From the IMG/VR virus record IMGVR_UViG_3300022074_000024, positions 1 to 64,000 of that record: 64,000 nucleotides of DNA; one strand, written 5' to 3'. Within the stretch, counting starts at the first letter, position 1. Each line of letters opens with the position of its first letter. Shown piece after piece: positions 1-64,000 of the stretch. Source of the stretch: a virus. A program made the position numbers and the translations under genes. The notes below the pieces were generated by a model. That model searched no databases. It was given only the letters and a program-made list of their open reading frames with translations, and was not told where the DNA came from.

Positions 1-50
1 GCCTGTTCTGCTTCGGTGATGCCGATATGTCTTTGAATGAATTCTGTCAT
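1..50 (-). CDS. N-terminal 16 codons of a gene running off the window; resembles the start of GcvP
   Basis: Only the first 16 complete codons are inside the window. The start ATG (48-50) overlaps the dam stop as ATGA, so it looks translationally coupled. The peptide begins MTEFIQRHIGITEAEQ. The pattern FIxRHIGxxxxE resembles the N-terminus of the P protein of the glycine cleavage system (glycine dehydrogenase). This is inference from a very short stretch and it could be an unrelated phage protein. The remainder lies outside the window. Confidence 0.4.
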   Translation of the reverse strand, partial: MTEFIQRHIGITEAEQ

Positions 51-931
51 GTAGTTAGTAATTCTTCTATTGGTGTTACTGGATTTATGTTATAGTTAGT
101 TATTAATAATTCTTGTTTGACATTATCATCAGTTCCTTTCTCTCCTCTATGTGCCATTGAGTATCTAAGATTCCAAAAATTTAATTCATATTCTGCATAC
201 ATTTGCATCAAACGATGATTAACATTGTAGGTAATCATAAAGTTATATTTGCATTTGTAAACATTCTCTGCAAATAAATTATGGTCAAATGATTTATGCA
301 TTTCACGATTCTTACCATACAAAAAATCTTTAATATCATATGGAGGATCAAGAAATATAAATGTATTATCTGACCCATCTGCACTCATAACTTCTGAGTA
401 ATCAATATTTGTAATCTTCCAATGTTTAATTAACTTTGAAAACTCTTTTAATTTATCAGCACCAACTAATGAGAAGTTAGAATTAGATGCTGTTTGTGAA
501 AATGTGCTATTCTCTGTGAGACCAGAAAAACTACATTTGTTCATTATAAAAAATGCTACTGCTTTTTCAAAGTCATCATAAGTATCAATTTCTTCTTTGT
601 ACTTATTGAATAATGCTTTTGCACTTGCAGTTATTTTATCTTTATCACCTTCATCTAAGGTTTTTTGTTTTTCTTCATTAACTCTCTCAGATAATTCCTC
701 ACCACGATCTCTTAATTGTACCCAGAAATTATATAAAGGTACATAAAGATCATTAATCCAAATTGGTATATCTGGATTAGATTTAGTCACATCAATTGCA
801 ATAGAACCACCACCTATAAAAGGTTCACGATACTCTGATATATTTTTAGGATACCATTTTGATAATGTTTTGATTGCCTTTGATTTACCGCCAGGATATC
901 TTAATGGTGTCTTAAGAGATTTAATTGACAT
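47..931 (-). CDS. dam: DNA adenine N6-methyltransferase (Dam, D12 class)
   Basis: Transfers a methyl group from S-adenosylmethionine to adenine N6 in phage DNA; the D12 class commonly methylates GATC. The 294-residue protein has the N-terminal YPGGKSK segment, the SAM-binding motif PFIGGGS at about 37-43, and the catalytic DPPYD at 195-199, which is the expected order for the alpha-class Dam family. It is slightly longer than T4 Dam (259). It follows a small membrane protein gene with an 11-base overlap and is joined to the next gene by ATGA. Likely role: self-marking or protection against restriction. Target specificity cannot be read from sequence. Confidence 0.93.
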   Translation of the reverse strand: MSIKSLKTPLRYPGGKSKAIKTLSKWYPKNISEYREPFIGGGSIAIDVTKSNPDIPIWINDLYVPLYNFWVQLRDRGEELSERVNEEKQKTLDEGDKDKITASAKALFNKYKEEIDTYDDFEKAVAFFIMNKCSFSGLTENSTFSQTASNSNFSLVGADKLKEFSKLIKHWKITNIDYSEVMSADGSDNTFIFLDPPYDIKDFLYGKNREMHKSFDHNLFAENVYKCKYNFMITYNVNHRLMQMYAEYELNFWNLRYSMAHRGEKGTDDNVKQELLITNYNINPVTPIEELLTT

Positions 932-1184
932 CTTCTATTGTTTCCCAAATGATATAGTCGTCAGGATCAACCATTGGCATATATCCTCCACTATTTCTTC
1001 TTGGCATAGTAATAATATCAATAGTTTCTTCAAACCATCTATTCATTGATTTTGCCATCTGACGATATCCAGTGCCAACATAAACTTGACCTGCAACAAC
1101 TGCGACAGTTGCTATACCCCAGAATAAGTAATAACTTGAAGATTTCATTTGTGCTTTTCTTTTTGTAAATGTTGATTTAGTCAT
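921..1184 (-). CDS. Small membrane protein, unknown function
   Basis: An 87-residue protein with a basic N-terminus (about 15 residues rich in Lys/Thr) followed by one hydrophobic segment at about 18-38 containing YYLFWGIATVAVVAG, then an amphipathic region and an acidic C-terminus. This predicts a single-pass inner-membrane protein. It lies between the LSm-like gene and dam, 2 bases after the former and overlapping the latter by 11. I do not recognise a family. The tight packing in the replication operon supports it as a real gene. Confidence 0.75.
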   Translation of the reverse strand: MTKSTFTKRKAQMKSSSYYLFWGIATVAVVAGQVYVGTGYRQMAKSMNRWFEETIDIITMPRRNSGGYMPMVDPDDYIIWETIEDVN

Positions 1185-1186
1185 AA

Positions 1187-1471
1187 TTAAATAATCAATT
1201 TTTTAGTAGGAGTTGATATCTTACCAAACATTGTTTTATATTCCTCAACTATTTCTTCTTGAGGTTCTCCTATGTAAACAACATACCCTTCTGATACTTT
1301 TATCTTTCCTTTTTTATGTAAAGGAGACCAAGGAGCAAATGCAATTTGTCCTGGTTGTTGAGATGGCACAGCAACAATGGGATTCTCCATTGTAATTGTG
1401 TACTCATTTTCTTCGATAACGTCGGCGATTACATCTTCACCAGACCACATACGGATTAATTTAATAGTCAT
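1187..1471 (-). CDS. LSm/Sm-like small protein (paralog of the gene at 13815)
   Basis: A 94-residue protein starting with a beta-rich segment of the type IKLIxxxSGEDVIADV, then a central VAVPSQQPG turn and KGKIKVSEGYVVYIGEP strands. The SGE(D/E)(V/I)(I/L)A signature and overall layout match the 141-residue protein at 13815-14240, so the two appear paralogous. An Sm-like five-stranded barrel is inferred from strand pattern only, and RNA binding is not shown. The start overlaps the gp44 stop as ATGA, so expression is coupled to the clamp loader. This is also where T4 carries gene 62, but the sequence does not look like gp62 to me. Confidence 0.75.
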   Translation of the reverse strand: MTIKLIRMWSGEDVIADVIEENEYTITMENPIVAVPSQQPGQIAFAPWSPLHKKGKIKVSEGYVVYIGEPQEEIVEEYKTMFGKISTPTKKLII

Positions 1472-2409
1472 TTGAATTCACACTCCACCATAATTTCTGT
1501 TAACGCCGCCAAAAGATTAATCTCTTGATCTGCGACGAACGCAATCTGGTATTGATATTTTGCGATAATAAGGACAGCAGCAGGTATACTGCTATGCTCC
1601 AAGGAATCATATAAGCTATCGTAAATACGACGCAATAAAACAGAAGTGTCGTTATCCATGTTGGTAACAACCCACTTCCGAACCTCGGAGAAGTTTTTTT
1701 GTTTGAGATTTTTAATGAGATCATTTACAGCAACGTCTGAGAATGCAGCAAGTATGCCACTATCTATTTTACCACTAACTGCATATCTTTGACACTCATT
1801 AAGAACTCTTCTCCAATCTGGAAAATGTTTGTTAATAAGTTCTGCAAGAACCTTTTTATCTGCCTCTACTTTTTCTTCTTCTAGGATAGAATTTAATCTT
1901 GCGAAGAATTGTGATGCTATTGTTGGTTTGTCTTTTTTATTAACTGAGAAATCAACAACAGAACACCTACTATGTAAAGGGTCGATAATTTTGTTTTTGT
2001 AATTACAGGTAAAGATAAACCTGCAGTTTCTGGAGAACTCCTCAATAGACGCTCTAAGGAGGAGTTGTACGTCGGAAGTGGTATTGTCTGCTTCGTCAAT
2101 GATGATGACTTTATGTTTCGAGTCACTCGTAAGAGAGACTGTAGATGCGAAGTTCTTTGCACTGTTCCGAACCGTGTCAAGAAAACGTCCTTCATCCGAT
2201 CCATTAATGACATAATAATCTGCTCCTAGTTGATAGCATAGTGCTTTTGCTACTGTGGTCTTACCAATGCCTGGTGGACCTGACAATAACATATTTGGGA
2301 TCTCACCTCTTTCAACAAAATCTTGAAAGGTTTTTTTAATACCTTTTGGTAAGATACATTCATCAATTGTAGTGGGTCTGTATTTTTCAACCCATATAAA
2401 ATCACTCAT
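1468..2409 (-). CDS. gp44: Sliding clamp loader large subunit gp44 (AAA+ ATPase)
   Basis: ATPase that opens the gp45 clamp and places it on primer-template junctions for the phage DNA polymerase. The 313-residue protein has the clamp-loader start EKYRPTTIDE, Walker A GPPGIGKTT at 44-52, Walker B VIIIDEAD at about 101-108, and the SRC arginine-finger motif at 147-149. Length matches T4 gp44 (319). The start forms a TAATG junction with the preceding gene. The small loader subunit gp62, adjacent in T4, is not evident here. gp45 lies about 2.3 kb upstream in the same transcription direction. Confidence 0.95.
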   Translation of the reverse strand: MSDFIWVEKYRPTTIDECILPKGIKKTFQDFVERGEIPNMLLSGPPGIGKTTVAKALCYQLGADYYVINGSDEGRFLDTVRNSAKNFASTVSLTSDSKHKVIIIDEADNTTSDVQLLLRASIEEFSRNCRFIFTCNYKNKIIDPLHSRCSVVDFSVNKKDKPTIASQFFARLNSILEEEKVEADKKVLAELINKHFPDWRRVLNECQRYAVSGKIDSGILAAFSDVAVNDLIKNLKQKNFSEVRKWVVTNMDNDTSVLLRRIYDSLYDSLEHSSIPAAVLIIAKYQYQIAFVADQEINLLAALTEIMVECEFK

Positions 2410-2636
2410 TAATTAAATCCTTTGGATTTAGGTTTGGGTTTGTCAATCACTTCGATGACAGTTCTTTCAAAAAAAGGTGAACGACAGTTGTTCCACCACC
2501 ACTCTTGAACCTCATCCCAAGATTCTACCACAAACGATTTGTTTTGGCAAACTATCTTATAGTGATGACGATCATATAGTTTATCACTTGTTTGTGCAAA
2601 CCATTGTGGATCATCCTTTGCGATTAATTTAGTCAT
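2409..2636 (-). CDS. Conserved-looking small protein, unknown
   Basis: About 75 residues, rich in aromatic residues with a run EVQEWWWNN and a basic C-terminal tail PKPKSKG. No signal peptide or membrane segment. Two starts are possible. The ATG at 2636 has GGGA about ten bases upstream and overlaps the previous gene by 8 bases; an in-frame ATG at 2645 gives three more residues. Its stop overlaps the gp44 start as TAATG, which places it in the clamp-loader operon. I do not recognise the family. Confidence 0.7.
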   Translation of the reverse strand: MTKLIAKDDPQWFAQTSDKLYDRHHYKIVCQNKSFVVESWDEVQEWWWNNCRSPFFERTVIEVIDKPKPKSKGFN

Positions 2637-2859
2637 CGTGATCATCCCAAGGATCTACTAAATTTTTATTTGCAAAGAATCCCTTATAAACACCATAACC
2701 TGCTAACAGGATAGTAATTACTGCAATTGAAATACCAAAAGTAAAATCAGGATTGAATGTAAAATGTGGTATTAAAGTATCATTACACTTAGCAATTTTG
2801 TCTGGATCATTCCAAGTACCAGGTAATGTATACACTGGTGGACACGCTAAAAAAATCAT
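2629..2859 (-). CDS. Small single-pass membrane protein, unknown
   Basis: A 76-residue protein. A hydrophobic segment at about 40-62 (FGISIAVITILLAGYGVYKG) is followed by a short acidic tail ending DDHDD, suggesting a single transmembrane helix. I chose the ATG at 2859 because it overlaps the DUF4385 stop as ATGA; an upstream ATG at 2874 would add five residues and overlap more. An early Cys follows MIFLA but there is no proper lipoprotein signal. Function unknown. Confidence 0.7.
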   Translation of the reverse strand: MIFLACPPVYTLPGTWNDPDKIAKCNDTLIPHFTFNPDFTFGISIAVITILLAGYGVYKGFFANKNLVDPWDDHDD

Positions 2860-3317
2860 TCCTCTAATCTCCATTGTTTTCTCATTTTAACATATGTTTC
2901 GTTTTTTGCAACTATGTCACGAACTCCTTTGAATATGGTTGCTGACTTTGCATATTTACTTGTAGCATGATCTGGTTCTTGAGGTTTTACATTACCCTCA
3001 CTATCATACTTTTTACCTGAGTTATGATTTGCATATCTTCTTGCACGAGTAAAACCCATCTCAAGAAACTTACGACACATATCCATACCTATAAAATCTT
3101 TTTCATCACGATAATCAAGATACATCGCAAATATTTTATTAGAAGATTTTACTGCTTCATCAGGAGTTTTGAATCTCCAATGATCACAAATAACGTTAGT
3201 ATAAGGGCGAACCAATAGAACTCCTTGCTCTCCCCTTCCAATACGATAAAGTTTACGATTTCTCTCATCTTTAAAGTCAATGTTTTTGTAATCAAGTTCA
3301 TAATCAAATTCTTTCAT
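2856..3317 (-). CDS. DUF4385 family protein
   Basis: A 153-residue soluble protein matching what I know of the DUF4385 family: an N-terminal LYRIGRGEQGVLLVRPY segment, HWRFKTPDEA, and the conserved FLEMGFTRARRYANH stretch followed by a lysine-rich end. The family occurs in marine phages and bacteria and has no established function. The gene overlaps speD by 14 bases upstream and is joined to the next gene by ATGA, so it is co-transcribed from the promoter at 4184-4211. Family assignment is from remembered motifs. Confidence 0.8.
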   Translation of the reverse strand: MKEFDYELDYKNIDFKDERNRKLYRIGRGEQGVLLVRPYTNVICDHWRFKTPDEAVKSSNKIFAMYLDYRDEKDFIGMDMCRKFLEMGFTRARRYANHNSGKKYDSEGNVKPQEPDHATSKYAKSATIFKGVRDIVAKNETYVKMRKQWRLEE

Positions 3318-3633
3318 AACATTTAGATTTAGTGTTTGTGGCTTCTAACCATTCATTTAAATATTCTACTGCCTTTTGTGGTTCACAGTGCTCACCACAA
3401 GTAAAAATGTCACAATATGCAACACCTTTTTCTGGCCAAGTATGAATACTTAAATGACTCTCTGCCAGTAAAGCAAATCCAGTTATACCTTGTGGTATAA
3501 ATTTTTGAGTTTCTATTTTAAGAACTTTTGAATGTGATGCTTCTGATGCATGAAATAAACAGAACTTAATATGTTCTTCATCATTCAACGCAGAGAAAGG
3601 ACATCCCTCTAATTCAAATAGAATGTGCTTCAT
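3304..3633 (-). CDS. speD: S-adenosylmethionine decarboxylase proenzyme (SpeD)
   Basis: Decarboxylates S-adenosylmethionine to supply aminopropyl groups for spermidine. This 109-residue bacterial-type enzyme is made as a proenzyme that self-cleaves to create a pyruvoyl group. The AESHLSIHTWPEKG motif carries the expected processing serine (Ser59). His64 and Cys79 sit 5 and 20 residues further on, the spacing known for the Thermotoga enzyme. The ATG at 3633 overlaps the upstream stop as ATGA; a TTG two codons earlier is less likely. speD is a known cyanophage auxiliary gene. Polyamines could help charge-neutralise phage DNA (inference). Confidence 0.93.
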   Translation of the reverse strand: MKHILFELEGCPFSALNDEEHIKFCLFHASEASHSKVLKIETQKFIPQGITGFALLAESHLSIHTWPEKGVAYCDIFTCGEHCEPQKAVEYLNEWLEATNTKSKCYERI

Positions 3634-4163
3634 AACCAATTCGGTTTTTTGGATGGGTCACGAAGATAATTAGATGCAGCCCAAGGTTTGCTGCTAATGT
3701 AATTCTTGTAAGCAGTAAGAGTGTCAAGGCTTGTGTCATATTTAAATACATCTGGTCCTGCAAATGCGAATGGTGTTGCTTCTTTGTGGCATAGTAATGT
3801 TCTTCCTGTCTTTTCTTCAAACACTCTCTCTGCTGCATTCATAGCAGTTTGACAAGAATGTATTTTACCATACCTATGTGTATACTCTTGAAGTAATCCA
3901 AAACCATGTTGAATTAACCAAGCAGTATTAGCAATACTTTGTGCTGCCCAAATAGTACAAGGGTGTCCCCGAAAGGCACCCTTCTCTGTGTTGTATGGAG
4001 TTCCATCTTTCTTAGGTAATAAGTCATTACCCCAGTTGTAATACCACTTAGAATAAACTACTGCCAACATTTGACAAGTTTCTAATGGCATCTTAACCAC
4101 ATGTTTGTCAGGCAAAACTTCTGCCGACTTAACAGGGTCAGGATCTGTCACGAAAATGTTCAT
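3630..4163 (-). CDS. Conserved phage protein of the 'DKHVVKM' type, unknown function
   Basis: A 177-residue protein beginning MNIFVTDPDPVKSAEVLPDK and continuing HVVKMPLETCQML. This start is familiar from marine T4-like phages, but I know of no assigned function. Conserved-looking histidines and a central GHPCTIWAAQS segment suggest an enzyme or metal-binding fold; this is speculation. It is the first gene after the sigma70-type promoter at 4184-4211, with a leader of about a dozen bases, and its stop is coupled to speD by ATGA. No membrane segment. Confidence 0.75.
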   Translation of the reverse strand: MNIFVTDPDPVKSAEVLPDKHVVKMPLETCQMLAVVYSKWYYNWGNDLLPKKDGTPYNTEKGAFRGHPCTIWAAQSIANTAWLIQHGFGLLQEYTHRYGKIHSCQTAMNAAERVFEEKTGRTLLCHKEATPFAFAGPDVFKYDTSLDTLTAYKNYISSKPWAASNYLRDPSKKPNWL

Positions 4164-4183
4164 AATAAAAATATCTTACTTTT

Positions 4184-4211
4184 ATTATAACACAAAATTA
4201 TTTTTTATCAA
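4184..4211 (-). promoter_or_regulatory. Sigma70-type promoter for the speD operon
   Basis: Read on the minus strand: TTGATA (4206-4211), 16-base spacer, TATAAT (4184-4189). The -35 box lies inside the 3' end of the upstream gene. The predicted start is about 13 bases before the ATG at 4163. Host-type early expression of the genes from 4163 down through speD, and probably gp44, is inferred. Confidence 0.7.
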
Positions 4212-4482
4212 TATTCTTTATAATTTCTTTCTGTTCTTTTAAATATTCTTCTCTACCATCTTTAGTAAATACCTTCTTCTCATAATCAAAGTAAGGATGG
4301 GGTTGGGCATTTTCAAAAGGATTCTTCGATGTATTTTTCAATACAATAAATTTATCCTTTGCAAAAGTTCCTGCAACTTGTACTTCAATATCATCACCGT
4401 CTTTCCAGTTTATTTCACCTTTTAAATTAGTGTGAAGCATTGCTTCTTGTATCTTGTCAATTAGTTCTTGAGTAAGTTTCAT
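4198..4482 (-). CDS. Small soluble protein, unknown
   Basis: 94 residues, rich in Lys/Glu/Asp, with an N-terminal helix LTQELIDKIQEAML, a middle beta-like stretch around WKDGDDIEVQVAG, and a charged helical C-terminus. No recognised family and no membrane segment. The start is joined by ATGA to the preceding 57-residue gene, and the 3' end contains the -35 box of the speD promoter. The spacing argues for a real gene at the end of the gp45 operon. Confidence 0.7.
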   Translation of the reverse strand: MKLTQELIDKIQEAMLHTNLKGEINWKDGDDIEVQVAGTFAKDKFIVLKNTSKNPFENAQPHPYFDYEKKVFTKDGREEYLKEQKEIIKNIDKK

Positions 4483-4652
4483 TCTACTATGTCAAAGTGC
4501 CATTTTATGTGTTTAATATAATCAAACGTACATGATAAATCTGCATCACAACTTATATCATACTTTCGATCACAAAGAAAATTTCTTAGTTCTTTCACTG
4601 ATGCAAAAGAACCTTGTTTTTCAAAATTTTCATTGTAAAGAATGTACTTCAT
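4479..4652 (-). CDS. Small protein (57 aa), unknown
   Basis: Begins MKYILYNENFEKQGSFASVK and reads like a short alpha/beta domain with two Cys in the middle (FLCDRKYDISCDADLSC). The start at 4652 is chosen because its ATG overlaps the stop of the 28-codon membrane micropeptide as ATGA; a TTG at 4706 would extend it by 18 residues but would run through that small gene. It ends in an ATGA junction with the next gene. No family recognised. Confidence 0.65.
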   Translation of the reverse strand: MKYILYNENFEKQGSFASVKELRNFLCDRKYDISCDADLSCTFDYIKHIKWHFDIVE

Positions 4653-4735
4653 TTCTTCTTGAATACACCTAACTTTGTTAAAAGATAAAGTACTAGTATT
4701 GTCCAAAATACAACTTCTAATCCGACGTTATTCAT
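4649..4735 (-). CDS. 28-residue single-transmembrane micropeptide
   Basis: A very short reading frame, sequence MNNVGLEVVFWTILVLYLLT followed by KLGVFKKK. It is one hydrophobic helix (about 5-20) with a basic end, the layout of a bitopic membrane peptide with its C-terminus in the cytoplasm. Its ATG overlaps the gp45 stop as TAATG and its TGA overlaps the next start as ATGA, so both junctions have the coupled form used throughout this genome and no base is left over. Function unknown. Expression is inferred from junction geometry only. Confidence 0.6.
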   Translation of the reverse strand: MNNVGLEVVFWTILVLYLLTKLGVFKKK

Positions 4736-5400
4736 TAACCAAATGTTGAATCAGGTTCTAATGCTATGTAGTATTTTAGATCGTAACGGGTATTAGAAAA
4801 CTTAGAAAGTAATTTACTTGATACTACAACATCATATGCACCAGGTATAATTTTAATATTCTCTACTTTAAAGTTAAATACGAAATCTTTATCAGTTTCA
4901 CCAACTACAACTGCATATTCATTTGATGTATCATTTCTCTTATCACGAACAACAAGTTTCACAACACCTGCTTCACCAACTGCTGATAGATCAGGTAATT
5001 GATATACTGCAGCTGCTTTAAGTAATTTATCTAATGATGTACTTTCTAGTTGGAAACAAACATCTTCTGTAGGAAGATTGATTTCTTTCTCAGGAGGAGC
5101 AGTAATTACTTGTGGATCTGCATAAAAATATTTAACTCTTCTTGTCCCTTCTTTAATTGCAATGTATGACTCAGGACTAAAATCTAAATCAGGATCTGAA
5201 TGTAATCCAAGTCCATTTAGAAACTGATTAAGATCATAGATTGCTACATCACGAGGAAACTCTTCTGGAATATCTGCTTCTGCAAGAATATTTTTAGCAA
5301 CAGATATTGTTCTTAATTTATTACCTTCTTTGACAAGGATTGAGTTGTTGATACCTGCAAAATTCTTGAGTACATTCAAAGTGTTGTCAGATAATTTCAT
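4735..5400 (-). CDS. gp45: Sliding clamp gp45 (DNA polymerase processivity factor)
   Basis: Forms the trimeric ring that holds the phage polymerase on DNA and, in T4, also activates late transcription with gp55 and gp33. 221 residues against 228 in T4; contains MKLSDNTLNVLKNFAGIN at the N-terminus and an LPDLSAVGE segment in the middle typical of cyanophage gp45. The ATG at 5400 is preferred over 5421 because AAAGAAAG precedes it at normal distance. It is followed by the micropeptide through TAATG. With gp44 and gp55 in the same window, the coupling of replication to late transcription is probably conserved. Confidence 0.93.
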   Translation of the reverse strand: MKLSDNTLNVLKNFAGINNSILVKEGNKLRTISVAKNILAEADIPEEFPRDVAIYDLNQFLNGLGLHSDPDLDFSPESYIAIKEGTRRVKYFYADPQVITAPPEKEINLPTEDVCFQLESTSLDKLLKAAAVYQLPDLSAVGEAGVVKLVVRDKRNDTSNEYAVVVGETDKDFVFNFKVENIKIIPGAYDVVVSSKLLSKFSNTRYDLKYYIALEPDSTFG

Positions 5401-5426
5401 AGTTCTTTCTTTTAAATTCATTATGT

Positions 5427-5966
5427 TTAAGGCATGTTAATGTCAATATTCCCTGTTGTCATAGGGGGTTTATTGTAGTGCTCATCAAAGTGTAATAATA
5501 GCATAGCATAATGTATGACTTTTAGCAAGTCCTTTTTATTACGACCATCTTTATTTCCATATCGACTTCCATACTTAAGTATGTTTGCTTGACAAAAACC
5601 TGATGCTAAATCTTTAGATGCCATCAAGTCAATTGTCTGAACTTTACGAAACTCATGTGAGTTGCCTGTGTAATGTCCTTGATATGTTCCAGAGACATAT
5701 TCTTCAATATCTTTTAGAATCTCTTCTTCGTGATATTTGTAATAATGTGCATGTTTTGGTTCGTAATCCATTCTGTCTGCCATTTGATATGGGGTATAAT
5801 AATGAGCATATTGGTCGTCTATATCTGACATGTAATCAGAAGAAGAACTCATATAATCGACTTCGTAATCAAGTCCATCATTTTCTACAAAAGGATTTTT
5901 TGCATTAGGATCATTACGAGTGTAATCATACCAATATTTTGAGTGCTCTATTTCTGGTTTATCCAT
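5427..5966 (-). CDS. DUF3310-like C-terminal domain with acidic, Tyr-rich N-terminus
   Basis: 179 residues. The first half is rich in Asp/Tyr/Met and looks disordered. The second half has DLMASKDLASGFCQANILKY and RYGNKDGRNKKDLLKVIHYA, which follows the DUF3310 pattern (xxCxxNxxKYxxRxGxKxxxxxDLxKxxxY). DUF3310 proteins are common in phages and their function is not settled. The gene overlaps pebS by 8 bases and precedes gp45 by about 26 bases. Domain assignment is from motif memory. Confidence 0.7.
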   Translation of the reverse strand: MDKPEIEHSKYWYDYTRNDPNAKNPFVENDGLDYEVDYMSSSSDYMSDIDDQYAHYYTPYQMADRMDYEPKHAHYYKYHEEEILKDIEEYVSGTYQGHYTGNSHEFRKVQTIDLMASKDLASGFCQANILKYGSRYGNKDGRNKKDLLKVIHYAMLLLHFDEHYNKPPMTTGNIDINMP

Positions 5967-6582
5967 AGGTAAAAAGAAAATCGTTTACCAGACTCTCTGC
6001 TTTTTCTTTTCCAAACTTACCAGACAGGTATCCTGCAACTGGATCGAGTTTAGTCATATATGCATCAAAATCTTTGTATTCACTGGTTTCAATTCCAGTG
6101 GGTTTCTCTAATTCTACCATCTCCTTATACTTTGTCAAGTAGTTCGTAAACATTTCAAGATGTTCATCAACTTCATCCATCGTACATTTTGCAATGTAGA
6201 TATTGTCTGAGAAATGATTACCAGGTTCAAAAAAACGATAGTCCCCCTCACTCTTTGGTAAACCATCAACTGAGAAAGAATATTTTTCTTTTGGATGTTG
6301 AAAATCAAATACAATAATTATTTTCTTTTCAAAGAAACCCATCAAGTCCATACCAAAACAAGGGAGATTACTCCCTGTCTTTGGATAGATGATATTGTTG
6401 TAAATAGAAGATTTATCACTCCATATATCAACCTCTCTTGCTTTGATAAAGTAATCAGTTGAGTAGGTCTTGGCAATCAGGGAAGTGCCTTTAGCTTCCC
6501 ATCTTGCCCATGTTTCTCGATATTCAAAGTCAGGAAATATCGAGAACAGAGTGCTTCTATAATTATCCCATAGGTGTTTCAT
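5959..6582 (-). CDS. pebS: Phycoerythrobilin synthase PebS (ferredoxin-dependent bilin reductase)
   Basis: Reduces biliverdin IXalpha by four electrons to phycoerythrobilin using ferredoxin. About 207 residues, ending in the family signature LDPVAGYLSGKFG then NDFLFTYG. The core YPKTGSNLPCFGMDLMGF and IIIVFDFQHPKEKYSFSVDG closely matches what I remember of PebS from cyanophage P-SSM2. The two aspartates essential in PebS (Asp105 and Asp206 there) are present as Asp79 in FGMD and Asp180 in KLDP. The PcyA catalytic His position holds Asn, which fits PebS rather than PcyA. An ATG at 6606 would add eight residues. It overlaps cobS; no heme oxygenase gene is visible in this window. Confidence 0.92.
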   Translation of the reverse strand: MKHLWDNYRSTLFSIFPDFEYRETWARWEAKGTSLIAKTYSTDYFIKAREVDIWSDKSSIYNNIIYPKTGSNLPCFGMDLMGFFEKKIIIVFDFQHPKEKYSFSVDGLPKSEGDYRFFEPGNHFSDNIYIAKCTMDEVDEHLEMFTNYLTKYKEMVELEKPTGIETSEYKDFDAYMTKLDPVAGYLSGKFGKEKAESLVNDFLFTYG

Positions 6583-7648
6583 CTTTTGTGATCTCAAAGT
6601 CTGCATCTACTTTATCATATAACTCTAAGAATGATTGCTTGGTTTCATCATCAAATCTGTTGATACAAACCTTGATTGCATTCTCTTTGCTCTTAAAGAT
6701 AGCATATGCACGAAGTATGTGAACTAATCTACGAGTACTGATGATCTCTTCAATACCACCATCATAGAATGTCTTACGAATAATGTCTGCCCAATCTACA
6801 AGTCTCTTACAGAACTCAGTATCATTAACATTAAGTGTTGTTGCAACGTTGTTAAGTATCTTTATCTCATGTGCAGGTGCAGGATATGCTTGCTCAAAAG
6901 TTACAGGGAATCTTTCTAAGAATGCTTCATTCAATACGTTAGTACCAATGAATCGTCCATCGTCAGAACCTTTACCTTTTGTGTTTGCTGTAGCAACAAC
7001 ATTGAAACCTGCTTTTGGTTGAACAAATCTACCAATCTTCTTAAGGAATAATCCTTTACCTTCAAGAACTGGTTGTAGACAAAGTATCTTGTTAGATGCT
7101 AAGTCAATCTCATCTAGAAGTAGGATAGCTCCCCTTTCCAAAGCTTCAACCACAGGTCCGTTGTGCCAAACAGTATTACCATTAACAAGACGAAACCCAC
7201 CAATAAGATCGTCTTCGTCTGTTTCGATGGTGATGTTGACACGGATTAACTCCCTTCCTAGTTGAGCACACACTTGTTCGATACCGAATGTCTTACCATT
7301 ACCTGATAGACCTGTGACAAAAGTAGGATAGAATAACTTAGAAGCAATAATCTTTTTAACGTCTGGGAAGTTTCCAAACTTAACAAATGTAGAGTCTTTC
7401 TCAGGAACTAAGTTTTGTTCCACTTGTGGAAGAACCGCAGGTGAATTGAAAGAGTTCTCAATGTTTTCAACTGCTGCTGTGGTAACTTCAAGATTCCACT
7501 TGCCTTTTGCTGTTTTAAAATTCTTTAATCTTTTAGTTACTGTTGCATATCCAATATCATTCATAGCACAGAATGCTTTGATATCAGTTGCTGTAAATTC
7601 TGTTCCGAAGGATGCTTTCAATTTTGAAATGATTTCTTCGGTAGTCAT
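6563..7648 (-). CDS. cobS: CobS-like MoxR-family AAA+ ATPase
   Basis: About 361 residues. An N-terminal helical domain (TEEIISKLKASFGTEFTATD) is followed by a CobS-type AAA+ core: Walker A TGLSGNGKT at about 112-120, Walker B LLLDEID at about 176-182, and an ANTKGKGSDDGRF sensor region. CobS is the ATPase of aerobic cobalt chelatase and is a signature gene of T4-like cyanophages; its phage role is unproven. The ATG at 7648 is preferred because the late box at 7688-7695 would leave almost no leader for the ATG at 7675. The CobT-like protein encoded next to it is its probable partner. Confidence 0.9.
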   Translation of the reverse strand: MTTEEIISKLKASFGTEFTATDIKAFCAMNDIGYATVTKRLKNFKTAKGKWNLEVTTAAVENIENSFNSPAVLPQVEQNLVPEKDSTFVKFGNFPDVKKIIASKLFYPTFVTGLSGNGKTFGIEQVCAQLGRELIRVNITIETDEDDLIGGFRLVNGNTVWHNGPVVEALERGAILLLDEIDLASNKILCLQPVLEGKGLFLKKIGRFVQPKAGFNVVATANTKGKGSDDGRFIGTNVLNEAFLERFPVTFEQAYPAPAHEIKILNNVATTLNVNDTEFCKRLVDWADIIRKTFYDGGIEEIISTRRLVHILRAYAIFKSKENAIKVCINRFDDETKQSFLELYDKVDADFEITKDETPMG

Positions 7649-7687
7649 TTTGATTGTGAATGGTACGTGAGTCATGATGTGGTGATT

Positions 7688-7695
7688 TATTTATA
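7688..7695 (-). promoter_or_regulatory. Late promoter box TATAAATA before cobS
   Basis: A perfect T4-type late box on the minus strand, placed between the terminator at 7712-7733 and cobS. Likely read by gp55-RNA polymerase and expected to drive cobS and pebS late. No good -35 element is visible. Confidence 0.6.
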
Positions 7696-7711
7696 TACTA
7701 ATAATAGCATT

Positions 7712-7733
7712 AAAAAAGGGGGTTGTAACCCCC
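7712..7733 (-). terminator. Rho-independent terminator after the CobT-like gene
   Basis: On the minus strand a GGGGGT / ACCCCC stem with a four-base loop is followed by six T. It lies 22 bases after the stop of the CobT-like gene and separates that unit from cobS. Confidence 0.88.
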
Positions 7734-7754
7734 TAGTGGACACTTTGTTAATTG

Positions 7755-9956
7755 TCACGCAACCAACTCTATAAACTCTCCAAGAATCTTCTTGTTCATT
7801 TTTTTACCTTTAAGACTCTTGTTGAATGCTCTCTTAATCTGTGCCTTTGTAGCGTCTTCCTGTACTTCAAACTCGGTGTCATTACCAAGTGCAGTTGATG
7901 ACAATCCAAAGTATACATGGTATCCAGAACCTTTCAATGACACAGACTTATGCTTTCTCCAGTGCTCTAAATCTTTTTGATACTTAACCTCATCAGTTTC
8001 ATACTTACGGATAAAGGAACTACCCCAACTACTTGGCATAATACGAATACCTATGAAGTTTGTATCAGGAAAAGTTTGACATAGATCTTCAAGTAACATA
8101 TCAGTAACATCACCATAATAACCCATATCTTCTTTACATGCATAAACATGACCTGTCTTACGATTACGAAGATAACAATTACTACTTAAGTATGATGTGC
8201 CCATATATGGACGATCTTCCCAATCTCTTTGTAGTTCACGATTGAATCTAATTGTTTGAGATTCTCCATCAGTTAGAACAACACATTGAACTTTCTCAAG
8301 ACCATTTTCTTTCTGAAAATGAGGAAGTATTTGATGTAAACAAACCATTGCTTCATTTAAAGGTGTTCCTGATAAATTCATACCAACTGGACAATTGTAG
8401 TATCCACCACGATGATCAAAATATTTTGCTAATCTAAAGATATTTCTCATTTGAGTATTCATATCCTTTGCTCTGGTTTTACTTGTAAGTAAATTCATCA
8501 AAGAAAAACTTGAATCCATATGTAATGTGAGGTTTTTTTGTTCTATCTCACGATTTGGAGTTGGATAAGTATTTGTAAATGCATAAACCTCAAATGGTAT
8601 GTTTACTTTTTTACAGAACCATACAAGATTGAATAATTGCTTGATAGTGTCCATCAACACATTTTGCATTGAACCTGACCAATCAAGTAAGAATATTAAT
8701 CCATGATTCTTACCATCAGGTATTACTGAGACTTTTTTGAATAGGTCTTCATTAAATTTGTAAGTGTGTAATACAGTTGTATCGAGAATACCAGTCCGAC
8801 TAGTAGTAGCACGGGCGTATGCTGCAGCAGATTTTTTACACTCGAATTCTTTGACAAGATAGTTTACCTCCTTTTGTGCGTCTTTTTTAAATTGTGCGAA
8901 CTCTCCATCAACCATTTCAAAAATATTCAATGGATTGAATTTATGTCCACGATAATCTTCATAGAATTTTGCAATGTTAGGATTCTTTGCAAGTCTCTCT
9001 AAATATTCTTCTTTCCATTTTTTTTCTTCTCCTTCCCATTCAGTAACCATATCATCATGAATCTTTTGATTATCAATAATGAATTGCTTTAGATTGATCT
9101 CTGGCAATTCGACATAATGAGTTTCGTTAGAAGTTGTATTAGATAATTCTCGAAGAGAATCCGTGAATGTTTCATCTGTCTCTGCTTCAATCTCTCCACA
9201 CTCTTCTCCACCTTGAATACCACTCGCAGTGCTAGATCCACCAGATTGTGTGACTTCCATTTCTTGCTCTTCACCATCTTCACCATTCTCATCTTTCTCC
9301 ATAGAAGGTTCTTCATTAGATTGACCTGACGTTGAATTGTTTTCAAGTGAACCCTCAGACTCTTCATCTACTTGCATATTTGCTTCTTCTGCTTTTTGCT
9401 TTTCTGCTTGAGTCTTACAATATTCAAAGATTAATTTAGCAACTTCTAGTACATCTTCAAATGTCTCAGTTAATCCAGTGCGATTCATCAAGAATGTTTC
9501 TTCATTACTAAAGAAAGGAATATCAGTAAAATTACCAACCTTGTAGTATAAATTGATTCTGTCAGCAAGATTAAACTTAGTAAGGTCTTTGCCCTCTAAT
9601 TTAAAGAAGTCGTCTTCTGAGAGACTAGAGTAACCTCTGAAGAAAGTCTTAGATAAACCACCATATCTTCTCTTCATTAACTTCTCAATACGTGCATCTT
9701 CTACAATGTTTACGATTGAAGCAGATATTTCATGATTAAACCACCACTCATCGTCAGGTGTATAGAGTGCGTGTCCAACTTCATGACAAACTAATGTATC
9801 ATAAACTTCTTCTCCTGCATTGTCCCAAGTAGGAAGAGTCAATACTCTTGTACCGACATTGAATGATGCAGTATCAACTGATCTATGTTCTACGATTAAG
9901 TCTTCTGTAGCAAGTAATCTAGCAAGTTGTCCTTTAACTTCGTGTTTGATTTGCAT
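7755..9956 (-). CDS. CobT-like protein with HExxH metalloprotease-like motif and VWA domain
   Basis: 733 residues. The N-terminal part carries CHEVGHALY (His58-Glu59-x-x-His62) with a downstream NIVEDARIE at about 83-91 that could supply a third zinc ligand. A very acidic, Ser/Gly-rich stretch covers about 190-280. The C-terminal half is a von Willebrand A domain with MIDAS motif LDWSGSM at about 423-429. The VWA plus acidic linker layout recalls CobT, the partner of CobS in cobalt chelatase, and cyanophages often carry such a gene as a putative peptidase. No CobN-type large subunit is seen here, so a MoxR/VWA chaperone-protease pair is an alternative. A strong terminator follows. Confidence 0.8.
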   Translation of the reverse strand: MQIKHEVKGQLARLLATEDLIVEHRSVDTASFNVGTRVLTLPTWDNAGEEVYDTLVCHEVGHALYTPDDEWWFNHEISASIVNIVEDARIEKLMKRRYGGLSKTFFRGYSSLSEDDFFKLEGKDLTKFNLADRINLYYKVGNFTDIPFFSNEETFLMNRTGLTETFEDVLEVAKLIFEYCKTQAEKQKAEEANMQVDEESEGSLENNSTSGQSNEEPSMEKDENGEDGEEQEMEVTQSGGSSTASGIQGGEECGEIEAETDETFTDSLRELSNTTSNETHYVELPEINLKQFIIDNQKIHDDMVTEWEGEEKKWKEEYLERLAKNPNIAKFYEDYRGHKFNPLNIFEMVDGEFAQFKKDAQKEVNYLVKEFECKKSAAAYARATTSRTGILDTTVLHTYKFNEDLFKKVSVIPDGKNHGLIFLLDWSGSMQNVLMDTIKQLFNLVWFCKKVNIPFEVYAFTNTYPTPNREIEQKNLTLHMDSSFSLMNLLTSKTRAKDMNTQMRNIFRLAKYFDHRGGYYNCPVGMNLSGTPLNEAMVCLHQILPHFQKENGLEKVQCVVLTDGESQTIRFNRELQRDWEDRPYMGTSYLSSNCYLRNRKTGHVYACKEDMGYYGDVTDMLLEDLCQTFPDTNFIGIRIMPSSWGSSFIRKYETDEVKYQKDLEHWRKHKSVSLKGSGYHVYFGLSSTALGNDTEFEVQEDATKAQIKRAFNKSLKGKKMNKKILGEFIELVA

Positions 9957-9965
9957 GGTGGTTTT

Positions 9966-10127
9966 TTATCTGATATATCCAGTATACAACGAAACCCCAC
10001 CGTTGGCAGGGTTAAGTAGACGCTTTATCAACTGTCTACGCCTTTCTCTTGCACTTCGTAATGCTTGAGGTTTAAGTTTTCTTTTCTTCTCCTTTTTGGA
10101 GTGATGTTGCCAATTAGGTACTTTCAT
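9966..10127 (-). CDS. Small very basic protein (53 aa), unknown
   Basis: Starts MKVPNWQHHSKKEKKRKLKP and continues with an arginine-rich helix RSARERRRQLIKRLL. About a third of residues are Lys/Arg, suggesting nucleic-acid binding. It overlaps the preceding 40-residue gene by 14 bases and ends 9 bases before the CobT-like start, filling what otherwise would be an empty interval of almost 280 bases after gp46. No family recognised. Confidence 0.65.
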   Translation of the reverse strand: MKVPNWQHHSKKEKKRKLKPQALRSARERRRQLIKRLLNPANGGVSLYTGYIR

Positions 10128-10236
10128 CTCTATCTACTGGTGGAGTATACTCATATCCATATTTATTTAAATACTCTTCAAATAATTCATCAGGAACTAA
10201 ACCTTCCCAATATTCCTTTTCAGTATACTTTCTCAT
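10114..10236 (-). CDS. Small acidic protein (40 aa), unknown
   Basis: Reads MRKYTEKEYWEGLVPDELFE followed by EYLNKYGYEY and a short acidic tail. The ATG overlaps the gp46 stop as ATGA, which strongly suggests translation from the gp46 transcript. Compact, Tyr/Glu-rich, with no membrane segment. Possibly a small regulatory protein; nothing in the sequence assigns it. Confidence 0.6.
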   Translation of the reverse strand: MRKYTEKEYWEGLVPDELFEEYLNKYGYEYTPPVDRDEST

Positions 10237-11942
10237 ACTATTCTACTAAATCCTTTTACTTTGTCAAACTTGATGACACTATTGAACTTATCATATAACT
10301 CTGTCTTGTGTGATATGACAAATACATTTGCATCTTTAATCACAAAACGAATTATCTTTAAAAACTCATCTGTACCAAATCCATCAAGAGAACTATCAAA
10401 AACTTCATCCATGATTAATAGATTAGTATTGACAGAGTTTTTAACTCTTGCAATCTCTCTCCAAGTAAATAAAAGTGCCAGATCAATTCTCATCTTCTCA
10501 CCCTCACTAAAAGAAGAATATGAAAAATCTTCATGTATTGGTGATCTTACAGTTTCAACAAACTCTTCATTTAAAGTAAAATTGATATAGAAGTCCATCA
10601 ACTGCAAGTAACGATTGACTTGTTGATTGATAAATGGTAGATATTTTTTAATTATTTTAGTCTTGACACCATCATCCTTTAACAGAGAATATGCGAAGTC
10701 GTGATATACAACCTCCTCTCTTCTTTCTGAGGATTCTTCTAATGTTGTTTCTAGAGTTTTAGTAAACTCAACTAATTTTTCATTTTCAGTACTTCTATTT
10801 GCAAGTTGTTCGGTAAATCTTTGAACTTCTGATTCCAGATCTCTGATCTGTCGTTGGAATCCAGAAATCTGAGTATTGTTTTTAGAAATGCCATTGTTGA
10901 GTTTAGTAATCTCCTTTGATAATTGATTGAATTGACGTTCTCGGTTTTGCTCTTCTTTGATGGTCTCTTCAAGGTCATCGTAACCTTTTTTAAGTTCCTT
11001 CGCTTTAGTTTGAACGTCATTAATTCTATTTAAACGAAATGATTCTTCTATGTTTTGAGTACATGTAGGGCATGTTACATTTTCACTGAAGAACTTATGT
11101 TCTTTAGTAAGGGTTGCTACTTTATTGGATAATTTACCTTTGAATGTGTTAAGTTTCAGTAACTTTTCTCCTGCACCAGTTACCTCTTTTTGTTTTTCAG
11201 TAAGTCCACAGACATCATCTTCCAACCCTTCGTTCTTCATTGTAAGGACACATATCTCATCACTAAGACCATCTCTTTTCTTTTGATTTTCAGTAATATT
11301 ATCTTTCCCTTGCTCTTCCAACTCCTTGATAAAGTTTTCTTGCATGGATATTTTATCCTTAATATTATCCCTTTTTAGATCTAATGATCTTATCTTTTCT
11401 TTTTCAGTGCGAATCTTTTCTTTGATTAGAGTATTCATTGCGGAGAATATGCGAATATCTAAAAGATCTTCAATTACATCTCTACGATTACTTGTGGATA
11501 ATTGCATGAAAGGAACAAAACTACTGCTACCCAGTATAACAATCTGAGTAAATGACTTGTAGTTCACCTTTAATATATTTTCTTCTAGTATTTTTTGATT
11601 TATCCTATCATCAGATTCCTTGTGCATTAAATTACCATCAACCTCAATATCAAACTTATTTGGTTTGATAGATCTTCTTACAAGATAATTCTTATTATTA
11701 ACATTAAACTCTACCTCAACTACACAATCTTTTTCATTCGTAGCATTGATGAGTTGAGATTTATTGACTTTACGAAATGGTTTATTAAATAAACTAAAAG
11801 TCAAAGCATCCAACATTGTAGATTTTCCAGAACCATTTGTTCCTACAACTAGGTTAGTAGTATTTCCTTGAAAATCTATTTCACTCCAATGGTCTCCTGT
11901 TGACAGGAAATTCTTCCATCTAATCTTTTGAAAGGTTATCAT
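10233..11942 (-). CDS. gp46: Recombination endonuclease subunit gp46 (Rad50/SbcC-like ATPase)
   Basis: With gp47 forms the nuclease complex that resects DNA ends for recombination-dependent replication and host DNA degradation. 569 residues (T4: 560). Walker A GTNGSGKST at 34-42, long coiled coils on both sides of a zinc-hook motif CPTC at about 288-291, an ABC signature SFSEGEKMR at about 475-483, and Walker B LLIMDEVFD near 507-515. The DUF3110 gene overlaps its start by 23 bases. Domain order is typical of SMC-like nucleases. Confidence 0.95.
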   Translation of the reverse strand: MITFQKIRWKNFLSTGDHWSEIDFQGNTTNLVVGTNGSGKSTMLDALTFSLFNKPFRKVNKSQLINATNEKDCVVEVEFNVNNKNYLVRRSIKPNKFDIEVDGNLMHKESDDRINQKILEENILKVNYKSFTQIVILGSSSFVPFMQLSTSNRRDVIEDLLDIRIFSAMNTLIKEKIRTEKEKIRSLDLKRDNIKDKISMQENFIKELEEQGKDNITENQKKRDGLSDEICVLTMKNEGLEDDVCGLTEKQKEVTGAGEKLLKLNTFKGKLSNKVATLTKEHKFFSENVTCPTCTQNIEESFRLNRINDVQTKAKELKKGYDDLEETIKEEQNRERQFNQLSKEITKLNNGISKNNTQISGFQRQIRDLESEVQRFTEQLANRSTENEKLVEFTKTLETTLEESSERREEVVYHDFAYSLLKDDGVKTKIIKKYLPFINQQVNRYLQLMDFYINFTLNEEFVETVRSPIHEDFSYSSFSEGEKMRIDLALLFTWREIARVKNSVNTNLLIMDEVFDSSLDGFGTDEFLKIIRFVIKDANVFVISHKTELYDKFNSVIKFDKVKGFSRIV

Positions 11943-12201
11943 TCTTAGGGGGTATTACGAAATCGTCGGGTGTAATCACAGTATACTTATAATTATACAT
12001 CCTACAGGTCTTTATGGCAAGCTCATCGTCAACTTCTATGACAGCCATCTCTTTTTGATATTTCTCGTCATCTTCAAGCATCATTGCATATCTTTCAGCA
12101 TCGTCCTCTTCTTCAAAAAGAAACAATACTTTATCTCCTTGACTATCCTGCACAGCATAGGCACCATCTTCTTTTCTAGTTTTTAATGTAAGTAGATACA
12201 C
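11920..12201 (-). CDS. DUF3110-like protein
   Basis: 93 residues starting at GTG, whose first base overlaps the gp47 stop in a TAGTG junction preceded by a GGAG ribosome site; a TTG at 12216 is an alternative. The layout VYLLTLKTR, KVLFLFEEEDDAERYAMMLE, then a C-terminal Cys/Tyr-containing strand region matches DUF3110, a family known mainly from cyanobacteria and plastid-bearing organisms. It sits between gp47 and gp46. Function unknown; the family supports a cyanobacterial host (inference). Confidence 0.75.
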   Translation of the reverse strand: MYLLTLKTRKEDGAYAVQDSQGDKVLFLFEEEDDAERYAMMLEDDEKYQKEMAVIEVDDELAIKTCRMYNYKYTVITPDDFVIPPKNDNLSKD

Positions 12202-13235
12202 TACTCCACCTCGCAAGCTTGTCTATAGAGATCCTTAAAAATGTTTTTGATAATATTTTTGTCGTATTCAAAGTCACTGTCATCAATATATCTATTCAAA
12301 ATTGAAAGTGTGTTCTCATCTTCATCAATATCAAACTCATCTCCAACCTGTATATCAAAATTTTCAATAATCTTAAGGTCTTCAACACCTGCACTATACA
12401 ATTTATCAACAAATCTTTCAAACTCTTTTGGATTTGATTTCTTACGAACAATAACTTTAACTATCTTACTCTTGTATGGAGTTGCATCAAACAATTGGTA
12501 TGGAGTATCCTCATAGTAAATATTATGAAATAACCGATATGGATTATTAACAGGAGTATGAATACAAGTTTCTGTATCAAAGAAATGAAAACCTCTAGTA
12601 TCATTTACATCATTCCAGAACATTTCATATGGATTGCCAAGATAGTGTATCTTTCCATTTGTAGATCTTGTATGAAAATGACCTGAGTATACTGTGTCAA
12701 ATTTATCAAAGACAGTAGTGTCCATACCAGTTTCCATCATATGACCACGAGTTGCTTTGAATCCATTAATCTCTAAATGACCCATTGCCACTTTACTAGT
12801 GGACTCATCAATCATTTTTTTACTCTCATCATAATTTTCTACATTAATCCAAGGTAAAAGAAGTATTTGTAATCCGTCTAATACAATTTCCTCTGCCTTT
12901 GAGTAGGTTATGATATTAGGATAGTCCTTTAATAATAACTCAGGTGAGTTGATTTCATTCGTATTTTTATAGTAACAATCATGGTTTCCTGTGATTGCAT
13001 GAACCTTATATTTCTTCATAGGTTCAAATATCACTCTCTTTGACCACTCTAAACTATAATAGTCAATTGATTTGCGACTGTCAAAAATATCACCCATATG
13101 AATGATAGTATCAATATTATTCTTTTCTAACTCAGGAAAGAATATATCTTTATAAAATTTTTCAAAATACTCATGGAGATGCTTAGATCCTTTACGGGCA
13201 CCGTAATGAGTATCGGTTATAACTGCAATCTTCAT
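12201..13235 (-). CDS. gp47: Recombination endonuclease subunit gp47 (Mre11/SbcD-like)
   Basis: Nuclease partner of gp46. 344 residues (T4: 339). The calcineurin-like phosphoesterase motifs are in order: DTHYG at 8-12, GDIFDSR near 48-54, GNHDC near 82-86, and GHFHTRS in the last third, giving the metal-binding His/Asp set. It starts in an ATGA junction with gp55 and ends in a TAGTG junction with the DUF3110 gene, so the block gp55-gp47-DUF3110-gp46 is one transcriptional unit. Confidence 0.95.
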   Translation of the reverse strand: MKIAVITDTHYGARKGSKHLHEYFEKFYKDIFFPELEKNNIDTIIHMGDIFDSRKSIDYYSLEWSKRVIFEPMKKYKVHAITGNHDCYYKNTNEINSPELLLKDYPNIITYSKAEEIVLDGLQILLLPWINVENYDESKKMIDESTSKVAMGHLEINGFKATRGHMMETGMDTTVFDKFDTVYSGHFHTRSTNGKIHYLGNPYEMFWNDVNDTRGFHFFDTETCIHTPVNNPYRLFHNIYYEDTPYQLFDATPYKSKIVKVIVRKKSNPKEFERFVDKLYSAGVEDLKIIENFDIQVGDEFDIDEDENTLSILNRYIDDSDFEYDKNIIKNIFKDLYRQACEVE

Positions 13236-13711
13236 CTATTACTTGACTTATATTGAATATTATCTTTTATTGTATTGTAATCAGAACTACTACCTGACAT
13301 TGCATTGTCATCTACATTCATGACTTCATCAAATCCACTTCTTTCTATGATCTTTGTTTTGATATCTAACTGTTTTTTCTCTTTTTGTATTCTTCTTAAA
13401 AATGCATAGTGAATAATCTGAGTAAAGTATGCAAATGGATTTCTAGACTTCTCAGGATCAAAGTTATGAATATACTGAACACAGTTTTCAATACCATCAG
13501 ATATCATATCATCACGAAACATATAATTAACAAAGTTTGGTTTGTATGATAAGTGTGTTGCAATCTTTAAAAAACATTCTCCGAGGTAGTTTGTAATTCT
13601 TGGTTTTGGTAAATCATTCTCTTTCGCATTAGCAACCTTCTCTCGATACACTATCAATGCCTCTAAGAGTTGTTTGTTATTAACATAATGTTCAGACTTC
13701 TTTCTAGGCAT
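13232..13711 (-). CDS. gp55: Late-transcription sigma factor gp55
   Basis: Directs host RNA polymerase to TATAAATA late promoters, working with the gp45 clamp in T4. 159 residues against 185 in T4. The region FRDDMISDGIENCVQYIHNF followed by NPFAYFTQIIHYAFLRRI matches the sigma region 2 pattern of gp55 proteins, with lysine-rich flanks. A sigma70-type promoter lies immediately upstream (13738-13765), fitting early or middle expression of a late regulator. The end is joined to gp47 by ATGA. Confidence 0.92.
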   Translation of the reverse strand: MPRKKSEHYVNNKQLLEALIVYREKVANAKENDLPKPRITNYLGECFLKIATHLSYKPNFVNYMFRDDMISDGIENCVQYIHNFDPEKSRNPFAYFTQIIHYAFLRRIQKEKKQLDIKTKIIERSGFDEVMNVDDNAMSGSSSDYNTIKDNIQYKSSNR

Positions 13712-13737
13712 TAAATGTCTCCGTCTATCTGTATTCT

Positions 13738-13765
13738 ATTATAACATACTTTCAGTACTTGACAA
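13738..13765 (-). promoter_or_regulatory. Sigma70-type promoter for gp55
   Basis: On the minus strand: TTGTCA (13760-13765), 16-base spacer, TATAAT (13738-13743), about 27 bases before the gp55 ATG. It should drive gp55, gp47, the DUF3110 gene and gp46. Its -35 box shares a palindromic ACTTGACAAGT with a plus-strand promoter-like sequence. Confidence 0.75.
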
Positions 13766-13787
13766 GTCATGTAAAAGTGTGTACAAT
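13759..13787 (+). promoter_or_regulatory. Possible divergent sigma70-type promoter
   Basis: On the plus strand: perfect TTGACA (13759-13764), 17-base spacer, TACAAT (13782-13787). A transcript from here would run antisense to the LSm-like gene and uvsW. No plus-strand gene follows, so this may be chance or an antisense RNA promoter. Confidence 0.4.
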
Positions 13788-13814
13788 AACTCTGTAAGGG
13801 TTCAAGGGATAAAA

Positions 13815-14240
13815 CTAGCCTTCTTTATTATTCTTAAAGGGCTTCTTCCAAACTTCTTCAAGACTCTTACGAGCGTCTTCAACACTAGAGATATATCCCA
13901 TTTTTCCATCAGGTTTGACTTCACCACCAGAAGGTAAGAGTTTAGTTATATCATCTTCTTCATTTGATTCTTCAACGTATCTTTCATATAATTTAATTAT
14001 TTTTTGATCTTTAACTTCACTCATTGTAATAATTTTATCAGTACGGAAAACAAACATATCATCATCTGCTAACTCCATCCAAGGTTTAATCTTGACATAC
14101 ATTCCATTACTAATCATTTTCATGACAACAGGAGTGTGAGCAACAATAATTGGTTCTTCACCAGTTTCGTCAACGCAAACCGATGCAAGAATTTCTTCTC
14201 CAGAAATCAATTTAATTACAGCTACGAATTCTTCTCCCAT
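13815..14240 (-). CDS. LSm/Sm-like protein (141 aa)
   Basis: The first 80 residues are beta-rich: VAVIKLISGEEILASV, then PIIVAHTPVVMKM and KIKPWMELADDDMFVF. They share layout and the SGEEILA core with the 94-residue protein at 1187-1471. A charged C-terminal tail (about 95-141) is additional. An Sm-like fold is inferred; RNA binding is not demonstrated. It is coupled to uvsW by a TGATG junction. About 100 bases without a gene separate it from gp55 and hold the two promoter-like sequences. Confidence 0.75.
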   Translation of the reverse strand: MGEEFVAVIKLISGEEILASVCVDETGEEPIIVAHTPVVMKMISNGMYVKIKPWMELADDDMFVFRTDKIITMSEVKDQKIIKLYERYVEESNEEDDITKLLPSGGEVKPDGKMGYISSVEDARKSLEEVWKKPFKNNKEG

Positions 14241-15703
14241 CAGTTTTTTAAAGGTATGTTTACAATATCATAATTAAAATTTTCTTGATTGTAGATTTTA
14301 ATTCTCTCAATCAAATGATTAAGTGTGTAGTTCTTTCTCTTATTATAACTTATATCGTCAGCAATGTCATATAATGTTGCTTTCAGTTTACGATCACCCT
14401 TTCTTAAGACTCTTCCAATAGACTGAAGATTCCGAATTCTCGATTTAGAAGGACTAGCAAATATAACGTTGTGTAAGTTTTTAATATTAATTCCTGTGGA
14501 GAAAGTTCCATATGATGCAACTATTATAGCATTGTTTTCACGTTCGGTGATTGCCCGAATATTCTCTCTATCCTCAGTTTCAACACCACCATGAACAAAG
14601 AAGACTTGACGATTACCAGTCTTACTTTTATTTATCAGATCAAATAATGGTTGACCATGTGCCTCAACACGACTGTATAATATCAGGGTATTACCACTTA
14701 AGTCTAAGGCAAGATTTTTAATAAATTTATTTCTTCGATCATGACCGATTATATATTGTATTTCGTCTTCAAATGTTTCAAATTTATTCGGTGAGTGTTT
14801 CAATAGCAACACATTGATGTCCAAAGTTGCAACATGTCCCTTCTTCATTAACTCTTCGGTTTTAATAATCTTGTAAGAAGGACCAAATAAACCCTCTAAA
14901 ACCCACTTATGTGTCTGTGTTCCGTCAAGAGTTCCTGTGAAACCGTAACGATATTTGGCATCAGCAAGTTTTGTCATTATAGATACTAGTGATTTTGATT
15001 TAAACTGGTGAGCTTCATCCCCAATTACCACAGAAAATCTTTCAAAATACTTTCGGGGGAGCTTATAGATTGATTGCCAAGTTGTAATAATGACCTGAGA
15101 GTCTGTCTCTCTTTCTTTTCCAGCGTATATCTTGTGGCAAAATGAACCTACGTCCCAACCATAGTCTGCAAAATCTTTATACATCTGTTCTACTAACGAG
15201 GTCGTCGGAACGACTATCAGAGTATTTTTCCCTTTCTCAACAAAATATCGAACAATCGAGTATATCATCAACGATTTACCCGAAGCAGTTGGGGATATCA
15301 ACAACTTTCTATTATGTCTTAGAGCGTCGTATACTCCCTCTACTTGATAAGAACGTGGTTTGAACTTGCAAATAGAATTCATATAATCTTTTACACCCTC
15401 CATTGATATGAAGTCGTTTACTTCAAATGGAAGTCCATAGAACTCGCTGTCTGTAAATGAATAATTATAACCGTGATCTCTACAAAATTGGATTACTCGA
15501 TCTAATAATCCTACATATATTTCTCCTTTCTGAGTATTAAATAACCTTATCTTTCCATCCCAATACTTTTTTTGGTATGATGGCATATACTTTACACCAG
15601 GTACTTCAAACGTAAAACTGTCTGATAGTTCATAGTATACATGTGGTTCTGCCTCAATCTTTAGGAAGACCTCATTTTTCTTTGAAATAACCAAATGAGA
15701 CAT
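14240..15703 (-). CDS. uvsW: UvsW helicase (SF2)
   Basis: Unwinds branched DNA and R-loops and switches replication from origin-dependent to recombination-dependent mode in T4. 487 residues, close to T4 UvsW. N-terminal substrate-binding domain (about 1-105, with YMPSYQKKYWDGKIRLF), Q-like FKPRSYQ, Walker A SPTASGKS at 137-144, DEAH at 229-232, and motif III GFTGTLDG. Motif VI is QSIGRVLRKG. A late box at 15724-15731 lies just upstream, which fits the late expression known for T4 uvsW. Confidence 0.95.
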   Translation of the reverse strand: MSHLVISKKNEVFLKIEAEPHVYYELSDSFTFEVPGVKYMPSYQKKYWDGKIRLFNTQKGEIYVGLLDRVIQFCRDHGYNYSFTDSEFYGLPFEVNDFISMEGVKDYMNSICKFKPRSYQVEGVYDALRHNRKLLISPTASGKSLMIYSIVRYFVEKGKNTLIVVPTTSLVEQMYKDFADYGWDVGSFCHKIYAGKERETDSQVIITTWQSIYKLPRKYFERFSVVIGDEAHQFKSKSLVSIMTKLADAKYRYGFTGTLDGTQTHKWVLEGLFGPSYKIIKTEELMKKGHVATLDINVLLLKHSPNKFETFEDEIQYIIGHDRRNKFIKNLALDLSGNTLILYSRVEAHGQPLFDLINKSKTGNRQVFFVHGGVETEDRENIRAITERENNAIIVASYGTFSTGINIKNLHNVIFASPSKSRIRNLQSIGRVLRKGDRKLKATLYDIADDISYNKRKNYTLNHLIERIKIYNQENFNYDIVNIPLKN

Positions 15704-15723
15704 AACATCTCCATCATTTCAGT

Positions 15724-15731
15724 TATTTATA
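15724..15731 (-). promoter_or_regulatory. Late promoter box TATAAATA before uvsW
   Basis: Perfect late box on the minus strand, about 20 bases before the uvsW ATG; a GGAG ribosome site lies between. Confidence 0.6.
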
Positions 15732-16172
15732 CTATGTTCTTTGAGTGAAATCGATACCTTCCATATGGTCGTATTCGTGTTGAAATACTCTAGATGCAAG
15801 TCCTTCCAACTTCATTTTGTGAGTTTTTTTATCTTCATCTTCATATTTTACAACAATCTTATCTGGTCTTTTAATCTTTAAGAAAAGATCTGGATAGGAT
15901 AGACAACCTTCTTCCATTTCAACTTCTTCGGTATATGACTTGATAATGCGAGGATTAAAACATACCATTACTTCGTTATGTTCTAAATCTCTTACCATTA
16001 CAAATGCTCTTTCCCAGATGCCAATTTGGTTTGCAGACAGACCAATACCATTATAATGGATCATATTATCTACTAATGTTTTAGATAAAAAATTTCTATC
16101 TAAATTATAACTACAAGAATTAACTCGATGATGAAATAATTGATGTTTTGGTTCTACTAGTTCTCTTATCAT
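15732..16172 (-). CDS. def: Peptide deformylase
   Basis: Removes the N-formyl group from nascent proteins. 146 residues, shorter than most bacterial enzymes, but all three family motifs are present: GIGLSANQ at 42-49 (usual form GxGxAAxQ), EGCLS at 88-92 with the metal-binding Cys90, and HEYDH at 132-136. The ATG at 16172 has an AGGA site and a TAATG junction with uvsY; an in-frame start at 16199 is less likely. Phage deformylases are known from marine cyanophages and have been suggested to speed maturation of photosystem proteins; that role is not testable here. Confidence 0.93.
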   Translation of the reverse strand: MIRELVEPKHQLFHHRVNSCSYNLDRNFLSKTLVDNMIHYNGIGLSANQIGIWERAFVMVRDLEHNEVMVCFNPRIIKSYTEEVEMEEGCLSYPDLFLKIKRPDKIVVKYEDEDKKTHKMKLEGLASRVFQHEYDHMEGIDFTQRT

Positions 16173-16600
16173 TAGAATCCTGATTGAAACTTCTGCCATT
16201 CAATGGCATTTTTTATTTGATATGTACGACCTGAGATGTTTCTAATTATCTCTTCAAGAAATTTAAGTGTGACATCATAGTATCTTATCTTCATGTCTGC
16301 TGTGCTTAACTTCTCATCTGCCTCCATATGCCTCTGTATTGCATCTTTTTCTCTAACCTTATACGGAAATGGGTCTTCTGCATATACCTCTGCAGGTGCT
16401 TTACCAGTGTAATAATTATGTCTTTCTAAACGAATACGATTATATGACTCTCTTGCTTTCTCTCTTAATAAAGAAATAGTATTATAAACTGTGTAATACT
16501 TTGAGTGAAGTTGAGGTATTTTTAGTGATTCATTATGTAGATTATCAGGATCAATGGTTGCATCACGCTCCCACATCTCTTGAATTTTTTCAAGATTCAT
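16172..16600 (-). CDS. uvsY: UvsY recombination mediator
   Basis: Loads UvsX recombinase onto single-stranded DNA covered with gp32. 142 residues (T4: 137). The pattern IDPDNLHNESLKIPQLHSKY, the Tyr-rich ERHNYYTGKAPAEVY, and the C-terminal GRTYQIKNAIEWQKFQSG align by eye with T4 UvsY (SRGFAIKHIIDMRAFEAG). It is joined by ATGA to the upstream tail-tube-like gene and by TAATG to deformylase. Highly helical and charged, as expected. Confidence 0.9.
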   Translation of the reverse strand: MNLEKIQEMWERDATIDPDNLHNESLKIPQLHSKYYTVYNTISLLREKARESYNRIRLERHNYYTGKAPAEVYAEDPFPYKVREKDAIQRHMEADEKLSTADMKIRYYDVTLKFLEEIIRNISGRTYQIKNAIEWQKFQSGF

Positions 16601-17145
16601 AGACGAGTTCTGGCATCAGTATCAAATATATTATATACAGTATAACGCATAGTTGCCTCTGCTGTAAAGTAGTTTATGTCTGTTTCTGTAGCATCAAATT
16701 CCAAAGAGGTTAATGCAACTGGAAATAGATCGTTGAATTTTACAATTGCAACATCTTGAAAATTACTGTTTAGTATATGCAAACTACCATCACTAAACAC
16801 TTCTAATGGATCTCTTAATCCATCTTTATCTGTAGTTTGATCGGCAAATTGTTGAGGTGTTTCTGGGAAACCAATACCTTTTAACCAATTATGCATTGCC
16901 ATATAGTTTTGCATATTTTCATCAACAAGAAATCTTATAGTTAAATCACCATAAGTTAACTTTTCACCAGGTACATCAATATCTTTTAGATAAGATGGTT
17001 GAATAGCAGTCCCAAGTGATAACTCTGGTATTCTAGCAGAATTTGAAAAAAATGCAACCTTTGGATATTTTGCCAAGGTAAACTTGAATCCAACAGGTGC
17101 GAGAAAATTTCGGTTTTGTATCTGGTTAACAAAGGGGTCAGCCAT
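16597..17145 (-). CDS. Tail-tube-like virion protein
   Basis: 182 residues. The order of elements resembles the gp19 tail tube protein at 25256: an N-terminal strand pair (APVGFKFTLAKYPKVAFFS), ARIPELSLG, a loop, LTYGDLTIRFLVDENMQNY, then a helix AMHNWLKGIGFP. In T4, gp19, gp48 and gp54 share this tail-tube fold, so this may be a baseplate tube cap or initiator. The exact T4 counterpart is uncertain. It is coupled by TAATG to the Gly-rich gene and by ATGA to uvsY. Confidence 0.65.
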   Translation of the reverse strand: MADPFVNQIQNRNFLAPVGFKFTLAKYPKVAFFSNSARIPELSLGTAIQPSYLKDIDVPGEKLTYGDLTIRFLVDENMQNYMAMHNWLKGIGFPETPQQFADQTTDKDGLRDPLEVFSDGSLHILNSNFQDVAIVKFNDLFPVALTSLEFDATETDINYFTAEATMRYTVYNIFDTDARTRL

Positions 17146-17699
17146 TACTCACCTCCACCTCCATTACCACCGCCACCGTTGCCACCGCCGTTGCCTCCAT
17201 TTCCACCATTTCCATTTCCGTTGCCATTTCCGTTTCCATTTCCATTTTTATTATCATCACCACTATCTGAACGATTATCAGGTGCTAAACGTCCACCATA
17301 TCCCATCCTATATCCAGTTGGGATTTTTTTGCATTTCTTATCTGTAAAGCAATAATATTGTCCTGCAGGACATTTTTTTGCTTCGGTAGATTCTTTAAAC
17401 TCTTTATAAGTTTTTTTTGTTAAAGTACTTCTGTTCATGTAATTTACAAACTCTTTTGATGCATCAACCATGTTATCTATATCTTCAAGAGATAATTTCT
17501 TAACAGGAAATATATTAGACCACCTATAACTTAAATCCATAGGTGACTGATAAGCATTAGTCACCATGTAGCTCCATAGAGTTTTATCTAATCCTGCTAC
17601 TGGTGATGATGCAGAACCACTGAAACCAGTATTACCTGTTGTAGATGGATCTGTATTCATTGTGGGAGCTTCTTTTAGAAACTGACCAAACTTCTTCAC
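17145..17699 (-). CDS. Gly-rich virion-type protein carrying a copy of the capsid N-terminal module
   Basis: 184 residues from a GTG start that overlaps the preceding stop (GTGA). Residues about 5-40 (FLKEAPTMNTDPS, GFSGSASSPVAGLD) nearly repeat residues 51-86 of the major capsid protein, and the two DNA stretches are also similar. LKE followed by Ala fits the T4 prohead protease rule (Leu-x-Glu), so removal of a short N-terminal peptide by gp21 is likely. A Cys-rich middle (KKCPAGQYYCFTDKKCKKIP, about 108-127) may bind metal or form disulfides. The last 35 residues are Asn/Gly repeats. Function unknown; location inside the head or on the capsid is inferred. Confidence 0.75.
   Translation of the reverse strand: MKKFGQFLKEAPTMNTDPSTTGNTGFSGSASSPVAGLDKTLWSYMVTNAYQSPMDLSYRWSNIFPVKKLSLEDIDNMVDASKEFVNYMNRSTLTKKTYKEFKESTEAKKCPAGQYYCFTDKKCKKIPTGYRMGYGGRLAPDNRSDSGDDNKNGNGNGNGNGNGNGGNGGNGGGNGGGGNGGGGE
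17148..17252 (-). repeat. Gly/Asn codon repeat tract
   Basis: Encodes the C-terminal (NG)n, (GGN)n and GGGG tail of the Gly-rich protein. It is unusually GC-rich for this genome and made of short triplet and hexamer repeats, so its length is probably variable between relatives. Confidence 0.85.
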
Positions 17700-17854
17700 T
17701 CTTCTATAATTAGATTAAACCAATCTTCACTCATACCTTTGATTATATCATCGGCTGATTCTTGATCTGGTGCATAACCCTCACGGATTAAATGTTCGGA
17801 AACTTTTTTATAATTTTGATGAGCTTCCTGTGTCTGTTTTGGACTTGGTTTCAT
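17696..17854 (-). CDS. Small protein (52 aa) with 'GMSEDW' motif
   Basis: Reads MKPSPKQTQEAHQNYKKVSE, then HLIREGYAPDQESADDIIKG and MSEDWFNLIIEE. The pattern EHLIxEGYAxDxxSAxxIIxxMSEdW is one I know from small cyanophage proteins and from tails of cyanophage virion proteins; no function is established. The stop overlaps the next start as GTGA. It is the first gene after the terminator at 17884-17909, with a CTAAATA late-like box upstream. Confidence 0.7.
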   Translation of the reverse strand: MKPSPKQTQEAHQNYKKVSEHLIREGYAPDQESADDIIKGMSEDWFNLIIEE

Positions 17855-17874
17855 GGCAATTATAGCTTTATCTG

Positions 17875-17881
17875 TATTTAG
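17875..17881 (-). promoter_or_regulatory. Late-promoter-like box CTAAATA
   Basis: A CTAAATA sequence on the minus strand, a form known for cyanophage late promoters, lies between the terminator and the 52-residue gene. It could drive the run from 17854 to uvsY. Confidence 0.4.
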
Positions 17882-17883
17882 AC

Positions 17884-17909
17884 AAAAAAAGAGGAGTTGA
17901 ACTCCTCTT
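17884..17909 (-). terminator. Rho-independent terminator after the 465-residue gene
   Basis: On the minus strand an AAGAGGAG / CTCCTCTT stem with a five-base loop is followed by seven T. It begins 17 bases after the stop of the 465-residue gene. Confidence 0.9.
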
Positions 17910-17925
17910 AATTAATTTACTTTGA

Positions 17926-19323
17926 CTATTGGTAAATTTTACCTTTAAGTGCTGCTTTAATTTTTTTACCAGAGAGAAGATCTAATCTTGAATGTTCATC
18001 GATTGCAGCATAAGATGGTGCTATGTTGTCTGATGCCCAATCAAATGCATCGATGGCACTGAAACGTTTAGTAAAATTAAATGTAGATGAGTAAAGATAT
18101 AGAGTACGTAGATAGTTTAAAGATTGATACTTTGCATCAGTTCTATCCTTACCACCTAATATATCTTTTCCACCGTGACCGTAAATACGTTGATCTTGAG
18201 CATCTCTAATATCATCATCATCTACAGAAAACAGTTCCCACAAAATATAATCATCCATTGTAAACTGTAATTGTGTCCAACTACTCTTAGTTGAAGTAAC
18301 GTACTGTACAAAGGATTTGATACTTGTATCAATTTTAGAAGAACCCTTTGGTGGTTTTGTAGTAAAAAATCTTGTATTCCAATAATCCTGTAAAGGAGTA
18401 TCAGCAATTATGTTGATTTTTTCTTCTACTGTTGTAAGAAATTTTTCAGTATCTTCAGAACTAACTTGACCAGAAAACTCTAATGAAGTTAAATCTAAAC
18501 AAAATGCCTTGAATATTGCTTGTCTACTTTTACCCCATTTAACTATGGAAGCAGTTTCCTCTCTAACTTCCTGTAAAATAGGTAATAGTGGAGAAATAAT
18601 TTTGTTTAAGGATGATACAGGTTTAGGAATGGTTTGACCTACAACTAAATTTAAAGGACTATCCATGTCATTAGTCGTCCACTGAACTAAATCAGTCTCT
18701 CCAGTTTCATAATTCATTAAGTTATTACCTACTAAAACTGAACCGTAGTTATCATCTTTAGATTTTGCACTCATAGTGTTGTCTAATACTTCATAGAATT
18801 TATCTATTTCAGCATAACTAGAAACTGCAATTACATCAAAATCCAATGTGTCGTTTATTTTTGCAAGAAAATCTTCCTTAACATAACTTTTAGGAAGATC
18901 TACCATATCATTAGCAATTTGTGTTTGTGCGACTAATCCAGTGTTTCCATCTACTTGATAGATATGATTAGTTAATATCATATTACCAAAAGGATCTTGT
19001 ATATCTTTTAGAGGAACTACCAATACATTGGTAAAATTTGCAATAATTAAATCAAATCCCCAACAACGACCTGTATCTGGATTAATTTTGAAATAGAAAG
19101 GTTTGATTACGTCAGTTACTGCTCTTTTTGCAGAAGGTCTTTGACAAAAAGCAGCATCAATAGCTTTAGCCCAATTATTTGCCTTGCTCTTAGTTAATGC
19201 TTCTCCAAATATCTTTAATGATATTCTGAATGATTTTTCACCTTGTGATACACGTTCTAGAAGATCTTGCTTCCATATTGGTGTAGTATCAATATTGAAA
19301 AGTGAATTAAAAGTATTTTTCAT
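17926..19323 (-). CDS. Unrecognised 465-residue protein in its own transcription unit
   Basis: I do not recognise this protein. It begins MKNTFNSLFNIDTTPIWKQD and has no signal peptide or membrane segment. It has mixed alpha/beta composition, with a Cys/Trp pair in DTGRCWGFDLIIANFTNVLV and a long acidic middle. The C-terminal part has LYLYSSTFNFTKRFSAIDAF. It sits directly after gp23, but a terminator separates them, a TTGACA/TACAAT promoter precedes it and a second terminator follows. It is therefore transcribed alone and may be made early, unlike the structural genes around it. It is not related by eye to gp23/gp24 or gp3. Confidence 0.8.
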   Translation of the reverse strand: MKNTFNSLFNIDTTPIWKQDLLERVSQGEKSFRISLKIFGEALTKSKANNWAKAIDAAFCQRPSAKRAVTDVIKPFYFKINPDTGRCWGFDLIIANFTNVLVVPLKDIQDPFGNMILTNHIYQVDGNTGLVAQTQIANDMVDLPKSYVKEDFLAKINDTLDFDVIAVSSYAEIDKFYEVLDNTMSAKSKDDNYGSVLVGNNLMNYETGETDLVQWTTNDMDSPLNLVVGQTIPKPVSSLNKIISPLLPILQEVREETASIVKWGKSRQAIFKAFCLDLTSLEFSGQVSSEDTEKFLTTVEEKINIIADTPLQDYWNTRFFTTKPPKGSSKIDTSIKSFVQYVTSTKSSWTQLQFTMDDYILWELFSVDDDDIRDAQDQRIYGHGGKDILGGKDRTDAKYQSLNYLRTLYLYSSTFNFTKRFSAIDAFDWASDNIAPSYAAIDEHSRLDLLSGKKIKAALKGKIYQ

Positions 19324-19355
19324 GATAAAATCCGTATAATGTTTTGGATAAGATT

Positions 19356-19384
19356 ATTGTAGCAGATAGTTATAAATGTGTCAA
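19356..19384 (-). promoter_or_regulatory. Strong sigma70-type promoter for the 465-residue gene
   Basis: On the minus strand: consensus TTGACA (19379-19384), 17-base spacer, TACAAT (19356-19361), about 30 bases before the ATG at 19323. It stands between a terminator and the gene. Confidence 0.82.
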
Positions 19385-19400
19385 GCTTTTAATTAAAACA

Positions 19401-19427
19401 AAAAAAAAGACTCCCGAAGGAGTCTTT
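19401..19427 (-). terminator. Rho-independent terminator after gp23, UUCG loop
   Basis: On the minus strand AAAGACTCC, TTCG loop, GGAGTCTTT, then T-tract. The UUCG tetraloop is exceptionally stable. It closes the head operon 22 bases after the gp23 stop. Confidence 0.93.
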
Positions 19428-19448
19428 GAAGAATATGTAATGTCTGAA

Positions 19449-20858
19449 TTACATTAAGTTTGCAACTTTTACTCTTCTGTAGTATACGTTGCTGTTACGT
19501 GTAAGTACACCAGGAGTGGTGAGTGTTGCACCTTTAGCAAATGGGTTTGCAACTATTCCGTAACGAGTCTTGAATCCAATCTTTGGTTGGAAACTGTCTG
19601 CTCCGACACTTCTTACCATCTGTAATGGAACATATGGGCAGTAGAATATACCTGCGTCATAAGGTGAAGTACCTTTATAACCTGCAACGTAGTACTGTGA
19701 AGCAGCAACGTTTGCAGCATATGGGTCAATGTAGACTCTGAACTTACCTGCAAGAACACCAGCAAATGTATTACCTGTGTCATCTACATTTAAGTTTGCA
19801 TTAAGTGCAGGAGTGTAATCAAGTACACCAGCCATTGTTAATGCTGAAGCAACGTCTGCGGAACATAGGATCATGTTACCCTTTCCACGACGAGTTCTTT
19901 GTGCGATTGCGTTCGCATCTCTTTCGATTTGGAAGATCAAACCTTTGAACTTCTCAACAGACCATCTTCCGTTAGAGTCAACGTCTAAGTCGAAAGTACC
20001 ACTTGTTGCTGTATTAACAGCAGCACCTGGTTCTGCTACGTTATAGATTGTTCTAATAACTTCTCTGTTGATTTCAGCAAGAATCTCAGTTGATAGAATG
20101 TTTGCTAACTCTGCCTCTGCATTCAATCCGTGGATTGCTTTAAGGTCTTGAGCTAGTTCTAAACTGTACTCTGCTTTTAGTGCTCTGGACTTCGCAGTCA
20201 CAGTGACTTTCTCGATTGAGAATGCCATCTGATGGAATGCTGCAGCACCTGTGCCATCAAGTTTTTCTGACTCAGATGTGGACATACCCTGACCTACAGT
20301 GTAGATATCAGATTGTGCACTTGTGTCAGTTGCTGATGGATCAAGTAGACCTGGATTTGAACCTGCCTGTGCAGTTGTACCCAAACCAACTTGTGCATTT
20401 GTCATGCCAGCTGTGTTTGTTCTGCCTTCGTTCTGACCAGAGAATGCAGAATCTACCTCGTTGTAGAATGTCTCATCTCCAGATGGACCTTCAAGACGAG
20501 ATCTCATTGCGAATATAAGTCCTGTTGGACCATTCATTGGTTGTACGCCTGCAAGGTCGTATGCCACTAAGTTAGGCATTGCACGACGAATTAGGCTAAT
20601 AAGTACAGGATCGAAACCTGCTACGGGTGAAGCACCTGAACCACTAAAACCAGGATTACCTGTTCCAGATGGGTCTGTGTTCATTGTGGGTTGTTCTGTT
20701 AAGAATTCCCTTTCTTCCCTTAATGCTTTTTCTTGGTTTTCCAAGAGAACTGCTGTAACCATCTTACGATGAGGATCAGTAATTTTATCCTGTCCCTCTG
20801 CGTTTAGTAGTGGTCCCCATTTCTCTTGTAAAGCCTCAGTGTTTATAGGGGCTTGCAT
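19449..20858 (-). CDS. gp23: Major capsid protein gp23
   Basis: Builds the head lattice. 469 residues (T4: 521). The central GLIFAMRSRLEG, the ANILSTEILAEINREVIRTI helix and the end VLTRNSNVYYRRVKVANLM are typical of cyanophage gp23. Residues about 1-55 are the scaffold-interacting delta region; FLTE at 52-55 fits the gp21 cleavage rule, so the mature protein may start at Gln56. Residues 51-86 are nearly repeated in the Gly-rich protein at 17145-17699. An AAGG ribosome site lies upstream and a strong terminator follows. Confidence 0.96.
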   Translation of the reverse strand: MQAPINTEALQEKWGPLLNAEGQDKITDPHRKMVTAVLLENQEKALREEREFLTEQPTMNTDPSGTGNPGFSGSGASPVAGFDPVLISLIRRAMPNLVAYDLAGVQPMNGPTGLIFAMRSRLEGPSGDETFYNEVDSAFSGQNEGRTNTAGMTNAQVGLGTTAQAGSNPGLLDPSATDTSAQSDIYTVGQGMSTSESEKLDGTGAAAFHQMAFSIEKVTVTAKSRALKAEYSLELAQDLKAIHGLNAEAELANILSTEILAEINREVIRTIYNVAEPGAAVNTATSGTFDLDVDSNGRWSVEKFKGLIFQIERDANAIAQRTRRGKGNMILCSADVASALTMAGVLDYTPALNANLNVDDTGNTFAGVLAGKFRVYIDPYAANVAASQYYVAGYKGTSPYDAGIFYCPYVPLQMVRSVGADSFQPKIGFKTRYGIVANPFAKGATLTTPGVLTRNSNVYYRRVKVANLM

Positions 20859-20890
20859 TTGAAATTTACCTTTTTAAAAGTTTAGTTTGA

Positions 20891-20897
20891 ATTTATG
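20891..20897 (-). promoter_or_regulatory. Late-promoter-like box CATAAAT before gp23
   Basis: A TATCATAAATTC stretch on the minus strand about 33 bases before the gp23 ATG resembles the late box with one mismatch at the end. It would give gp23 extra late transcription. Confidence 0.4.
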
Positions 20898-20906
20898 ATA
20901 TAAAAA

Positions 20907-22049
20907 TCATTTTTTAGAAACTCTAGTTAGAGTCTTAAGATATGCTTCCATAGATGGAGTAACACTAGAAGTGTAATCTGTGGAACCTGTCTCTTCTGTT
21001 AGATTCTCTGTTGTGTTTCTTTGAGCTTTCTGTGTTGGGAAATAAGATTCCTTCAACGTATTAAGCTTCTCACGGTATGCTGTTTCACTTTCAAACTCAA
21101 CATTGTCTACTAAACCAGCCAACTTGTCCTTTTGTGTTTGGGCAAGTCCATCAGTTACTTCTGCAAATACTACATCGGATACCGATTCGGCTAATCTCTT
21201 ATTCAGAGCAACATTCTTTTCGATTTGCTCGTTGAGTTTACCTTCCATTTCATCAAGTTTATCTACCATGCTCTCGATGACATCGTATTTTTCTTCAGGG
21301 ATTGTTACATAATGTTCTTCAAATAGACTCTTCATTCCAGATATGAATGATTCAGTCATTTCTTCTTTAAGACCAGACTCGACTGCAAGTTGATTTTCTG
21401 CAACCCACTCGTCAGCAACATACTCAAGGTATGAGTCAACACGGTCTTTTAATTCTTCTTTAATTGAAGCAACTTCTTCTACGAGTTTTTCTTCGTATGA
21501 AGCAATTAACTCCTCTTTAATTCCAGATACTTTGGAATTAATTGCAGCTTCAAAAATAGTTGCTGCTTTTTCTCTAAAGGATTCAGATAGTTCTTCACCT
21601 TCGATTAAAGCATTGATGTCGTCTTCGACAGAATACTCAATCTTTTCTTCTTCCTCTACTACTTCATCAGTAGTTGTTTCTTCTTCAGAAACTACTTCAT
21701 CCGTTGTTGCTTCTTCTTCAGAAACTACTTCGTCAGTAACCTTCTCGTCTTCGGCAACTACGTCACCTTCAACTTCTTCCTCTTCCTTCATACCTGCTGG
21801 CATTGGATCGGCGGGTTTTGCACCTTTGTTGACAATATCCTTAACTTGCTTAAGTGTTGTGCCAGGTGTTTTTAGTTTAGCAGAATCGTCATCAGACTTA
21901 TAATTCTGTGGAGTTGGGCCACCTAAATCTTCAACAGTACCAGTTTGACCAGGAGTTGTTCCTGTTAGACCTGGCATTGCATCAGCTTTAGCAGCACCCT
22001 TAGTTACTACGTTTTCCATTTCTTGTAAATTGTTGCTACCAACGGACAT
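20907..22049 (-). CDS. gp22: Prohead core scaffolding protein gp22
   Basis: Main scaffold of the T4-type prohead, degraded by gp21 after assembly. 380 residues (T4: 269), very acidic and helical. Residues about 85-145 are Glu-rich with tandem 11-residue repeats (SEEETTTDEVV); the rest is predicted coiled coil (EEKLVEEVASIKEEL) and the C-terminus YTSSVTPSMEAYLKTLTR matches cyanophage gp22. It lies between gp21 and gp23 as in T4, with a perfect late box upstream. The N-terminal extension explains the greater length. Confidence 0.93.
   Translation of the reverse strand: MSVGSNNLQEMENVVTKGAAKADAMPGLTGTTPGQTGTVEDLGGPTPQNYKSDDDSAKLKTPGTTLKQVKDIVNKGAKPADPMPAGMKEEEEVEGDVVAEDEKVTDEVVSEEEATTDEVVSEEETTTDEVVEEEEKIEYSVEDDINALIEGEELSESFREKAATIFEAAINSKVSGIKEELIASYEEKLVEEVASIKEELKDRVDSYLEYVADEWVAENQLAVESGLKEEMTESFISGMKSLFEEHYVTIPEEKYDVIESMVDKLDEMEGKLNEQIEKNVALNKRLAESVSDVVFAEVTDGLAQTQKDKLAGLVDNVEFESETAYREKLNTLKESYFPTQKAQRNTTENLTEETGSTDYTSSVTPSMEAYLKTLTRVSKK
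21658..21740 (-). repeat. 33-base tandem repeat inside gp22
   Basis: Two almost identical 33-base units (21658-21690 and 21691-21723) and a diverging third encode the acidic SEEE(A/T)TTDEVV repeat. The unit preserves frame, so copy number can change without breaking the gene. Confidence 0.85.
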
Positions 22050-22075
22050 GTGATTAAAATTTAATAATCTGTATT

Positions 22076-22083
22076 TATTTATA
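22076..22083 (-). promoter_or_regulatory. Late promoter box TATAAATA before gp22
   Basis: Perfect late box on the minus strand, about 26 bases before the gp22 ATG, in the gap between gp21 and gp22. Confidence 0.7.
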
Positions 22084-22087
22084 GAAC

Positions 22088-22738
22088 TTAGAGATTAGAG
22101 AGAAAATCATTGAATAGATTCAACTTATGTTCTTCTAATTTTCTTTGGTCTACAAGAGTATTGATTCTCTTTTGTGTTTTTTGTGCGAGTTGTTCACGAA
22201 GAATTCCTCCTTCCCAAATCCACTCTTTTCCTTCCATAATTCCAGATACAAATGCGTCTGGTGCAGAAGGATCGGCAACGATATCAGCAGCAGTTGCTAA
22301 CATAAAATCTTCACCTACAACTTTGCATCCATGAAGGTCTTCTTTGAGTGAACCAACACCACGAGAAGATACCCCAAGTGTTACACCTTCACCGATAAGA
22401 TTTTGTGCAATCTTACCCATAGGTGTGGAAAGTAATTGTGCCTTTCCGATAAAATTATTTCCCTCTTGTCGAAGAGAAGTAATCTTATGTGATACACGAT
22501 CAAGATTTACAGTAGGACCATCAGGATGTCCGAGTTCTCCTAATGCTCTACCTTTACTAACAAAACTTTCGTTGTATCTACCAACTTCTTTTGCAAGAGT
22601 TTGAAGTGGATACATTCTTCCATTACGATTCTTAATTTCACCTTGAAGGAATACACCTTCAATATACATTTTCTTTTTAGCGCCTTTTCCTTCGACGATA
22701 AATTTAACTCTTGAAACTTCCTCTGTAATTAGTTTCAT
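22088..22738 (-). CDS. gp21: Prohead core protease gp21
   Basis: Serine protease that cleaves scaffold and capsid proteins during head maturation. 216 residues (T4: 212). The family's YIEGVFLQGEIKNRNGR start, GELGHPDGPTVN with His71, and LGVSSRGVGS with the nucleophile serine (Ser124 or 125) are present. ADPSAPDAFVSG follows, as in U9/gp21 proteases. The start forms a TAATG junction with the upstream virion gene. The cleavage rule Leu-x-Glu fits sites seen in gp23 and in the Gly-rich protein. Confidence 0.95.
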   Translation of the reverse strand: MKLITEEVSRVKFIVEGKGAKKKMYIEGVFLQGEIKNRNGRMYPLQTLAKEVGRYNESFVSKGRALGELGHPDGPTVNLDRVSHKITSLRQEGNNFIGKAQLLSTPMGKIAQNLIGEGVTLGVSSRGVGSLKEDLHGCKVVGEDFMLATAADIVADPSAPDAFVSGIMEGKEWIWEGGILREQLAQKTQKRINTLVDQRKLEEHKLNLFNDFLSNL

Positions 22739-23274
22739 TAGAAATCTCCTACGATTTGAACTTCTGAAATATGTGTTTTACCACTTCCACGAACTGCAAC
22801 TTTTACAACTCGTCTAATTTCACCTACTGCATCAGTAGCAGATAAATTAGCATCACCATAACCTAAAGTTACAGTTCCTGATTGAACTCCGTTTATTGGA
22901 TCTGGTCCTGTAACTGCTGTAACTGATGCACTTGTAGTATTAATACCAGAAGGTGCACATCCTGTTACTTGAACAGTGTCACCAACAACAAATGGAGCTT
23001 CTGTTCCAGAAGGAAATCCAAATTTAATTGCTGCAGATGCATTTGTTACTGATGCTGTTTGTATTGAAGCAACACTTTCTTTAAAAACTGTTGGAGTATC
23101 AACAGGAACAAATAAACTACTGTCATCAGTAGCTGTTGGATTGGTTCCAACTTCAACAAAAGCATCACCACCAGCTGGTGTTATTCTAAGATAACCCGAT
23201 TTTAATGGTATTGATGCACTTGTTGCGTTATCAGTAACAGATGCAATTTTTTGTACGACCTTAAAAGCTGCCAT
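22738..23274 (-). CDS. Predicted virion protein between gp21 and the core protein
   Basis: 178 residues from the ATG at 23274; a start at 23286 would add four. Beta-rich, with low Cys content, Ser/Thr/Ala/Val-rich repeats and an N-terminal strand region SGYLRITPAGGDAFVEVG. It sits in the head assembly operon and has its own late box (23299-23306). I recognise it only as a small cyanophage structural protein; capsid decoration is a guess from composition and position. Confidence 0.7.
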   Translation of the reverse strand: MAAFKVVQKIASVTDNATSASIPLKSGYLRITPAGGDAFVEVGTNPTATDDSSLFVPVDTPTVFKESVASIQTASVTNASAAIKFGFPSGTEAPFVVGDTVQVTGCAPSGINTTSASVTAVTGPDPINGVQSGTVTLGYGDANLSATDAVGEIRRVVKVAVRGSGKTHISEVQIVGDF

Positions 23275-23298
23275 TTTTATAATCAACCGTGATAGTGT

Positions 23299-23306
23299 TA
23301 TTTATG
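23299..23306 (-). promoter_or_regulatory. Late promoter box CATAAATA
   Basis: Late-type box on the minus strand overlapping the 3' end of the core protein gene, about 25 bases before the ATG at 23274. Confidence 0.55.
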
Positions 23307-23505
23307 ATTCTTCTTCAGTAGAATCTACTGGTTCATCAGAAACTTCTTCTGCATCTGCAATTGTAGGATCAAACATTTGCATAGCGATACTAGGTTTCTG
23401 AGATTGTATCCTCTCAGCAGCCTTACTATACAGTGTGTCTTTGATCGAATCTGATATTTCAGCTGCTGATTTATCAGTTGCAATCATGTCAAGTAATTCA
23501 TCCAT
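23302..23505 (-). CDS. Prohead core protein, gp67/gp68-like
   Basis: 67 residues, acidic and helical. It begins MDELLDMIATDKSAAEISD and ends with a Glu/Asp-rich tail. T4 has the small prohead core proteins gp67 and gp68 between gp20 and gp21; position, size and charge fit here, and cyanophage counterparts start in the same way. Which of the two it represents cannot be decided. A perfect late box overlaps the end of gp20 just upstream. Confidence 0.75.
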   Translation of the reverse strand: MDELLDMIATDKSAAEISDSIKDTLYSKAAERIQSQKPSIAMQMFDPTIADAEEVSDEPVDSTEEES

Positions 23506-23533
23506 ATTTAATATTATGTTAAGATATCTTGAT

Positions 23534-23541
23534 TATTTATA
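23534..23541 (-). promoter_or_regulatory. Late promoter box TATAAATA
   Basis: Perfect late box on the minus strand overlapping the gp20 stop region, about 29 bases before the core protein ATG. Confidence 0.65.
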
Positions 23542-25213
23542 TCTCTGCCGACTTAACATCTTTTTGGAACTGAGCATCTGCTACTGCACCATCAGATTCT
23601 AAGTCAGGTTCGACAGGTACATTTCCTAAATCTCCACCACCTTCAAGTGGTTGTCCAGTGATTGGATCTATTGCACTTGGATCAGGAATTACACCATCTT
23701 TAATTTCTTTTTTAATTATTTCATCTTGCTCTTCAATTTCCTGATCAGTTTGACGAAGAACTTTTGTTCTTACATAATGATTAGAAAAATACTTACCAAT
23801 ATAAGGTTCAATTGTTGCTAATGTTCCAAGTCTTTCATTCATTAATTCAGACTCTTTTAATTCTGCAAATTGATTATCATATAAGAAATCATATTGAATA
23901 TGATCACTTAAAGAATCCCAGTCTTCTGGTGTAATTATATTTTTTAAAATTAATTGTGTTTTTAGTAGATTGCTGAATAGATTTCCAAATCTTTTTCTCA
24001 ATCTTCCTACAAATTTTGCAAACTTTAATTCATCTCTTAATATCTCTGATGATCTTCCTAAATTAAATCCACCATCACTTGCAATTCTTGATTCTGGAAC
24101 ACCTAATGCACGATATAATTTTTTCTGAAAATATTCAATATCTGTAAGTTCACCTAAGTTTTGTCCACCAGGTAATGTTGTAATTTCAGTTCCTCTTCCA
24201 CCTTCTCTTCTTGGCAACCAGAAATCTTCCATCATAGACATGAACTTACGATCATCTCTTACCTCACCAGTATTAGCATCATAAACAAGTTTATTTCTAT
24301 AACGAGACATCACTTCTTTAAGGTATTGTTCTGCCTTTACCTTTGGAAGATTACCAACATCAATATAGAATATTCTTCTTTCTGGTGCTCTTGATAATCT
24401 GTAGATAACAAGACTATCTTCAATCATTCTTAACTGATTTAAAGCTTTAATTGCTTTATGTAAGTATGATAAACAAGTTCCTTTATTACGATCAAATAAT
24501 CCAGATGTCACATGACATACTGAATCTTTTGCAATTTTAATTTGTCCTTTGCCACCTGCACCTGCAGCAGTTGAATACATTGTTGTAGGATAGTTTGGTT
24601 TTGGTGAGTAAATATAATACTCGTCTATCTCAGGATATTCTGCTTTCTTAGTCCCATTTCCTGCAAGTGGATCTAACGGTAATTTACCTTTATTATTTGT
24701 ACCCTTTTCTTGACGGACAAATTTCATCTTCATTGGATCAACATATCTGATCTCTTGAATACCATCTTGTGGTCTTTTGGTATCAATAACTTTTATATAA
24801 TATAATCTTCCATCTACATACCAATTCTTAAAAATTTCGTGAGACTTTTTATCAAAGTCCATCATTTCTTTAATATGTTTAAACTCTTCTCTAATTTTAT
24901 CTTTTAATTTATCAGTTGCATTTACGTTTGATAACTCTATTTCTACAGGAGAATCATATAAATCACTAACTATACCTTCATTTACAACGTCTTCAATCGC
25001 ACCATCACACTCTGGATGTAATGCCATCTCACGATATCTTTTAATTAAATCATATTCTGTACGATAAACACCTTCGATATCTACATACTGCCCATAAAAA
25101 CCAGATTGCACAAAATAGTCAACCCCGTCCTCGTTACTACGAGGAACGGGTGATACTACTGAATCGGGTGTATTATCCGAGTCATCAATTGAGAATCCAA
25201 AGAGTTTTGCCAT
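23537..25213 (-). CDS. gp20: Portal vertex protein gp20
   Basis: Dodecameric portal through which DNA enters and leaves the head. 558 residues (T4: 524). It contains the signatures used for cyanophage gp20 typing: IFYIDVGNLPKVKAEQYLKE, the MMEDFWLPRREGGRGTEITT run and LPGGQNLGELTDIEYF. The C-terminal 40 residues are acidic. A GATAAATA box and a TATAAT lie in the short gap after gp19. Neighbours (gp19 upstream, core proteins downstream) follow T4 order. Confidence 0.96.
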   Translation of the reverse strand: MAKLFGFSIDDSDNTPDSVVSPVPRSNEDGVDYFVQSGFYGQYVDIEGVYRTEYDLIKRYREMALHPECDGAIEDVVNEGIVSDLYDSPVEIELSNVNATDKLKDKIREEFKHIKEMMDFDKKSHEIFKNWYVDGRLYYIKVIDTKRPQDGIQEIRYVDPMKMKFVRQEKGTNNKGKLPLDPLAGNGTKKAEYPEIDEYYIYSPKPNYPTTMYSTAAGAGGKGQIKIAKDSVCHVTSGLFDRNKGTCLSYLHKAIKALNQLRMIEDSLVIYRLSRAPERRIFYIDVGNLPKVKAEQYLKEVMSRYRNKLVYDANTGEVRDDRKFMSMMEDFWLPRREGGRGTEITTLPGGQNLGELTDIEYFQKKLYRALGVPESRIASDGGFNLGRSSEILRDELKFAKFVGRLRKRFGNLFSNLLKTQLILKNIITPEDWDSLSDHIQYDFLYDNQFAELKESELMNERLGTLATIEPYIGKYFSNHYVRTKVLRQTDQEIEEQDEIIKKEIKDGVIPDPSAIDPITGQPLEGGGDLGNVPVEPDLESDGAVADAQFQKDVKSAEI

Positions 25214-25243
25214 TGTATAACTATTTTTCTTTTATTATAGCAC

Positions 25244-25251
25244 TATTTATC
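25244..25251 (-). promoter_or_regulatory. Late-type box GATAAATA before gp20
   Basis: Late-like box on the minus strand in the 42-base gap between gp19 and gp20; a TATAAT element follows about ten bases later. Confidence 0.5.
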
Positions 25252-25255
25252 AGTT

Positions 25256-25843
25256 TTAACTAATGCTTTCTCCTCCAGCATTTTCACCGACACCTTTGAT
25301 TGATTCAAAGTATAGTACTTGTAATTCTACCGTAAACTCCTCTATTGTGTCAACTGTTTCGTAAGATAAGTCAACTTGACTGATGTTTGTTGGGAAAACA
25401 TCATAGAATCTGTAACTTCTTAATGTAGATCCGTCACGATCAAGTTGATGAACATAAGCATCTTCCTGATAATCTGCTGGATTATTAGCACCAGTAGCAT
25501 CAGATAATCTGTTAATTGAGTTCATCCACTTCTCAAAAGCAGAACGAATTGAAAAATCAGTATCGTTAATAACTGTGATAGTCCATGTATCAAATGTTCT
25601 ATCTCCTGCTATTTTTAAGATTCTTCCTCTAAAGTTAACATCAATTGGAGTGATGTTAGAAGCAGGTAAGGCAGCTGCCTTAACTAAGAATCTTGCTTTA
25701 TCCTTCACATCGTTGTCGATTGCGATTTCCTCTGGGAAAGCAAGTTCGACTTCAAATAGATTCGGTCTTGCACCACCACCAACTAACTTACTCTTAAAGT
25801 CAGTGATTCTTCTTAAAGGTGGTCTATTGAATTGGGTTGCCAT
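25256..25843 (-). CDS. gp19: Tail tube protein gp19
   Basis: Forms the inner tube of the contractile tail. 195 residues (T4: 163). The N-terminus RPNLFEVELAFPEE, the segment KAAALPASNITPIDVNFRGR and the ending ETVDTIEEFTVELQVLYFE fit the T4-type tube fold. A GAGG ribosome site precedes the ATG. It lies directly after the sheath gene gp18, as in T4. The protein at 16597 has the same arrangement of elements. Confidence 0.93.
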   Translation of the reverse strand: MATQFNRPPLRRITDFKSKLVGGGARPNLFEVELAFPEEIAIDNDVKDKARFLVKAAALPASNITPIDVNFRGRILKIAGDRTFDTWTITVINDTDFSIRSAFEKWMNSINRLSDATGANNPADYQEDAYVHQLDRDGSTLRSYRFYDVFPTNISQVDLSYETVDTIEEFTVELQVLYFESIKGVGENAGGESIS

Positions 25844-25860
25844 TTTCTTTAATTACCTCG

Positions 25861-28020
25861 TTAAACAGAACCGACTACTTCCTCGAATGATACACCTGTT
25901 CGTGTAGCAACGAAGGTTAGACCGATGAAGTTAATGGATCTTGCAGGTTTAATGAATATGTCTGCGACAAATTCATTATTATCTATGATTGCAGCAGTGT
26001 TATTTGTTTCGTCACAGATAACTCTGAAGTCAAAGATTCCTCGTTTTGCCTGTACATCACGAAGGAAAGGTTCAACAATATTCACAAAGTTTGTCCTTGT
26101 GATTTCATCGTTGAATTCAAACATCTGATCTCTTGCAGCAGAGGAGATTGCATTTTCTAGGAAAATAAACAATCTACGAACGTTTATTCTGTCAAATGCA
26201 GATGCTTTTCCAAGTCCTGTCTTATCACCAAAGAGAATAATTCCTCCACCAGGTGAGAAGATAATTGGATTAATTCGATTAGAATATAACTTATCTCTTT
26301 GTGTTTGAGATGGGTTATATGTTAACTTAACTGCGTTAAGTATTGCACCTCTTGCAGTTCCAGCTGGTGAGAACCAAGGGAAGTTGTTAATATCATTTCT
26401 TGCACATAATCCTGCAATGTCTCCATTCATTGGAACATATCTGAATGTATCTGCGAAACGATCATACATGTATTTGTAACTTCCATCAAACACTGCGAAT
26501 GATGATGAGGTTACAGGAGCAAAGAATCCAACCACATTATCTGTTATTGCTTCATCATCAAATACTGTTACAGAACCTGCTGCTCCGTCACTTAAAAATG
26601 CTCCACGATGAGGTGAAACAAATGCAACTGCATCTTTTCTTATTTCTGCAACTGCAATAATTTTATTTGCTAATGATTGAGTTGTTTCTTTAGTGTGATT
26701 ACCAGAACCCATTAGAATAAAGTCTGCTGAGTTTAAGTTATCATCTTCAAAGAGTTGATAACCACCTGCTAATCCAGCTAAAGTAACTTGGAATGCACCA
26801 GTTGCTTCTTCATCTGTTCCACCATCGTAGTTTTTACCACCACCTAGTGTTAATGTTGTTGCTCCAATACCTGCAAATCTAATACCTTGTGTATTTTGAT
26901 CCCAACCTACATCACTTGAAAGGTTGAAAGTACCAGCTGCGAATGATGTAGTGACAATACCTGTAGGTGCTCCACCAGCAAAGATATTTGTTGAATTATT
27001 ATAAGTATACTTTCTCCAGTATGAAGGTGAACCTAATGAATACTCACCATCTTTTGCTTTTGAAAGTGATAAGTGTTTCTCTAAGATAGTACCTGCATTA
27101 CCTGATACTTCACCAGTATCATCAATTACAACTACATGAACTTCATCAAATTTTGAATCACGAGCAGATGAAAAGTTTGATGTACCAGGACGATCTGATA
27201 TGTTATTCCAATTAATTGTTGAGTTTGTTAATTGAATTGTTTGTGAATCAAACCAATCTGTGCTTGAAGTTGGAGTTCCAGTTGTGTAAGATGAGGATTG
27301 TCCAGTAGTATGAATCGCAACAGCAGTATTTCCAAACTTGTAAATACCATTTGGTTGGTAAGTTACATCGGTTGAAACACCTGCATTTGTTAATGATTCT
27401 AATATCTTAACTGATACATTAGTGCCATCAATTTGTGTGACAATTCCTTTAAAGTAACCAGTCAATAATGATGTTGTACCTGCACCTGCTACAACAGTGT
27501 TTGCTGGAATAGCTTGTGTTATACCATAACCAACTTGTATATTTGTTGGTAATGCACTAAAAGTTAATATTTGATCTGCTAAATCATCAATTATGGCAAC
27601 TTTTAAATCATTTGCCCATGAACCAGGATTTCTTGCAGCAACAGTTACTCCAGTAATTGTTGATCCATCATATCCCAAATCGTTATAATGTTCTGTGCTT
27701 TTTATCTTTATGCTTCCTGCTGTTCCCGAAAAAGCATTCTTTAAGTCATCATCGTCTGCTCTAACAACTCTTAATGGTCCACCATAGGCAAGGTATGATG
27801 AAGCAACCATCCAATACTCATAGTGCTTATCAGCAGAGTATGGTTTTCCAAAAGCATCTAATAAATCCTGCTCTGTCTCTACCAAAATTGGAAGGTCAAC
27901 TGCTCCTTTAGCAAATGGGCCAACAAGAGCACCAACTTTATCCGATGCTGTGTCTACACGACCAACGGTTAAGTCAACTTCTCTAACTACAATTCCAGGA
28001 GATGCTAAATTTAGTGGCAT
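25861..28020 (-). CDS. gp18: Tail sheath protein gp18
   Basis: Contractile sheath subunit. 719 residues (T4: 659). The N-terminus LASPGIVVREVDLTVGRVD and the C-terminal domain (AICDETN-like FRVICDETNNTAA, SINFIGLTFVATRTGVSFEE) are those of T4-type sheath proteins. The middle (about 150-330) is Thr/Ser/Gly-rich and variable, expected to be the surface-exposed protease-resistant region. GGAG lies at normal distance before the ATG. gp19 follows 17 bases later. Confidence 0.95.
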   Translation of the reverse strand: MPLNLASPGIVVREVDLTVGRVDTASDKVGALVGPFAKGAVDLPILVETEQDLLDAFGKPYSADKHYEYWMVASSYLAYGGPLRVVRADDDDLKNAFSGTAGSIKIKSTEHYNDLGYDGSTITGVTVAARNPGSWANDLKVAIIDDLADQILTFSALPTNIQVGYGITQAIPANTVVAGAGTTSLLTGYFKGIVTQIDGTNVSVKILESLTNAGVSTDVTYQPNGIYKFGNTAVAIHTTGQSSSYTTGTPTSSTDWFDSQTIQLTNSTINWNNISDRPGTSNFSSARDSKFDEVHVVVIDDTGEVSGNAGTILEKHLSLSKAKDGEYSLGSPSYWRKYTYNNSTNIFAGGAPTGIVTTSFAAGTFNLSSDVGWDQNTQGIRFAGIGATTLTLGGGKNYDGGTDEEATGAFQVTLAGLAGGYQLFEDDNLNSADFILMGSGNHTKETTQSLANKIIAVAEIRKDAVAFVSPHRGAFLSDGAAGSVTVFDDEAITDNVVGFFAPVTSSSFAVFDGSYKYMYDRFADTFRYVPMNGDIAGLCARNDINNFPWFSPAGTARGAILNAVKLTYNPSQTQRDKLYSNRINPIIFSPGGGIILFGDKTGLGKASAFDRINVRRLFIFLENAISSAARDQMFEFNDEITRTNFVNIVEPFLRDVQAKRGIFDFRVICDETNNTAAIIDNNEFVADIFIKPARSINFIGLTFVATRTGVSFEEVVGSV

Positions 28021-28054
28021 CTTTGTTCTCCGAATCTCAGATTATTTCTGAAAT

Positions 28055-28062
28055 TATTTATT
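28055..28062 (-). promoter_or_regulatory. Late-type box AATAAATA before gp18
   Basis: Late-like box on the minus strand about 35 bases before the gp18 ATG, just after the hairpin at 28077-28091. Confidence 0.45.
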
Positions 28063-28076
28063 AAAATATCCTTTTT

Positions 28077-28091
28077 CATGTAGCCTACATG
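28077..28091 (-). other. Perfect hairpin between the membrane protein gene and gp18
   Basis: The inverted repeat CATGTAG/CTACATG (stem of six or seven pairs, tiny loop) lies 2 bases after the stop at 28094. On the minus strand it is followed by AAAAAGG rather than T, so it is not a standard terminator; it could be an RNA processing or stability element. Confidence 0.5.
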
Positions 28092-28093
28092 CA

Positions 28094-28363
28094 CTAAAAA
28101 GCACCATCCCAGAAAGTATCACCTATAGGTTGCATGTTTCTTGATATGAAATATAGTCCTAAATTGCACACAAACCAATTAATATTGATCACCCAAGTTT
28201 GTCTCCACAAATATTTTCGATTTGTTTCAACAATAAAGATATTTCTTTGATTATCAGATTGTTTTACAATTTGTTCCAATATCAAAGCAATGACAAACCC
28301 TATTGCATAGATGTAGAATGCAAAATTTAAAAAACTAGAACTGAAAAGTAAAGCTGAAATCAT
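28094..28363 (-). CDS. Small two-helix membrane protein between gp17 and gp18
   Basis: 89 residues from the ATG at 28363, which overlaps the terminase stop as ATGA; a GTG at 28375 would add four. Hydrophobic segments at about 8-32 (FLNFAFYIYAIGFVIALILE) and 57-73 (VININWFVCNLGLYFIS) predict two transmembrane helices with a basic loop between them. T4 has no gene at this place that I can match. The size would suit a holin-like or membrane-anchored protein, but no family feature supports that. Confidence 0.65.
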   Translation of the reverse strand: MISALLFSSSFLNFAFYIYAIGFVIALILEQIVKQSDNQRNIFIVETNRKYLWRQTWVININWFVCNLGLYFISRNMQPIGDTFWDGAF

Positions 28364-30006
28364 CTGTAATCCCACATATAAGAACGGTCTCCGTATTCAT
28401 CAGTATGCCATACATCTCCATCTTTGTCAACAAACTGACTATCCTCTAAACCTGTCTCAATAAATCCAAATGGTGCCATGTCCTGTTCAATTTGATTCTT
28501 TTGTTCCTCATATATTCTCTTTCTAATATCATTATCAGTCATTTCCTTGAAATATTCTTGCTGAACTAACCATGCAAATATGACTAAACACATAGCCAAG
28601 TCGTCATTACACCCTTCTTCTGCCTCAAATGAGTTATGTTTTTGTGCAAATGTAGTCAATTCTGATATGATTTCATAGTCACATGTGATTAGTTTATGAT
28701 CTTCAATCAGTGTTTTCAGGTTACTACAACCTAATTTTTTAACTGATGCAGTGGTTCTGACACCTAATTGTGTCTTCTTTCCTGAAAACCCTTGACCAAC
28801 TATCTGACCATTTCGACCTCTCATCGACGCCATAAGTATGTTTTCATACTCTAAATCATATTGAAGTATGCTGGCAACTTGGTCTCCTATATCATTTACT
28901 TCAACTAATATGTAAGAATTATTATATCCTTTTGCTACATCAAGTATTACATTTGGAAATAACATTGGTTTGATTTCGTTATTTCGATACTTTGCGACTA
29001 CTTTGTATGGAAACTGTGTTACATCAAATACTATGAATGCAGAGTAATCATTACCAAGTCCTCTTGCTACATCCACAGTAATAATATAATTATGATCTTT
29101 TTCTGGTTTTTCGTAGATATCTAATCCAGCATTCTTAGTTATTGGAGTATCATATACCATATTTCTTAATATGGAAGGTGCTATCAAAGTATTAATAGAT
29201 CCTAAGAACTCACATTCAAACTCAACTTTGAATTGTTGCTCTGATGTATTTGCTATTGTTTGCTCTTTCCATACATCATCTCTGCCTGGCACTTCAGACC
29301 AGTGAACATCTGTTGGAATATATTCGTTCTTTCCTCTTTCTGCATCATGCCAATACCTATAAAAATGGTTCATTCCGTGAGGAGTAGAAACCATTATGAC
29401 TTTGGTGTTTTTACCAGAAGTGATAGTAGGATATACTGAGGCAAAGAATGACTCAGCAATATGGTTAGGAACAAAGGCAAACTCGTCCAGAAAAAGAATG
29501 TTGAAAGACATACCTCTAACTGCACTTGCAGAGGTAGATGCCGCCAGTATTTTAGATCCATTTTCTAACTCCAATGATCCTTTATTCCAAGATATAATAC
29601 CTTGTTGCATCCATTTAGGTAAATTCTCATATGCAGTCTGTAATCTGCCTAATAAATCTCTAGCAGTTGCTGCTTTGTTTGCAAGAATACCAATGTTTGT
29701 ACTATCGTTGAAAACAGCATAATGTAAAAGATATGATACAGATGTAGTAGATTTACCTGTCTGCCGAGGCATCTTACATATATTGAAACGGTTTTCGTGA
29801 AAGTTTTTGATTAACTTCTCCTGAAAATCATAAGGATGAAACTGAGTTAATCCTTCATCAAGAGAAACAATCTTGATATATTTTTTTGCAAAATAAACTG
29901 GGTCTTGCTTGCATTTAACAAATTCAATGACCTGCTCCTCTGTAAATTCATGAGGAGTATTTGCTTTTTTTAAATTTGGATTACCAAGGTATACATTATC
30001 ATTCAT
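28360..30006 (-). CDS. gp17: Terminase large subunit gp17
   Basis: ATP-driven DNA packaging motor and nuclease. 548 residues (T4: 610). Walker A RQTGKSTT at 81-88, Walker B ILFLDEFAF with Asp174-Glu175, a C-motif region VIMVSTPHG at about 203-211, and nuclease motif ITVDVARG with Asp312. Later nuclease acidic residues lie in EEGCNDDLAM. The 3' end is joined to the small membrane protein by ATGA. gp16 is two genes upstream, separated by the mosaic 524-residue gene. Confidence 0.97.
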   Translation of the reverse strand: MNDNVYLGNPNLKKANTPHEFTEEQVIEFVKCKQDPVYFAKKYIKIVSLDEGLTQFHPYDFQEKLIKNFHENRFNICKMPRQTGKSTTSVSYLLHYAVFNDSTNIGILANKAATARDLLGRLQTAYENLPKWMQQGIISWNKGSLELENGSKILAASTSASAVRGMSFNILFLDEFAFVPNHIAESFFASVYPTITSGKNTKVIMVSTPHGMNHFYRYWHDAERGKNEYIPTDVHWSEVPGRDDVWKEQTIANTSEQQFKVEFECEFLGSINTLIAPSILRNMVYDTPITKNAGLDIYEKPEKDHNYIITVDVARGLGNDYSAFIVFDVTQFPYKVVAKYRNNEIKPMLFPNVILDVAKGYNNSYILVEVNDIGDQVASILQYDLEYENILMASMRGRNGQIVGQGFSGKKTQLGVRTTASVKKLGCSNLKTLIEDHKLITCDYEIISELTTFAQKHNSFEAEEGCNDDLAMCLVIFAWLVQQEYFKEMTDNDIRKRIYEEQKNQIEQDMAPFGFIETGLEDSQFVDKDGDVWHTDEYGDRSYMWDYR

Positions 30007-30012
30007 AATTTA

Positions 30013-31587
30013 TCAGCAGTTCCAACGTCTACGTGCTTGTCTTAATCTACTATCTGGATCTTTTGCTGCTTTTGGAAACTTCTTCATTTGACCTGCACTT
30101 CTTGCACAATAACTCTTTCTACGATTTGCTGCTTTACTTCCTTTCTTTAATTTAGATGGTTTTGTTGTAACAGCAGTTTTTAATTTTGAACCTGGATTTC
30201 TACGACGATATGCTTCAACACCTTTTTGTGTCATTCCAGCACCTGATTTTGTGGGTCTTTTGTGTCCTGACTTGACACTCATACCCTTCATATCATCTTC
30301 TTGCAACTTTTTTGAGTCGTCCTTATCCTCATAACCCAGTTCATCTCTCCAATCTGAAAACTCTTCTTTCTTCACGCAGTTTGGATATCTCTTCCCAAAC
30401 ATAGTTTTCATACCTTTCTTTTCATAACCTTTCCAACACTTTTCATCTAATTCAACTTCTTCATACTTATTTCTACCTGATGGTGAAGGTTGTGTGCTAT
30501 CAAAATGAGGATTGTTTTTAGCAGCGTCAGATTGTGCATCTCTTTTCTTAGTCAGCATCTTTGCTTTCTTATCAAGATAATTTTTCATTTCAACTGACTC
30601 TGATTTATTACCCCAGTTTGCAGCACCAACTTTACGACACTTAACTAATGCACCTGATGCATAAGCACTTGGCCACACAGAGTATCTTGATTTAACCTTA
30701 TGATAGCAAGCATCTTTTGTACCACTACCCTTACCTTTCTTATCTTTTGCTTCTCCTAAAACTATCTCATCTCCTACTTCTACATTATTCTCTGTAAACC
30801 AACCACGATTTGCTTCGATTGCAAATAATACTTTACCGTCTGAATATACTGGTAAACTACTATATGGTTTTAACTCTTTAATACTTTCGATAGTTCCATT
30901 TTCTTTCACAAAAGCAATATCAAGAGGAATACGGGTATTTTTCATATGGAAAGAATGATGTCCAACTTCTTCAAATATAAAAAGCATTCCTTTATCAATA
31001 TCTAAACTTTCACGGAACATAAGTCCTAATCTAAACAATGCATCACTCTTTGGAATCTCTACTAATAATGGTAGATCAATATACCCTTCACTTGTTGTAG
31101 TTGTATGTTGCTCGTCAGGTGTATTTGATGTAAGATTTTTTTTAAGTTGTTTCTTAGAAATCTTTGGTCCTCCTATTGGATCACCATATTCATCTCTTTT
31201 CATTTCTTCACTCATTTTCTTCTTTTTATCAGTTGAAACGTATGTTGGTTTTGCAGCACCAGATTTTGCTTGTTGACCAGGATCTGCTTTCTTTTTTCTT
31301 CTTGAGGCAGAGAGTCTTTCTGACTTACTCATACTAGCACGTTTTGAAGATGATACACATTTAGGTGTACCCTCACCAGGTTTGTCACTCGCACAAGTTC
31401 CTCCAGTGACAACATTGACCCAACCAGGTTTGCCATCTTTAGATTTTGAACCTTTGAACCACTTATGAAGTGAACCTTCTTTTACAGATTGCTGAAATGC
31501 TTTTTTAACTTCAGACACACCGATAACATCGATAAACTCTGCAAAAGTTTCTCCATTTGAATCTTCAATAGTAACTGAATTACTCAT
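30013..31587 (-). CDS. Mosaic basic protein with a DUF192 domain
   Basis: 524 residues. It is built of separate pieces: a basic Lys/Ser-rich region (about 60-135) after KPGWVNVVTGGTC; a DUF192 domain (about 176-277, with LGLMFRESLDIDKGMLFIFE and HHSFHMKNTRIPLDIAFV); ACYHKVKSRYSVWPSAYASG at about 290-309; CWKGYEKKGMKTMFGKRYPN at about 381-400; and a C-terminal RRKSYCARSAGQMKKFPKA module near 483-501. The short modules recur in marine phage proteins as DUF5872/DUF6321-like units (from memory). It sits between gp16 and gp17, so a role with packaged DNA or as an ejected head protein is possible but unproven. Confidence 0.75.
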   Translation of the reverse strand: MSNSVTIEDSNGETFAEFIDVIGVSEVKKAFQQSVKEGSLHKWFKGSKSKDGKPGWVNVVTGGTCASDKPGEGTPKCVSSSKRASMSKSERLSASRRKKKADPGQQAKSGAAKPTYVSTDKKKKMSEEMKRDEYGDPIGGPKISKKQLKKNLTSNTPDEQHTTTTSEGYIDLPLLVEIPKSDALFRLGLMFRESLDIDKGMLFIFEEVGHHSFHMKNTRIPLDIAFVKENGTIESIKELKPYSSLPVYSDGKVLFAIEANRGWFTENNVEVGDEIVLGEAKDKKGKGSGTKDACYHKVKSRYSVWPSAYASGALVKCRKVGAANWGNKSESVEMKNYLDKKAKMLTKKRDAQSDAAKNNPHFDSTQPSPSGRNKYEEVELDEKCWKGYEKKGMKTMFGKRYPNCVKKEEFSDWRDELGYEDKDDSKKLQEDDMKGMSVKSGHKRPTKSGAGMTQKGVEAYRRRNPGSKLKTAVTTKPSKLKKGSKAANRRKSYCARSAGQMKKFPKAAKDPDSRLRQARRRWNC

Positions 31588-31592
31588 TAGAA

Positions 31593-32024
31593 TTAAGAAT
31601 CCTCTTTATTATTTAGTATTCCTTGCTTTAACATTTTTGATAGTTCAGATGTTGAACCAACAAACAAAGCATTATTAGTAACTGTATTTGGTGATTGTTT
31701 CTTATCTTCATCTACATCTTTAACTTTCTTTTGAAGTTCCATCAATTTATCAGTCGTGTCTGCAACTGATTTTATAATCTGTCCAGCAACTTCATATGCT
31801 CTTGGACTTGCAGTTTCACCTGCAACTTCTAATACACCATTTAATGATTCCTGACCCTTTTCGATTAATGAATATAGATTAGCACGGGTATAATCATAAT
31901 CTTTTTTAACATCATCAGTTTCAGTTTTTTTCACTTTCTTAGGTGTACTGACTGGTTTAATATCAATCGCACTAGTTGTATTCAAAGCATCATCAATCGA
32001 ATCATAGTTAGTCATGGTATTCAT
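31593..32024 (-). CDS. gp16: Terminase small subunit gp16
   Basis: Recognises DNA and regulates the gp17 motor. 143 residues (T4: 164). The predicted helical core YTRANLYSLIEKGQESLNGV, then YEVAGQIIKSVADTTDKLME, matches gp16 of cyanophages and T4-like phages. Lys/Thr-rich N-terminal region. The start is in a TAATG junction with gp15; an ATG at 32015 is possible. gp17 follows after the mosaic gene. Confidence 0.9.
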   Translation of the reverse strand: MNTMTNYDSIDDALNTTSAIDIKPVSTPKKVKKTETDDVKKDYDYTRANLYSLIEKGQESLNGVLEVAGETASPRAYEVAGQIIKSVADTTDKLMELQKKVKDVDEDKKQSPNTVTNNALFVGSTSELSKMLKQGILNNKEDS

Positions 32025-33067
32025 TAGATATCTTTTTGTTGTGTTGGACTAAATGATCTAGAATCATTGAATACTTCAAGATTGCCATTAAATCCAAAAT
32101 CATCATCAGGTTCAACAAGTAAATCGTCAGCAGCAGTTAGTACGTCAATTGATGCTGGTGCAACGTGTGTTGATGCAGTGCTTTGGTATCCCCTGAACAC
32201 TGTAATTGTATTTGCATCAACGATTTCTTTGATCTTCATGATTTCTTTATCTATAATAATTCTCATACCAACTGATAAGGCAGCAGTTGAAGTGATATTA
32301 AATCTTGTTTTAGTTTTACTTAAATCTGTCTTTAACTCTGCTGTATTATCGTTATCATAATCTTGAAGTGCCTGTGGAGTTGCAGTATACCTCAACTCTC
32401 TTCTTGCATTCTCAGTATCAACAGAAGCATGATAATCAACCTGAACTTTCTTGATAAGACCTTCACTAGAATCAGATACAGGACCAAAGAGATATGTCTT
32501 AGCAGTAAAGTTTAAAGTGTATATTAATGCCCTTCTAGTTGCAAAATCTCCTTCATAATCATCCTGAAATGATATATTATCCAATACGATTGGAATATCT
32601 CTTTTCTCTCCAATTACCTTTACAAGATCTACAGTAACATTAAATGATGGTTGAAAATAAGGTAATATTTGTTCTACAATCTGTAATGCATCATCATTTA
32701 ACTTCACAAGAATATTTAATTCAAATCCAATATTATATGGAACAGGCATGAATACTTTTCTAAGTTTATTTCCATCAGTTGCTTTAAATGTTTGTGTTAT
32801 TCCAGATTTTCTTGTCGCATCATATGCAATATTAGTAGTTTCAAATGACATTCTTGGAAGTGTAATTTGAGTTGCACGATTTAAATCTGCTTGTTGCTCT
32901 AATCTTGCTAAGAATTTTTGCATAGGTCCATATGCAAGTGGCACTCTTAAATCACTTGTTTCTTGACCTGAACCATCTCGATGACGAATATGAATATCAT
33001 TGAAGATCGTACCAAAAGAAATTATGGTTTTTCTTAGTATTTCGTGGTAGTAATAAGTCCCTAACAT
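32024..33067 (-). CDS. gp15: Tail sheath terminator/stabiliser gp15
   Basis: Caps the upper end of the sheath and tube and connects to the head. 347 residues (T4: 272). The N-terminal YYYHEILRKTIISFGTIFND and the DGSGQETSDLRVPLAYGPMQ segment are typical of gp15. The added C-terminal part (about 230-347) includes MRIIIDKEIMKIKE and TVFRGYQSTASTHV. This is a copy of an xIxxEIxxxRGxxxTxxH repeat also found in the 2478- and 4114-residue proteins. Confidence 0.92.
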   Translation of the reverse strand: MLGTYYYHEILRKTIISFGTIFNDIHIRHRDGSGQETSDLRVPLAYGPMQKFLARLEQQADLNRATQITLPRMSFETTNIAYDATRKSGITQTFKATDGNKLRKVFMPVPYNIGFELNILVKLNDDALQIVEQILPYFQPSFNVTVDLVKVIGEKRDIPIVLDNISFQDDYEGDFATRRALIYTLNFTAKTYLFGPVSDSSEGLIKKVQVDYHASVDTENARRELRYTATPQALQDYDNDNTAELKTDLSKTKTRFNITSTAALSVGMRIIIDKEIMKIKEIVDANTITVFRGYQSTASTHVAPASIDVLTAADDLLVEPDDDFGFNGNLEVFNDSRSFSPTQQKDI

Positions 33068-34707
33068 TAGAATGTACCGAATGGATTACCTTCTGAAAAA
33101 TCAAGTATATCGTCTGCTTCAGATTCAATAACTTCGTTTGACTCAAAGGTTGTGTCTTGGTTATCTTCATCGAAGAAATCAAGTGAATAATTTGTCATCA
33201 CGGAAGATCCAAATGAAACTACAGTTGTGACACCAGTAGTATTTAACGATAATTTACTTATGTTAATTTGACCTGCACCAATATTTGTAACAGTTGCTCC
33301 AGTTCCTATGACAGATAGTTGACCAAATTCTAGAGTATTTAACTCTTGATTTAAACTAATACCAGATGTGTTAATACCTGTAATTAATGTAGTTGTAACA
33401 CCAATTGTTGCAACAGTAGTCAAACCAACAATAAAGTGTGTGGATTCAGTTGCTTGAATAGTTTCGCCAGGAATAAATGCTTTTTGTGTTGATCCAATGC
33501 CAACATTTGATATTTTAAGAATTTTAGTATCAGTATCCCATTCTTTAACTCTTGCTTCAATACCAGAAGACATGCCTCTAATAACCTCTCCTCTTTCAAA
33601 ATTACCAACACCACTAATAAGTGATGGATTCGCAATCGTTATGGTTGGAGCAACAGTATATCCAATACCTGCATTTTTAAGAAGAATATCAGATATTGTA
33701 TTGTCTGCTAATAGATTTACTTCTGCAGCAGCTGGTGATGTGCTAATTCCTGTAATTGTTACGATAGGTTTCGCAGCATAACCAACACCGTTGTTAGTGA
33801 TTGTAAAGTCAACAATACCAAAGTTGGATTGCTCTACAGCAGCAGTTGCAGCAGCACCTACACCACCTCCTCCTGTAATTGTGACTACTGGTGGTGTTAT
33901 ATAACCAGCACCTGCATTAGTAAGTAATATTCGATCAATTGAGAATATACCAGATCTTGTAGTTGTGATCGCAACAGCAGTCGCATTTACATTACCTGCA
34001 ACAAATGGAGCAGTTGAAATTGCAACATTTGGTGTACTTGTATAATTATATCCATCATTATTCAACACGATTTCACGTATGTAACCTCTACTTGATGGAT
34101 TTAGTTGTGCGTTAGCAGTTGCTGTTACACCAGTTCCAATTAATTGAAGAGTTGAAATATATCCTGTATCTTCAAGTTGAGAATCAATTATATCAATACC
34201 AGTATCAATAACCTCATCCTCATATTCAAATAGTTCACATTTAAGTTGATATACGTAATTTTTTCCTAACTGGTAGAAAGGTTCTTCATGTTCTACAAAT
34301 TTAACTTCAAATAATCTTGCTCCAAGTGGAAAAAATATGATATCTCCTTCACGAGGTCTTGATGCTAACTCATAATCATCGTCTGATTCTAAAAATGGTG
34401 ATATAAAATCTTCAAATCTTTCTCTTGATATTGTGAGAGTTACTTCATCTCTTAAACTCACACCAAACTTGGTCATAATGTCTCCCTGACCACTATAACC
34501 TTCATAAGTATTCAAATATGCTTCAAGTAGAAAGTTATCATCAAAAGCAGATGATTGAACTTCTTTAATTATTGTTTGTTTTCTTACAAATTTTCTTGGT
34601 ATATAAGTTACTTCAACACCATAAATTTTGAGTTGTTCATTTATTAAACTTTGAACAAGTCTTTGCTCACTTTGAGATCCTTGTAGAAAAAAGGGATTTA
34701 ATGCCAT
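33067..34707 (-). CDS. gp14: Neck protein gp14 with repeat insertion
   Basis: Completes the head and joins it to the tail together with gp13. 546 residues, about twice T4 gp14 (256). The N-terminal half (NPFFLQGSQSEQRLVQSLIN, IIFFPLGARLFEVKFVEHEE) and the C-terminus (DDILDFSEGNPFGTF) are gp14-like. Residues about 215-357 carry four copies of an N-x-G-x-x-Y-x-x-x-P-x-(V/I)-x-I repeat (NAGAGYITPPVVTI, NNGVGYAAKPIVTI and similar), a beta-structured insertion shared with other virion proteins here. Confidence 0.92.
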   Translation of the reverse strand: MALNPFFLQGSQSEQRLVQSLINEQLKIYGVEVTYIPRKFVRKQTIIKEVQSSAFDDNFLLEAYLNTYEGYSGQGDIMTKFGVSLRDEVTLTISRERFEDFISPFLESDDDYELASRPREGDIIFFPLGARLFEVKFVEHEEPFYQLGKNYVYQLKCELFEYEDEVIDTGIDIIDSQLEDTGYISTLQLIGTGVTATANAQLNPSSRGYIREIVLNNDGYNYTSTPNVAISTAPFVAGNVNATAVAITTTRSGIFSIDRILLTNAGAGYITPPVVTITGGGGVGAAATAAVEQSNFGIVDFTITNNGVGYAAKPIVTITGISTSPAAAEVNLLADNTISDILLKNAGIGYTVAPTITIANPSLISGVGNFERGEVIRGMSSGIEARVKEWDTDTKILKISNVGIGSTQKAFIPGETIQATESTHFIVGLTTVATIGVTTTLITGINTSGISLNQELNTLEFGQLSVIGTGATVTNIGAGQINISKLSLNTTGVTTVVSFGSSVMTNYSLDFFDEDNQDTTFESNEVIESEADDILDFSEGNPFGTF

Positions 34708-34713
34708 TGATCA

Positions 34714-35586
34714 TCAACCTATGAAATCAAGAGGAGGTAATTCATACTCAAGCATCATCTTCTCTTTGATTCTCTCTAAATCTCTTTCTGCATCATCATA
34801 TATTTCTCTTCCATTCAACTCTAATCCACCAGGTAATTTTACACCCCTAAACTTAATTAAATTTTGTCCCCACTGTCTTTTTATCAAAGCAGTTAAGTAT
34901 AACTTGACGAAATAATCATTATAAACCTGATTAAATGTTTCGGGATCTAATGCTCTATGACAATCAAGAACTAAAAAATTACCTACTTCTTGAGATCCCC
35001 AATCAATATCCATGTATAATCGATCTTGTCTTTGATTAAATCTTATTTGTGCTTCAGGTGTAAGTAAAAAATCAATATCTTCAAGACGAGTTTTTGTCAT
35101 ACTATACTGAAGTAGTTCTACAGAGTTAAAATAATACAAGTCATTTAAAAATAACTGATATTTAATACTGAACATACTACCAGATATTGAACTACTATCA
35201 AATTTAAATATTTTATTTACACCTACAATTGATTCTGGTATCTGCAAAAAATTAGAATTTTCATAAAAATTGGTGGTTGTAGTACCATAACCAGGTATAT
35301 TTGTAGAAGTAGTTGTAGTTGTAACTATACCAATACCTGTTGTTCCATTAACAGTTTGTTCACCAGAAACTTCTGCACCAATACCTCTATCAATGTCTCC
35401 TTGAGTAATTTTATATTTAAGATACATTCTTTCAACACCATCAAAGTGTCTCTCATTAAAAAGTTGTATCGCATCATCTACTAAATCATCTACCTGATCA
35501 TCATCAACGTTAATTTCCAAGACAGGAGCACCTAACTTCCTAAAACAGTAGTCAATTAATTGTTGTTTAGTTGCTGGTTTCGCCAT
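34714..35586 (-). CDS. gp13: Neck protein gp13
   Basis: Head completion protein forming the gateway with gp14. 290 residues (T4: 309). The N-terminal KQQLIDYCFRKLGAPVLEIN and DDQVDDLVDDAIQLFNERHF are diagnostic for gp13-type proteins, and the C-terminus VYNDYFVKLYLTALIKRQWG also fits. The start overlaps the coiled-coil gene by 20 bases; gp14 follows after 6 bases. Confidence 0.95.
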   Translation of the reverse strand: MAKPATKQQLIDYCFRKLGAPVLEINVDDDQVDDLVDDAIQLFNERHFDGVERMYLKYKITQGDIDRGIGAEVSGEQTVNGTTGIGIVTTTTTSTNIPGYGTTTTNFYENSNFLQIPESIVGVNKIFKFDSSSISGSMFSIKYQLFLNDLYYFNSVELLQYSMTKTRLEDIDFLLTPEAQIRFNQRQDRLYMDIDWGSQEVGNFLVLDCHRALDPETFNQVYNDYFVKLYLTALIKRQWGQNLIKFRGVKLPGGLELNGREIYDDAERDLERIKEKMMLEYELPPLDFIG

Positions 35587-35794
35587 CTTCCTCTTCGATA
35601 TCTGCTAATAGATTTTCGTATTTTTCTTGCAGTTCCATTTTTTCTGCTAACAATTCTTTTTGAGCATCAAGATTATCTTGTACAATTGTTTGTAATTTTG
35701 CTTCAAGAAGAATATTTTGGTTGGTTAATGTAGAAATTTTTTGGTTATAAATTTTAATCAAAGCATTCACATCAACATCATTAGTATTTGTCAT
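35567..35794 (-). CDS. Small coiled-coil protein
   Basis: 75 residues, almost wholly one predicted coiled coil (LIKIYNQKISTLTNQNILLE and on), ending in an acidic tail. No catalytic motif. Lies between the fiber-like protein and gp13, 3 bases after the former and overlapping the latter by 20. Could be an assembly chaperone or structural connector (inference). Confidence 0.7.
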   Translation of the reverse strand: MTNTNDVDVNALIKIYNQKISTLTNQNILLEAKLQTIVQDNLDAQKELLAEKMELQEKYENLLADIEEEDGETSN

Positions 35795-35797
35795 AAG

Positions 35798-37414
35798 TTA
35801 GAATGTTCCTCCATCGAGGGTCGTTGTCCATTTGGGTATGCCAGAGGCATCAGTGGTTAACACAAAGTTAGATGTGGTTATACCAGCAGCTGTACCAGCA
35901 GCACCAACCTGTTTACCTGTTGTATCAAAGTAAACAATGCCATTTCCAGTAGTATCATAATCACCGTTCTGGAAATATATTCCTTTAATATCTAGGAAAC
36001 CTTTTGTACCACCTACAAGGTTATTTACTATTGTTGCTTCGGGGATATATGTAAAGGATCTTTCTGGTGCATTACTTGCATCACCACCTAAATCGTGATA
36101 TCCAAAGAAACCTGTCTTTTGGTTTCCAGAACCTGAACTTGTATTATAACCGAATGCTACACCACGATCAGTGTTCGTATCAACATTTGCAGTAACAGTT
36201 AATTGTGTGGTTGTTGCAATACCACCAACTTGAACAGCATTATTAATTGTAACTAATGCTTCACCTAAATCATAAGTTGAAATTGTGCTTCCAGATGCTA
36301 TATTTGTTCCAGAAATACTATCACCTGTATTAATACCAGCAGTTGTATCAAGTTTTATTGTGCTGACACCAGCAAGTGCTGTCATCATAACAGTTCTTGT
36401 ACTGGTTGTAACACCTAAGTTGATTATTGGATCATTAAGATTAACTGTGAATGAGTCAACTGTTGTAGTTGTACCATCAACTTGTAAGTCACCTTTAACA
36501 ATAACTGTACCTTCATTACTTAAACCATCTGGATAAGGGTCAATATACAGAAGATTACCATGACCTTGTTTAGTTGAAATTATGTTAGATGAAATACCAA
36601 CTCCACCCAATCTTGCATCTAAAGCAGTAAGTGTTCCTCCTGTTTGGAAAATATCACCTTGGAATGTTGATACACCAGTAACTTTTAAGTTGCGGATAGT
36701 CATCTCATCAACAAATAAATCATCAGCAATATGTAAATCACCACCTACAAATAAATCACTAATAAAAGTACCAATACCTGTAAATGTTGAAACACCAGTA
36801 ACACCTAAGTTTCCACCAATATTAACACTCTTCTCTATACCAACTCCACCTTCGACTGTAAGAGCACCTGTGTCTTTTGTAGCAGAATCAGTCACATCTG
36901 CCATTACTATTGCTACACCGTTCTCATAGACCCAATCAGCACCTGTTACATTGATTCTATCATCACCATTTTCATCATATTCTATCTTTGCATCTTTACT
37001 ATCACCAAAAGTTAAAAATATATCATCTCCGATGACTACTTCACCAGATCCATTAGGTGTAAAGAAAATATCTCCGTCTGTGTTTGTTGATGAAAGTACG
37101 TTTGCATCTAATCTTAAATTATCTACATTCCATTGATCTACTTTACGATCAGAAGTAAGAATAGGAACAAATCCATTTGATGCAGTTGATGCGTTAGCAC
37201 CACTCGCAACTGAACCAGCTGTATTAGTTAATAGGTCTGTAAAATATCTACCACCAACTACTTGTGGATTACCTGCATTATCACCAACAAATAATCTATC
37301 ACCACTATTTGCTTGTGTACCACTTCCACTCAGAGTTACACCGACTTCACCGAAATTTAAAGAACTTGGTGCTGTTGTACCAGTCGATCTTTTTACTCTT
37401 ATAATACTTGCCAC
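35798..37414 (-). CDS. Fiber-like virion protein (538 aa)
   Basis: N-terminal MASIIRVKRSTGTTAPSSLN, GEVGVTLSGSGTQANSGDRL and FVGDNAGNPQVVGGRYFTDL form the start seen in cyanophage fiber-type proteins. It is followed by beta repeats such as EGGVGIEKSVNIGGNLGVTG and VSTFTGIGTFISDLFVGGDL, suggesting a trimeric beta-helical shaft. The C-terminus GIPKWTTTLDGGTF resembles the ends of its two small neighbours. Likely a tail fiber or baseplate appendage; the adhesin end is not obvious. No direct T4 homolog recognised. Confidence 0.75.
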   Translation of the reverse strand: MASIIRVKRSTGTTAPSSLNFGEVGVTLSGSGTQANSGDRLFVGDNAGNPQVVGGRYFTDLLTNTAGSVASGANASTASNGFVPILTSDRKVDQWNVDNLRLDANVLSSTNTDGDIFFTPNGSGEVVIGDDIFLTFGDSKDAKIEYDENGDDRINVTGADWVYENGVAIVMADVTDSATKDTGALTVEGGVGIEKSVNIGGNLGVTGVSTFTGIGTFISDLFVGGDLHIADDLFVDEMTIRNLKVTGVSTFQGDIFQTGGTLTALDARLGGVGISSNIISTKQGHGNLLYIDPYPDGLSNEGTVIVKGDLQVDGTTTTVDSFTVNLNDPIINLGVTTSTRTVMMTALAGVSTIKLDTTAGINTGDSISGTNIASGSTISTYDLGEALVTINNAVQVGGIATTTQLTVTANVDTNTDRGVAFGYNTSSGSGNQKTGFFGYHDLGGDASNAPERSFTYIPEATIVNNLVGGTKGFLDIKGIYFQNGDYDTTGNGIVYFDTTGKQVGAAGTAAGITTSNFVLTTDASGIPKWTTTLDGGTF

Positions 37415-37641
37415 TAGAAGCTACCTCCGTTTATGTCCAAATTCTGTGTTGCACCTGGAGTCAACTCCAAAGTTCCAGTCCACTGTTGAGTAGTACTGTT
37501 GTATACTAAAACCATACCATTCTGTGGATTACTGGCACTCACATCACTTAGTTCACCAATAGTTCCTGCTGCATTTCCTGCTAATGAGGATGTGACCTTA
37601 ACAGCATTCTTTTGACCGACTCTTACTTTAATTTCTGCCAT
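37414..37641 (-). CDS. Small virion protein with fiber-type ending (75 aa)
   Basis: Begins MAEIKVRVGQKNAVKVTSSL and contains GELSDVSASNPQNGMVLVYN, a repeat typical of phage fibers where a 'dVd...p.nG.vL.yn..t..W' unit precedes folding domains. It ends LDINGGSF, similar to the next protein's LDGGTF. Joined by TAATG-like junctions on both sides. Probably a fiber joint or short fiber subunit (inference). Confidence 0.65.
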   Translation of the reverse strand: MAEIKVRVGQKNAVKVTSSLAGNAAGTIGELSDVSASNPQNGMVLVYNSTTQQWTGTLELTPGATQNLDINGGSF

Positions 37642-37979
37642 TACCTTGTAACTCCTTCTCTAACTAAAACTGCACCCTCTAAAACTCTTGTAACTTCACC
37701 AGATGTATCTGTAATGAGAACATCATACATGAATCTACCAGGTTTTAACGCTGCAGTTTGAGTTGTTGTAAGACCAACTCTTATTTTTCCACCAGTAGCA
37801 TTGATAATTTGTGCTGTAAAATCAGTTGCCGAACTCGCACCAGGATGCTTTCGCATCTGTGCAGTTGCTGAAAAACCAGTCAAATCTGTAGCAGAATTTG
37901 TATCTGCACTTTCCAATGTGAAAATTTGAGAAAATGTAGTTCCAGTGTTAACAGTTAGATTACTTACGTAAACTGCCAT
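37641..37979 (-). CDS. Small beta-sandwich virion protein (112 aa)
   Basis: Beta-rich: VSNLTVNTGTTFSQIFTLES, GFSATAQMRKHPGASS, GKIRVGLTTTQTAALKPGRF and MYDVLITDTSGEVTRVLEGA. This strand order recalls the BppU-type N-terminal domain found in phage baseplate proteins; the match is by pattern only. It is the first gene after a perfect late box at 38007-38014, and is followed without a gap by the 75-residue protein. Confidence 0.65.
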   Translation of the reverse strand: MAVYVSNLTVNTGTTFSQIFTLESADTNSATDLTGFSATAQMRKHPGASSATDFTAQIINATGGKIRVGLTTTQTAALKPGRFMYDVLITDTSGEVTRVLEGAVLVREGVTR

Positions 37980-38006
37980 TTAAAAACAATATCAGGATTC
38001 TAGATA

Positions 38007-38014
38007 TATTTATA
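38007..38014 (-). promoter_or_regulatory. Late promoter box TATAAATA
   Basis: Perfect late box on the minus strand in the 50-base gap before the 112-residue gene; no other signal in the gap. Confidence 0.65.
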
Positions 38015-38029
38015 TTTCCAGTAACCCGT

Positions 38030-38224
38030 CTATTTTGATGCTATTTGTTTAAGTAGATATTTAATTTCTTCAATATCCTCTTTCATCTTATCAATTTCTT
38101 CTTTTTGACTCATTTTAGCAGATTTCATTCTTTTATATTGAGCATAACCATTAGTGTCTGTATTGATTACAGCACCTGATTTTTCATCTCTAAAAAGATT
38201 CTTGTTATCTTTAATTGGAATCAT
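38030..38224 (-). CDS. Small charged protein with C-terminal coiled coil (64 aa)
   Basis: Begins MIPIKDNKNLFRDEKSGAVI and ends with a predicted coiled coil KEEIDKMKEDIEEIKYLLKQ. The N-terminal pattern (P-I-K-x-x-x-N-L-x-R-D-x-x-S-G-A) is familiar from small cyanophage proteins of unknown function. The start overlaps the stop of the 2478-residue gene as ATGA. Confidence 0.7.
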   Translation of the reverse strand: MIPIKDNKNLFRDEKSGAVINTDTNGYAQYKRMKSAKMSQKEEIDKMKEDIEEIKYLLKQIASK

Positions 38225-41200
38225 GCTAGTGCAATTGTACGTAAATCTTTTAATTTTGGTGCTTTTGCTTCATTAGTTCCACTGAATACAAATTTAATTT
38301 TATATCCAATAAATTCCTCTAAGTTATCAACACTAAACTGATATTCTTTAAATTCTTCTTCAGTACTTGGAAGTACAAAAGAATCAGGTCTACCAGAATT
38401 TTTTGATTCATCAATAACTTTATCACCAAATCCATCACCATCTGTATCTTCTAGATTGTCAAAACCAGAAAAAGGATTGTATGTCAATTCTGTTTCTGTT
38501 CCATCAGATCTAACTAATTGATAGAATGCTCTGAAATCCGCACTTGGATCTCTAAAGGCAGATACTAAAACTTTTAATGAAGTTGCAGGATTTTTCAAAT
38601 TAACTTGATTACTAATGTAAACTGCTGCATGAGGATCACCACTTGGATTCTGAGATCTACCATCTTTTACATAATCTAATATTGGTCTATTTAATCTACT
38701 TCTCTGATAGATTAATACACCATTTTGTATATCAATTACAGGAGATAAATTTTGACTAACAGTTGCCATTGTTACCGAAAAAGTAACCGATCTATTTAAT
38801 GGTAACTCAGTTAAACGATTAGTCTCATTTATTTCTGAACATAAAAGTCTTGGAGTTGATAATTTATTTTCATTATCAATTTCAACAAATTCAAACCCTT
38901 GATCTATAAATGAAACTTCATTTCCTCCAGCACTCGTTCCAGAAACTGTTCTTATTTGACTAAGGATTGTAGTATCACTACTTGGAACTAAAGTGTTAAA
39001 TCGTGGTATTATATTATCAAATTGATAATTTTGTGATGCAAATATGTCTTCACCACCAACATTTGATTCATCAACAAAACTAACTTGCGAATCACCTGAT
39101 GACAATGAACCTCTATCCAAACTTAAATAGTATGTATCAATATCTCTTAAATTATTAATTGATATTGGCATTAATGCCATATCATGATCATTGTTTATTT
39201 GTCTTAAATCAAATCCATTCAACTCATATTTAAATGATTGGTCTCCTGTATTATGAGTTTGAGGAATAGTTCCATCAACTCCTCTTGTGCCTATTCCAAG
39301 TTGATTTGTTCCTACACTATTATAGAAAATTATTTCACTATTAATTTTAACAAATCCCTGAGTGGTTGATATTCCAGCAAAATTAGAAAATTCAGATGTG
39401 CTTGCCACTGATATTACTTGATCATCAACTGCAAGAGCATCTGTTAATAAAATAGGAATAGTATTAGGTTCAACATCAGCAAGTGTAACAAAGTTGTTAT
39501 CTGCAGTCATTCCATGATTAAAATGACTTACCTCTATAACATTTCCAACGTACTTATCATCATAAGTTGCTGATGAAAGTATTGTAGTAGTTGCCAATGA
39601 TACCTGAGAACTTCCATGTGTTACAACTAATGGTTGACCAGTTGTAAATTCTTCACCCTGTACATTTTTAAGATAAAGTGTACTCTTTCCAGTAGTGGTT
39701 TGTACAGTTATTTGTGCATCTACACCTTTCACAACATTACTTGTTGTAATTCCTAGAACATCACCTACCACATAACCAGATCCACCAGTATTACTTGTTA
39801 TATTCGCAGTTACAATTTGACCAGAACTATTAGTTTCAATTCGAGCAGTCATTCCACTTCCATTACCAGTAATATTATATAAAGGAACTTGAGTGTATAT
39901 TTGACTTGCTTGGAAACCTGTTCCTGCATTTGTGACAGTCAGTACTCCAACAGGACCCCCTATATTTTCAATATATCCTTGAATCGCAGTTGCTGATGTA
40001 GAATCACTTACCTTAACACCGTTGGTAATTAATCCATCAGTATCAGTTGTAGTAATAATTCCAACTTTTAATTTTCTTGGTAAAGTTTTAATTGAATTTG
40101 GCAATAATCTTTCAATATTACCTGACCTTGTTCCCATTGGTGAATTATAGAAGAACACTGTTCCAGATTCATCATTAAAAGCTGCTTTATAAAGTTTAAA
40201 CTTAAGATCTTCATATTGGCTAGCAGTCCATATTGAACCATTTTGTGATTTAAATAAACTACCCCTAGTGTATTGTCTAGTGACAACCACAGATTCCGCA
40301 TCAGGTAAACTCTGTGTATTTACAGTTTTATCCCCCATGCGAGATATCCAAACTTCATATTGAATTGATTGTGATACTCCAAGAACTAATGCATACTCCT
40401 GTTCAGCCTCTAGGAAAACTGGTGATGGGAAAGTTACTTTAGTAGCTACTTCTCCATTTGTTGAAGTTTGAATATCATCAGGACTTACAACGACACGAGC
40501 AAAATCTTGTACTAATTGTGTTGTTGGTTGTCCTAACTCTACAGTTCTAATTTCAACAACTAAATTTTCTTTTGGATCTTTTCTTGCAAAGAATAAATCA
40601 ACAGATGTTAAAAATGCTCCGTCTTGATCAACTGTAAATGTTTGTGATAAAGGATCAAGTCCTTGAACATTTCTACCTGCTAGAGTATTCAAAGGAGATT
40701 TTTTATTCTTCGCACCACTTCCTCTCTTATTCTTACTACCAGCATTTTTCTTACCAGTTCCAGCATTCTTACCAGTTGATGTTCCAGAATTTTTACCTGC
40801 ATTATTTTTTGCACCAGTTCCTCTCACATTCTTACTACTAGATGTGTTATTATTATTATTTTTTGAAACGGATGTATTATTATTATTTTTAGATCCGTAA
40901 CTAGGTCCTAAACTATTACCTTTTGTTAGTTTACCAGTACGAAGAGCTCTCCTATAATCATTTATGCTAACTTTGGTCATTTTGCCTAGACCAAACTTAT
41001 TGGTAAAGGTGTACTTACTTCCACCTCCACCATAGTAACTTTTATAAACAGGGGGTGGAACTCTTACAGTTATAGATGTTGATTGTATAGTATTAACTTT
41101 ACCACTTGAGATGTATTGACCTTCTGCCTCACTTAACAACATTGATCTTTGTTCAGGTGTTCTAACATCTGGATCAGATGATATTTTAAATGTACTTGTT

Positions 41201-44200
41201 CCAACTTTAAATCTTAAAGATGGTGGGGGACTTGAAAGAGGATCTTCAAAAAAGAAACTTCCAAATACATCACCATAGGTATCTGAAACTAATTTAACAT
41301 CTGTTACTGTTGCCTGTGCTTTACTTGTTTGACCTAATAGAGTTATAGATCCACTGGTAGGAATATATCCATAAAATTTACCCTTTGCCTCATCAGATAT
41401 TGAATTAATATCAACATTTAAAACTGTTGATGAAGCTGAGTAAGACGTACCTAAACTTAAGGATGTATTATAAGGATTTGAATTAAAAGTATTTGTGGGT
41501 GTTGAAATATCACCTTTTTTATGATTTGGTTGTGCGATTCTGAATATCGCAACTCTCTTACCATCTTTTAATGCCTCTACAGTTTCACCTTTAGAAAATA
41601 TTCCATTAACCATATTAATTTCAACAAGTTTTGGAATTAAATTTATTCCGCTTGTTTTATCAAAAAATGGATAAAATCTTGTTACAGGTCTTACTCCATC
41701 AGCAGCAAAACTTACATTTCTTGATCTTATATGTGTATCTGCTACAGAACTGGTTTGTTTTTTCTCAACGTATGTTCTAGCGACATTGCCTGTTATAGTT
41801 TTACTACCACCCGAAACTTCAATATTACGAACCCATGTATCATTTGCAGGATCTAATTTTATTGTTCCAATAAATCCAGTTAAATTAAATGGATTTACAT
41901 TCTCTACTCTTGATGCAAGTGGATTTCCCAACCATTCTATTTCAGCGTAATCAAGTGTAATTAAATCTCCAGTTTTTGTAACATTTGGATCTAAAAGTGT
42001 TAAATCTGTGGAAAAATCAGCAGTATTTGAATTAATAGATGGACTTAGTGCTAATTCAGGTTTAAGTGACCAAAAATGATTTGGCACTGTTAATACCTGT
42101 TCTTCAGTATCTACTGTTACATTACAATCCTCATCGGAAATATCAATTAAATTTAAATTTTTAAAATCATCTACGAAAAAACCAGTTTTAAATCTTGATA
42201 AACCATCTGCATCTTGTATTTGAAGTGTTTTAGTATCAAGTTCTAATAAACTTAATGATGATGTAACTTCAAGATTTTCAATCCTATCTTCTAATTTACC
42301 AATATCTTTCATGGTAAATCTTACATTATCTTCAACAGTTATTTTTGCATCATCTGTATCATATAAGTATGCAGGTAATTCAATAGTTGCTAACTTCATC
42401 ATATTTTCTTCTGCTGATGGAGGAACAGGTAAAGATGATGACTGACCCACTAGCACGACAATATTTCCTTGATTATCTAATGCAACTATATCTGTTCTTG
42501 GCAAATAGTGATCATATCCAATTATTGAACTTTCATTAGGAGTAACAATCGTTGATGGATTAAACGTAGAACTAAATGTCCTATTTGAAAATGCAAAAGG
42601 AGATCCTGAACCATTAAAGTCTGATACTCTTGGTCTAAAGTCTAATGTATCAGATGCTCGCAAACCATCTTTAATTTCAGGTATATCTTTACTAAATCTT
42701 TCTTCATTATATGAACCCACTGTATAAAAATCACCAGTGTCATTAGATGGGACACTATACTTATCAAATACAATCAATAATTTTCTTGATGGAGCAGGGA
42801 AATTTATTTTTCTAACAATTCTAGAATAGTCATAAAACTGTTCTCTTTGTCCTTTATCTAATTTAAATCTATTTGTAATATTTAAATTATTACCTAAAGT
42901 TATTCCTTGTAAAGTGCTTAATATAAGTGACTCCTCAAAATTAATAACCTCACCTATATTAAACCCAGTTGATGATAAAATAGAAACTTCGATTTCTGTA
43001 GCAGATATTCGACCTACAATTTGTGCTACCGCACCAGTTTCCTCACCATATATTCTTTCACCCAATATTGAAGCAGTATCTAAGGACAAACCAGATGCAA
43101 ATTCAAATCTATCTAAAGTTGGTGAAAGTGTATTAAGTGATTCATATACACCTACAATATTAACTGCATCTGGGACATTTAATGAGATCTCTTTATCCTC
43201 AACACGCAATCCGTAATTTTTACTTATAGACATTCCAGTCAAAGATGTGTTAATTCCAACAGAGGTTTTTTCAACTAATATTTTTTGACTTCTATCAAAT
43301 TGTTTTACTTTACTTTTAAGTGCTTGTTTTTTAAGTGTCGTGCTAACGACTATATTTGATTCACTTGTTTCTAATCCGTTGATCGTAACAATTTGCCCAT
43401 CCGCACTCAAAACAAACTGATCTGATGTTAAATCCTCAATACTTCCATCACTATAGTGCACAGAGTATCTTTCTTCGTCAAAACTTTCATAAAATGCACT
43501 TGAAATTCCACTTGATGCAAGATTAAATGTCAATACACCAGAACCATCAGTGCTTTCTCCAGTAATATTCTTACCAACTAACAATGTAGATGAACCTAAA
43601 TTTATATCTGATACATTTTTATTATCAATTTTTGCATATAATCCCTTATCATCCTCAATGCTTATATTAGGCACTCCAAAAGCAAATGTAGTGCTAATCT
43701 TTGATGAGTTCAAAGAACCATTACATATACCTGTGATTGATGGCACTGCAGATAAAGTCACACTTAATCCATCTCCAGATACTGTTTCGATACGATTAAA
43801 TCTCTCAACAGTCTCTCCATCTGGAGTATATCTTAATATTGTCCCAGTGCTTATACCTGCAAAATTAAAACTTCCATTTGTAGTCGCACCAGCACCAGTT
43901 ATTGTCAACTTATCTGCATTACTAATATTTGGTGCAATGACACGATTTAAAACAGTATCTGATGTAAAACTAACAGCATATCCAGTTACAGAACTACTGT
44001 TTTGGAAAATACCCTTTACATCTTGTATACCAAAAGTTTTAACCGTTTTTATTGATCTAACAAATGAAGTGTCTTCATTTATGATTAGTTGTTCACCTGC
44101 CATAAACTGACCTGTGATTTCACTTAAGTAAATACAATCATATCCACCAGAAACTATAGAAACATATCCTGTAGCACCACTACTTACTCCTCTGATAAAA

Positions 44201-45657
44201 GAAGTAAGGGGAACTTCAGCATTAGTAACAGCTTGATTTAATTCAATTTTTGTAAATACTTGAACATCAAATAAATGCAAATCCCACTCAGTGGTATCAC
44301 CAGTATATGATGCATCTGATACTGCAAATGAATATACCCTTGCTTCTCCTATTTTATCTCCCTGTTTTTCATTATCTGCGGTGGTTCTTTTATTGTATAG
44401 TTCAACGAGTGCAGTTTCATCGTTTATATTAGGAGCAGGAACACCAGAAACGTGGTTTACCTTAAATACAGTGCCCATTTGATATGGCACTAATGAGGAG
44501 TCTATAGTTTTTTTATCTCTTGGTTTTTCGACATCAAGTAATGTAGATGATTCAAGAGATACATCATAACCTCTTACATAAGCCTTTCCAGAGGAAACTC
44601 TTACACACATTAAATCATCTGAAGGTTCATTACCCAACTCTGTAATCTGTTGAATACCATAAACACCATCTCCAGTGGTTCCATCATTTAAGCATTCTAA
44701 TACGTCAATATCAAATTTATCTAAAGAGTAATTTCCAGATTCTTCAAAAGTTCTTCTTGCAAAATAATCACGAATGATATTATAATCAGTTTTATCAGCA
44801 ATGTATTGAATCTCACCATCTCTTAATCTTATTAATTCTACAAAATTTGTATCATCAGTATCAGTTACATCTTTTTTTGAGAGAGAAGTTTTTATTTTTA
44901 ATCTATCAGCACCTGGTGCAGCAAAATTTGAAAATCCTCTTGCGTTGTCATATAATCCATCATCATCTTTTGCTGTTATTAATTGTTCATCTATTGTTAA
45001 ACCAACTCTATAAGTTGGAGTGTTATTATATGGATTCAATACTATCTTTTCTGATGGAACTTCAACAAAAGTACCTCTTATGAAGTAAACACCAGCTGAA
45101 ATAGAAACAGAGCATCCAATGTATGATGCATCATCATCGATTAAAGATATAACAGTTTCACCTGCATTAATGACAGTATTTCCATATGAAAATGTTTCCT
45201 CCACTATTAAATTTTCACCATCAAATAAACCTAAAGCTAAATTATCTGAACCAGATTCTAAATATTTTATGAATAAAGTTGGTTGATCTATATCCGCATT
45301 ATCTTCTGGATATAGAAAATTATCAATAGTTACAATAACACCAGAAACTTCACCTCGCAATCTCAATCCCTTGAGTTCATTTAAATATAATGAAACAGGT
45401 ACCCCTAAATGATCATTTTTTACTTTAATTGAAAAGTACTCTTCATCATATGCTATATTACCAGGTATAACCATTGAACCATCTTTGAACATATGAGTTC
45501 CAAATGATTCAATTTGATTCTGTAAAATTGATTGTAAAGTACTTAATTCTCTTGCTTGAACAGGAAATCCAGGTTTAAATAGTACTTTATAAAACTGATC
45601 ATCCTTATCAAAATCATCATAGTAAGGACTTATGTTTAAATTTGTTTTTTGTGTCAT
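38221..45657 (-). CDS. Very large virion protein with N-terminal DUF4815-like domain (2478 aa)
   Basis: The N-terminus ISPYYDDFDKDDQFYKVLFK, then PGFPVQARELSTLQSILQNQ, matches the DUF4815 family of marine phage structural proteins. The body is beta-rich. Near residues 1579-1655 an Asn/Lys/Gly/Ser low-complexity linker (SKNNNN, KNAGTGKKNAG) separates it from a distal part that restarts with LDPLSQTFTVDQDGAFLTSV. Two copies of the N-x-G-x-(G/F)-(F/Y) repeat (TNAGTGF, SNTGGSGY) and one EIIFYN...RGVDGTIPQTH repeat occur near 1900-2100. Likely a baseplate-associated or fiber protein read after gp8; no T4 counterpart recognised. Confidence 0.8.
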   Translation of the reverse strand: MTQKTNLNISPYYDDFDKDDQFYKVLFKPGFPVQARELSTLQSILQNQIESFGTHMFKDGSMVIPGNIAYDEEYFSIKVKNDHLGVPVSLYLNELKGLRLRGEVSGVIVTIDNFLYPEDNADIDQPTLFIKYLESGSDNLALGLFDGENLIVEETFSYGNTVINAGETVISLIDDDASYIGCSVSISAGVYFIRGTFVEVPSEKIVLNPYNNTPTYRVGLTIDEQLITAKDDDGLYDNARGFSNFAAPGADRLKIKTSLSKKDVTDTDDTNFVELIRLRDGEIQYIADKTDYNIIRDYFARRTFEESGNYSLDKFDIDVLECLNDGTTGDGVYGIQQITELGNEPSDDLMCVRVSSGKAYVRGYDVSLESSTLLDVEKPRDKKTIDSSLVPYQMGTVFKVNHVSGVPAPNINDETALVELYNKRTTADNEKQGDKIGEARVYSFAVSDASYTGDTTEWDLHLFDVQVFTKIELNQAVTNAEVPLTSFIRGVSSGATGYVSIVSGGYDCIYLSEITGQFMAGEQLIINEDTSFVRSIKTVKTFGIQDVKGIFQNSSSVTGYAVSFTSDTVLNRVIAPNISNADKLTITGAGATTNGSFNFAGISTGTILRYTPDGETVERFNRIETVSGDGLSVTLSAVPSITGICNGSLNSSKISTTFAFGVPNISIEDDKGLYAKIDNKNVSDINLGSSTLLVGKNITGESTDGSGVLTFNLASSGISSAFYESFDEERYSVHYSDGSIEDLTSDQFVLSADGQIVTINGLETSESNIVVSTTLKKQALKSKVKQFDRSQKILVEKTSVGINTSLTGMSISKNYGLRVEDKEISLNVPDAVNIVGVYESLNTLSPTLDRFEFASGLSLDTASILGERIYGEETGAVAQIVGRISATEIEVSILSSTGFNIGEVINFEESLILSTLQGITLGNNLNITNRFKLDKGQREQFYDYSRIVRKINFPAPSRKLLIVFDKYSVPSNDTGDFYTVGSYNEERFSKDIPEIKDGLRASDTLDFRPRVSDFNGSGSPFAFSNRTFSSTFNPSTIVTPNESSIIGYDHYLPRTDIVALDNQGNIVVLVGQSSSLPVPPSAEENMMKLATIELPAYLYDTDDAKITVEDNVRFTMKDIGKLEDRIENLEVTSSLSLLELDTKTLQIQDADGLSRFKTGFFVDDFKNLNLIDISDEDCNVTVDTEEQVLTVPNHFWSLKPELALSPSINSNTADFSTDLTLLDPNVTKTGDLITLDYAEIEWLGNPLASRVENVNPFNLTGFIGTIKLDPANDTWVRNIEVSGGSKTITGNVARTYVEKKQTSSVADTHIRSRNVSFAADGVRPVTRFYPFFDKTSGINLIPKLVEINMVNGIFSKGETVEALKDGKRVAIFRIAQPNHKKGDISTPTNTFNSNPYNTSLSLGTSYSASSTVLNVDINSISDEAKGKFYGYIPTSGSITLLGQTSKAQATVTDVKLVSDTYGDVFGSFFFEDPLSSPPPSLRFKVGTSTFKISSDPDVRTPEQRSMLLSEAEGQYISSGKVNTIQSTSITVRVPPPVYKSYYGGGGSKYTFTNKFGLGKMTKVSINDYRRALRTGKLTKGNSLGPSYGSKNNNNTSVSKNNNNNTSSSKNVRGTGAKNNAGKNSGTSTGKNAGTGKKNAGSKNKRGSGAKNKKSPLNTLAGRNVQGLDPLSQTFTVDQDGAFLTSVDLFFARKDPKENLVVEIRTVELGQPTTQLVQDFARVVVSPDDIQTSTNGEVATKVTFPSPVFLEAEQEYALVLGVSQSIQYEVWISRMGDKTVNTQSLPDAESVVVTRQYTRGSLFKSQNGSIWTASQYEDLKFKLYKAAFNDESGTVFFYNSPMGTRSGNIERLLPNSIKTLPRKLKVGIITTTDTDGLITNGVKVSDSTSATAIQGYIENIGGPVGVLTVTNAGTGFQASQIYTQVPLYNITGNGSGMTARIETNSSGQIVTANITSNTGGSGYVVGDVLGITTSNVVKGVDAQITVQTTTGKSTLYLKNVQGEEFTTGQPLVVTHGSSQVSLATTTILSSATYDDKYVGNVIEVSHFNHGMTADNNFVTLADVEPNTIPILLTDALAVDDQVISVASTSEFSNFAGISTTQGFVKINSEIIFYNSVGTNQLGIGTRGVDGTIPQTHNTGDQSFKYELNGFDLRQINNDHDMALMPISINNLRDIDTYYLSLDRGSLSSGDSQVSFVDESNVGGEDIFASQNYQFDNIIPRFNTLVPSSDTTILSQIRTVSGTSAGGNEVSFIDQGFEFVEIDNENKLSTPRLLCSEINETNRLTELPLNRSVTFSVTMATVSQNLSPVIDIQNGVLIYQRSRLNRPILDYVKDGRSQNPSGDPHAAVYISNQVNLKNPATSLKVLVSAFRDPSADFRAFYQLVRSDGTETELTYNPFSGFDNLEDTDGDGFGDKVIDESKNSGRPDSFVLPSTEEEFKEYQFSVDNLEEFIGYKIKFVFSGTNEAKAPKLKDLRTIALA
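40692..40920 (-). repeat. Asn/Lys/Gly/Ser low-complexity tract
   Basis: Short AAT, AAA and GGT-type codon runs encode a flexible, strongly basic linker inside the 2478-residue protein. Includes runs of four and five Asn. Confidence 0.8.
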
Positions 45658-45660
45658 TTT

Positions 45661-47220
45661 TTAGAATTCCAAGATGATTTTAATATCCTCTTTTTGTCGA
45701 GAATTTCTTGTTATAATTGGTCTATTGTCCAAATAAACAACTTCTCCCGACCCTTTATTTATCTCTGGATTAGCAATACCATTTTCAAAATTTACACCTA
45801 AAGAGATAACTTTATTTCCCGATGGATTTGTACTAATACCACTAAAATTTTGATCAACTGATGCTTGAAATCCACTTGTGGGTGCTATAATTGGTTCTGC
45901 AGAGGATTCAAATGATAATACTTTTGATTCAGTCGTAATACCTGCATAATCAGTCTGATCTCCTGTTGTCTGATTAAATACTAAAGATCTATCCTGAGAA
46001 AACTTAACGACATTAGTATCAGTATCATAAGATACTATGTAACCTTTTGCAGTTCCGTCAGTCACAGTTTGTTCAATTTTTTCACCAATAGTAGGTGTTC
46101 CTGTTGGTGAAATAACTTTTATAGCATTAACAGATGAAAACTGATTAGTTGTAAATATAGATGTTGAACCGATAGAGGTTGGATTTTTTATTATAGTTAT
46201 TTGTGCAAACTTAGTGTCGGTGGGAAAATCTTTGGTGGAATCATCAAATCTTGCAAAAATTAATAATTTATCAGTTCCCAATTCTTTATACAAATCAAAT
46301 CCATGACCCTTTGAAGGTGGTATAATTGGAATTAATTTTGCTCTTGTTGTTGGATTGTCTAATCTTCCAAGATCAACCATACCATAGGTATATCCTTGAC
46401 CACCTGATGAAACATTAGTTTTAGTTATTTTACCCTCACTATCAGTATCTATAACAACTTTTGCTCCAGTTCCATCTCCAATAATATCAACTTCAACTCC
46501 AGATTGATTTTGAGCATATCCAAATCCTTGTTTATCAATATATACTTTTCTTATTTGATTATTATTTACAGTTGAATCACCATTTTCTCTAACTGACTGT
46601 ATTTGAGTAGTCGTTGCAGTTGGCCAATCACTAGGAACTGAAATATATTCAGTAGAGTCAAATTTTATTATATCACTTGGAGGAACAGTAAACAAATATT
46701 TCCAAATATAACCATCACCACTTTCTCCTGCCCGTGTTGGTTCTAAATCTGTAAAAAGAGGTTCATCTTGTGAGGAATTTCCAGTTGTATTAATACCACT
46801 AGAACCATTATCAATACAAATATAAACATCAAAATTTTGATTCATTACATAGTAACTTGAATCATATAATCTTGAAGAACCTGTAACAGGTGATGGATTC
46901 TTTAAACTATAGTCATGACGATACATTTCATATTTTGTTCCTTGAGTCCAGTTTCTTCTTGACACTAATCTTCTTACATTATCTGATGTAACTTTCTTAC
47001 CAAAAGTCATTGTGTCACCAACGTGATTGGTATAATTTAAATTATCTATCGGGTTTGGTGTTTCTGTATTCCAGTCTGAACTTCTTCCAAAACCCACCAC
47101 GGGAGAGGTTGCATTAGCGAGTCCAACCACAACATAATATGAATTCGCAGAATTTTCTACCGTTTCTACAAAATTATTTGCATTTAGAATTCTAAATTGA
47201 TCAGTTACAATAGCAGCCAT
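45661..47220 (-). CDS. gp8: Baseplate wedge protein gp8, enlarged
   Basis: 519 residues against 334 in T4. Ends match T4 gp8: VVGFGRSSDWNTETP near the start, LVSRRNWTQGTKYE, SGDGYIWKYLFTVPPSD, and the C-terminal SGEVVYLDNRPIITRNSRQK followed by EDIKIILEF. An extra region (about 215-330 and beyond) includes QGFGYAQNQSGVEVDIIG and GGQGYTYGMVDLG, copies of the G-x-x-Y repeat. It is preceded by a perfect late box and by the giant gp7-position gene, so the order gp6-gp7-gp8 is that of T4. Confidence 0.9.
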   Translation of the reverse strand: MAAIVTDQFRILNANNFVETVENSANSYYVVVGLANATSPVVGFGRSSDWNTETPNPIDNLNYTNHVGDTMTFGKKVTSDNVRRLVSRRNWTQGTKYEMYRHDYSLKNPSPVTGSSRLYDSSYYVMNQNFDVYICIDNGSSGINTTGNSSQDEPLFTDLEPTRAGESGDGYIWKYLFTVPPSDIIKFDSTEYISVPSDWPTATTTQIQSVRENGDSTVNNNQIRKVYIDKQGFGYAQNQSGVEVDIIGDGTGAKVVIDTDSEGKITKTNVSSGGQGYTYGMVDLGRLDNPTTRAKLIPIIPPSKGHGFDLYKELGTDKLLIFARFDDSTKDFPTDTKFAQITIIKNPTSIGSTSIFTTNQFSSVNAIKVISPTGTPTIGEKIEQTVTDGTAKGYIVSYDTDTNVVKFSQDRSLVFNQTTGDQTDYAGITTESKVLSFESSAEPIIAPTSGFQASVDQNFSGISTNPSGNKVISLGVNFENGIANPEINKGSGEVVYLDNRPIITRNSRQKEDIKIILEF

Positions 47221-47238
47221 ATTATCAGCTTTTTCCTA

Positions 47239-47246
47239 TATTTATA
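47239..47246 (-). promoter_or_regulatory. Late promoter box TATAAATA before gp8
   Basis: Perfect late box on the minus strand touching the stop of the giant gene; AGGA and the gp8 ATG follow. Placement lets gp8 be transcribed apart from the 12 kb gene. Confidence 0.65.
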
Positions 47247-50200
47247 CTAGCCAAGATCTTTTCTTAAAGCACCACTGTCTCTAAGTCCAAAATCTCTTCT
47301 CTGGATAGTTGGATAACTTGAAATACCAGAGTAATGTGTTTTACCTGTAACCCCTATGGATATAGGATTCGCAGACCTGTTAAAGTTTGTTAATCGACCC
47401 CATGAGAATCCACCGATTGCAGTTCCAAGACCAACAGAAGTATCTATACCAGTAGTATTTACTCCAGTCATAATATTACATGTTATAATACCAACTCCTG
47501 CATTAAATTCATCTACAAAATAGATGTTATCAACGCAAGTCGTTCCTGTAGAAACAACTGCACCATCACCATAAACAGAAGTTACACCATGTCCAACTTG
47601 AGTATCAAAGATATAGATTGGGTATCCAACCTTTAAATCAGTTAAGGTTGCACCTGGATTTCCAGAACCTGCTCCTAAATCTGCATTTAATTTAAATTCA
47701 AGTGCAAGAGGGTTTCCACCAACTCCATCAGTTACTGCTATACCAATAATATCACCATCAAATCCTTCAATTGTGGTTATTAAATCAACATCTTCTTTAT
47801 TTAAAGATGGTGAAGGAGCAAGAACTTGAGGTGGTTTTGTTTGAGTATATCCAAAACCAGGATTAGTGATCGTAACTGTATTTAGACGACCACCAGATAT
47901 TGAAACTGTAGCACTTGCTGTTGCCAATCCAACAGGTGGTGTGGTAGATGTAGTAATAGCATAATAATTATTTGTTGCAGGTGCTGCGATTGAAACAGTG
48001 ACTGCAGATCCAACGTAACCATTACCAGAATTTGTAATATCTAATGATTGGATTGTACCAGCAGCAGATACAATTGCTGTTAAACCAGCAGCAACTAAAT
48101 CAGTTGATTCAATAATTAATCCACCAACTGCACCAACATTTATTGAACCAAAATCTTCCTCGTAGTTAAAGAATGATGCATTATCAAGATATAATATAGT
48201 GTCTCCAATACCAACATCGGATATAACTTTAGCAGTTGGATAAACTAATGGTTCAATTGAATCTCTTGTTTTAAATACCAATTCACCATTTATTTTCTTA
48301 TCAATTTTTTGCTTAGACCAATTAAATGGTTTAAAGTTTCTTTCGTCAATACCAATACCATTATATAAATTTGTTTCAACTTCGTCTGAAGCATTAATAC
48401 TATAAATTACTCTTGATTCTTGCGTTGTTGTAATTCCTGAATTTTTTATTACCTGAACAGAATCACCAACTTTAATCGTGGGTGATACAGATGAACCTGC
48501 TGAAACTTGTACAGCATCTACTCCTTCTGTTCCTTTATAGAAGAATATATCTATTACATCTGATGCATCTGGTGGTTGTGCAAATGTAAATGATGTACCA
48601 CCATCAAATGTATATGCTTCACCAGGATTTTGAACTACTCCATTAATGAATATTAAAAGTAATGCATCAAGATTAATTAATGCAGATTCAGGATTATTTT
48701 CATCTATCTCAAAACTAAGTAAATTGGAGTTATATATTATTGGGAATCTAGTTCTTGAACCATCTTGAAGATCTTTAATTGAATCTATAAAGTCAAACTG
48801 TCCAAAATTCCATGAGGAATATTGATCATTAAATGTTTCTAAAACAGTAAGATTAAAATCTGTCATGGTTGTAACACCAATAGCTGTTACTAATCCAACA
48901 GGTTTGAATACATCACCTACTTTAAAATTATATCCATTATTTTCTAATACAAAGTTAGTAACTGTAAATAAAGTTGAACCAATTCCAACTGTAGTGTTAG
49001 CAGCACCAACATCTATTGTTATGAGTGCGTCATTTCCAGTATCTGTGGTATTTCCAATACCTCTCCTAGAAACTCCAGTAACAGATAAATTAGAGTATGA
49101 TGGTGATGAAACTTGAATTTGAGGTTTAACATAACCTGTTCCATTATTGTTAATTGTGAATGATAAAACTCCACCATCTCCTGCTACAGCAGAAATATCA
49201 GCACTTGATCCATTGCCACTTAGATCAGTAACAGCAACTGATACAGGATTTCTATAACCAGAACCAAAAGTTAAATCATGAAGATATTCAAAAGCAGTTC
49301 CAGATCCAACATATGCATGACTTTGATTACTTGCACCTATACTTACACTGAATGTAGTTGCAGACAATATACCAGTTATTCCAAATGATCTATCGTTTGA
49401 AATTGTTAGAGCAGGGTTAAATGTTAATCCATCTAATCTTACAAATTCGTTTATATTACCAAAATCATGATTACTTAAAGTTGTAACCTGTAGTTCACCA
49501 GTAATATTATTATATGATGCAGTGCTTATACCATATGAACTTCCTGTGGTTGCAACTCCTACCACACCTGCAATAGTACTTCCTCCTGCACCAACATTTG
49601 GTACAACTTTTGCTCCAACTAATGGTGCAACTCCAAGTCCACCTGTTGAACCTAATGATACAATTACACCACCTCTTGGTAGTTGGTTTTGATTTACATC
49701 ACTATCACTTACAATCAAACTACCATTTGAAGAAGTAATTCCTGTGAATATCACATTTGTTGCTGTTCCACCTACTTCACTGAAGTTATAATTATTACCT
49801 AAATTATTAAATGTTGTTGGAGTTTGGAATATACCATTTAAAAGTAAAATACTACTACCAGTATTGACTCCTACAGTATCTGCTCCTTCAACTTTGACCC
49901 TATATGATTGATCAATTCCGTTGAAACTATCAGATATATCATCAAATATAATATTTTTTGTATAATCTTTTCTTAAGAAAACTCTACCATTAAATGTTGA
50001 TCTTATAGGATCTAGATTTGATGGAGTTCTACCACTTTGATTTGTTCCTCTAGGTGCCTCCGTAAAATGAACTCTACTGTCAACAATATTATAACTTCCA
50101 GAATATAATCTTGTTACGTCACTTGCACTATGATTAGTCGCAGCAGATCCAATATATCCTCGATTTACTTCAATTATATTAACATTGCCTGTTTCTGTTA

Positions 50201-53200
50201 TAGGTCCTACAGATGTTGTTCCTAAACCAACATTTGTAATTTCCATATATTCTTCATTAATTTTTATTGTATCTCCTGTTGTTATTGAAGAAATACCTGC
50301 AACACTGAATAAAGTTTGACTGTCTGTAATATTAAACTCTAAAGTAGTTGATATTGGAGTAAACGCAATAGGTGATTGTATAACTCCATCAATAGATATG
50401 AGTGCTTTTTCATTCTTTTTAGACATCTCAAATTCATGATAATTACCTGCACCAGCACTTGTAAATATTAATGATATACCAGCTAATGCGTCAGCACGAG
50501 TTTTTGCAACTTGGAATATGTCTTTATTCTTTGGTTTTTTAATTGCAAACAACTCAGTTCCTGATGCTAAAGTTCCACCTGCAGTTGCAATACCTGTAAC
50601 TGTTGCACCAGTAAATGTAGAACCAGGTGAGTATATTATTTTTTCACCACTTTCAAAGAAATGATCAATAATAGTAAATTCTCCAGTTCCTAAATTTAAA
50701 GTTGTTGCTGGATTAAATTTTTTCTCAAATATTGGTATAGTATTGCTTTGTAATACAAAGTTTGTCTTATTAGATCTTGATCCATTAATTGCATCATATT
50801 GTGCAAGAGATAATGATTCAGTAACAGTTCCATATTGTAAATCAAGTGGAATATTTAATAAATCAATATCTGTATAGAATGCTTTACTTAAAACTTGAAC
50901 TTGAACACTATTTGTTCCACCAGTATATTCTGGATCTGGATGAAAATTAAAGTTTAAATCATTTCCAACTAATGAAGATGAGAAAGTACCTATACCAGAT
51001 GTACTTCCAATTGATAAGAATGGATATTGAGTAGTATGAGTATCAGTTTCATTATGTGCTACTAATACTTGGTGTAATGCACTTGTTGAACCACTTGAAA
51101 CCCTAACTATACTCTTAAAACTTGAAATCTCTTCATGTAAAAATGTTGATATAGTTGTAGCAGCAGATACATTTACATAATTTGATTCAAATCTAACAGT
51201 TTTTTCAGTTCCATCTATCTGACCTGTAGATTTAAATCTATATGTGCTTATTCCAGCAGCAGTTGTGCCAATACCAATAATAGATGATCTAACAAATACT
51301 TCATTTGCCTCATCATTTTCAAAACTTAATGAAAATACTCCTGTTGATATTCCTGATGTAAAACTACCTATAAAATTAGATATAGCAGAATCCTCTGAAT
51401 CGGTGAAAAATTCAGATAAGAATGTATTTGTACCATCATGAGTTGCATATAATTCGACAAAATTTGTTTCAGTTGTTGTAGGATCTTTTACTTCTGCAGA
51501 TACGAAAAATGCGTCTATATTTCCAGTGTTTCCAGAAATTATTTCTGAAGTAGATGCGGTAGATACTATTTTGTTACTACCTACTAAATTAACAAATCCA
51601 ATTGTTTGTGTTCCAATTCCAGATAGATCAGTGTTGAATGTATTTTGGAATATTTTAATATCATAATCGTTGTTATCAGCATCATCAGGTGTAAATATCA
51701 AACTTATCAAACCTGCAGAATCCATTTGAAACTCAATATCACCTAAATCTGAGGCAGTATTATGAACAGATGTTTTTTCTGCTGTGAATACGTCATTTTC
51801 ATCTTTAAATAAAACAATATCAGATAATTGAATATTTTTATTAAATGGATTTCTTACTTGAATTAAATATTTTGCGTAATTTGTGTTTATTGGTATATCC
51901 AAAAACTTACTTAAAGTAGTTGATGTATTAGAGAATAAAGGACTAATATCATCTATCTCTAATACACGATTTGATCTACATTCAATATAAGGTGATAGTT
52001 TTGTATTTTTTAATTTTAAGAATTTTGATTTATTATTAACAGTGTCAATATCTAAAGCAAAATCAAAGTTATTAATTGTATCAACACGTTTTTGATCAAT
52101 AATATCAAGTGCTACTGTGTCAAGGAAGGTTGATGTTGTAATACCTGCACTGGTTGAAGATTGAATACCAACATCAGCAAAATTCTTTAGACCACTTGTA
52201 TGTAAAAGTCTATTCACAGGATTTATTAAATCTTCAAATGTTATTGAACTTTTGACAGTATATGATAAATTTTGATAATAATTATTATCTGGTAGCACTT
52301 GATAATCTTGATTTAGTTTTCCTATATCATTTCTCCATCCTTGATTTTCTTTTAAAGAATAATCAACTTTAAATTGTCCTGTATTCTCAGATATTTCATT
52401 TATGGTAGCTATATTACCACTATTTGCTCCTCTTATTCTTTGACCTGCAGTTAAATCAAACGCACCAGGTTGATCTTCAACAATTTTTATAAATTCGTCA
52501 GTAGATTCTGATATTGATAATTCAACTGGAGTAAATGAATCTCCAATAAATGCAGATATTTTTTCACCAACTACAAAATTAAATATTTTTTGCGTAACTG
52601 AAAAGACTGGATAATCATCTTTACTAATAATTTGTGCAAATGAATTTTGATTTGTTTTTGCAATACCAGCATTACTCGTAAATGTTGATAAATCAAATTC
52701 AACAGTCGCTGGATTATTATTCACCATCGAAGTGACTTTAAAGAATTTAAATCCGTTATCCTCAGAATTAAAACCATCACCTGTTGTTAAACTTGAATGT
52801 GTATATTGTTGTATGCCTTCAACAAATATTTCTTCACCAACAGAGAACGGTGCAGTACTAAAACCTAATATAGGTGTGACTAAAGTACAAGTTACGATGC
52901 CTGTAGATGAATTAAATTCAACTGTTTTAATTGCTGCTCCATTACTATTATTAAGTGCAAATATTTCATGAGTAACTGATTGTAAACCTCTTGGTGGAAC
53001 AGTAATTGATGCATCTACTATTGCACTTCCATTTATTGTTGCTTCAACTGATCCTGATGTATCTTGTAATCCAGTATCTGGATTCACAATTACTAAATCA
53101 GGTTCAGATGTGTAATTTTTTCCACCAGAAACAACTTCAACATTTGTTATTGTATTTGAATCTATTATTGACATAATAGGTGATACAAAAGCTTCTGGTT

Positions 53201-56200
53201 TGAGTGTATTATCCGAAGAATACTCAAAACCTGGATTTAATATCCTAACACTATTAACACGATTTATAGACTCAGAATCTGGCAGTAAACTAGCATTTAC
53301 ACCTTGAGTCGATGCAATACTTACAAAAGATGGTAAACTTTTATATCCAATTCCACCATAATTTATTTTAACTTTATCAATAGATCCTGATGCATTTAAG
53401 GACTTTGTAGTATAATTTAAAATATTTGTTTCACTTGATGTATATGATAATTGTTCAGGAACACTTTTTAATGATATTGAATATGATGTTGAACCAGATG
53501 AAACATTAAAAATTTGATATTCATCACTATAAACACTATCAACATATTGTATACTTGAAGCATTTGGAACATCAATAAAATCTGATGTGCTTATAAAACC
53601 ACTTTTTGAAACATTATAAAACAACTTATTTGGATTATCTTCATTAAAGTTTAAAGTTATTGTTGCATCATCAATTTTGTTAATACTTGTTATTCCAATA
53701 CCAACTGTTCCTATTCCACTCACTTGGAATGTATTAGTTGTTCCTGTAGATACAAATTCATTCTTAAACTGATCATCATGAAATATTTTAAATTCAAATC
53801 CCTCTAAGGAAGAATGTCCTACACCAAATACTAAATTATTATTTCTAACAACATTAATTTGAGGATTAACTAGAGAAAATTCATGATTACTACCAACTGA
53901 AGAAAATTCTAAAATTCTTATAGGTTGTAATAAATCATTAGGTGCTTCAGTTAATTTGAAGTTATTATCATCAACTTTAAATACAAAATAAGACTGTCCA
54001 TTATTTAAACCTTCTATTACATCGTTTGATGAATAATTTATCTTATCAAAAGTTTTAAAACCATGATTAATAATATTAATATTATTTGTTGTTGAATTTA
54101 TACCACTAGACGAACATGTTATAGGATTTATTAATACTCTAGAATTTAAAGCATCATATCTGACATCTATAAATGAACTAGTTCCAATACCAACTGATTT
54201 TTGAGGAATTAAATTTAAGTTTATTAAATCATTATCATCTAAATTATGAGAGGTTGATACTGATACTGTAGTGTGTATTCTTTGAAGAGTTCCTGTAACT
54301 TGGTCAAAATTACTTTCAATTGAATATTCAAAACTACTTGTTCCAACTTTAGTATCACCAACAAAAGATAATCCATTTGTATTTGTAGTTAATCCTACTT
54401 GAGTTACAATACCAATAAAATTATCAGATTTTTTAATAACAAATATATCTTGTGAATTAGATCCAGACTCTGGAATGTTAAACGTTGTAACACCATCATC
54501 ATCAGAGACTGTTAAAGCGTACCCTGCACTTGGTTTAGTCAATGTTACTTTTTGATTTGTTTCAAATGGGTGATTTAATAATCTTAAACTTTGTAAAGGT
54601 GTAGATACAACTTTTACAATATCTCCAAGAGTTGAAGTTGATGTAGAACCTAATCCAACAGCAGTTCCTACTCCTATTGATTCATGTGGATTAAAAAATA
54701 CCTTATCATTTAAATTAGAATTAAAACTAACATTTTCAGCAGTTTCTAGTAACTCAAAAGTATTTGGTATCAATTCCAAAAGTGTACCAACAGTATGAAC
54801 ACCTGAAGAAACTCCTCTTCTTACTCTTAATATATTATTAGAACCAAATTTATTAAGAACTAGTAATTTTTCAGTACCTATTCCAATACTACTACCCACT
54901 GAAATTTGATCTGGAATTTTTGAAAGGTATATATCAGTTACAATACCAGTTGTTGTAGAATTTGGAATTTCTTGATATACAATGCTTCTAGCTGTTTCAA
55001 TTCCTAAAATTTGAGATCCATTTACATAATCAATAATTGTTGTGTTTATACCAGATATCACAACTCTATCACCATTATTAAGACTAGGTGATGTAGATAT
55101 AAATGCCGATATATTTCCTTTATTATTTTCAAAAAGCACAACATCATTAAATGTATCAACTGTAGTATCTAAAGAGGTAATATTTTTACCTTTTAAACTA
55201 TCAACCACTACATTCAATCCACCACCATTTGTATTTGTATTATCAAATATTGCTGAATTTCCTATTCTATAGTTTTCTCCATCATTTACTATTTGTATAG
55301 AATCTACAGATCCAAATGAGGTAGAATCAACAACACTAATTTGAGTGGATATCTCATTTGACTCTATTATAAAGTCATTATCAGCAAATTGATCTGAAAC
55401 TTTATAAGGATAAGTATTTCTTATAAGATTTGAATTTTCAATATCAAAATCTTTTTGTGTTAATTTATAATTATCAATAACTGGATTTGATCTGTAAGTA
55501 TCACCAATAAAATATGGAAATTTGGGTTGTAATGATATTGAAGTAATGCCGACAAAATACGCATACGTTCCTTTTGGATATTCAGGTGTTCTACCATATC
55601 TTCCGTTATGGATGTCTAAGTCACCAACATTAGTAAAAACATAATCATCAATAAAGAATCCTGAACTAAATGTTGATGGTCTATCAATAATATTATTTGT
55701 ATCAAGTTCATATCCACAATCTAAACGTCTAATGGCAGAGTTTTCATCAGAGGGATCACTATATCCATATGGACCATAAATCGGATTACCATCATATGCC
55801 CAACCAATTATAGGTGAGTGTTCTATACCATCATCACCAAATGCATCATTTCCAATTTGTGTAGAATAACCAACTAAGGTATATTTTAATTTTTCTTGTG
55901 ATTCAACTAATGCTTCACTTCCATATCTGTCAAAAGAGTTAGTGAATAAACTTCTTATTGATGTATCTACTTTTAATTCAGTTCCTGGTGGTTTAACTAA
56001 AATAGATGTTGTATTTTCTTCATATTGTAATCCACCTTCTAATATGATAACATTTACAATCTTCCCATTTTCAACAACTGCTCTTAATTTAGCACCTATA
56101 CCAGTGCCAATACCAACAACTTCTAAATCTGGTACAGTTTGATAATCTTGTCCTTTAGATTGAATTTCTACATAACTTATCTTACCATTTGAAATTATAG

Positions 56201-59200
56201 GTTTAAGTTCTGCATCTTTACCAAACTTTTTAGTAATACTTACGGGTTTCTCTAAATTTAAAATATCAGAACCATACCCACTTCCACTTTCATATAGATA
56301 TAAGTCTTCAATTGAACCTCTGACAACAGGAGTTGCTGTTATAATACCAACATCTGTATTTGCTAATTCATATTTTAGATTTAATTTTATATCTGGATAT
56401 TTGAAAACTTGGAAACCAGTTCCTTGATCTGAAAATTTTACATTATTCAATCTATTAAAGTTTTCAAAAGATGTTCCACCTAATCCTGCATTTGCCAATT
56501 GGAATGAGTTATCATCAATATAGAAAACTTTATAATAAGTTGATGTAGTACTAATCCCAGTATAAGTAGATAATCCTGTTATTGATTGAGGTTGAGTTGA
56601 ACCTAAACCAACATTTGTAGAATAAACAATATTATCACCATTATTAAATCCATGATTAATAAAATTAATTGTATGATTATTTGTATTAATTCCTATTGGT
56701 TTTACAAATAACTGTCTATTTTGATAATTATTACCACCATCTAGTACTTTAATATCTTTAAGTGTGTTTTCCTCTTTAAATAATTTAAATTTATGAACTC
56801 CACCTTTATTAAAAGTAGTAAAACCAACAGTATTAATTCCAGTATTATAGTCATTAATATTTTGGAATAACTTAATAGTATTTGCATTAACAACTAAAGG
56901 ATAATATGTTGCACTATCTACTAAAGTTGTTGTTCCAAGTCCAACAACTGATATTCCATCATTTCCAACTGTACCCACACCTAAAGGATTATTTCCATTT
57001 TTATCATAAATTAATGGTAATCCACTCGATATATGATGATCAGATAAAAAGGTTAAAGTTTCATTAACATTATCAATACCACCTGACTGTGAAATTAATC
57101 TTCCATCAAAAGATATTTCTCTTTTTCTTTTTGATAATATTGGTTCAAATACTGCACCAGATCCATTTCCTCCTTCAACAGTTACTGATAAAACTTTTTG
57201 TATATCAAAATCTTGTGGATCTATCTGAATATCTGTTACTTCTCCAGTAACAACAGGTTGGACTAATGCTCTTGTGCCTCCAGTTGATGACAAAGATACT
57301 TCTAAAGTTGGAGGAACTAATACATCATAATTAGCACCACCATTTAATACTTTTACATCCTCTAATGGTCCAAAATATATTTTATCTTTAGATTTATAAT
57401 TTAGTATTTCAACACCATTGATAAGAAGTCCTGTGGTTCCTGGCAGAGTTTTTTCATCACTAGAACTTATAATATTTGGTTCTAAGGGAAATTCCCTTAA
57501 AATTTTCTGAGCACCTATCTTTTGATTTACAGTGCCAACTAATGAAAAAGTATGTGTTCCTGTGTTTGAAGGTAAAGACTCGAATTCTTCAAAATCTGCT
57601 ATTGGGATAAATGATCTAGATTTATATAAACGAATTTGATTTTTAGAACTTAAAACTTCTACAAAATATGGTCCTTCAACCAAACCTGGAATTATAGTGC
57701 CTTGAGCAGTATATATTATTTCATCACCAGTTATAAAATTTACATTTGATGAAAAAGATATTACACTATATTTTAATGTATTAGGATTATATCCTTGTAA
57801 ATCAATATTTCCAGTTGCATTTGGTAGAATCGATTGAGGTATAGATGCAGTAATTGTATAGGATGGTAAGGAATTAGACGCAACATACATATTCTCATTA
57901 GAATCATTATATACATTGGTTGTATCTGCTGTTAGGACATTATTACCAAATTCAACATCAACCGTAGAACTACTTGCTGTTTTAATAGATCTTCTAATAT
58001 CATAATCTCTATTTGGGTCAACAGTGAATGATCCACCACTTACACTACTTAAAGGATCTAAGTCAATAGTCCTTGTAGACGAACTAACACTCTTAACAAC
58101 TCCTGTTCCTGCTATATTTTCTTCATTTCTAAAAAGTATTTGAACTGCATCACCAACTTTAATACTTGATTTGTCAATATCTCTTGTAAATAATACAAAA
58201 TTATTTCCACTTATACTACTAACTTGAAATCTTGAAGATGTGTTATAAATCCACGAATTTGCAAATATTTGTTTTCTAGATTTATTTAAAAGTGGATCAA
58301 TTATCTTTTCACCAACATTTTTAACTGTTATTTTTTCACCTTCAGTTAATAATCTTATATCAGATGTTGGTTCAAACTCTGACAATACACCAGTTAATCT
58401 TAACTCTACTTTTTTAGTTAAATCAGCATCTTCGTATCCATAATAAAATATATCAGATCTAATATCATCTGTTGTTGATATTGGTGACACAATATTTTCA
58501 CAATCAAAAAATTGATTTAAAGATTTACTACCATAGTAAATATTTGTGTTTATTCCTGATATTACAAATCCTGTCGCTGCAAAACCAACTGTGGAATCTA
58601 CTGTTATAACACTTGAACCTATAGAAACATCAGTTATTGATTTTGTAATTCCTGGTATTGTGAAAGTTCCTTCTATAAGATCCCTATCATTAAAACCTAC
58701 GAATAAACCTAATTTATAATATGTTTTTCCTTTCCTAGTAAAAGGTTGTATTTCTGATACAGATGCTGCAATTGGAGCTCTTGTATTAATATCAGTAGAT
58801 TTTATAATTGTTTGTCCAAGAAGTTTTGTAGGATCACCTACTATAGCTTCTGCAAGAACTATCTCTCTTCTAATATACTCTGCTGATGATGGTTTTATAA
58901 GATATTCTTCTAAATCAATTACTTTAGGTGTTTCATTATATAAAACATTGAATAAAATTCTAAACGATTCTTCAGTTCCTTTTGATTGGTATAATGATTT
59001 TGAATTTTTTATAAAATTACTTACATCTAAATTATTAACAAAATCAACATTTTCTAATCCTGGTGTTAATGTTGTTTTTGTCTTTTTATAAAATTCTTTT
59101 AAAAATAATGCACTAAGATTTATGACTGTTGCATCTGTTTCATGATTTGTAGCAGTAGAGTCGGTAAATATAAGTTCATTAGGTTGATTTGTTGCATGAT

Positions 59201-59591
59201 GTGTTGTAATACCACTAAACCCCCTGACACAACCAGTAAATGTATTGGTGGTTAATCCTGTATATGTAATTATTTCTTCATTAATTTTAAATAAACCATA
59301 TTCTTTAGGAAAACCCTTGGTACTACTTACATTTACTGTGGTTGCAACTGTTGCAATACCACTTGTTAGTGTTGTTTCACCTACTATAACTTCTGGTGTT
59401 AAATTATCTAATTTTATGTACTGATCTAAATTATCAGTCAGGTCAATCGGACCTCCTTGATATTCTTGGGAGATATAATACTGTTTTAAAAAATCTACTG
59501 CTTTTGGACTTTCAGATAGTAGAAATTCAGGAATTTGATTTTCAATTATCTGTTGGACTTTGACTCTCTTATCAATTCCAGTTGTTATCAT
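47247..59591 (-). CDS. gp7: Giant baseplate protein at the gp7 position (4114 aa) with YHYH-type domain
   Basis: 12.3 kb, the largest gene in the window. It lies exactly between gp6 and gp8, where T4 has wedge protein gp7 (1032 aa); homology to gp7 is inferred from position and not obvious by eye. The N-terminus (IPEFLLSESPKAVDFLKQYY, SLYQSKGTEESFRILFNVLY) looks like a baseplate attachment domain. Around residue 1250-1280 GWAYDGNPIYGPYGY is the core of a YHYH domain. At least a dozen N-x-G-x-x-Y repeats and several E-x-I/RG-x-x-x-x-H repeats are spread over the length. No stop or frameshift interrupts it. An AGAGGA site precedes the ATG. Confidence 0.75.
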   Translation of the reverse strand: MITTGIDKRVKVQQIIENQIPEFLLSESPKAVDFLKQYYISQEYQGGPIDLTDNLDQYIKLDNLTPEVIVGETTLTSGIATVATTVNVSSTKGFPKEYGLFKINEEIITYTGLTTNTFTGCVRGFSGITTHHATNQPNELIFTDSTATNHETDATVINLSALFLKEFYKKTKTTLTPGLENVDFVNNLDVSNFIKNSKSLYQSKGTEESFRILFNVLYNETPKVIDLEEYLIKPSSAEYIRREIVLAEAIVGDPTKLLGQTIIKSTDINTRAPIAASVSEIQPFTRKGKTYYKLGLFVGFNDRDLIEGTFTIPGITKSITDVSIGSSVITVDSTVGFAATGFVISGINTNIYYGSKSLNQFFDCENIVSPISTTDDIRSDIFYYGYEDADLTKKVELRLTGVLSEFEPTSDIRLLTEGEKITVKNVGEKIIDPLLNKSRKQIFANSWIYNTSSRFQVSSISGNNFVLFTRDIDKSSIKVGDAVQILFRNEENIAGTGVVKSVSSSTRTIDLDPLSSVSGGSFTVDPNRDYDIRRSIKTASSSTVDVEFGNNVLTADTTNVYNDSNENMYVASNSLPSYTITASIPQSILPNATGNIDLQGYNPNTLKYSVISFSSNVNFITGDEIIYTAQGTIIPGLVEGPYFVEVLSSKNQIRLYKSRSFIPIADFEEFESLPSNTGTHTFSLVGTVNQKIGAQKILREFPLEPNIISSSDEKTLPGTTGLLINGVEILNYKSKDKIYFGPLEDVKVLNGGANYDVLVPPTLEVSLSSTGGTRALVQPVVTGEVTDIQIDPQDFDIQKVLSVTVEGGNGSGAVFEPILSKRKREISFDGRLISQSGGIDNVNETLTFLSDHHISSGLPLIYDKNGNNPLGVGTVGNDGISVVGLGTTTLVDSATYYPLVVNANTIKLFQNINDYNTGINTVGFTTFNKGGVHKFKLFKEENTLKDIKVLDGGNNYQNRQLFVKPIGINTNNHTINFINHGFNNGDNIVYSTNVGLGSTQPQSITGLSTYTGISTTSTYYKVFYIDDNSFQLANAGLGGTSFENFNRLNNVKFSDQGTGFQVFKYPDIKLNLKYELANTDVGIITATPVVRGSIEDLYLYESGSGYGSDILNLEKPVSITKKFGKDAELKPIISNGKISYVEIQSKGQDYQTVPDLEVVGIGTGIGAKLRAVVENGKIVNVIILEGGLQYEENTTSILVKPPGTELKVDTSIRSLFTNSFDRYGSEALVESQEKLKYTLVGYSTQIGNDAFGDDGIEHSPIIGWAYDGNPIYGPYGYSDPSDENSAIRRLDCGYELDTNNIIDRPSTFSSGFFIDDYVFTNVGDLDIHNGRYGRTPEYPKGTYAYFVGITSISLQPKFPYFIGDTYRSNPVIDNYKLTQKDFDIENSNLIRNTYPYKVSDQFADNDFIIESNEISTQISVVDSTSFGSVDSIQIVNDGENYRIGNSAIFDNTNTNGGGLNVVVDSLKGKNITSLDTTVDTFNDVVLFENNKGNISAFISTSPSLNNGDRVVISGINTTIIDYVNGSQILGIETARSIVYQEIPNSTTTGIVTDIYLSKIPDQISVGSSIGIGTEKLLVLNKFGSNNILRVRRGVSSGVHTVGTLLELIPNTFELLETAENVSFNSNLNDKVFFNPHESIGVGTAVGLGSTSTSTLGDIVKVVSTPLQSLRLLNHPFETNQKVTLTKPSAGYALTVSDDDGVTTFNIPESGSNSQDIFVIKKSDNFIGIVTQVGLTTNTNGLSFVGDTKVGTSSFEYSIESNFDQVTGTLQRIHTTVSVSTSHNLDDNDLINLNLIPQKSVGIGTSSFIDVRYDALNSRVLINPITCSSSGINSTTNNINIINHGFKTFDKINYSSNDVIEGLNNGQSYFVFKVDDNNFKLTEAPNDLLQPIRILEFSSVGSNHEFSLVNPQINVVRNNNLVFGVGHSSLEGFEFKIFHDDQFKNEFVSTGTTNTFQVSGIGTVGIGITSINKIDDATITLNFNEDNPNKLFYNVSKSGFISTSDFIDVPNASSIQYVDSVYSDEYQIFNVSSGSTSYSISLKSVPEQLSYTSSETNILNYTTKSLNASGSIDKVKINYGGIGYKSLPSFVSIASTQGVNASLLPDSESINRVNSVRILNPGFEYSSDNTLKPEAFVSPIMSIIDSNTITNVEVVSGGKNYTSEPDLVIVNPDTGLQDTSGSVEATINGSAIVDASITVPPRGLQSVTHEIFALNNSNGAAIKTVEFNSSTGIVTCTLVTPILGFSTAPFSVGEEIFVEGIQQYTHSSLTTGDGFNSEDNGFKFFKVTSMVNNNPATVEFDLSTFTSNAGIAKTNQNSFAQIISKDDYPVFSVTQKIFNFVVGEKISAFIGDSFTPVELSISESTDEFIKIVEDQPGAFDLTAGQRIRGANSGNIATINEISENTGQFKVDYSLKENQGWRNDIGKLNQDYQVLPDNNYYQNLSYTVKSSITFEDLINPVNRLLHTSGLKNFADVGIQSSTSAGITTSTFLDTVALDIIDQKRVDTINNFDFALDIDTVNNKSKFLKLKNTKLSPYIECRSNRVLEIDDISPLFSNTSTTLSKFLDIPINTNYAKYLIQVRNPFNKNIQLSDIVLFKDENDVFTAEKTSVHNTASDLGDIEFQMDSAGLISLIFTPDDADNNDYDIKIFQNTFNTDLSGIGTQTIGFVNLVGSNKIVSTASTSEIISGNTGNIDAFFVSAEVKDPTTTETNFVELYATHDGTNTFLSEFFTDSEDSAISNFIGSFTSGISTGVFSLSFENDEANEVFVRSSIIGIGTTAAGISTYRFKSTGQIDGTEKTVRFESNYVNVSAATTISTFLHEEISSFKSIVRVSSGSTSALHQVLVAHNETDTHTTQYPFLSIGSTSGIGTFSSSLVGNDLNFNFHPDPEYTGGTNSVQVQVLSKAFYTDIDLLNIPLDLQYGTVTESLSLAQYDAINGSRSNKTNFVLQSNTIPIFEKKFNPATTLNLGTGEFTIIDHFFESGEKIIYSPGSTFTGATVTGIATAGGTLASGTELFAIKKPKNKDIFQVAKTRADALAGISLIFTSAGAGNYHEFEMSKKNEKALISIDGVIQSPIAFTPISTTLEFNITDSQTLFSVAGISSITTGDTIKINEEYMEITNVGLGTTSVGPITETGNVNIIEVNRGYIGSAATNHSASDVTRLYSGSYNIVDSRVHFTEAPRGTNQSGRTPSNLDPIRSTFNGRVFLRKDYTKNIIFDDISDSFNGIDQSYRVKVEGADTVGVNTGSSILLLNGIFQTPTTFNNLGNNYNFSEVGGTATNVIFTGITSSNGSLIVSDSDVNQNQLPRGGVIVSLGSTGGLGVAPLVGAKVVPNVGAGGSTIAGVVGVATTGSSYGISTASYNNITGELQVTTLSNHDFGNINEFVRLDGLTFNPALTISNDRSFGITGILSATTFSVSIGASNQSHAYVGSGTAFEYLHDLTFGSGYRNPVSVAVTDLSGNGSSADISAVAGDGGVLSFTINNNGTGYVKPQIQVSSPSYSNLSVTGVSRRGIGNTTDTGNDALITIDVGAANTTVGIGSTLFTVTNFVLENNGYNFKVGDVFKPVGLVTAIGVTTMTDFNLTVLETFNDQYSSWNFGQFDFIDSIKDLQDGSRTRFPIIYNSNLLSFEIDENNPESALINLDALLLIFINGVVQNPGEAYTFDGGTSFTFAQPPDASDVIDIFFYKGTEGVDAVQVSAGSSVSPTIKVGDSVQVIKNSGITTTQESRVIYSINASDEVETNLYNGIGIDERNFKPFNWSKQKIDKKINGELVFKTRDSIEPLVYPTAKVISDVGIGDTILYLDNASFFNYEEDFGSINVGAVGGLIIESTDLVAAGLTAIVSAAGTIQSLDITNSGNGYVGSAVTVSIAAPATNNYYAITTSTTPPVGLATASATVSISGGRLNTVTITNPGFGYTQTKPPQVLAPSPSLNKEDVDLITTIEGFDGDIIGIAVTDGVGGNPLALEFKLNADLGAGSGNPGATLTDLKVGYPIYIFDTQVGHGVTSVYGDGAVVSTGTTCVDNIYFVDEFNAGVGIITCNIMTGVNTTGIDTSVGLGTAIGGFSWGRLTNFNRSANPISIGVTGKTHYSGISSYPTIQRRDFGLRDSGALRKDLG

Positions 59592-59592
59592 A

Positions 59593-61515
59593 TTATCCTC
59601 TTGTCAATGCTCCGTTTGAATAACTTGAAGTAACTTTATATCCAACACCAGATATCTGTTCACCAGACGTAATAGTGTCTTTAACCATATTTATGGAACT
59701 ATCACCAACTGCAAATGTAAGATATAAGTCCTTTAAACTTAAAATATCATTTGACTCTGGAAATGCTTGAATTTCAATAATATTATTTGATTTTTCAGTT
59801 GATGTTATATTGATTGTATTTAAAATTATTTCACCATGTACATAATCTACAATTCCAGCAGATGCCACTACAAGTTGATCTCCATCACCCTTAACTATAG
59901 CTATAATTCCCTTTCCACTTCCATCTAAACTACCATTTATATTTTTATTTGGTATATCTGTAAAATATACAGTATCATTTTGATTTTGAATTGTAAATCC
60001 AGTGCTCTTAATATTTCTTCCTATAGGATTTATGTAAAATCTATTACCATAACATAATTCATATTGTGCGAATTGATTTGTAAGTGCTTTAAGATTCCTT
60101 CTTATAATAACACGACTTATATTTGATGATATTGCACTATCAATATTATCAATTACATTTAATACTTTACTATATTTAAATCTACCACCAAATTTATTAA
60201 GTTCAGTGGATTGACCATAAGTTGTCAATCCATTTATAATTTTAGTTTTTAAATTAGATACTGTGGATACCTTAGAAGGATCATAGTACACATATGAATC
60301 AAGCTCAACGTATAATAATTTAAGATCTAAGATTTTCTGGTTGATACCTGTTAATGAGTAACTTTTTAACTTTGATAAAATTTGTGTTTTATCAAAGTCC
60401 GATACAAATTCACCATTTTTTGGTTTGATTGTGATTGAAACTGTTCCAAATTCAGGTGGATCAAGTTCTTCACCACCAACAACAGATACTGACTCAGTAT
60501 TTGGATAGATTGTTTGGATTATTGACTCATAATCCCTTGCTGTAACTGCTCTGTACTGTGATGAATAGAGTCTAGGTGCAAAATACTTAATTGAGTCAAT
60601 TGACTCAATGTTGCCTCCATTAGATGCCGATGAGACAGTTGTAATAGTGGGTGTGGATGATGGTAATTGAATTTGATTTGAAGATGATACAACACTACCT
60701 GCATAACTAAAAGATGCTGGACCGTTACCTTCTACACCATCTGTGACAATATAGGAAACAGTAATTACTGCATCGTTATCTATTTTTTTACCAAAAACTC
60801 CATCACCAAAAAGTAATTCATATCTTTCATCAGTTACTTCTTGTAGTAAGTATACTTCAGAAGTATCAGTTATGTTTAATATATTATCAACTTTACGATA
60901 TTCTCTTTCAGTAGTATCAGAAATACCACTTACCTTAACAACTATGGTTGAAGTATCAATAAATGAGTTTTCAAGAATAAATCTTTGATCAAGTGACCCA
61001 TCAACAGTAAAGGTTTTTGTTAAGTAAGTTCCTTGATATACAATTATATTATTAAATGAGGATGTACTTGAAATTATATTACCTGCACTATCAGTTAACT
61101 GATTTGTAACTGAAGTTATTGATTCTGGAATTGAAAAAACATAAGAAGTATCATTACTTGTGCCTACACAAACTAATCCTGCTTGTAAAGTTAGTGTTGG
61201 TGTATTTCCACTTGTAGTAATGTCAAAAGATATTGTAGCTTGAGCAGCAGTTCTTGATCTTGGTACGTATCCAACGTTTCGAGCAAGTGAAACAACGTTT
61301 TCACGTACTGTAGCAGAGTCTAAAAACGACTCATTTACAATCATGTTAGAGTTAAATGCTGTAATATACGTATTATATGCTAAAGTATCAATTAAAACGG
61401 AAAAATTTGACCCCTCAAAGTCAAAATCAGTAAAATCTGAGTTTGCACGGAGATAATCTTTAATTGATGTCTTGATTTGATCAAAATCTAGGTTCGTAAA
61501 CTTAGTAAAAGGCAT
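59593..61515 (-). CDS. gp6: Baseplate wedge protein gp6
   Basis: Forms the inner ring of the baseplate by dimerising around the hub. 640 residues (T4: 660). The N-terminal LDFDQIKTSIKDYLRANSDF and TDFDFEGSNFSVLIDTLAYN, then NVGYVPRSRTAAQATISF, are highly typical of gp6/gpJ-type proteins. The middle contains YKNIIQ-like YESIIQTIYPNTESVSVVGG. The start follows gp25 directly, and the stop is two bases from the giant gene. Confidence 0.96.
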   Translation of the reverse strand: MPFTKFTNLDFDQIKTSIKDYLRANSDFTDFDFEGSNFSVLIDTLAYNTYITAFNSNMIVNESFLDSATVRENVVSLARNVGYVPRSRTAAQATISFDITTSGNTPTLTLQAGLVCVGTSNDTSYVFSIPESITSVTNQLTDSAGNIISSTSSFNNIIVYQGTYLTKTFTVDGSLDQRFILENSFIDTSTIVVKVSGISDTTEREYRKVDNILNITDTSEVYLLQEVTDERYELLFGDGVFGKKIDNDAVITVSYIVTDGVEGNGPASFSYAGSVVSSSNQIQLPSSTPTITTVSSASNGGNIESIDSIKYFAPRLYSSQYRAVTARDYESIIQTIYPNTESVSVVGGEELDPPEFGTVSITIKPKNGEFVSDFDKTQILSKLKSYSLTGINQKILDLKLLYVELDSYVYYDPSKVSTVSNLKTKIINGLTTYGQSTELNKFGGRFKYSKVLNVIDNIDSAISSNISRVIIRRNLKALTNQFAQYELCYGNRFYINPIGRNIKSTGFTIQNQNDTVYFTDIPNKNINGSLDGSGKGIIAIVKGDGDQLVVASAGIVDYVHGEIILNTINITSTEKSNNIIEIQAFPESNDILSLKDLYLTFAVGDSSINMVKDTITSGEQISGVGYKVTSSYSNGALTRG

Positions 61516-61917
61516 TTATCTTGTTGCTTCGAGCATGAATGTGAATTCTTGTGTAGGAATTTCCTGTCCAACAATATCAAAAAATACCGTAACCTCAAAT
61601 TCATTCAAATCTGGTCTTGGTCTTACTTCAACTACTACATTATCTATTCTAGGTTCAAAATTTTCAAGTGTAATTTCAATTTGGTTCTGTATAACAGACG
61701 CAGTACCAAAATCTACGAAGTCAAATAGGCTATCACGCACCTCTGAACCCAATGATGAGTTAAAAAATCTCTCAGTTGGGATGGTTTGCACTAAATTTCT
61801 TACAGATTTCTTAATTGCGTTCTCATTTTTGAGAATTGTAAGATCTTTTGTGACAGGATGAGGGGTAAAAGACAAACTAATGTCTTTAAATCCTCTTGAT
61901 ATGCGTTTTATTGCCAT
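61516..61917 (-). CDS. gp25: Baseplate wedge protein gp25
   Basis: Lysozyme-like wedge protein that nucleates the sheath. 133 residues (T4: 132). ISRGFKDISLSFTPHPVT, then KKSVRNLVQTIPTERFFNSS and the family-defining EPR motif in TLENFEPRIDNVVVEV are present. Late boxes lie 22-29 and about 51 bases upstream. Adjacent to gp6 as in most contractile systems. Confidence 0.96.
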   Translation of the reverse strand: MAIKRISRGFKDISLSFTPHPVTKDLTILKNENAIKKSVRNLVQTIPTERFFNSSLGSEVRDSLFDFVDFGTASVIQNQIEITLENFEPRIDNVVVEVRPRPDLNEFEVTVFFDIVGQEIPTQEFTFMLEATR

Positions 61918-61938
61918 GTAAACAGTTGTTTCCTGTTT

Positions 61939-61946
61939 TATTTATG
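61939..61946 (-). promoter_or_regulatory. Late promoter box CATAAATA before gp25
   Basis: Late-type box on the minus strand about 22 bases before the gp25 ATG, followed by AGGA. It should drive the wedge genes gp25 and gp6 and the giant gene. Confidence 0.6.
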
Positions 61947-61967
61947 ACACTTTTTACAGAATGTTAT

Positions 61968-61975
61968 TATTTATC
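61968..61975 (-). promoter_or_regulatory. Second late-type box GATAAATA upstream of gp25
   Basis: Overlaps the end of the 229-residue gene, about 30 bases upstream of the box at 61939-61946; may be a second start site or chance. Confidence 0.35.
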
Positions 61976-62660
61976 CCAATTCGGGTTCAAAAGGCTTTCG
62001 ATCTGATGTTTTTTGCCTTTCTTTTGCTGTTTTCCAGAAATAATTCTCTTCAGAACCCAATCCATCACGATCATGACCGTTTTCTACCTGATAATAAACG
62101 GTTGAAACCTTAAAATCTGGTGATTTTGGTGTTTCGGGTGTAATACTGTTATCATAGATACGCATTCTGTTGTTTGGATAGAGACAAAACTGTCCATTGT
62201 CCAATTCTAAGAGGTTATGAGACTTATGTTCGGCAGGTTGTTCACTTGTAGAGTAGTCAATTGAGTCTACATCTTGGTGATAATTGTCTAAAGTACAAAT
62301 ATATGTGCCAGTTTGGTTGCCATAGTCTCTTGTATAAACCTCATAGTGCATTGAACCGATAAATTGCTTCTGAACTGCAACGACTCCATAGTCCATACAG
62401 TTCCAAAACTGCAAATTGTGCAGTGTCATGTCAGGAGTTGGTGTTTCTGGGTCGGATGTAAACGCAGAAATCGGTAATTTATCGAACATTGCAGCATATT
62501 CGGGTAAATATGTCTCAAAATAAAACGCACGACCAGGTATACTCTTCGCAGATACCCATACTCCTTTTACAAATTCACCATGACCACTCTTATGATCAGT
62601 CAAATACTCTTTTCTTACCCATACTTCATAAGAAGGTAGGTTCGCAATCAAACAAGCCAT
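61971..62660 (-). CDS. Conserved-type cyanophage protein (229 aa), unknown
   Basis: Soluble protein beginning MACLIANLPSYEVWVRKEYL, with GVWVSAKSIPGRAFYFETYL and NLQFWNCMDYGVVAVQKQFI. It has many aromatic residues and an HDRD motif near the C-terminus. No catalytic signature I recognise. The start directly abuts the stop of the 45-residue gene (TAG then ATG). It lies just before the gp25 late promoters, so it belongs to the preceding unit of small proteins. Confidence 0.75.
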   Translation of the reverse strand: MACLIANLPSYEVWVRKEYLTDHKSGHGEFVKGVWVSAKSIPGRAFYFETYLPEYAAMFDKLPISAFTSDPETPTPDMTLHNLQFWNCMDYGVVAVQKQFIGSMHYEVYTRDYGNQTGTYICTLDNYHQDVDSIDYSTSEQPAEHKSHNLLELDNGQFCLYPNNRMRIYDNSITPETPKSPDFKVSTVYYQVENGHDRDGLGSEENYFWKTAKERQKTSDRKPFEPELG

Positions 62661-62798
62661 CTATTTTCCTTGTCCTTTATATCTTTTACGAGCCGAGTTA
62701 CGGGATGTTGCCGAGTATTTCGAGTGTTTTCCCTTTCCTTGACGAGTTTTTTTCGGGTGGGTTTCAATTGTGTTACCCATGCTAAACGTTTTTGCCAT
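62661..62798 (-). CDS. Small very basic protein (45 aa)
   Basis: Reads MAKTFSMGNTIETHPKKTRQ and continues GKGKHSKYSATSRNSARKRY with a KGQGK end. About one third Lys/Arg; ribosomal-protein-like composition. The pattern 'SxxSRNxxRKRYxGQG' is one I associate with small cyanophage proteins. The start overlaps the stop of the preceding gene as TAATG and the stop touches the next ATG, so translation is almost certainly coupled. Nucleic-acid binding is inferred from charge. Confidence 0.7.
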   Translation of the reverse strand: MAKTFSMGNTIETHPKKTRQGKGKHSKYSATSRNSARKRYKGQGK

Positions 62799-62962
62799 TA
62801 ATTTTCCTTAATTTCAGTTCTAAGTTCGAGCGGATGCGGTGTACCTTCAGCATAAAACTTATCTGCCAGTTCCTCCATCTTCGTAAAGTATTCCTCCTCT
62901 GTCAGATTCTCAAAAAGAACCTCACCTTTATGAGTAATCTTATATAACTCTGGTTTTTTCAT
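62798..62962 (-). CDS. Small acidic protein (54 aa)
   Basis: Reads MKKPELYKITHKGEVLFENL, then TEEEYFTKMEELADKFYAEG and a short charged tail. An AGGA site precedes the ATG. It overlaps the end of the glycosyltransferase-like gene by 23 bases and ends in a TAATG junction. Resembles the short 'Y-x-I-x-x-x-G-x-x-x-F-x-x-L-x-x-E-x-(Y/F)' phage peptides; function unknown. Confidence 0.7.
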   Translation of the reverse strand: MKKPELYKITHKGEVLFENLTEEEYFTKMEELADKFYAEGTPHPLELRTEIKEN

Positions 62963-63704
62963 GTCCTACACGAATACGAGGGTCACACATAATACGGAAA
63001 CCTGCCTCTTTTGCGTCTAAACAGAATGAGACATCTTCTCCACACATGTCTTGAACAGCACCAGATTCAAATATCTGCATCTTCGGAGCAAACCAAGGAT
63101 ACTTAATCTGATCATCTTCAAAGACACCGTGCTTAATCAGTAACCATCCGAAACCTGCATAGTCAACTGTGAATGGTTTTGATCTCTTTGCAATTGAATC
63201 AAGTGTTTCATGGTTCATCACTCCACCATTACCTTTGAAGTCATCCTCATCTAACCAGTGAGCGACTGAAGTTGTCTTACCATCTTCTGTGCAATACCAA
63301 CCTGATGCAATCTTTTCGTCCATTAAAACAAGTTGATAGAACTTTTCAACATTAAAAACGATATCTGAGTCAATCCATAACTGATAATCATACTTAAGTT
63401 TACCATCCCAAGGTAATTGATCAGGACCTCGAAGAACATTTGCACCAAGACATTTACAACGGGCAAAATTGACCATTGATGAATAATCTTGTGATATTTG
63501 TATACTTGCCTTTGCTTGAACTAAGTCAAAGCATAGTGTCACAAAGTTCTTTAGAAATGTATATGATACTCCTCGACCTGGTAGACAGAACACAACTGTC
63601 TTACCTGCTATCATTTGTTTTGCTTTATCGTAGTCCCACTCTGGTGCTTTTGCTTCTTTCTTTGCTTTTGCTGCAGCTGATTTAACAGTAAATCCTTTTG
63701 CCAT
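62940..63704 (-). CDS. Glycosyltransferase-like protein (GT-A fold)
   Basis: 254 residues from the ATG at 63704; the TTG at 63716 is less likely. The first 25 residues are Lys/Ala-rich. From about 35 on it resembles a GT-A glycosyltransferase: VVFCLPGRGVSYTFLKNFV, then YQLWIDSDIVFNVEKFYQLV, where DSD fits the metal-binding DxD motif. GWLLIKHGVFE and EDVSFCLDAKEAGFRIMCDP fit the later catalytic region. The sugar and acceptor are unknown; targets could be virion proteins or DNA. A sigma70-type promoter stands immediately upstream. Confidence 0.78.
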   Translation of the reverse strand: MAKGFTVKSAAAKAKKEAKAPEWDYDKAKQMIAGKTVVFCLPGRGVSYTFLKNFVTLCFDLVQAKASIQISQDYSSMVNFARCKCLGANVLRGPDQLPWDGKLKYDYQLWIDSDIVFNVEKFYQLVLMDEKIASGWYCTEDGKTTSVAHWLDEDDFKGNGGVMNHETLDSIAKRSKPFTVDYAGFGWLLIKHGVFEDDQIKYPWFAPKMQIFESGAVQDMCGEDVSFCLDAKEAGFRIMCDPRIRVGHEKTRVI

Positions 63705-63726
63705 ACTAATGTTCAATTATAATTAT

Positions 63727-63755
63727 ATAATACACTATTATCTATACATTGTCAA
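63727..63755 (-). promoter_or_regulatory. Sigma70-type promoter for the glycosyltransferase-like gene
   Basis: On the minus strand: consensus TTGACA (63750-63755), 17-base spacer, TATTAT (63727-63732), about 23 bases before the ATG. The -35 box contains the TGA stop of the upstream gene. Confidence 0.8.
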
Positions 63756-63958
63756 TAAGAGTGTTCTGTATTGTTATCCGAATGTTCATCATTGACTTCA
63801 ACATAAAATAAATCATCTTTATGATAGGAAGAGTAGATTCTATCCCAGACAATATCAAATATTTCTTTCTCTAAGTTTTTAAACAATACCTTATCTTCAA
63901 GGTATATGTGATAACTCTTATTCATCGGGATGTTTACAAAAACTTGGTTCTTCATCAT
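63752..63958 (-). CDS. Small acidic protein (68 aa), unknown
   Basis: From an ATG at 63958, the protein begins MMKNQVFVNIPMNKSYHIYL and continues as a charged alpha/beta domain ending in HSDNNTEHSY. Several in-frame ATGs exist (63955, 63970, 63976, 63982); 63958 is chosen because GAAAGAAAG precedes it. It overlaps the end of the preceding gene by about 40 bases. No family recognised. Confidence 0.55.
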   Translation of the reverse strand: MMKNQVFVNIPMNKSYHIYLEDKVLFKNLEKEIFDIVWDRIYSSYHKDDLFYVEVNDEHSDNNTEHSY

Positions 63959-64000
63959 ACTTTCTTTCATAGTCATATCCATCCAATACAACTACTGGTG
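63918..64000 (-). CDS. C-terminal end of a gene entering from beyond the window
   Basis: An open frame enters at 64000 and ends with TAA at 63918-63920. The visible 26 residues include PVVVLDGYDYERKYDEEPSF and then CKHPDE, acidic and Tyr-rich. Too little to identify. It overlaps the next gene in a different frame. Confidence 0.5.
   Translation of the reverse strand, partial: PVVVLDGYDYERKYDEEPSFCKHPDE

Follow-up and report, generated by a model that had tools for sequence, protein, structure and literature searches.

We find that a single gene with its own predicted promoter and terminator, ORF465, lies in a stretch of ~1.5 kb inserted at the transcription terminator of gp23, the major capsid protein gene of a T4-like cyanophage: comparison with sister phages shows the same point to be empty or otherwise occupied, with the capsid terminator intact as well as the late box that belongs to the following operon. 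As close relatives carry either an empty site or other genes there, the spot resembles a docking port for swappable, probably early accessory genes. We explain the unit as a moron-type, PeSL-like (promoter early stem-loop) cassette that docked at the gp23 terminator and may act as a host-directed accessory gene. Taken as a whole this explanation seems to us likely; for the functional step alone, an accessory role of ORF465 against the host, we put the chances close to even.

Cassettes of the PeSL and moron type are already known. Two features of this one are less expected: its address, right behind gp23 inside the late head cluster, and the fact that phages whose flanks are nearly identical have exchanged the occupant. 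The arrangement shows a route by which a lytic marine phage could gain or lose early accessory genes while capsid transcription stays undisturbed, and it makes the gp23-gp3 junction a fixed address for harvesting accessory genes from metagenomes. Because several sibling cassettes encode a ParB-like fold and have relatives beside DNA methyltransferase genes, the site is also a source of candidate counter-defence genes of Synechococcus and Prochlorococcus phages.

Layout and transcription signals of the unit

The window, i.e. the whole stretch of 64,000 nucleotides analysed here, is part of a 71.8 kb virus record and belongs to a marine T4-like cyanophage, which is presumably lytic. Its gene order is P-SSM2-like (gp20, gp21, gp22, gp23, gp3, uvsY, uvsW, gp55, gp47, gp46), and it carries porphyrin-biosynthesis and ferredoxin oxidoreductase genes typical of cyanophages. 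One near-identical contig (L001) differs from the window at 28 positions, all of them within a stretch of uvsW (14756-15242), and is otherwise identical; this is either a recombination tract or the product of a mixed assembly. The initial annotation had described an insulated unit around a 465-residue gene, and all elements that it named were found in their places on the minus strand (Table 1). Its designation of the site as a gp23-uvsY junction needs correction: behind terminator 2 the order is late-type box, 52-codon ORF, ORF184, gp3 and uvsY, so that two ORFs and gp3 intervene before uvsY is reached.

Table 1. Positions of the ORF465 unit and its neighbours in the window
Feature	Position	Strand	Description
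gp23, major capsid protein gene	19449..20858	minus	phrog_138, E=3.2e-166; upstream neighbour of ORF465
Terminator 1 (gp23 terminator)	19406..19427	minus	hairpin AAAGACTCC-UUCG-GGAGUCUUU, then U-run
Inserted stretch (approximate)	17893..19392	minus	left and right flanks join here in empty-site relatives
Predicted extended −10 sigma70-type promoter	19356..19384	minus	TTGACA-17-TACAAT, 11/12, TG before −10
ORF465, cassette occupant	17926..19323	minus	465 codons from ATG
Terminator 2, closes the unit	17889..17909	minus	hairpin AAGAGGAGU-UCA-ACUCCUCUU and U-run
Late-type box of next operon	17875..17882	minus	TCTAAATA; directly past terminator 2; also in empty sites
Conserved 52-codon ORF	17696..17854	minus	lies behind the site both in empty-site relatives and in occupied ones
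ORF184 (184 aa)	17145..17699	minus	conserved right-flank anchor

The frame of ORF465 is free of stops, the remaining two minus-strand frames containing 39 and 60, and its GC content by codon position (42/35/18%) is a coding pattern. With 31.7% overall (gp23: 43.1%) its GC content is ordinary among the genes of the window; the deviant base composition by which morons are recognized was thus not found, and composition gives no mark of foreign origin. On both sides the gene is bounded by a predicted hairpin with a U-run, which would give it the own terminator and the upstream insulation of a moron. Terminator 1, correctly described before as a UUCG-loop terminator at the end of gp23, has a folding energy of −12.7 kcal/mol (z −4.1; none of 200 shuffles was as stable), and a terminator at this position is common to all empty-site relatives. 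The second strong terminator that had been placed downstream of the gene was also recovered (−11.6 kcal/mol, z −3.5 against shuffles). We noticed post hoc that two of the seven copies of TTAATTAA in the 64 kb (17908-17915 and 19389-19396) sit at the inner terminator edges, bracketing the unit. Another side observation concerns the right flank: the first 45 residues of ORF184 are 60% identical to the N-terminus of gp23, including the segment FLKE/APTMNTDP (FLTE/QPTMNTDP in the counterpart), which resembles a prohead-protease site, and ORF184 is possibly a processed internal head protein.

The promoter that the initial annotation had seen directly after the gp23 terminator is predicted at most 21 nt past this hairpin, the promoter/stem-loop boundary of a PeSL, and 33 nt upstream of the ATG, where a moron would carry its own promoter. 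On this strand, sites of at least 11/12 are expected by chance at ~0.0035 per 100 nt and, with TG, at ~0.00016. The promoter scan as a whole remained at the level of chance (36 sites found versus 38 expected), so we place weight on the score and the position of the ORF465 site. Minus-strand sites of at least 11/12 number 11 in the window; five of the 11 fall into non-coding DNA, which makes up ~7% of the window, and each of the five has a gene 11-50 nt downstream, gp55 and gp46 included. Late boxes of the TATAAATA type, which had been ascribed to the neighbouring virion operons, indeed occur 13-29 nt ahead of several other window genes. Upstream of ORF465 no box of this type was found, and terminator 1 intervenes after gp23. 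A strong site together with the missing late box assigns the promoter to the class seen at early/middle genes such as gp55 and gp46, not to that of the virion operons. Since the empty-site relatives lack it, the promoter belongs to the inserted stretch. In the proposed mechanism, host sigma70 RNA polymerase would transcribe ORF465 early, apart from the late transcription that depends on gp55; terminator 1 would stop read-through from gp23, and terminator 2 would keep the ORF465 transcript out of the late genes. In the gap before gp55 itself (13711-13815), strong promoter-like sites were seen at 13765-13738 on the minus strand and from 13759 on the plus strand, with no plus-strand gene behind the latter.

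Empty and occupied sites in related phages

Searches of viral contigs with gp3 and gp23 yielded 137 readable gp23-gp3 junctions. The site is empty in nine relatives (L004, L005, L006, L011, L013, L015, L016, L018 and L023) whose gp23 is 86-97% identical to that of the window: a single terminator after gp23 is followed by GTCTAAATAC, the 52-codon ORF and ORF184. The distance from gp23 to ORF184 is 233-238 nt in these phages versus 1749 nt in the window, and the flanks of those that were compared are 84-92% (left) and 80-91% (right) identical. In L013 the left flank matches positions 4440-4700 and the right flank 4683-5016; the overlap of 18 nt consists of the 3′ arm of the terminator and the U-tract. 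These matches are most simply read as an insertion of ~1.5 kb via recombination at terminator sequence; in the proposed mechanism the unit would have arrived through terminator sequences common to both of its ends. Single empty-site relatives may instead have lost the gene from an ancestor that carried ORF465. The initial annotation had read the unit as moron-like or needed early, and its protein as probably not structural. The first part is supported by this absence at the same position in close relatives, by other phages in which promoter-gene-terminator units of unrelated content stand exactly there, and by a promoter of the class seen at gp55 and gp46; early timing and absence from the virion are probable.

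The site holds unrelated genes in other relatives, including several ParB/sulfiredoxin-like families and an HNH endonuclease, most of them preceded by a strong promoter of the sigma70 type; occupants were named by inspection of their sequences unless a search supports the name. A close case is L199, with gp23 96% and ORF184 90% identical to the window, which carries a phrog_2558 protein with its own promoter and terminator at the same point. Proteins of this family also occupy the site in L014, L073, L169-L173 and others. Further occupants are a phrog_5931 protein (L008), an HNH protein (L022), another protein (L020) and, by inspection, HNH-type genes in L084 and L140. More distant junctions contain halogenase-like, 2OG-oxygenase-like and deformylase genes, that of P-SSM2 carrying a 2OG-oxygenase; with metabolic-type occupants present, the site is not restricted to counter-defence genes. 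Differing genes at one site between near-identical flanks are what module shuffling by PeSLs would leave behind. Of the 31 junctions that reach 850 nt, 9 have a promoter of at least 11/12 (spacers of 15-19 allowed) no further than 150 nt from the stop codon of gp23, versus none of the 106 shorter ones (Fisher p 6e-7, a value that is only indicative because the 850-nt cut-off was set with the data in view and the junctions come from related phages).

In six phages (L008, L022, L050, L071, L079 and L199) the −35 element lies inside the terminator hairpin, the U-run falls within the spacer and the −10 element follows directly, as in AGAGGGTGTTGACACCCTCTTTTTTTTATGCTACTATATAAT of L199. One exact version of this composite, TTGACACCCTCTTTTTTTATG, recurs in viral contigs, at least 120 of them, and TANNNT stands immediately behind 126 of the 127 copies listed. 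The genes behind it form 21 clusters among the matches listed, the largest of them transaldolase-like, and glutaredoxin-like genes are also present. We further observed that TTGACACCCTCTTTTTTTATG precedes many unrelated genes (viral contigs L205 onward). A separate observation is a conserved leader of ~45 nt just upstream of the phrog_2558 gene in L014, L070, L169-L171, L173, L174, L176 and L184. Its predicted stem (ACGTTG...CAACGC) has three pairs changed on both sides, in one sequence each; Rfam gave no match for this leader, the window stretch or the sibling loci.

The occupant and its candidate roles

By sequence, ORF465 is an ORFan, as the earlier statement that it matches no family had implied. 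Searches of phages, viral contigs, bacterial and archaeal genomes, Pfam, PHROGs and NCBIfam returned only the near-identical contig L001 (100% over 274 residues). In detail, tblastn in phages, peptide patterns in viral contigs (the whole protein and two fragments) and in bacterial and archaeal genomes, and searches of Pfam, PHROGs, NCBIfam, PADLOC and PDB gave, besides L001, only sub-threshold matches, which disagree among themselves. In its ORF465 part L001 does not differ from the window and hence provides no selection signal. The AlphaFold model from the single sequence has a pLDDT of 33.5, too low to use. As ORF465 has no family, its function is assigned through guilt by association: we liken its role to that of the ParB/sulfiredoxin-like and nuclease-like occupants of the gp23-terminator site. 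Our best guess is an early, non-virion protein for host takeover or counter-defence. This action on the host would be the weakest step of the proposed mechanism.

The location between gp23 and gp3 could also suit a protein of the virion or of head assembly (in a decoration, internal or scaffold-related role) that is natively placed and merely has an extra promoter, all the more as the adjacent ORF184, with its gp23-like N-terminus, may be an internal head protein. However, ORF465 is missing from the nine close relatives, it has no late box although the neighbouring operon has one, and the terminators that bound it should block read-through; neither a head or tail match in PHROGs nor a gp23-like N-terminal segment was found in it, and we regard such a role as improbable. 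Even less probable is a selfish homing-type element at a conserved gene, with ORF465 as the spreading nuclease: HNH-type genes do occur at the same point in L022, L084 and L140, but Pfam, PHROGs and NCBIfam revealed no nuclease family or motif in ORF465, and the flanking target is a terminator rather than a coding sequence split by the insertion. Hardly better are the chances that the promoter match is accidental and that the gene is expressed late in some other way, e.g. by incomplete termination after gp23. Sites of 9/12 are found at chance level in the AT-rich window DNA, but besides the ORF465 promoter no 11/12 site in the 10 kb scanned has the TG, and relatives that carry other genes again show strong promoters at this place, which short junctions never do.

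On function the siblings say more than ORF465 itself, and we count their features in favour of the cassette explanation. A phrog_2558 model from a 19-sequence alignment (pLDDT 80) finds its best PDB matches among structures of ParB, Noc and sulfiredoxin (best E 7e-4), and invariant QR and DGQH motifs in the alignment are consistent with them. Relatives of phrog_2558 or phrog_2615 adjoin DNA methyltransferase genes in S-RIM2, S-IOM18, S-M1 and Syn19 and lie near one in S-CAM4. Phage ParB/Srx domains have been linked to host conflict, with DdrB-like ParB domains for comparison (PMC5512222). Another proposal concerns the fold: ORF465 might itself have the ParB/sulfiredoxin fold, as a far-diverged protein of the phrog_2615 type and so of the class found in several sibling cassettes, which we consider conceivable but doubtful. 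Scored with a profile of 13 phrog_2615 sequences, it reaches 3.2 bits, spread over two collinear segments, one of residues 47-68 with QR at 60-62 and one of residues 167-195 with Y...LDNT (177-182) on the Y-FD motif; between them, hhalign sets its VDGNT (124-128) on the VDGNTR motif of the family. A score of this height was reached by only 48 of 5000 shuffles, and ORF465 ranks about fifth of 254 non-family proteins, near several other ParB-like proteins. With ~18 sibling families and single cassettes tried, however, the score does not rise above chance level once corrected; unrelated proteins (a Dam-like methylase and gp46) reach it as well, the arginine of the DGxxR motif is a glycine in ORF465 (aligned VDGNTG), the hhalign probability is <1%, and the single-sequence model is of the low confidence given above. 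Alignments by hhalign against ten composite-promoter families or cassettes and seven other siblings stayed at the shuffled level, apart from the weak phrog_2615 signal. We therefore did not file ORF465 in the phrog_2615 class on these shuffles, the number of families tried and the absent arginine, and take the similarity as suggestive only.

A wider conjecture, which we hold to be rather unlikely, is that in marine T4-like cyanophages the gp23 terminator serves as a dedicated port where early-expressed anti-host genes are exchanged, chiefly genes for ParB/sulfiredoxin-fold proteins that diverge strongly from one another, with ORF465 as an extreme, catalytically altered member in which the motif arginine is replaced.

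Relation to PeSLs, sibling cassettes and morons

The composite promoter-terminator arrangement of T4-like phages was reportedly described as PeSL by Arbiol in 2010 (doi 10.1093/gbe/evq006) and Comeau in 2014 (doi 10.1093/gbe/evu129). The window unit shares with it an early-type promoter joined to a stem-loop terminator at the boundary of an exchanged module, and in sister phages (L008, L022 and L199) the −35 element lies within the terminator hairpin as in PeSL composites. It differs in that promoter and terminator are adjacent yet separate in the window, and in that the site is inside the late head cluster. Where PMC4503421 cites earlier work on them, PeSLs are promoter early stem-loop cassettes of T4-like phages tied to the exchange of gene modules. 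For the ORFanage region of S-PM2, shuffling mediated by PeSLs was held unlikely (Puxty et al. 2015, PMC4503421).

The phrog_2558 proteins occupy the same gp23-terminator site as ORF465, and some genes of phrog_2558 and of phrog_2615 stand behind composite promoters of one type; ORF465, in contrast, showed no significant sequence relation to either family. Morons are promoter-gene-terminator insertions of the lambdoid type, and the classical ones are expressed from prophages. Although the window phage is T4-like and presumably lytic, whereas classical morons are prophage-expressed, its unit resembles them in being a single gene that has its own predicted promoter and terminator, sits as an insertion amid conserved late genes and is variably present.
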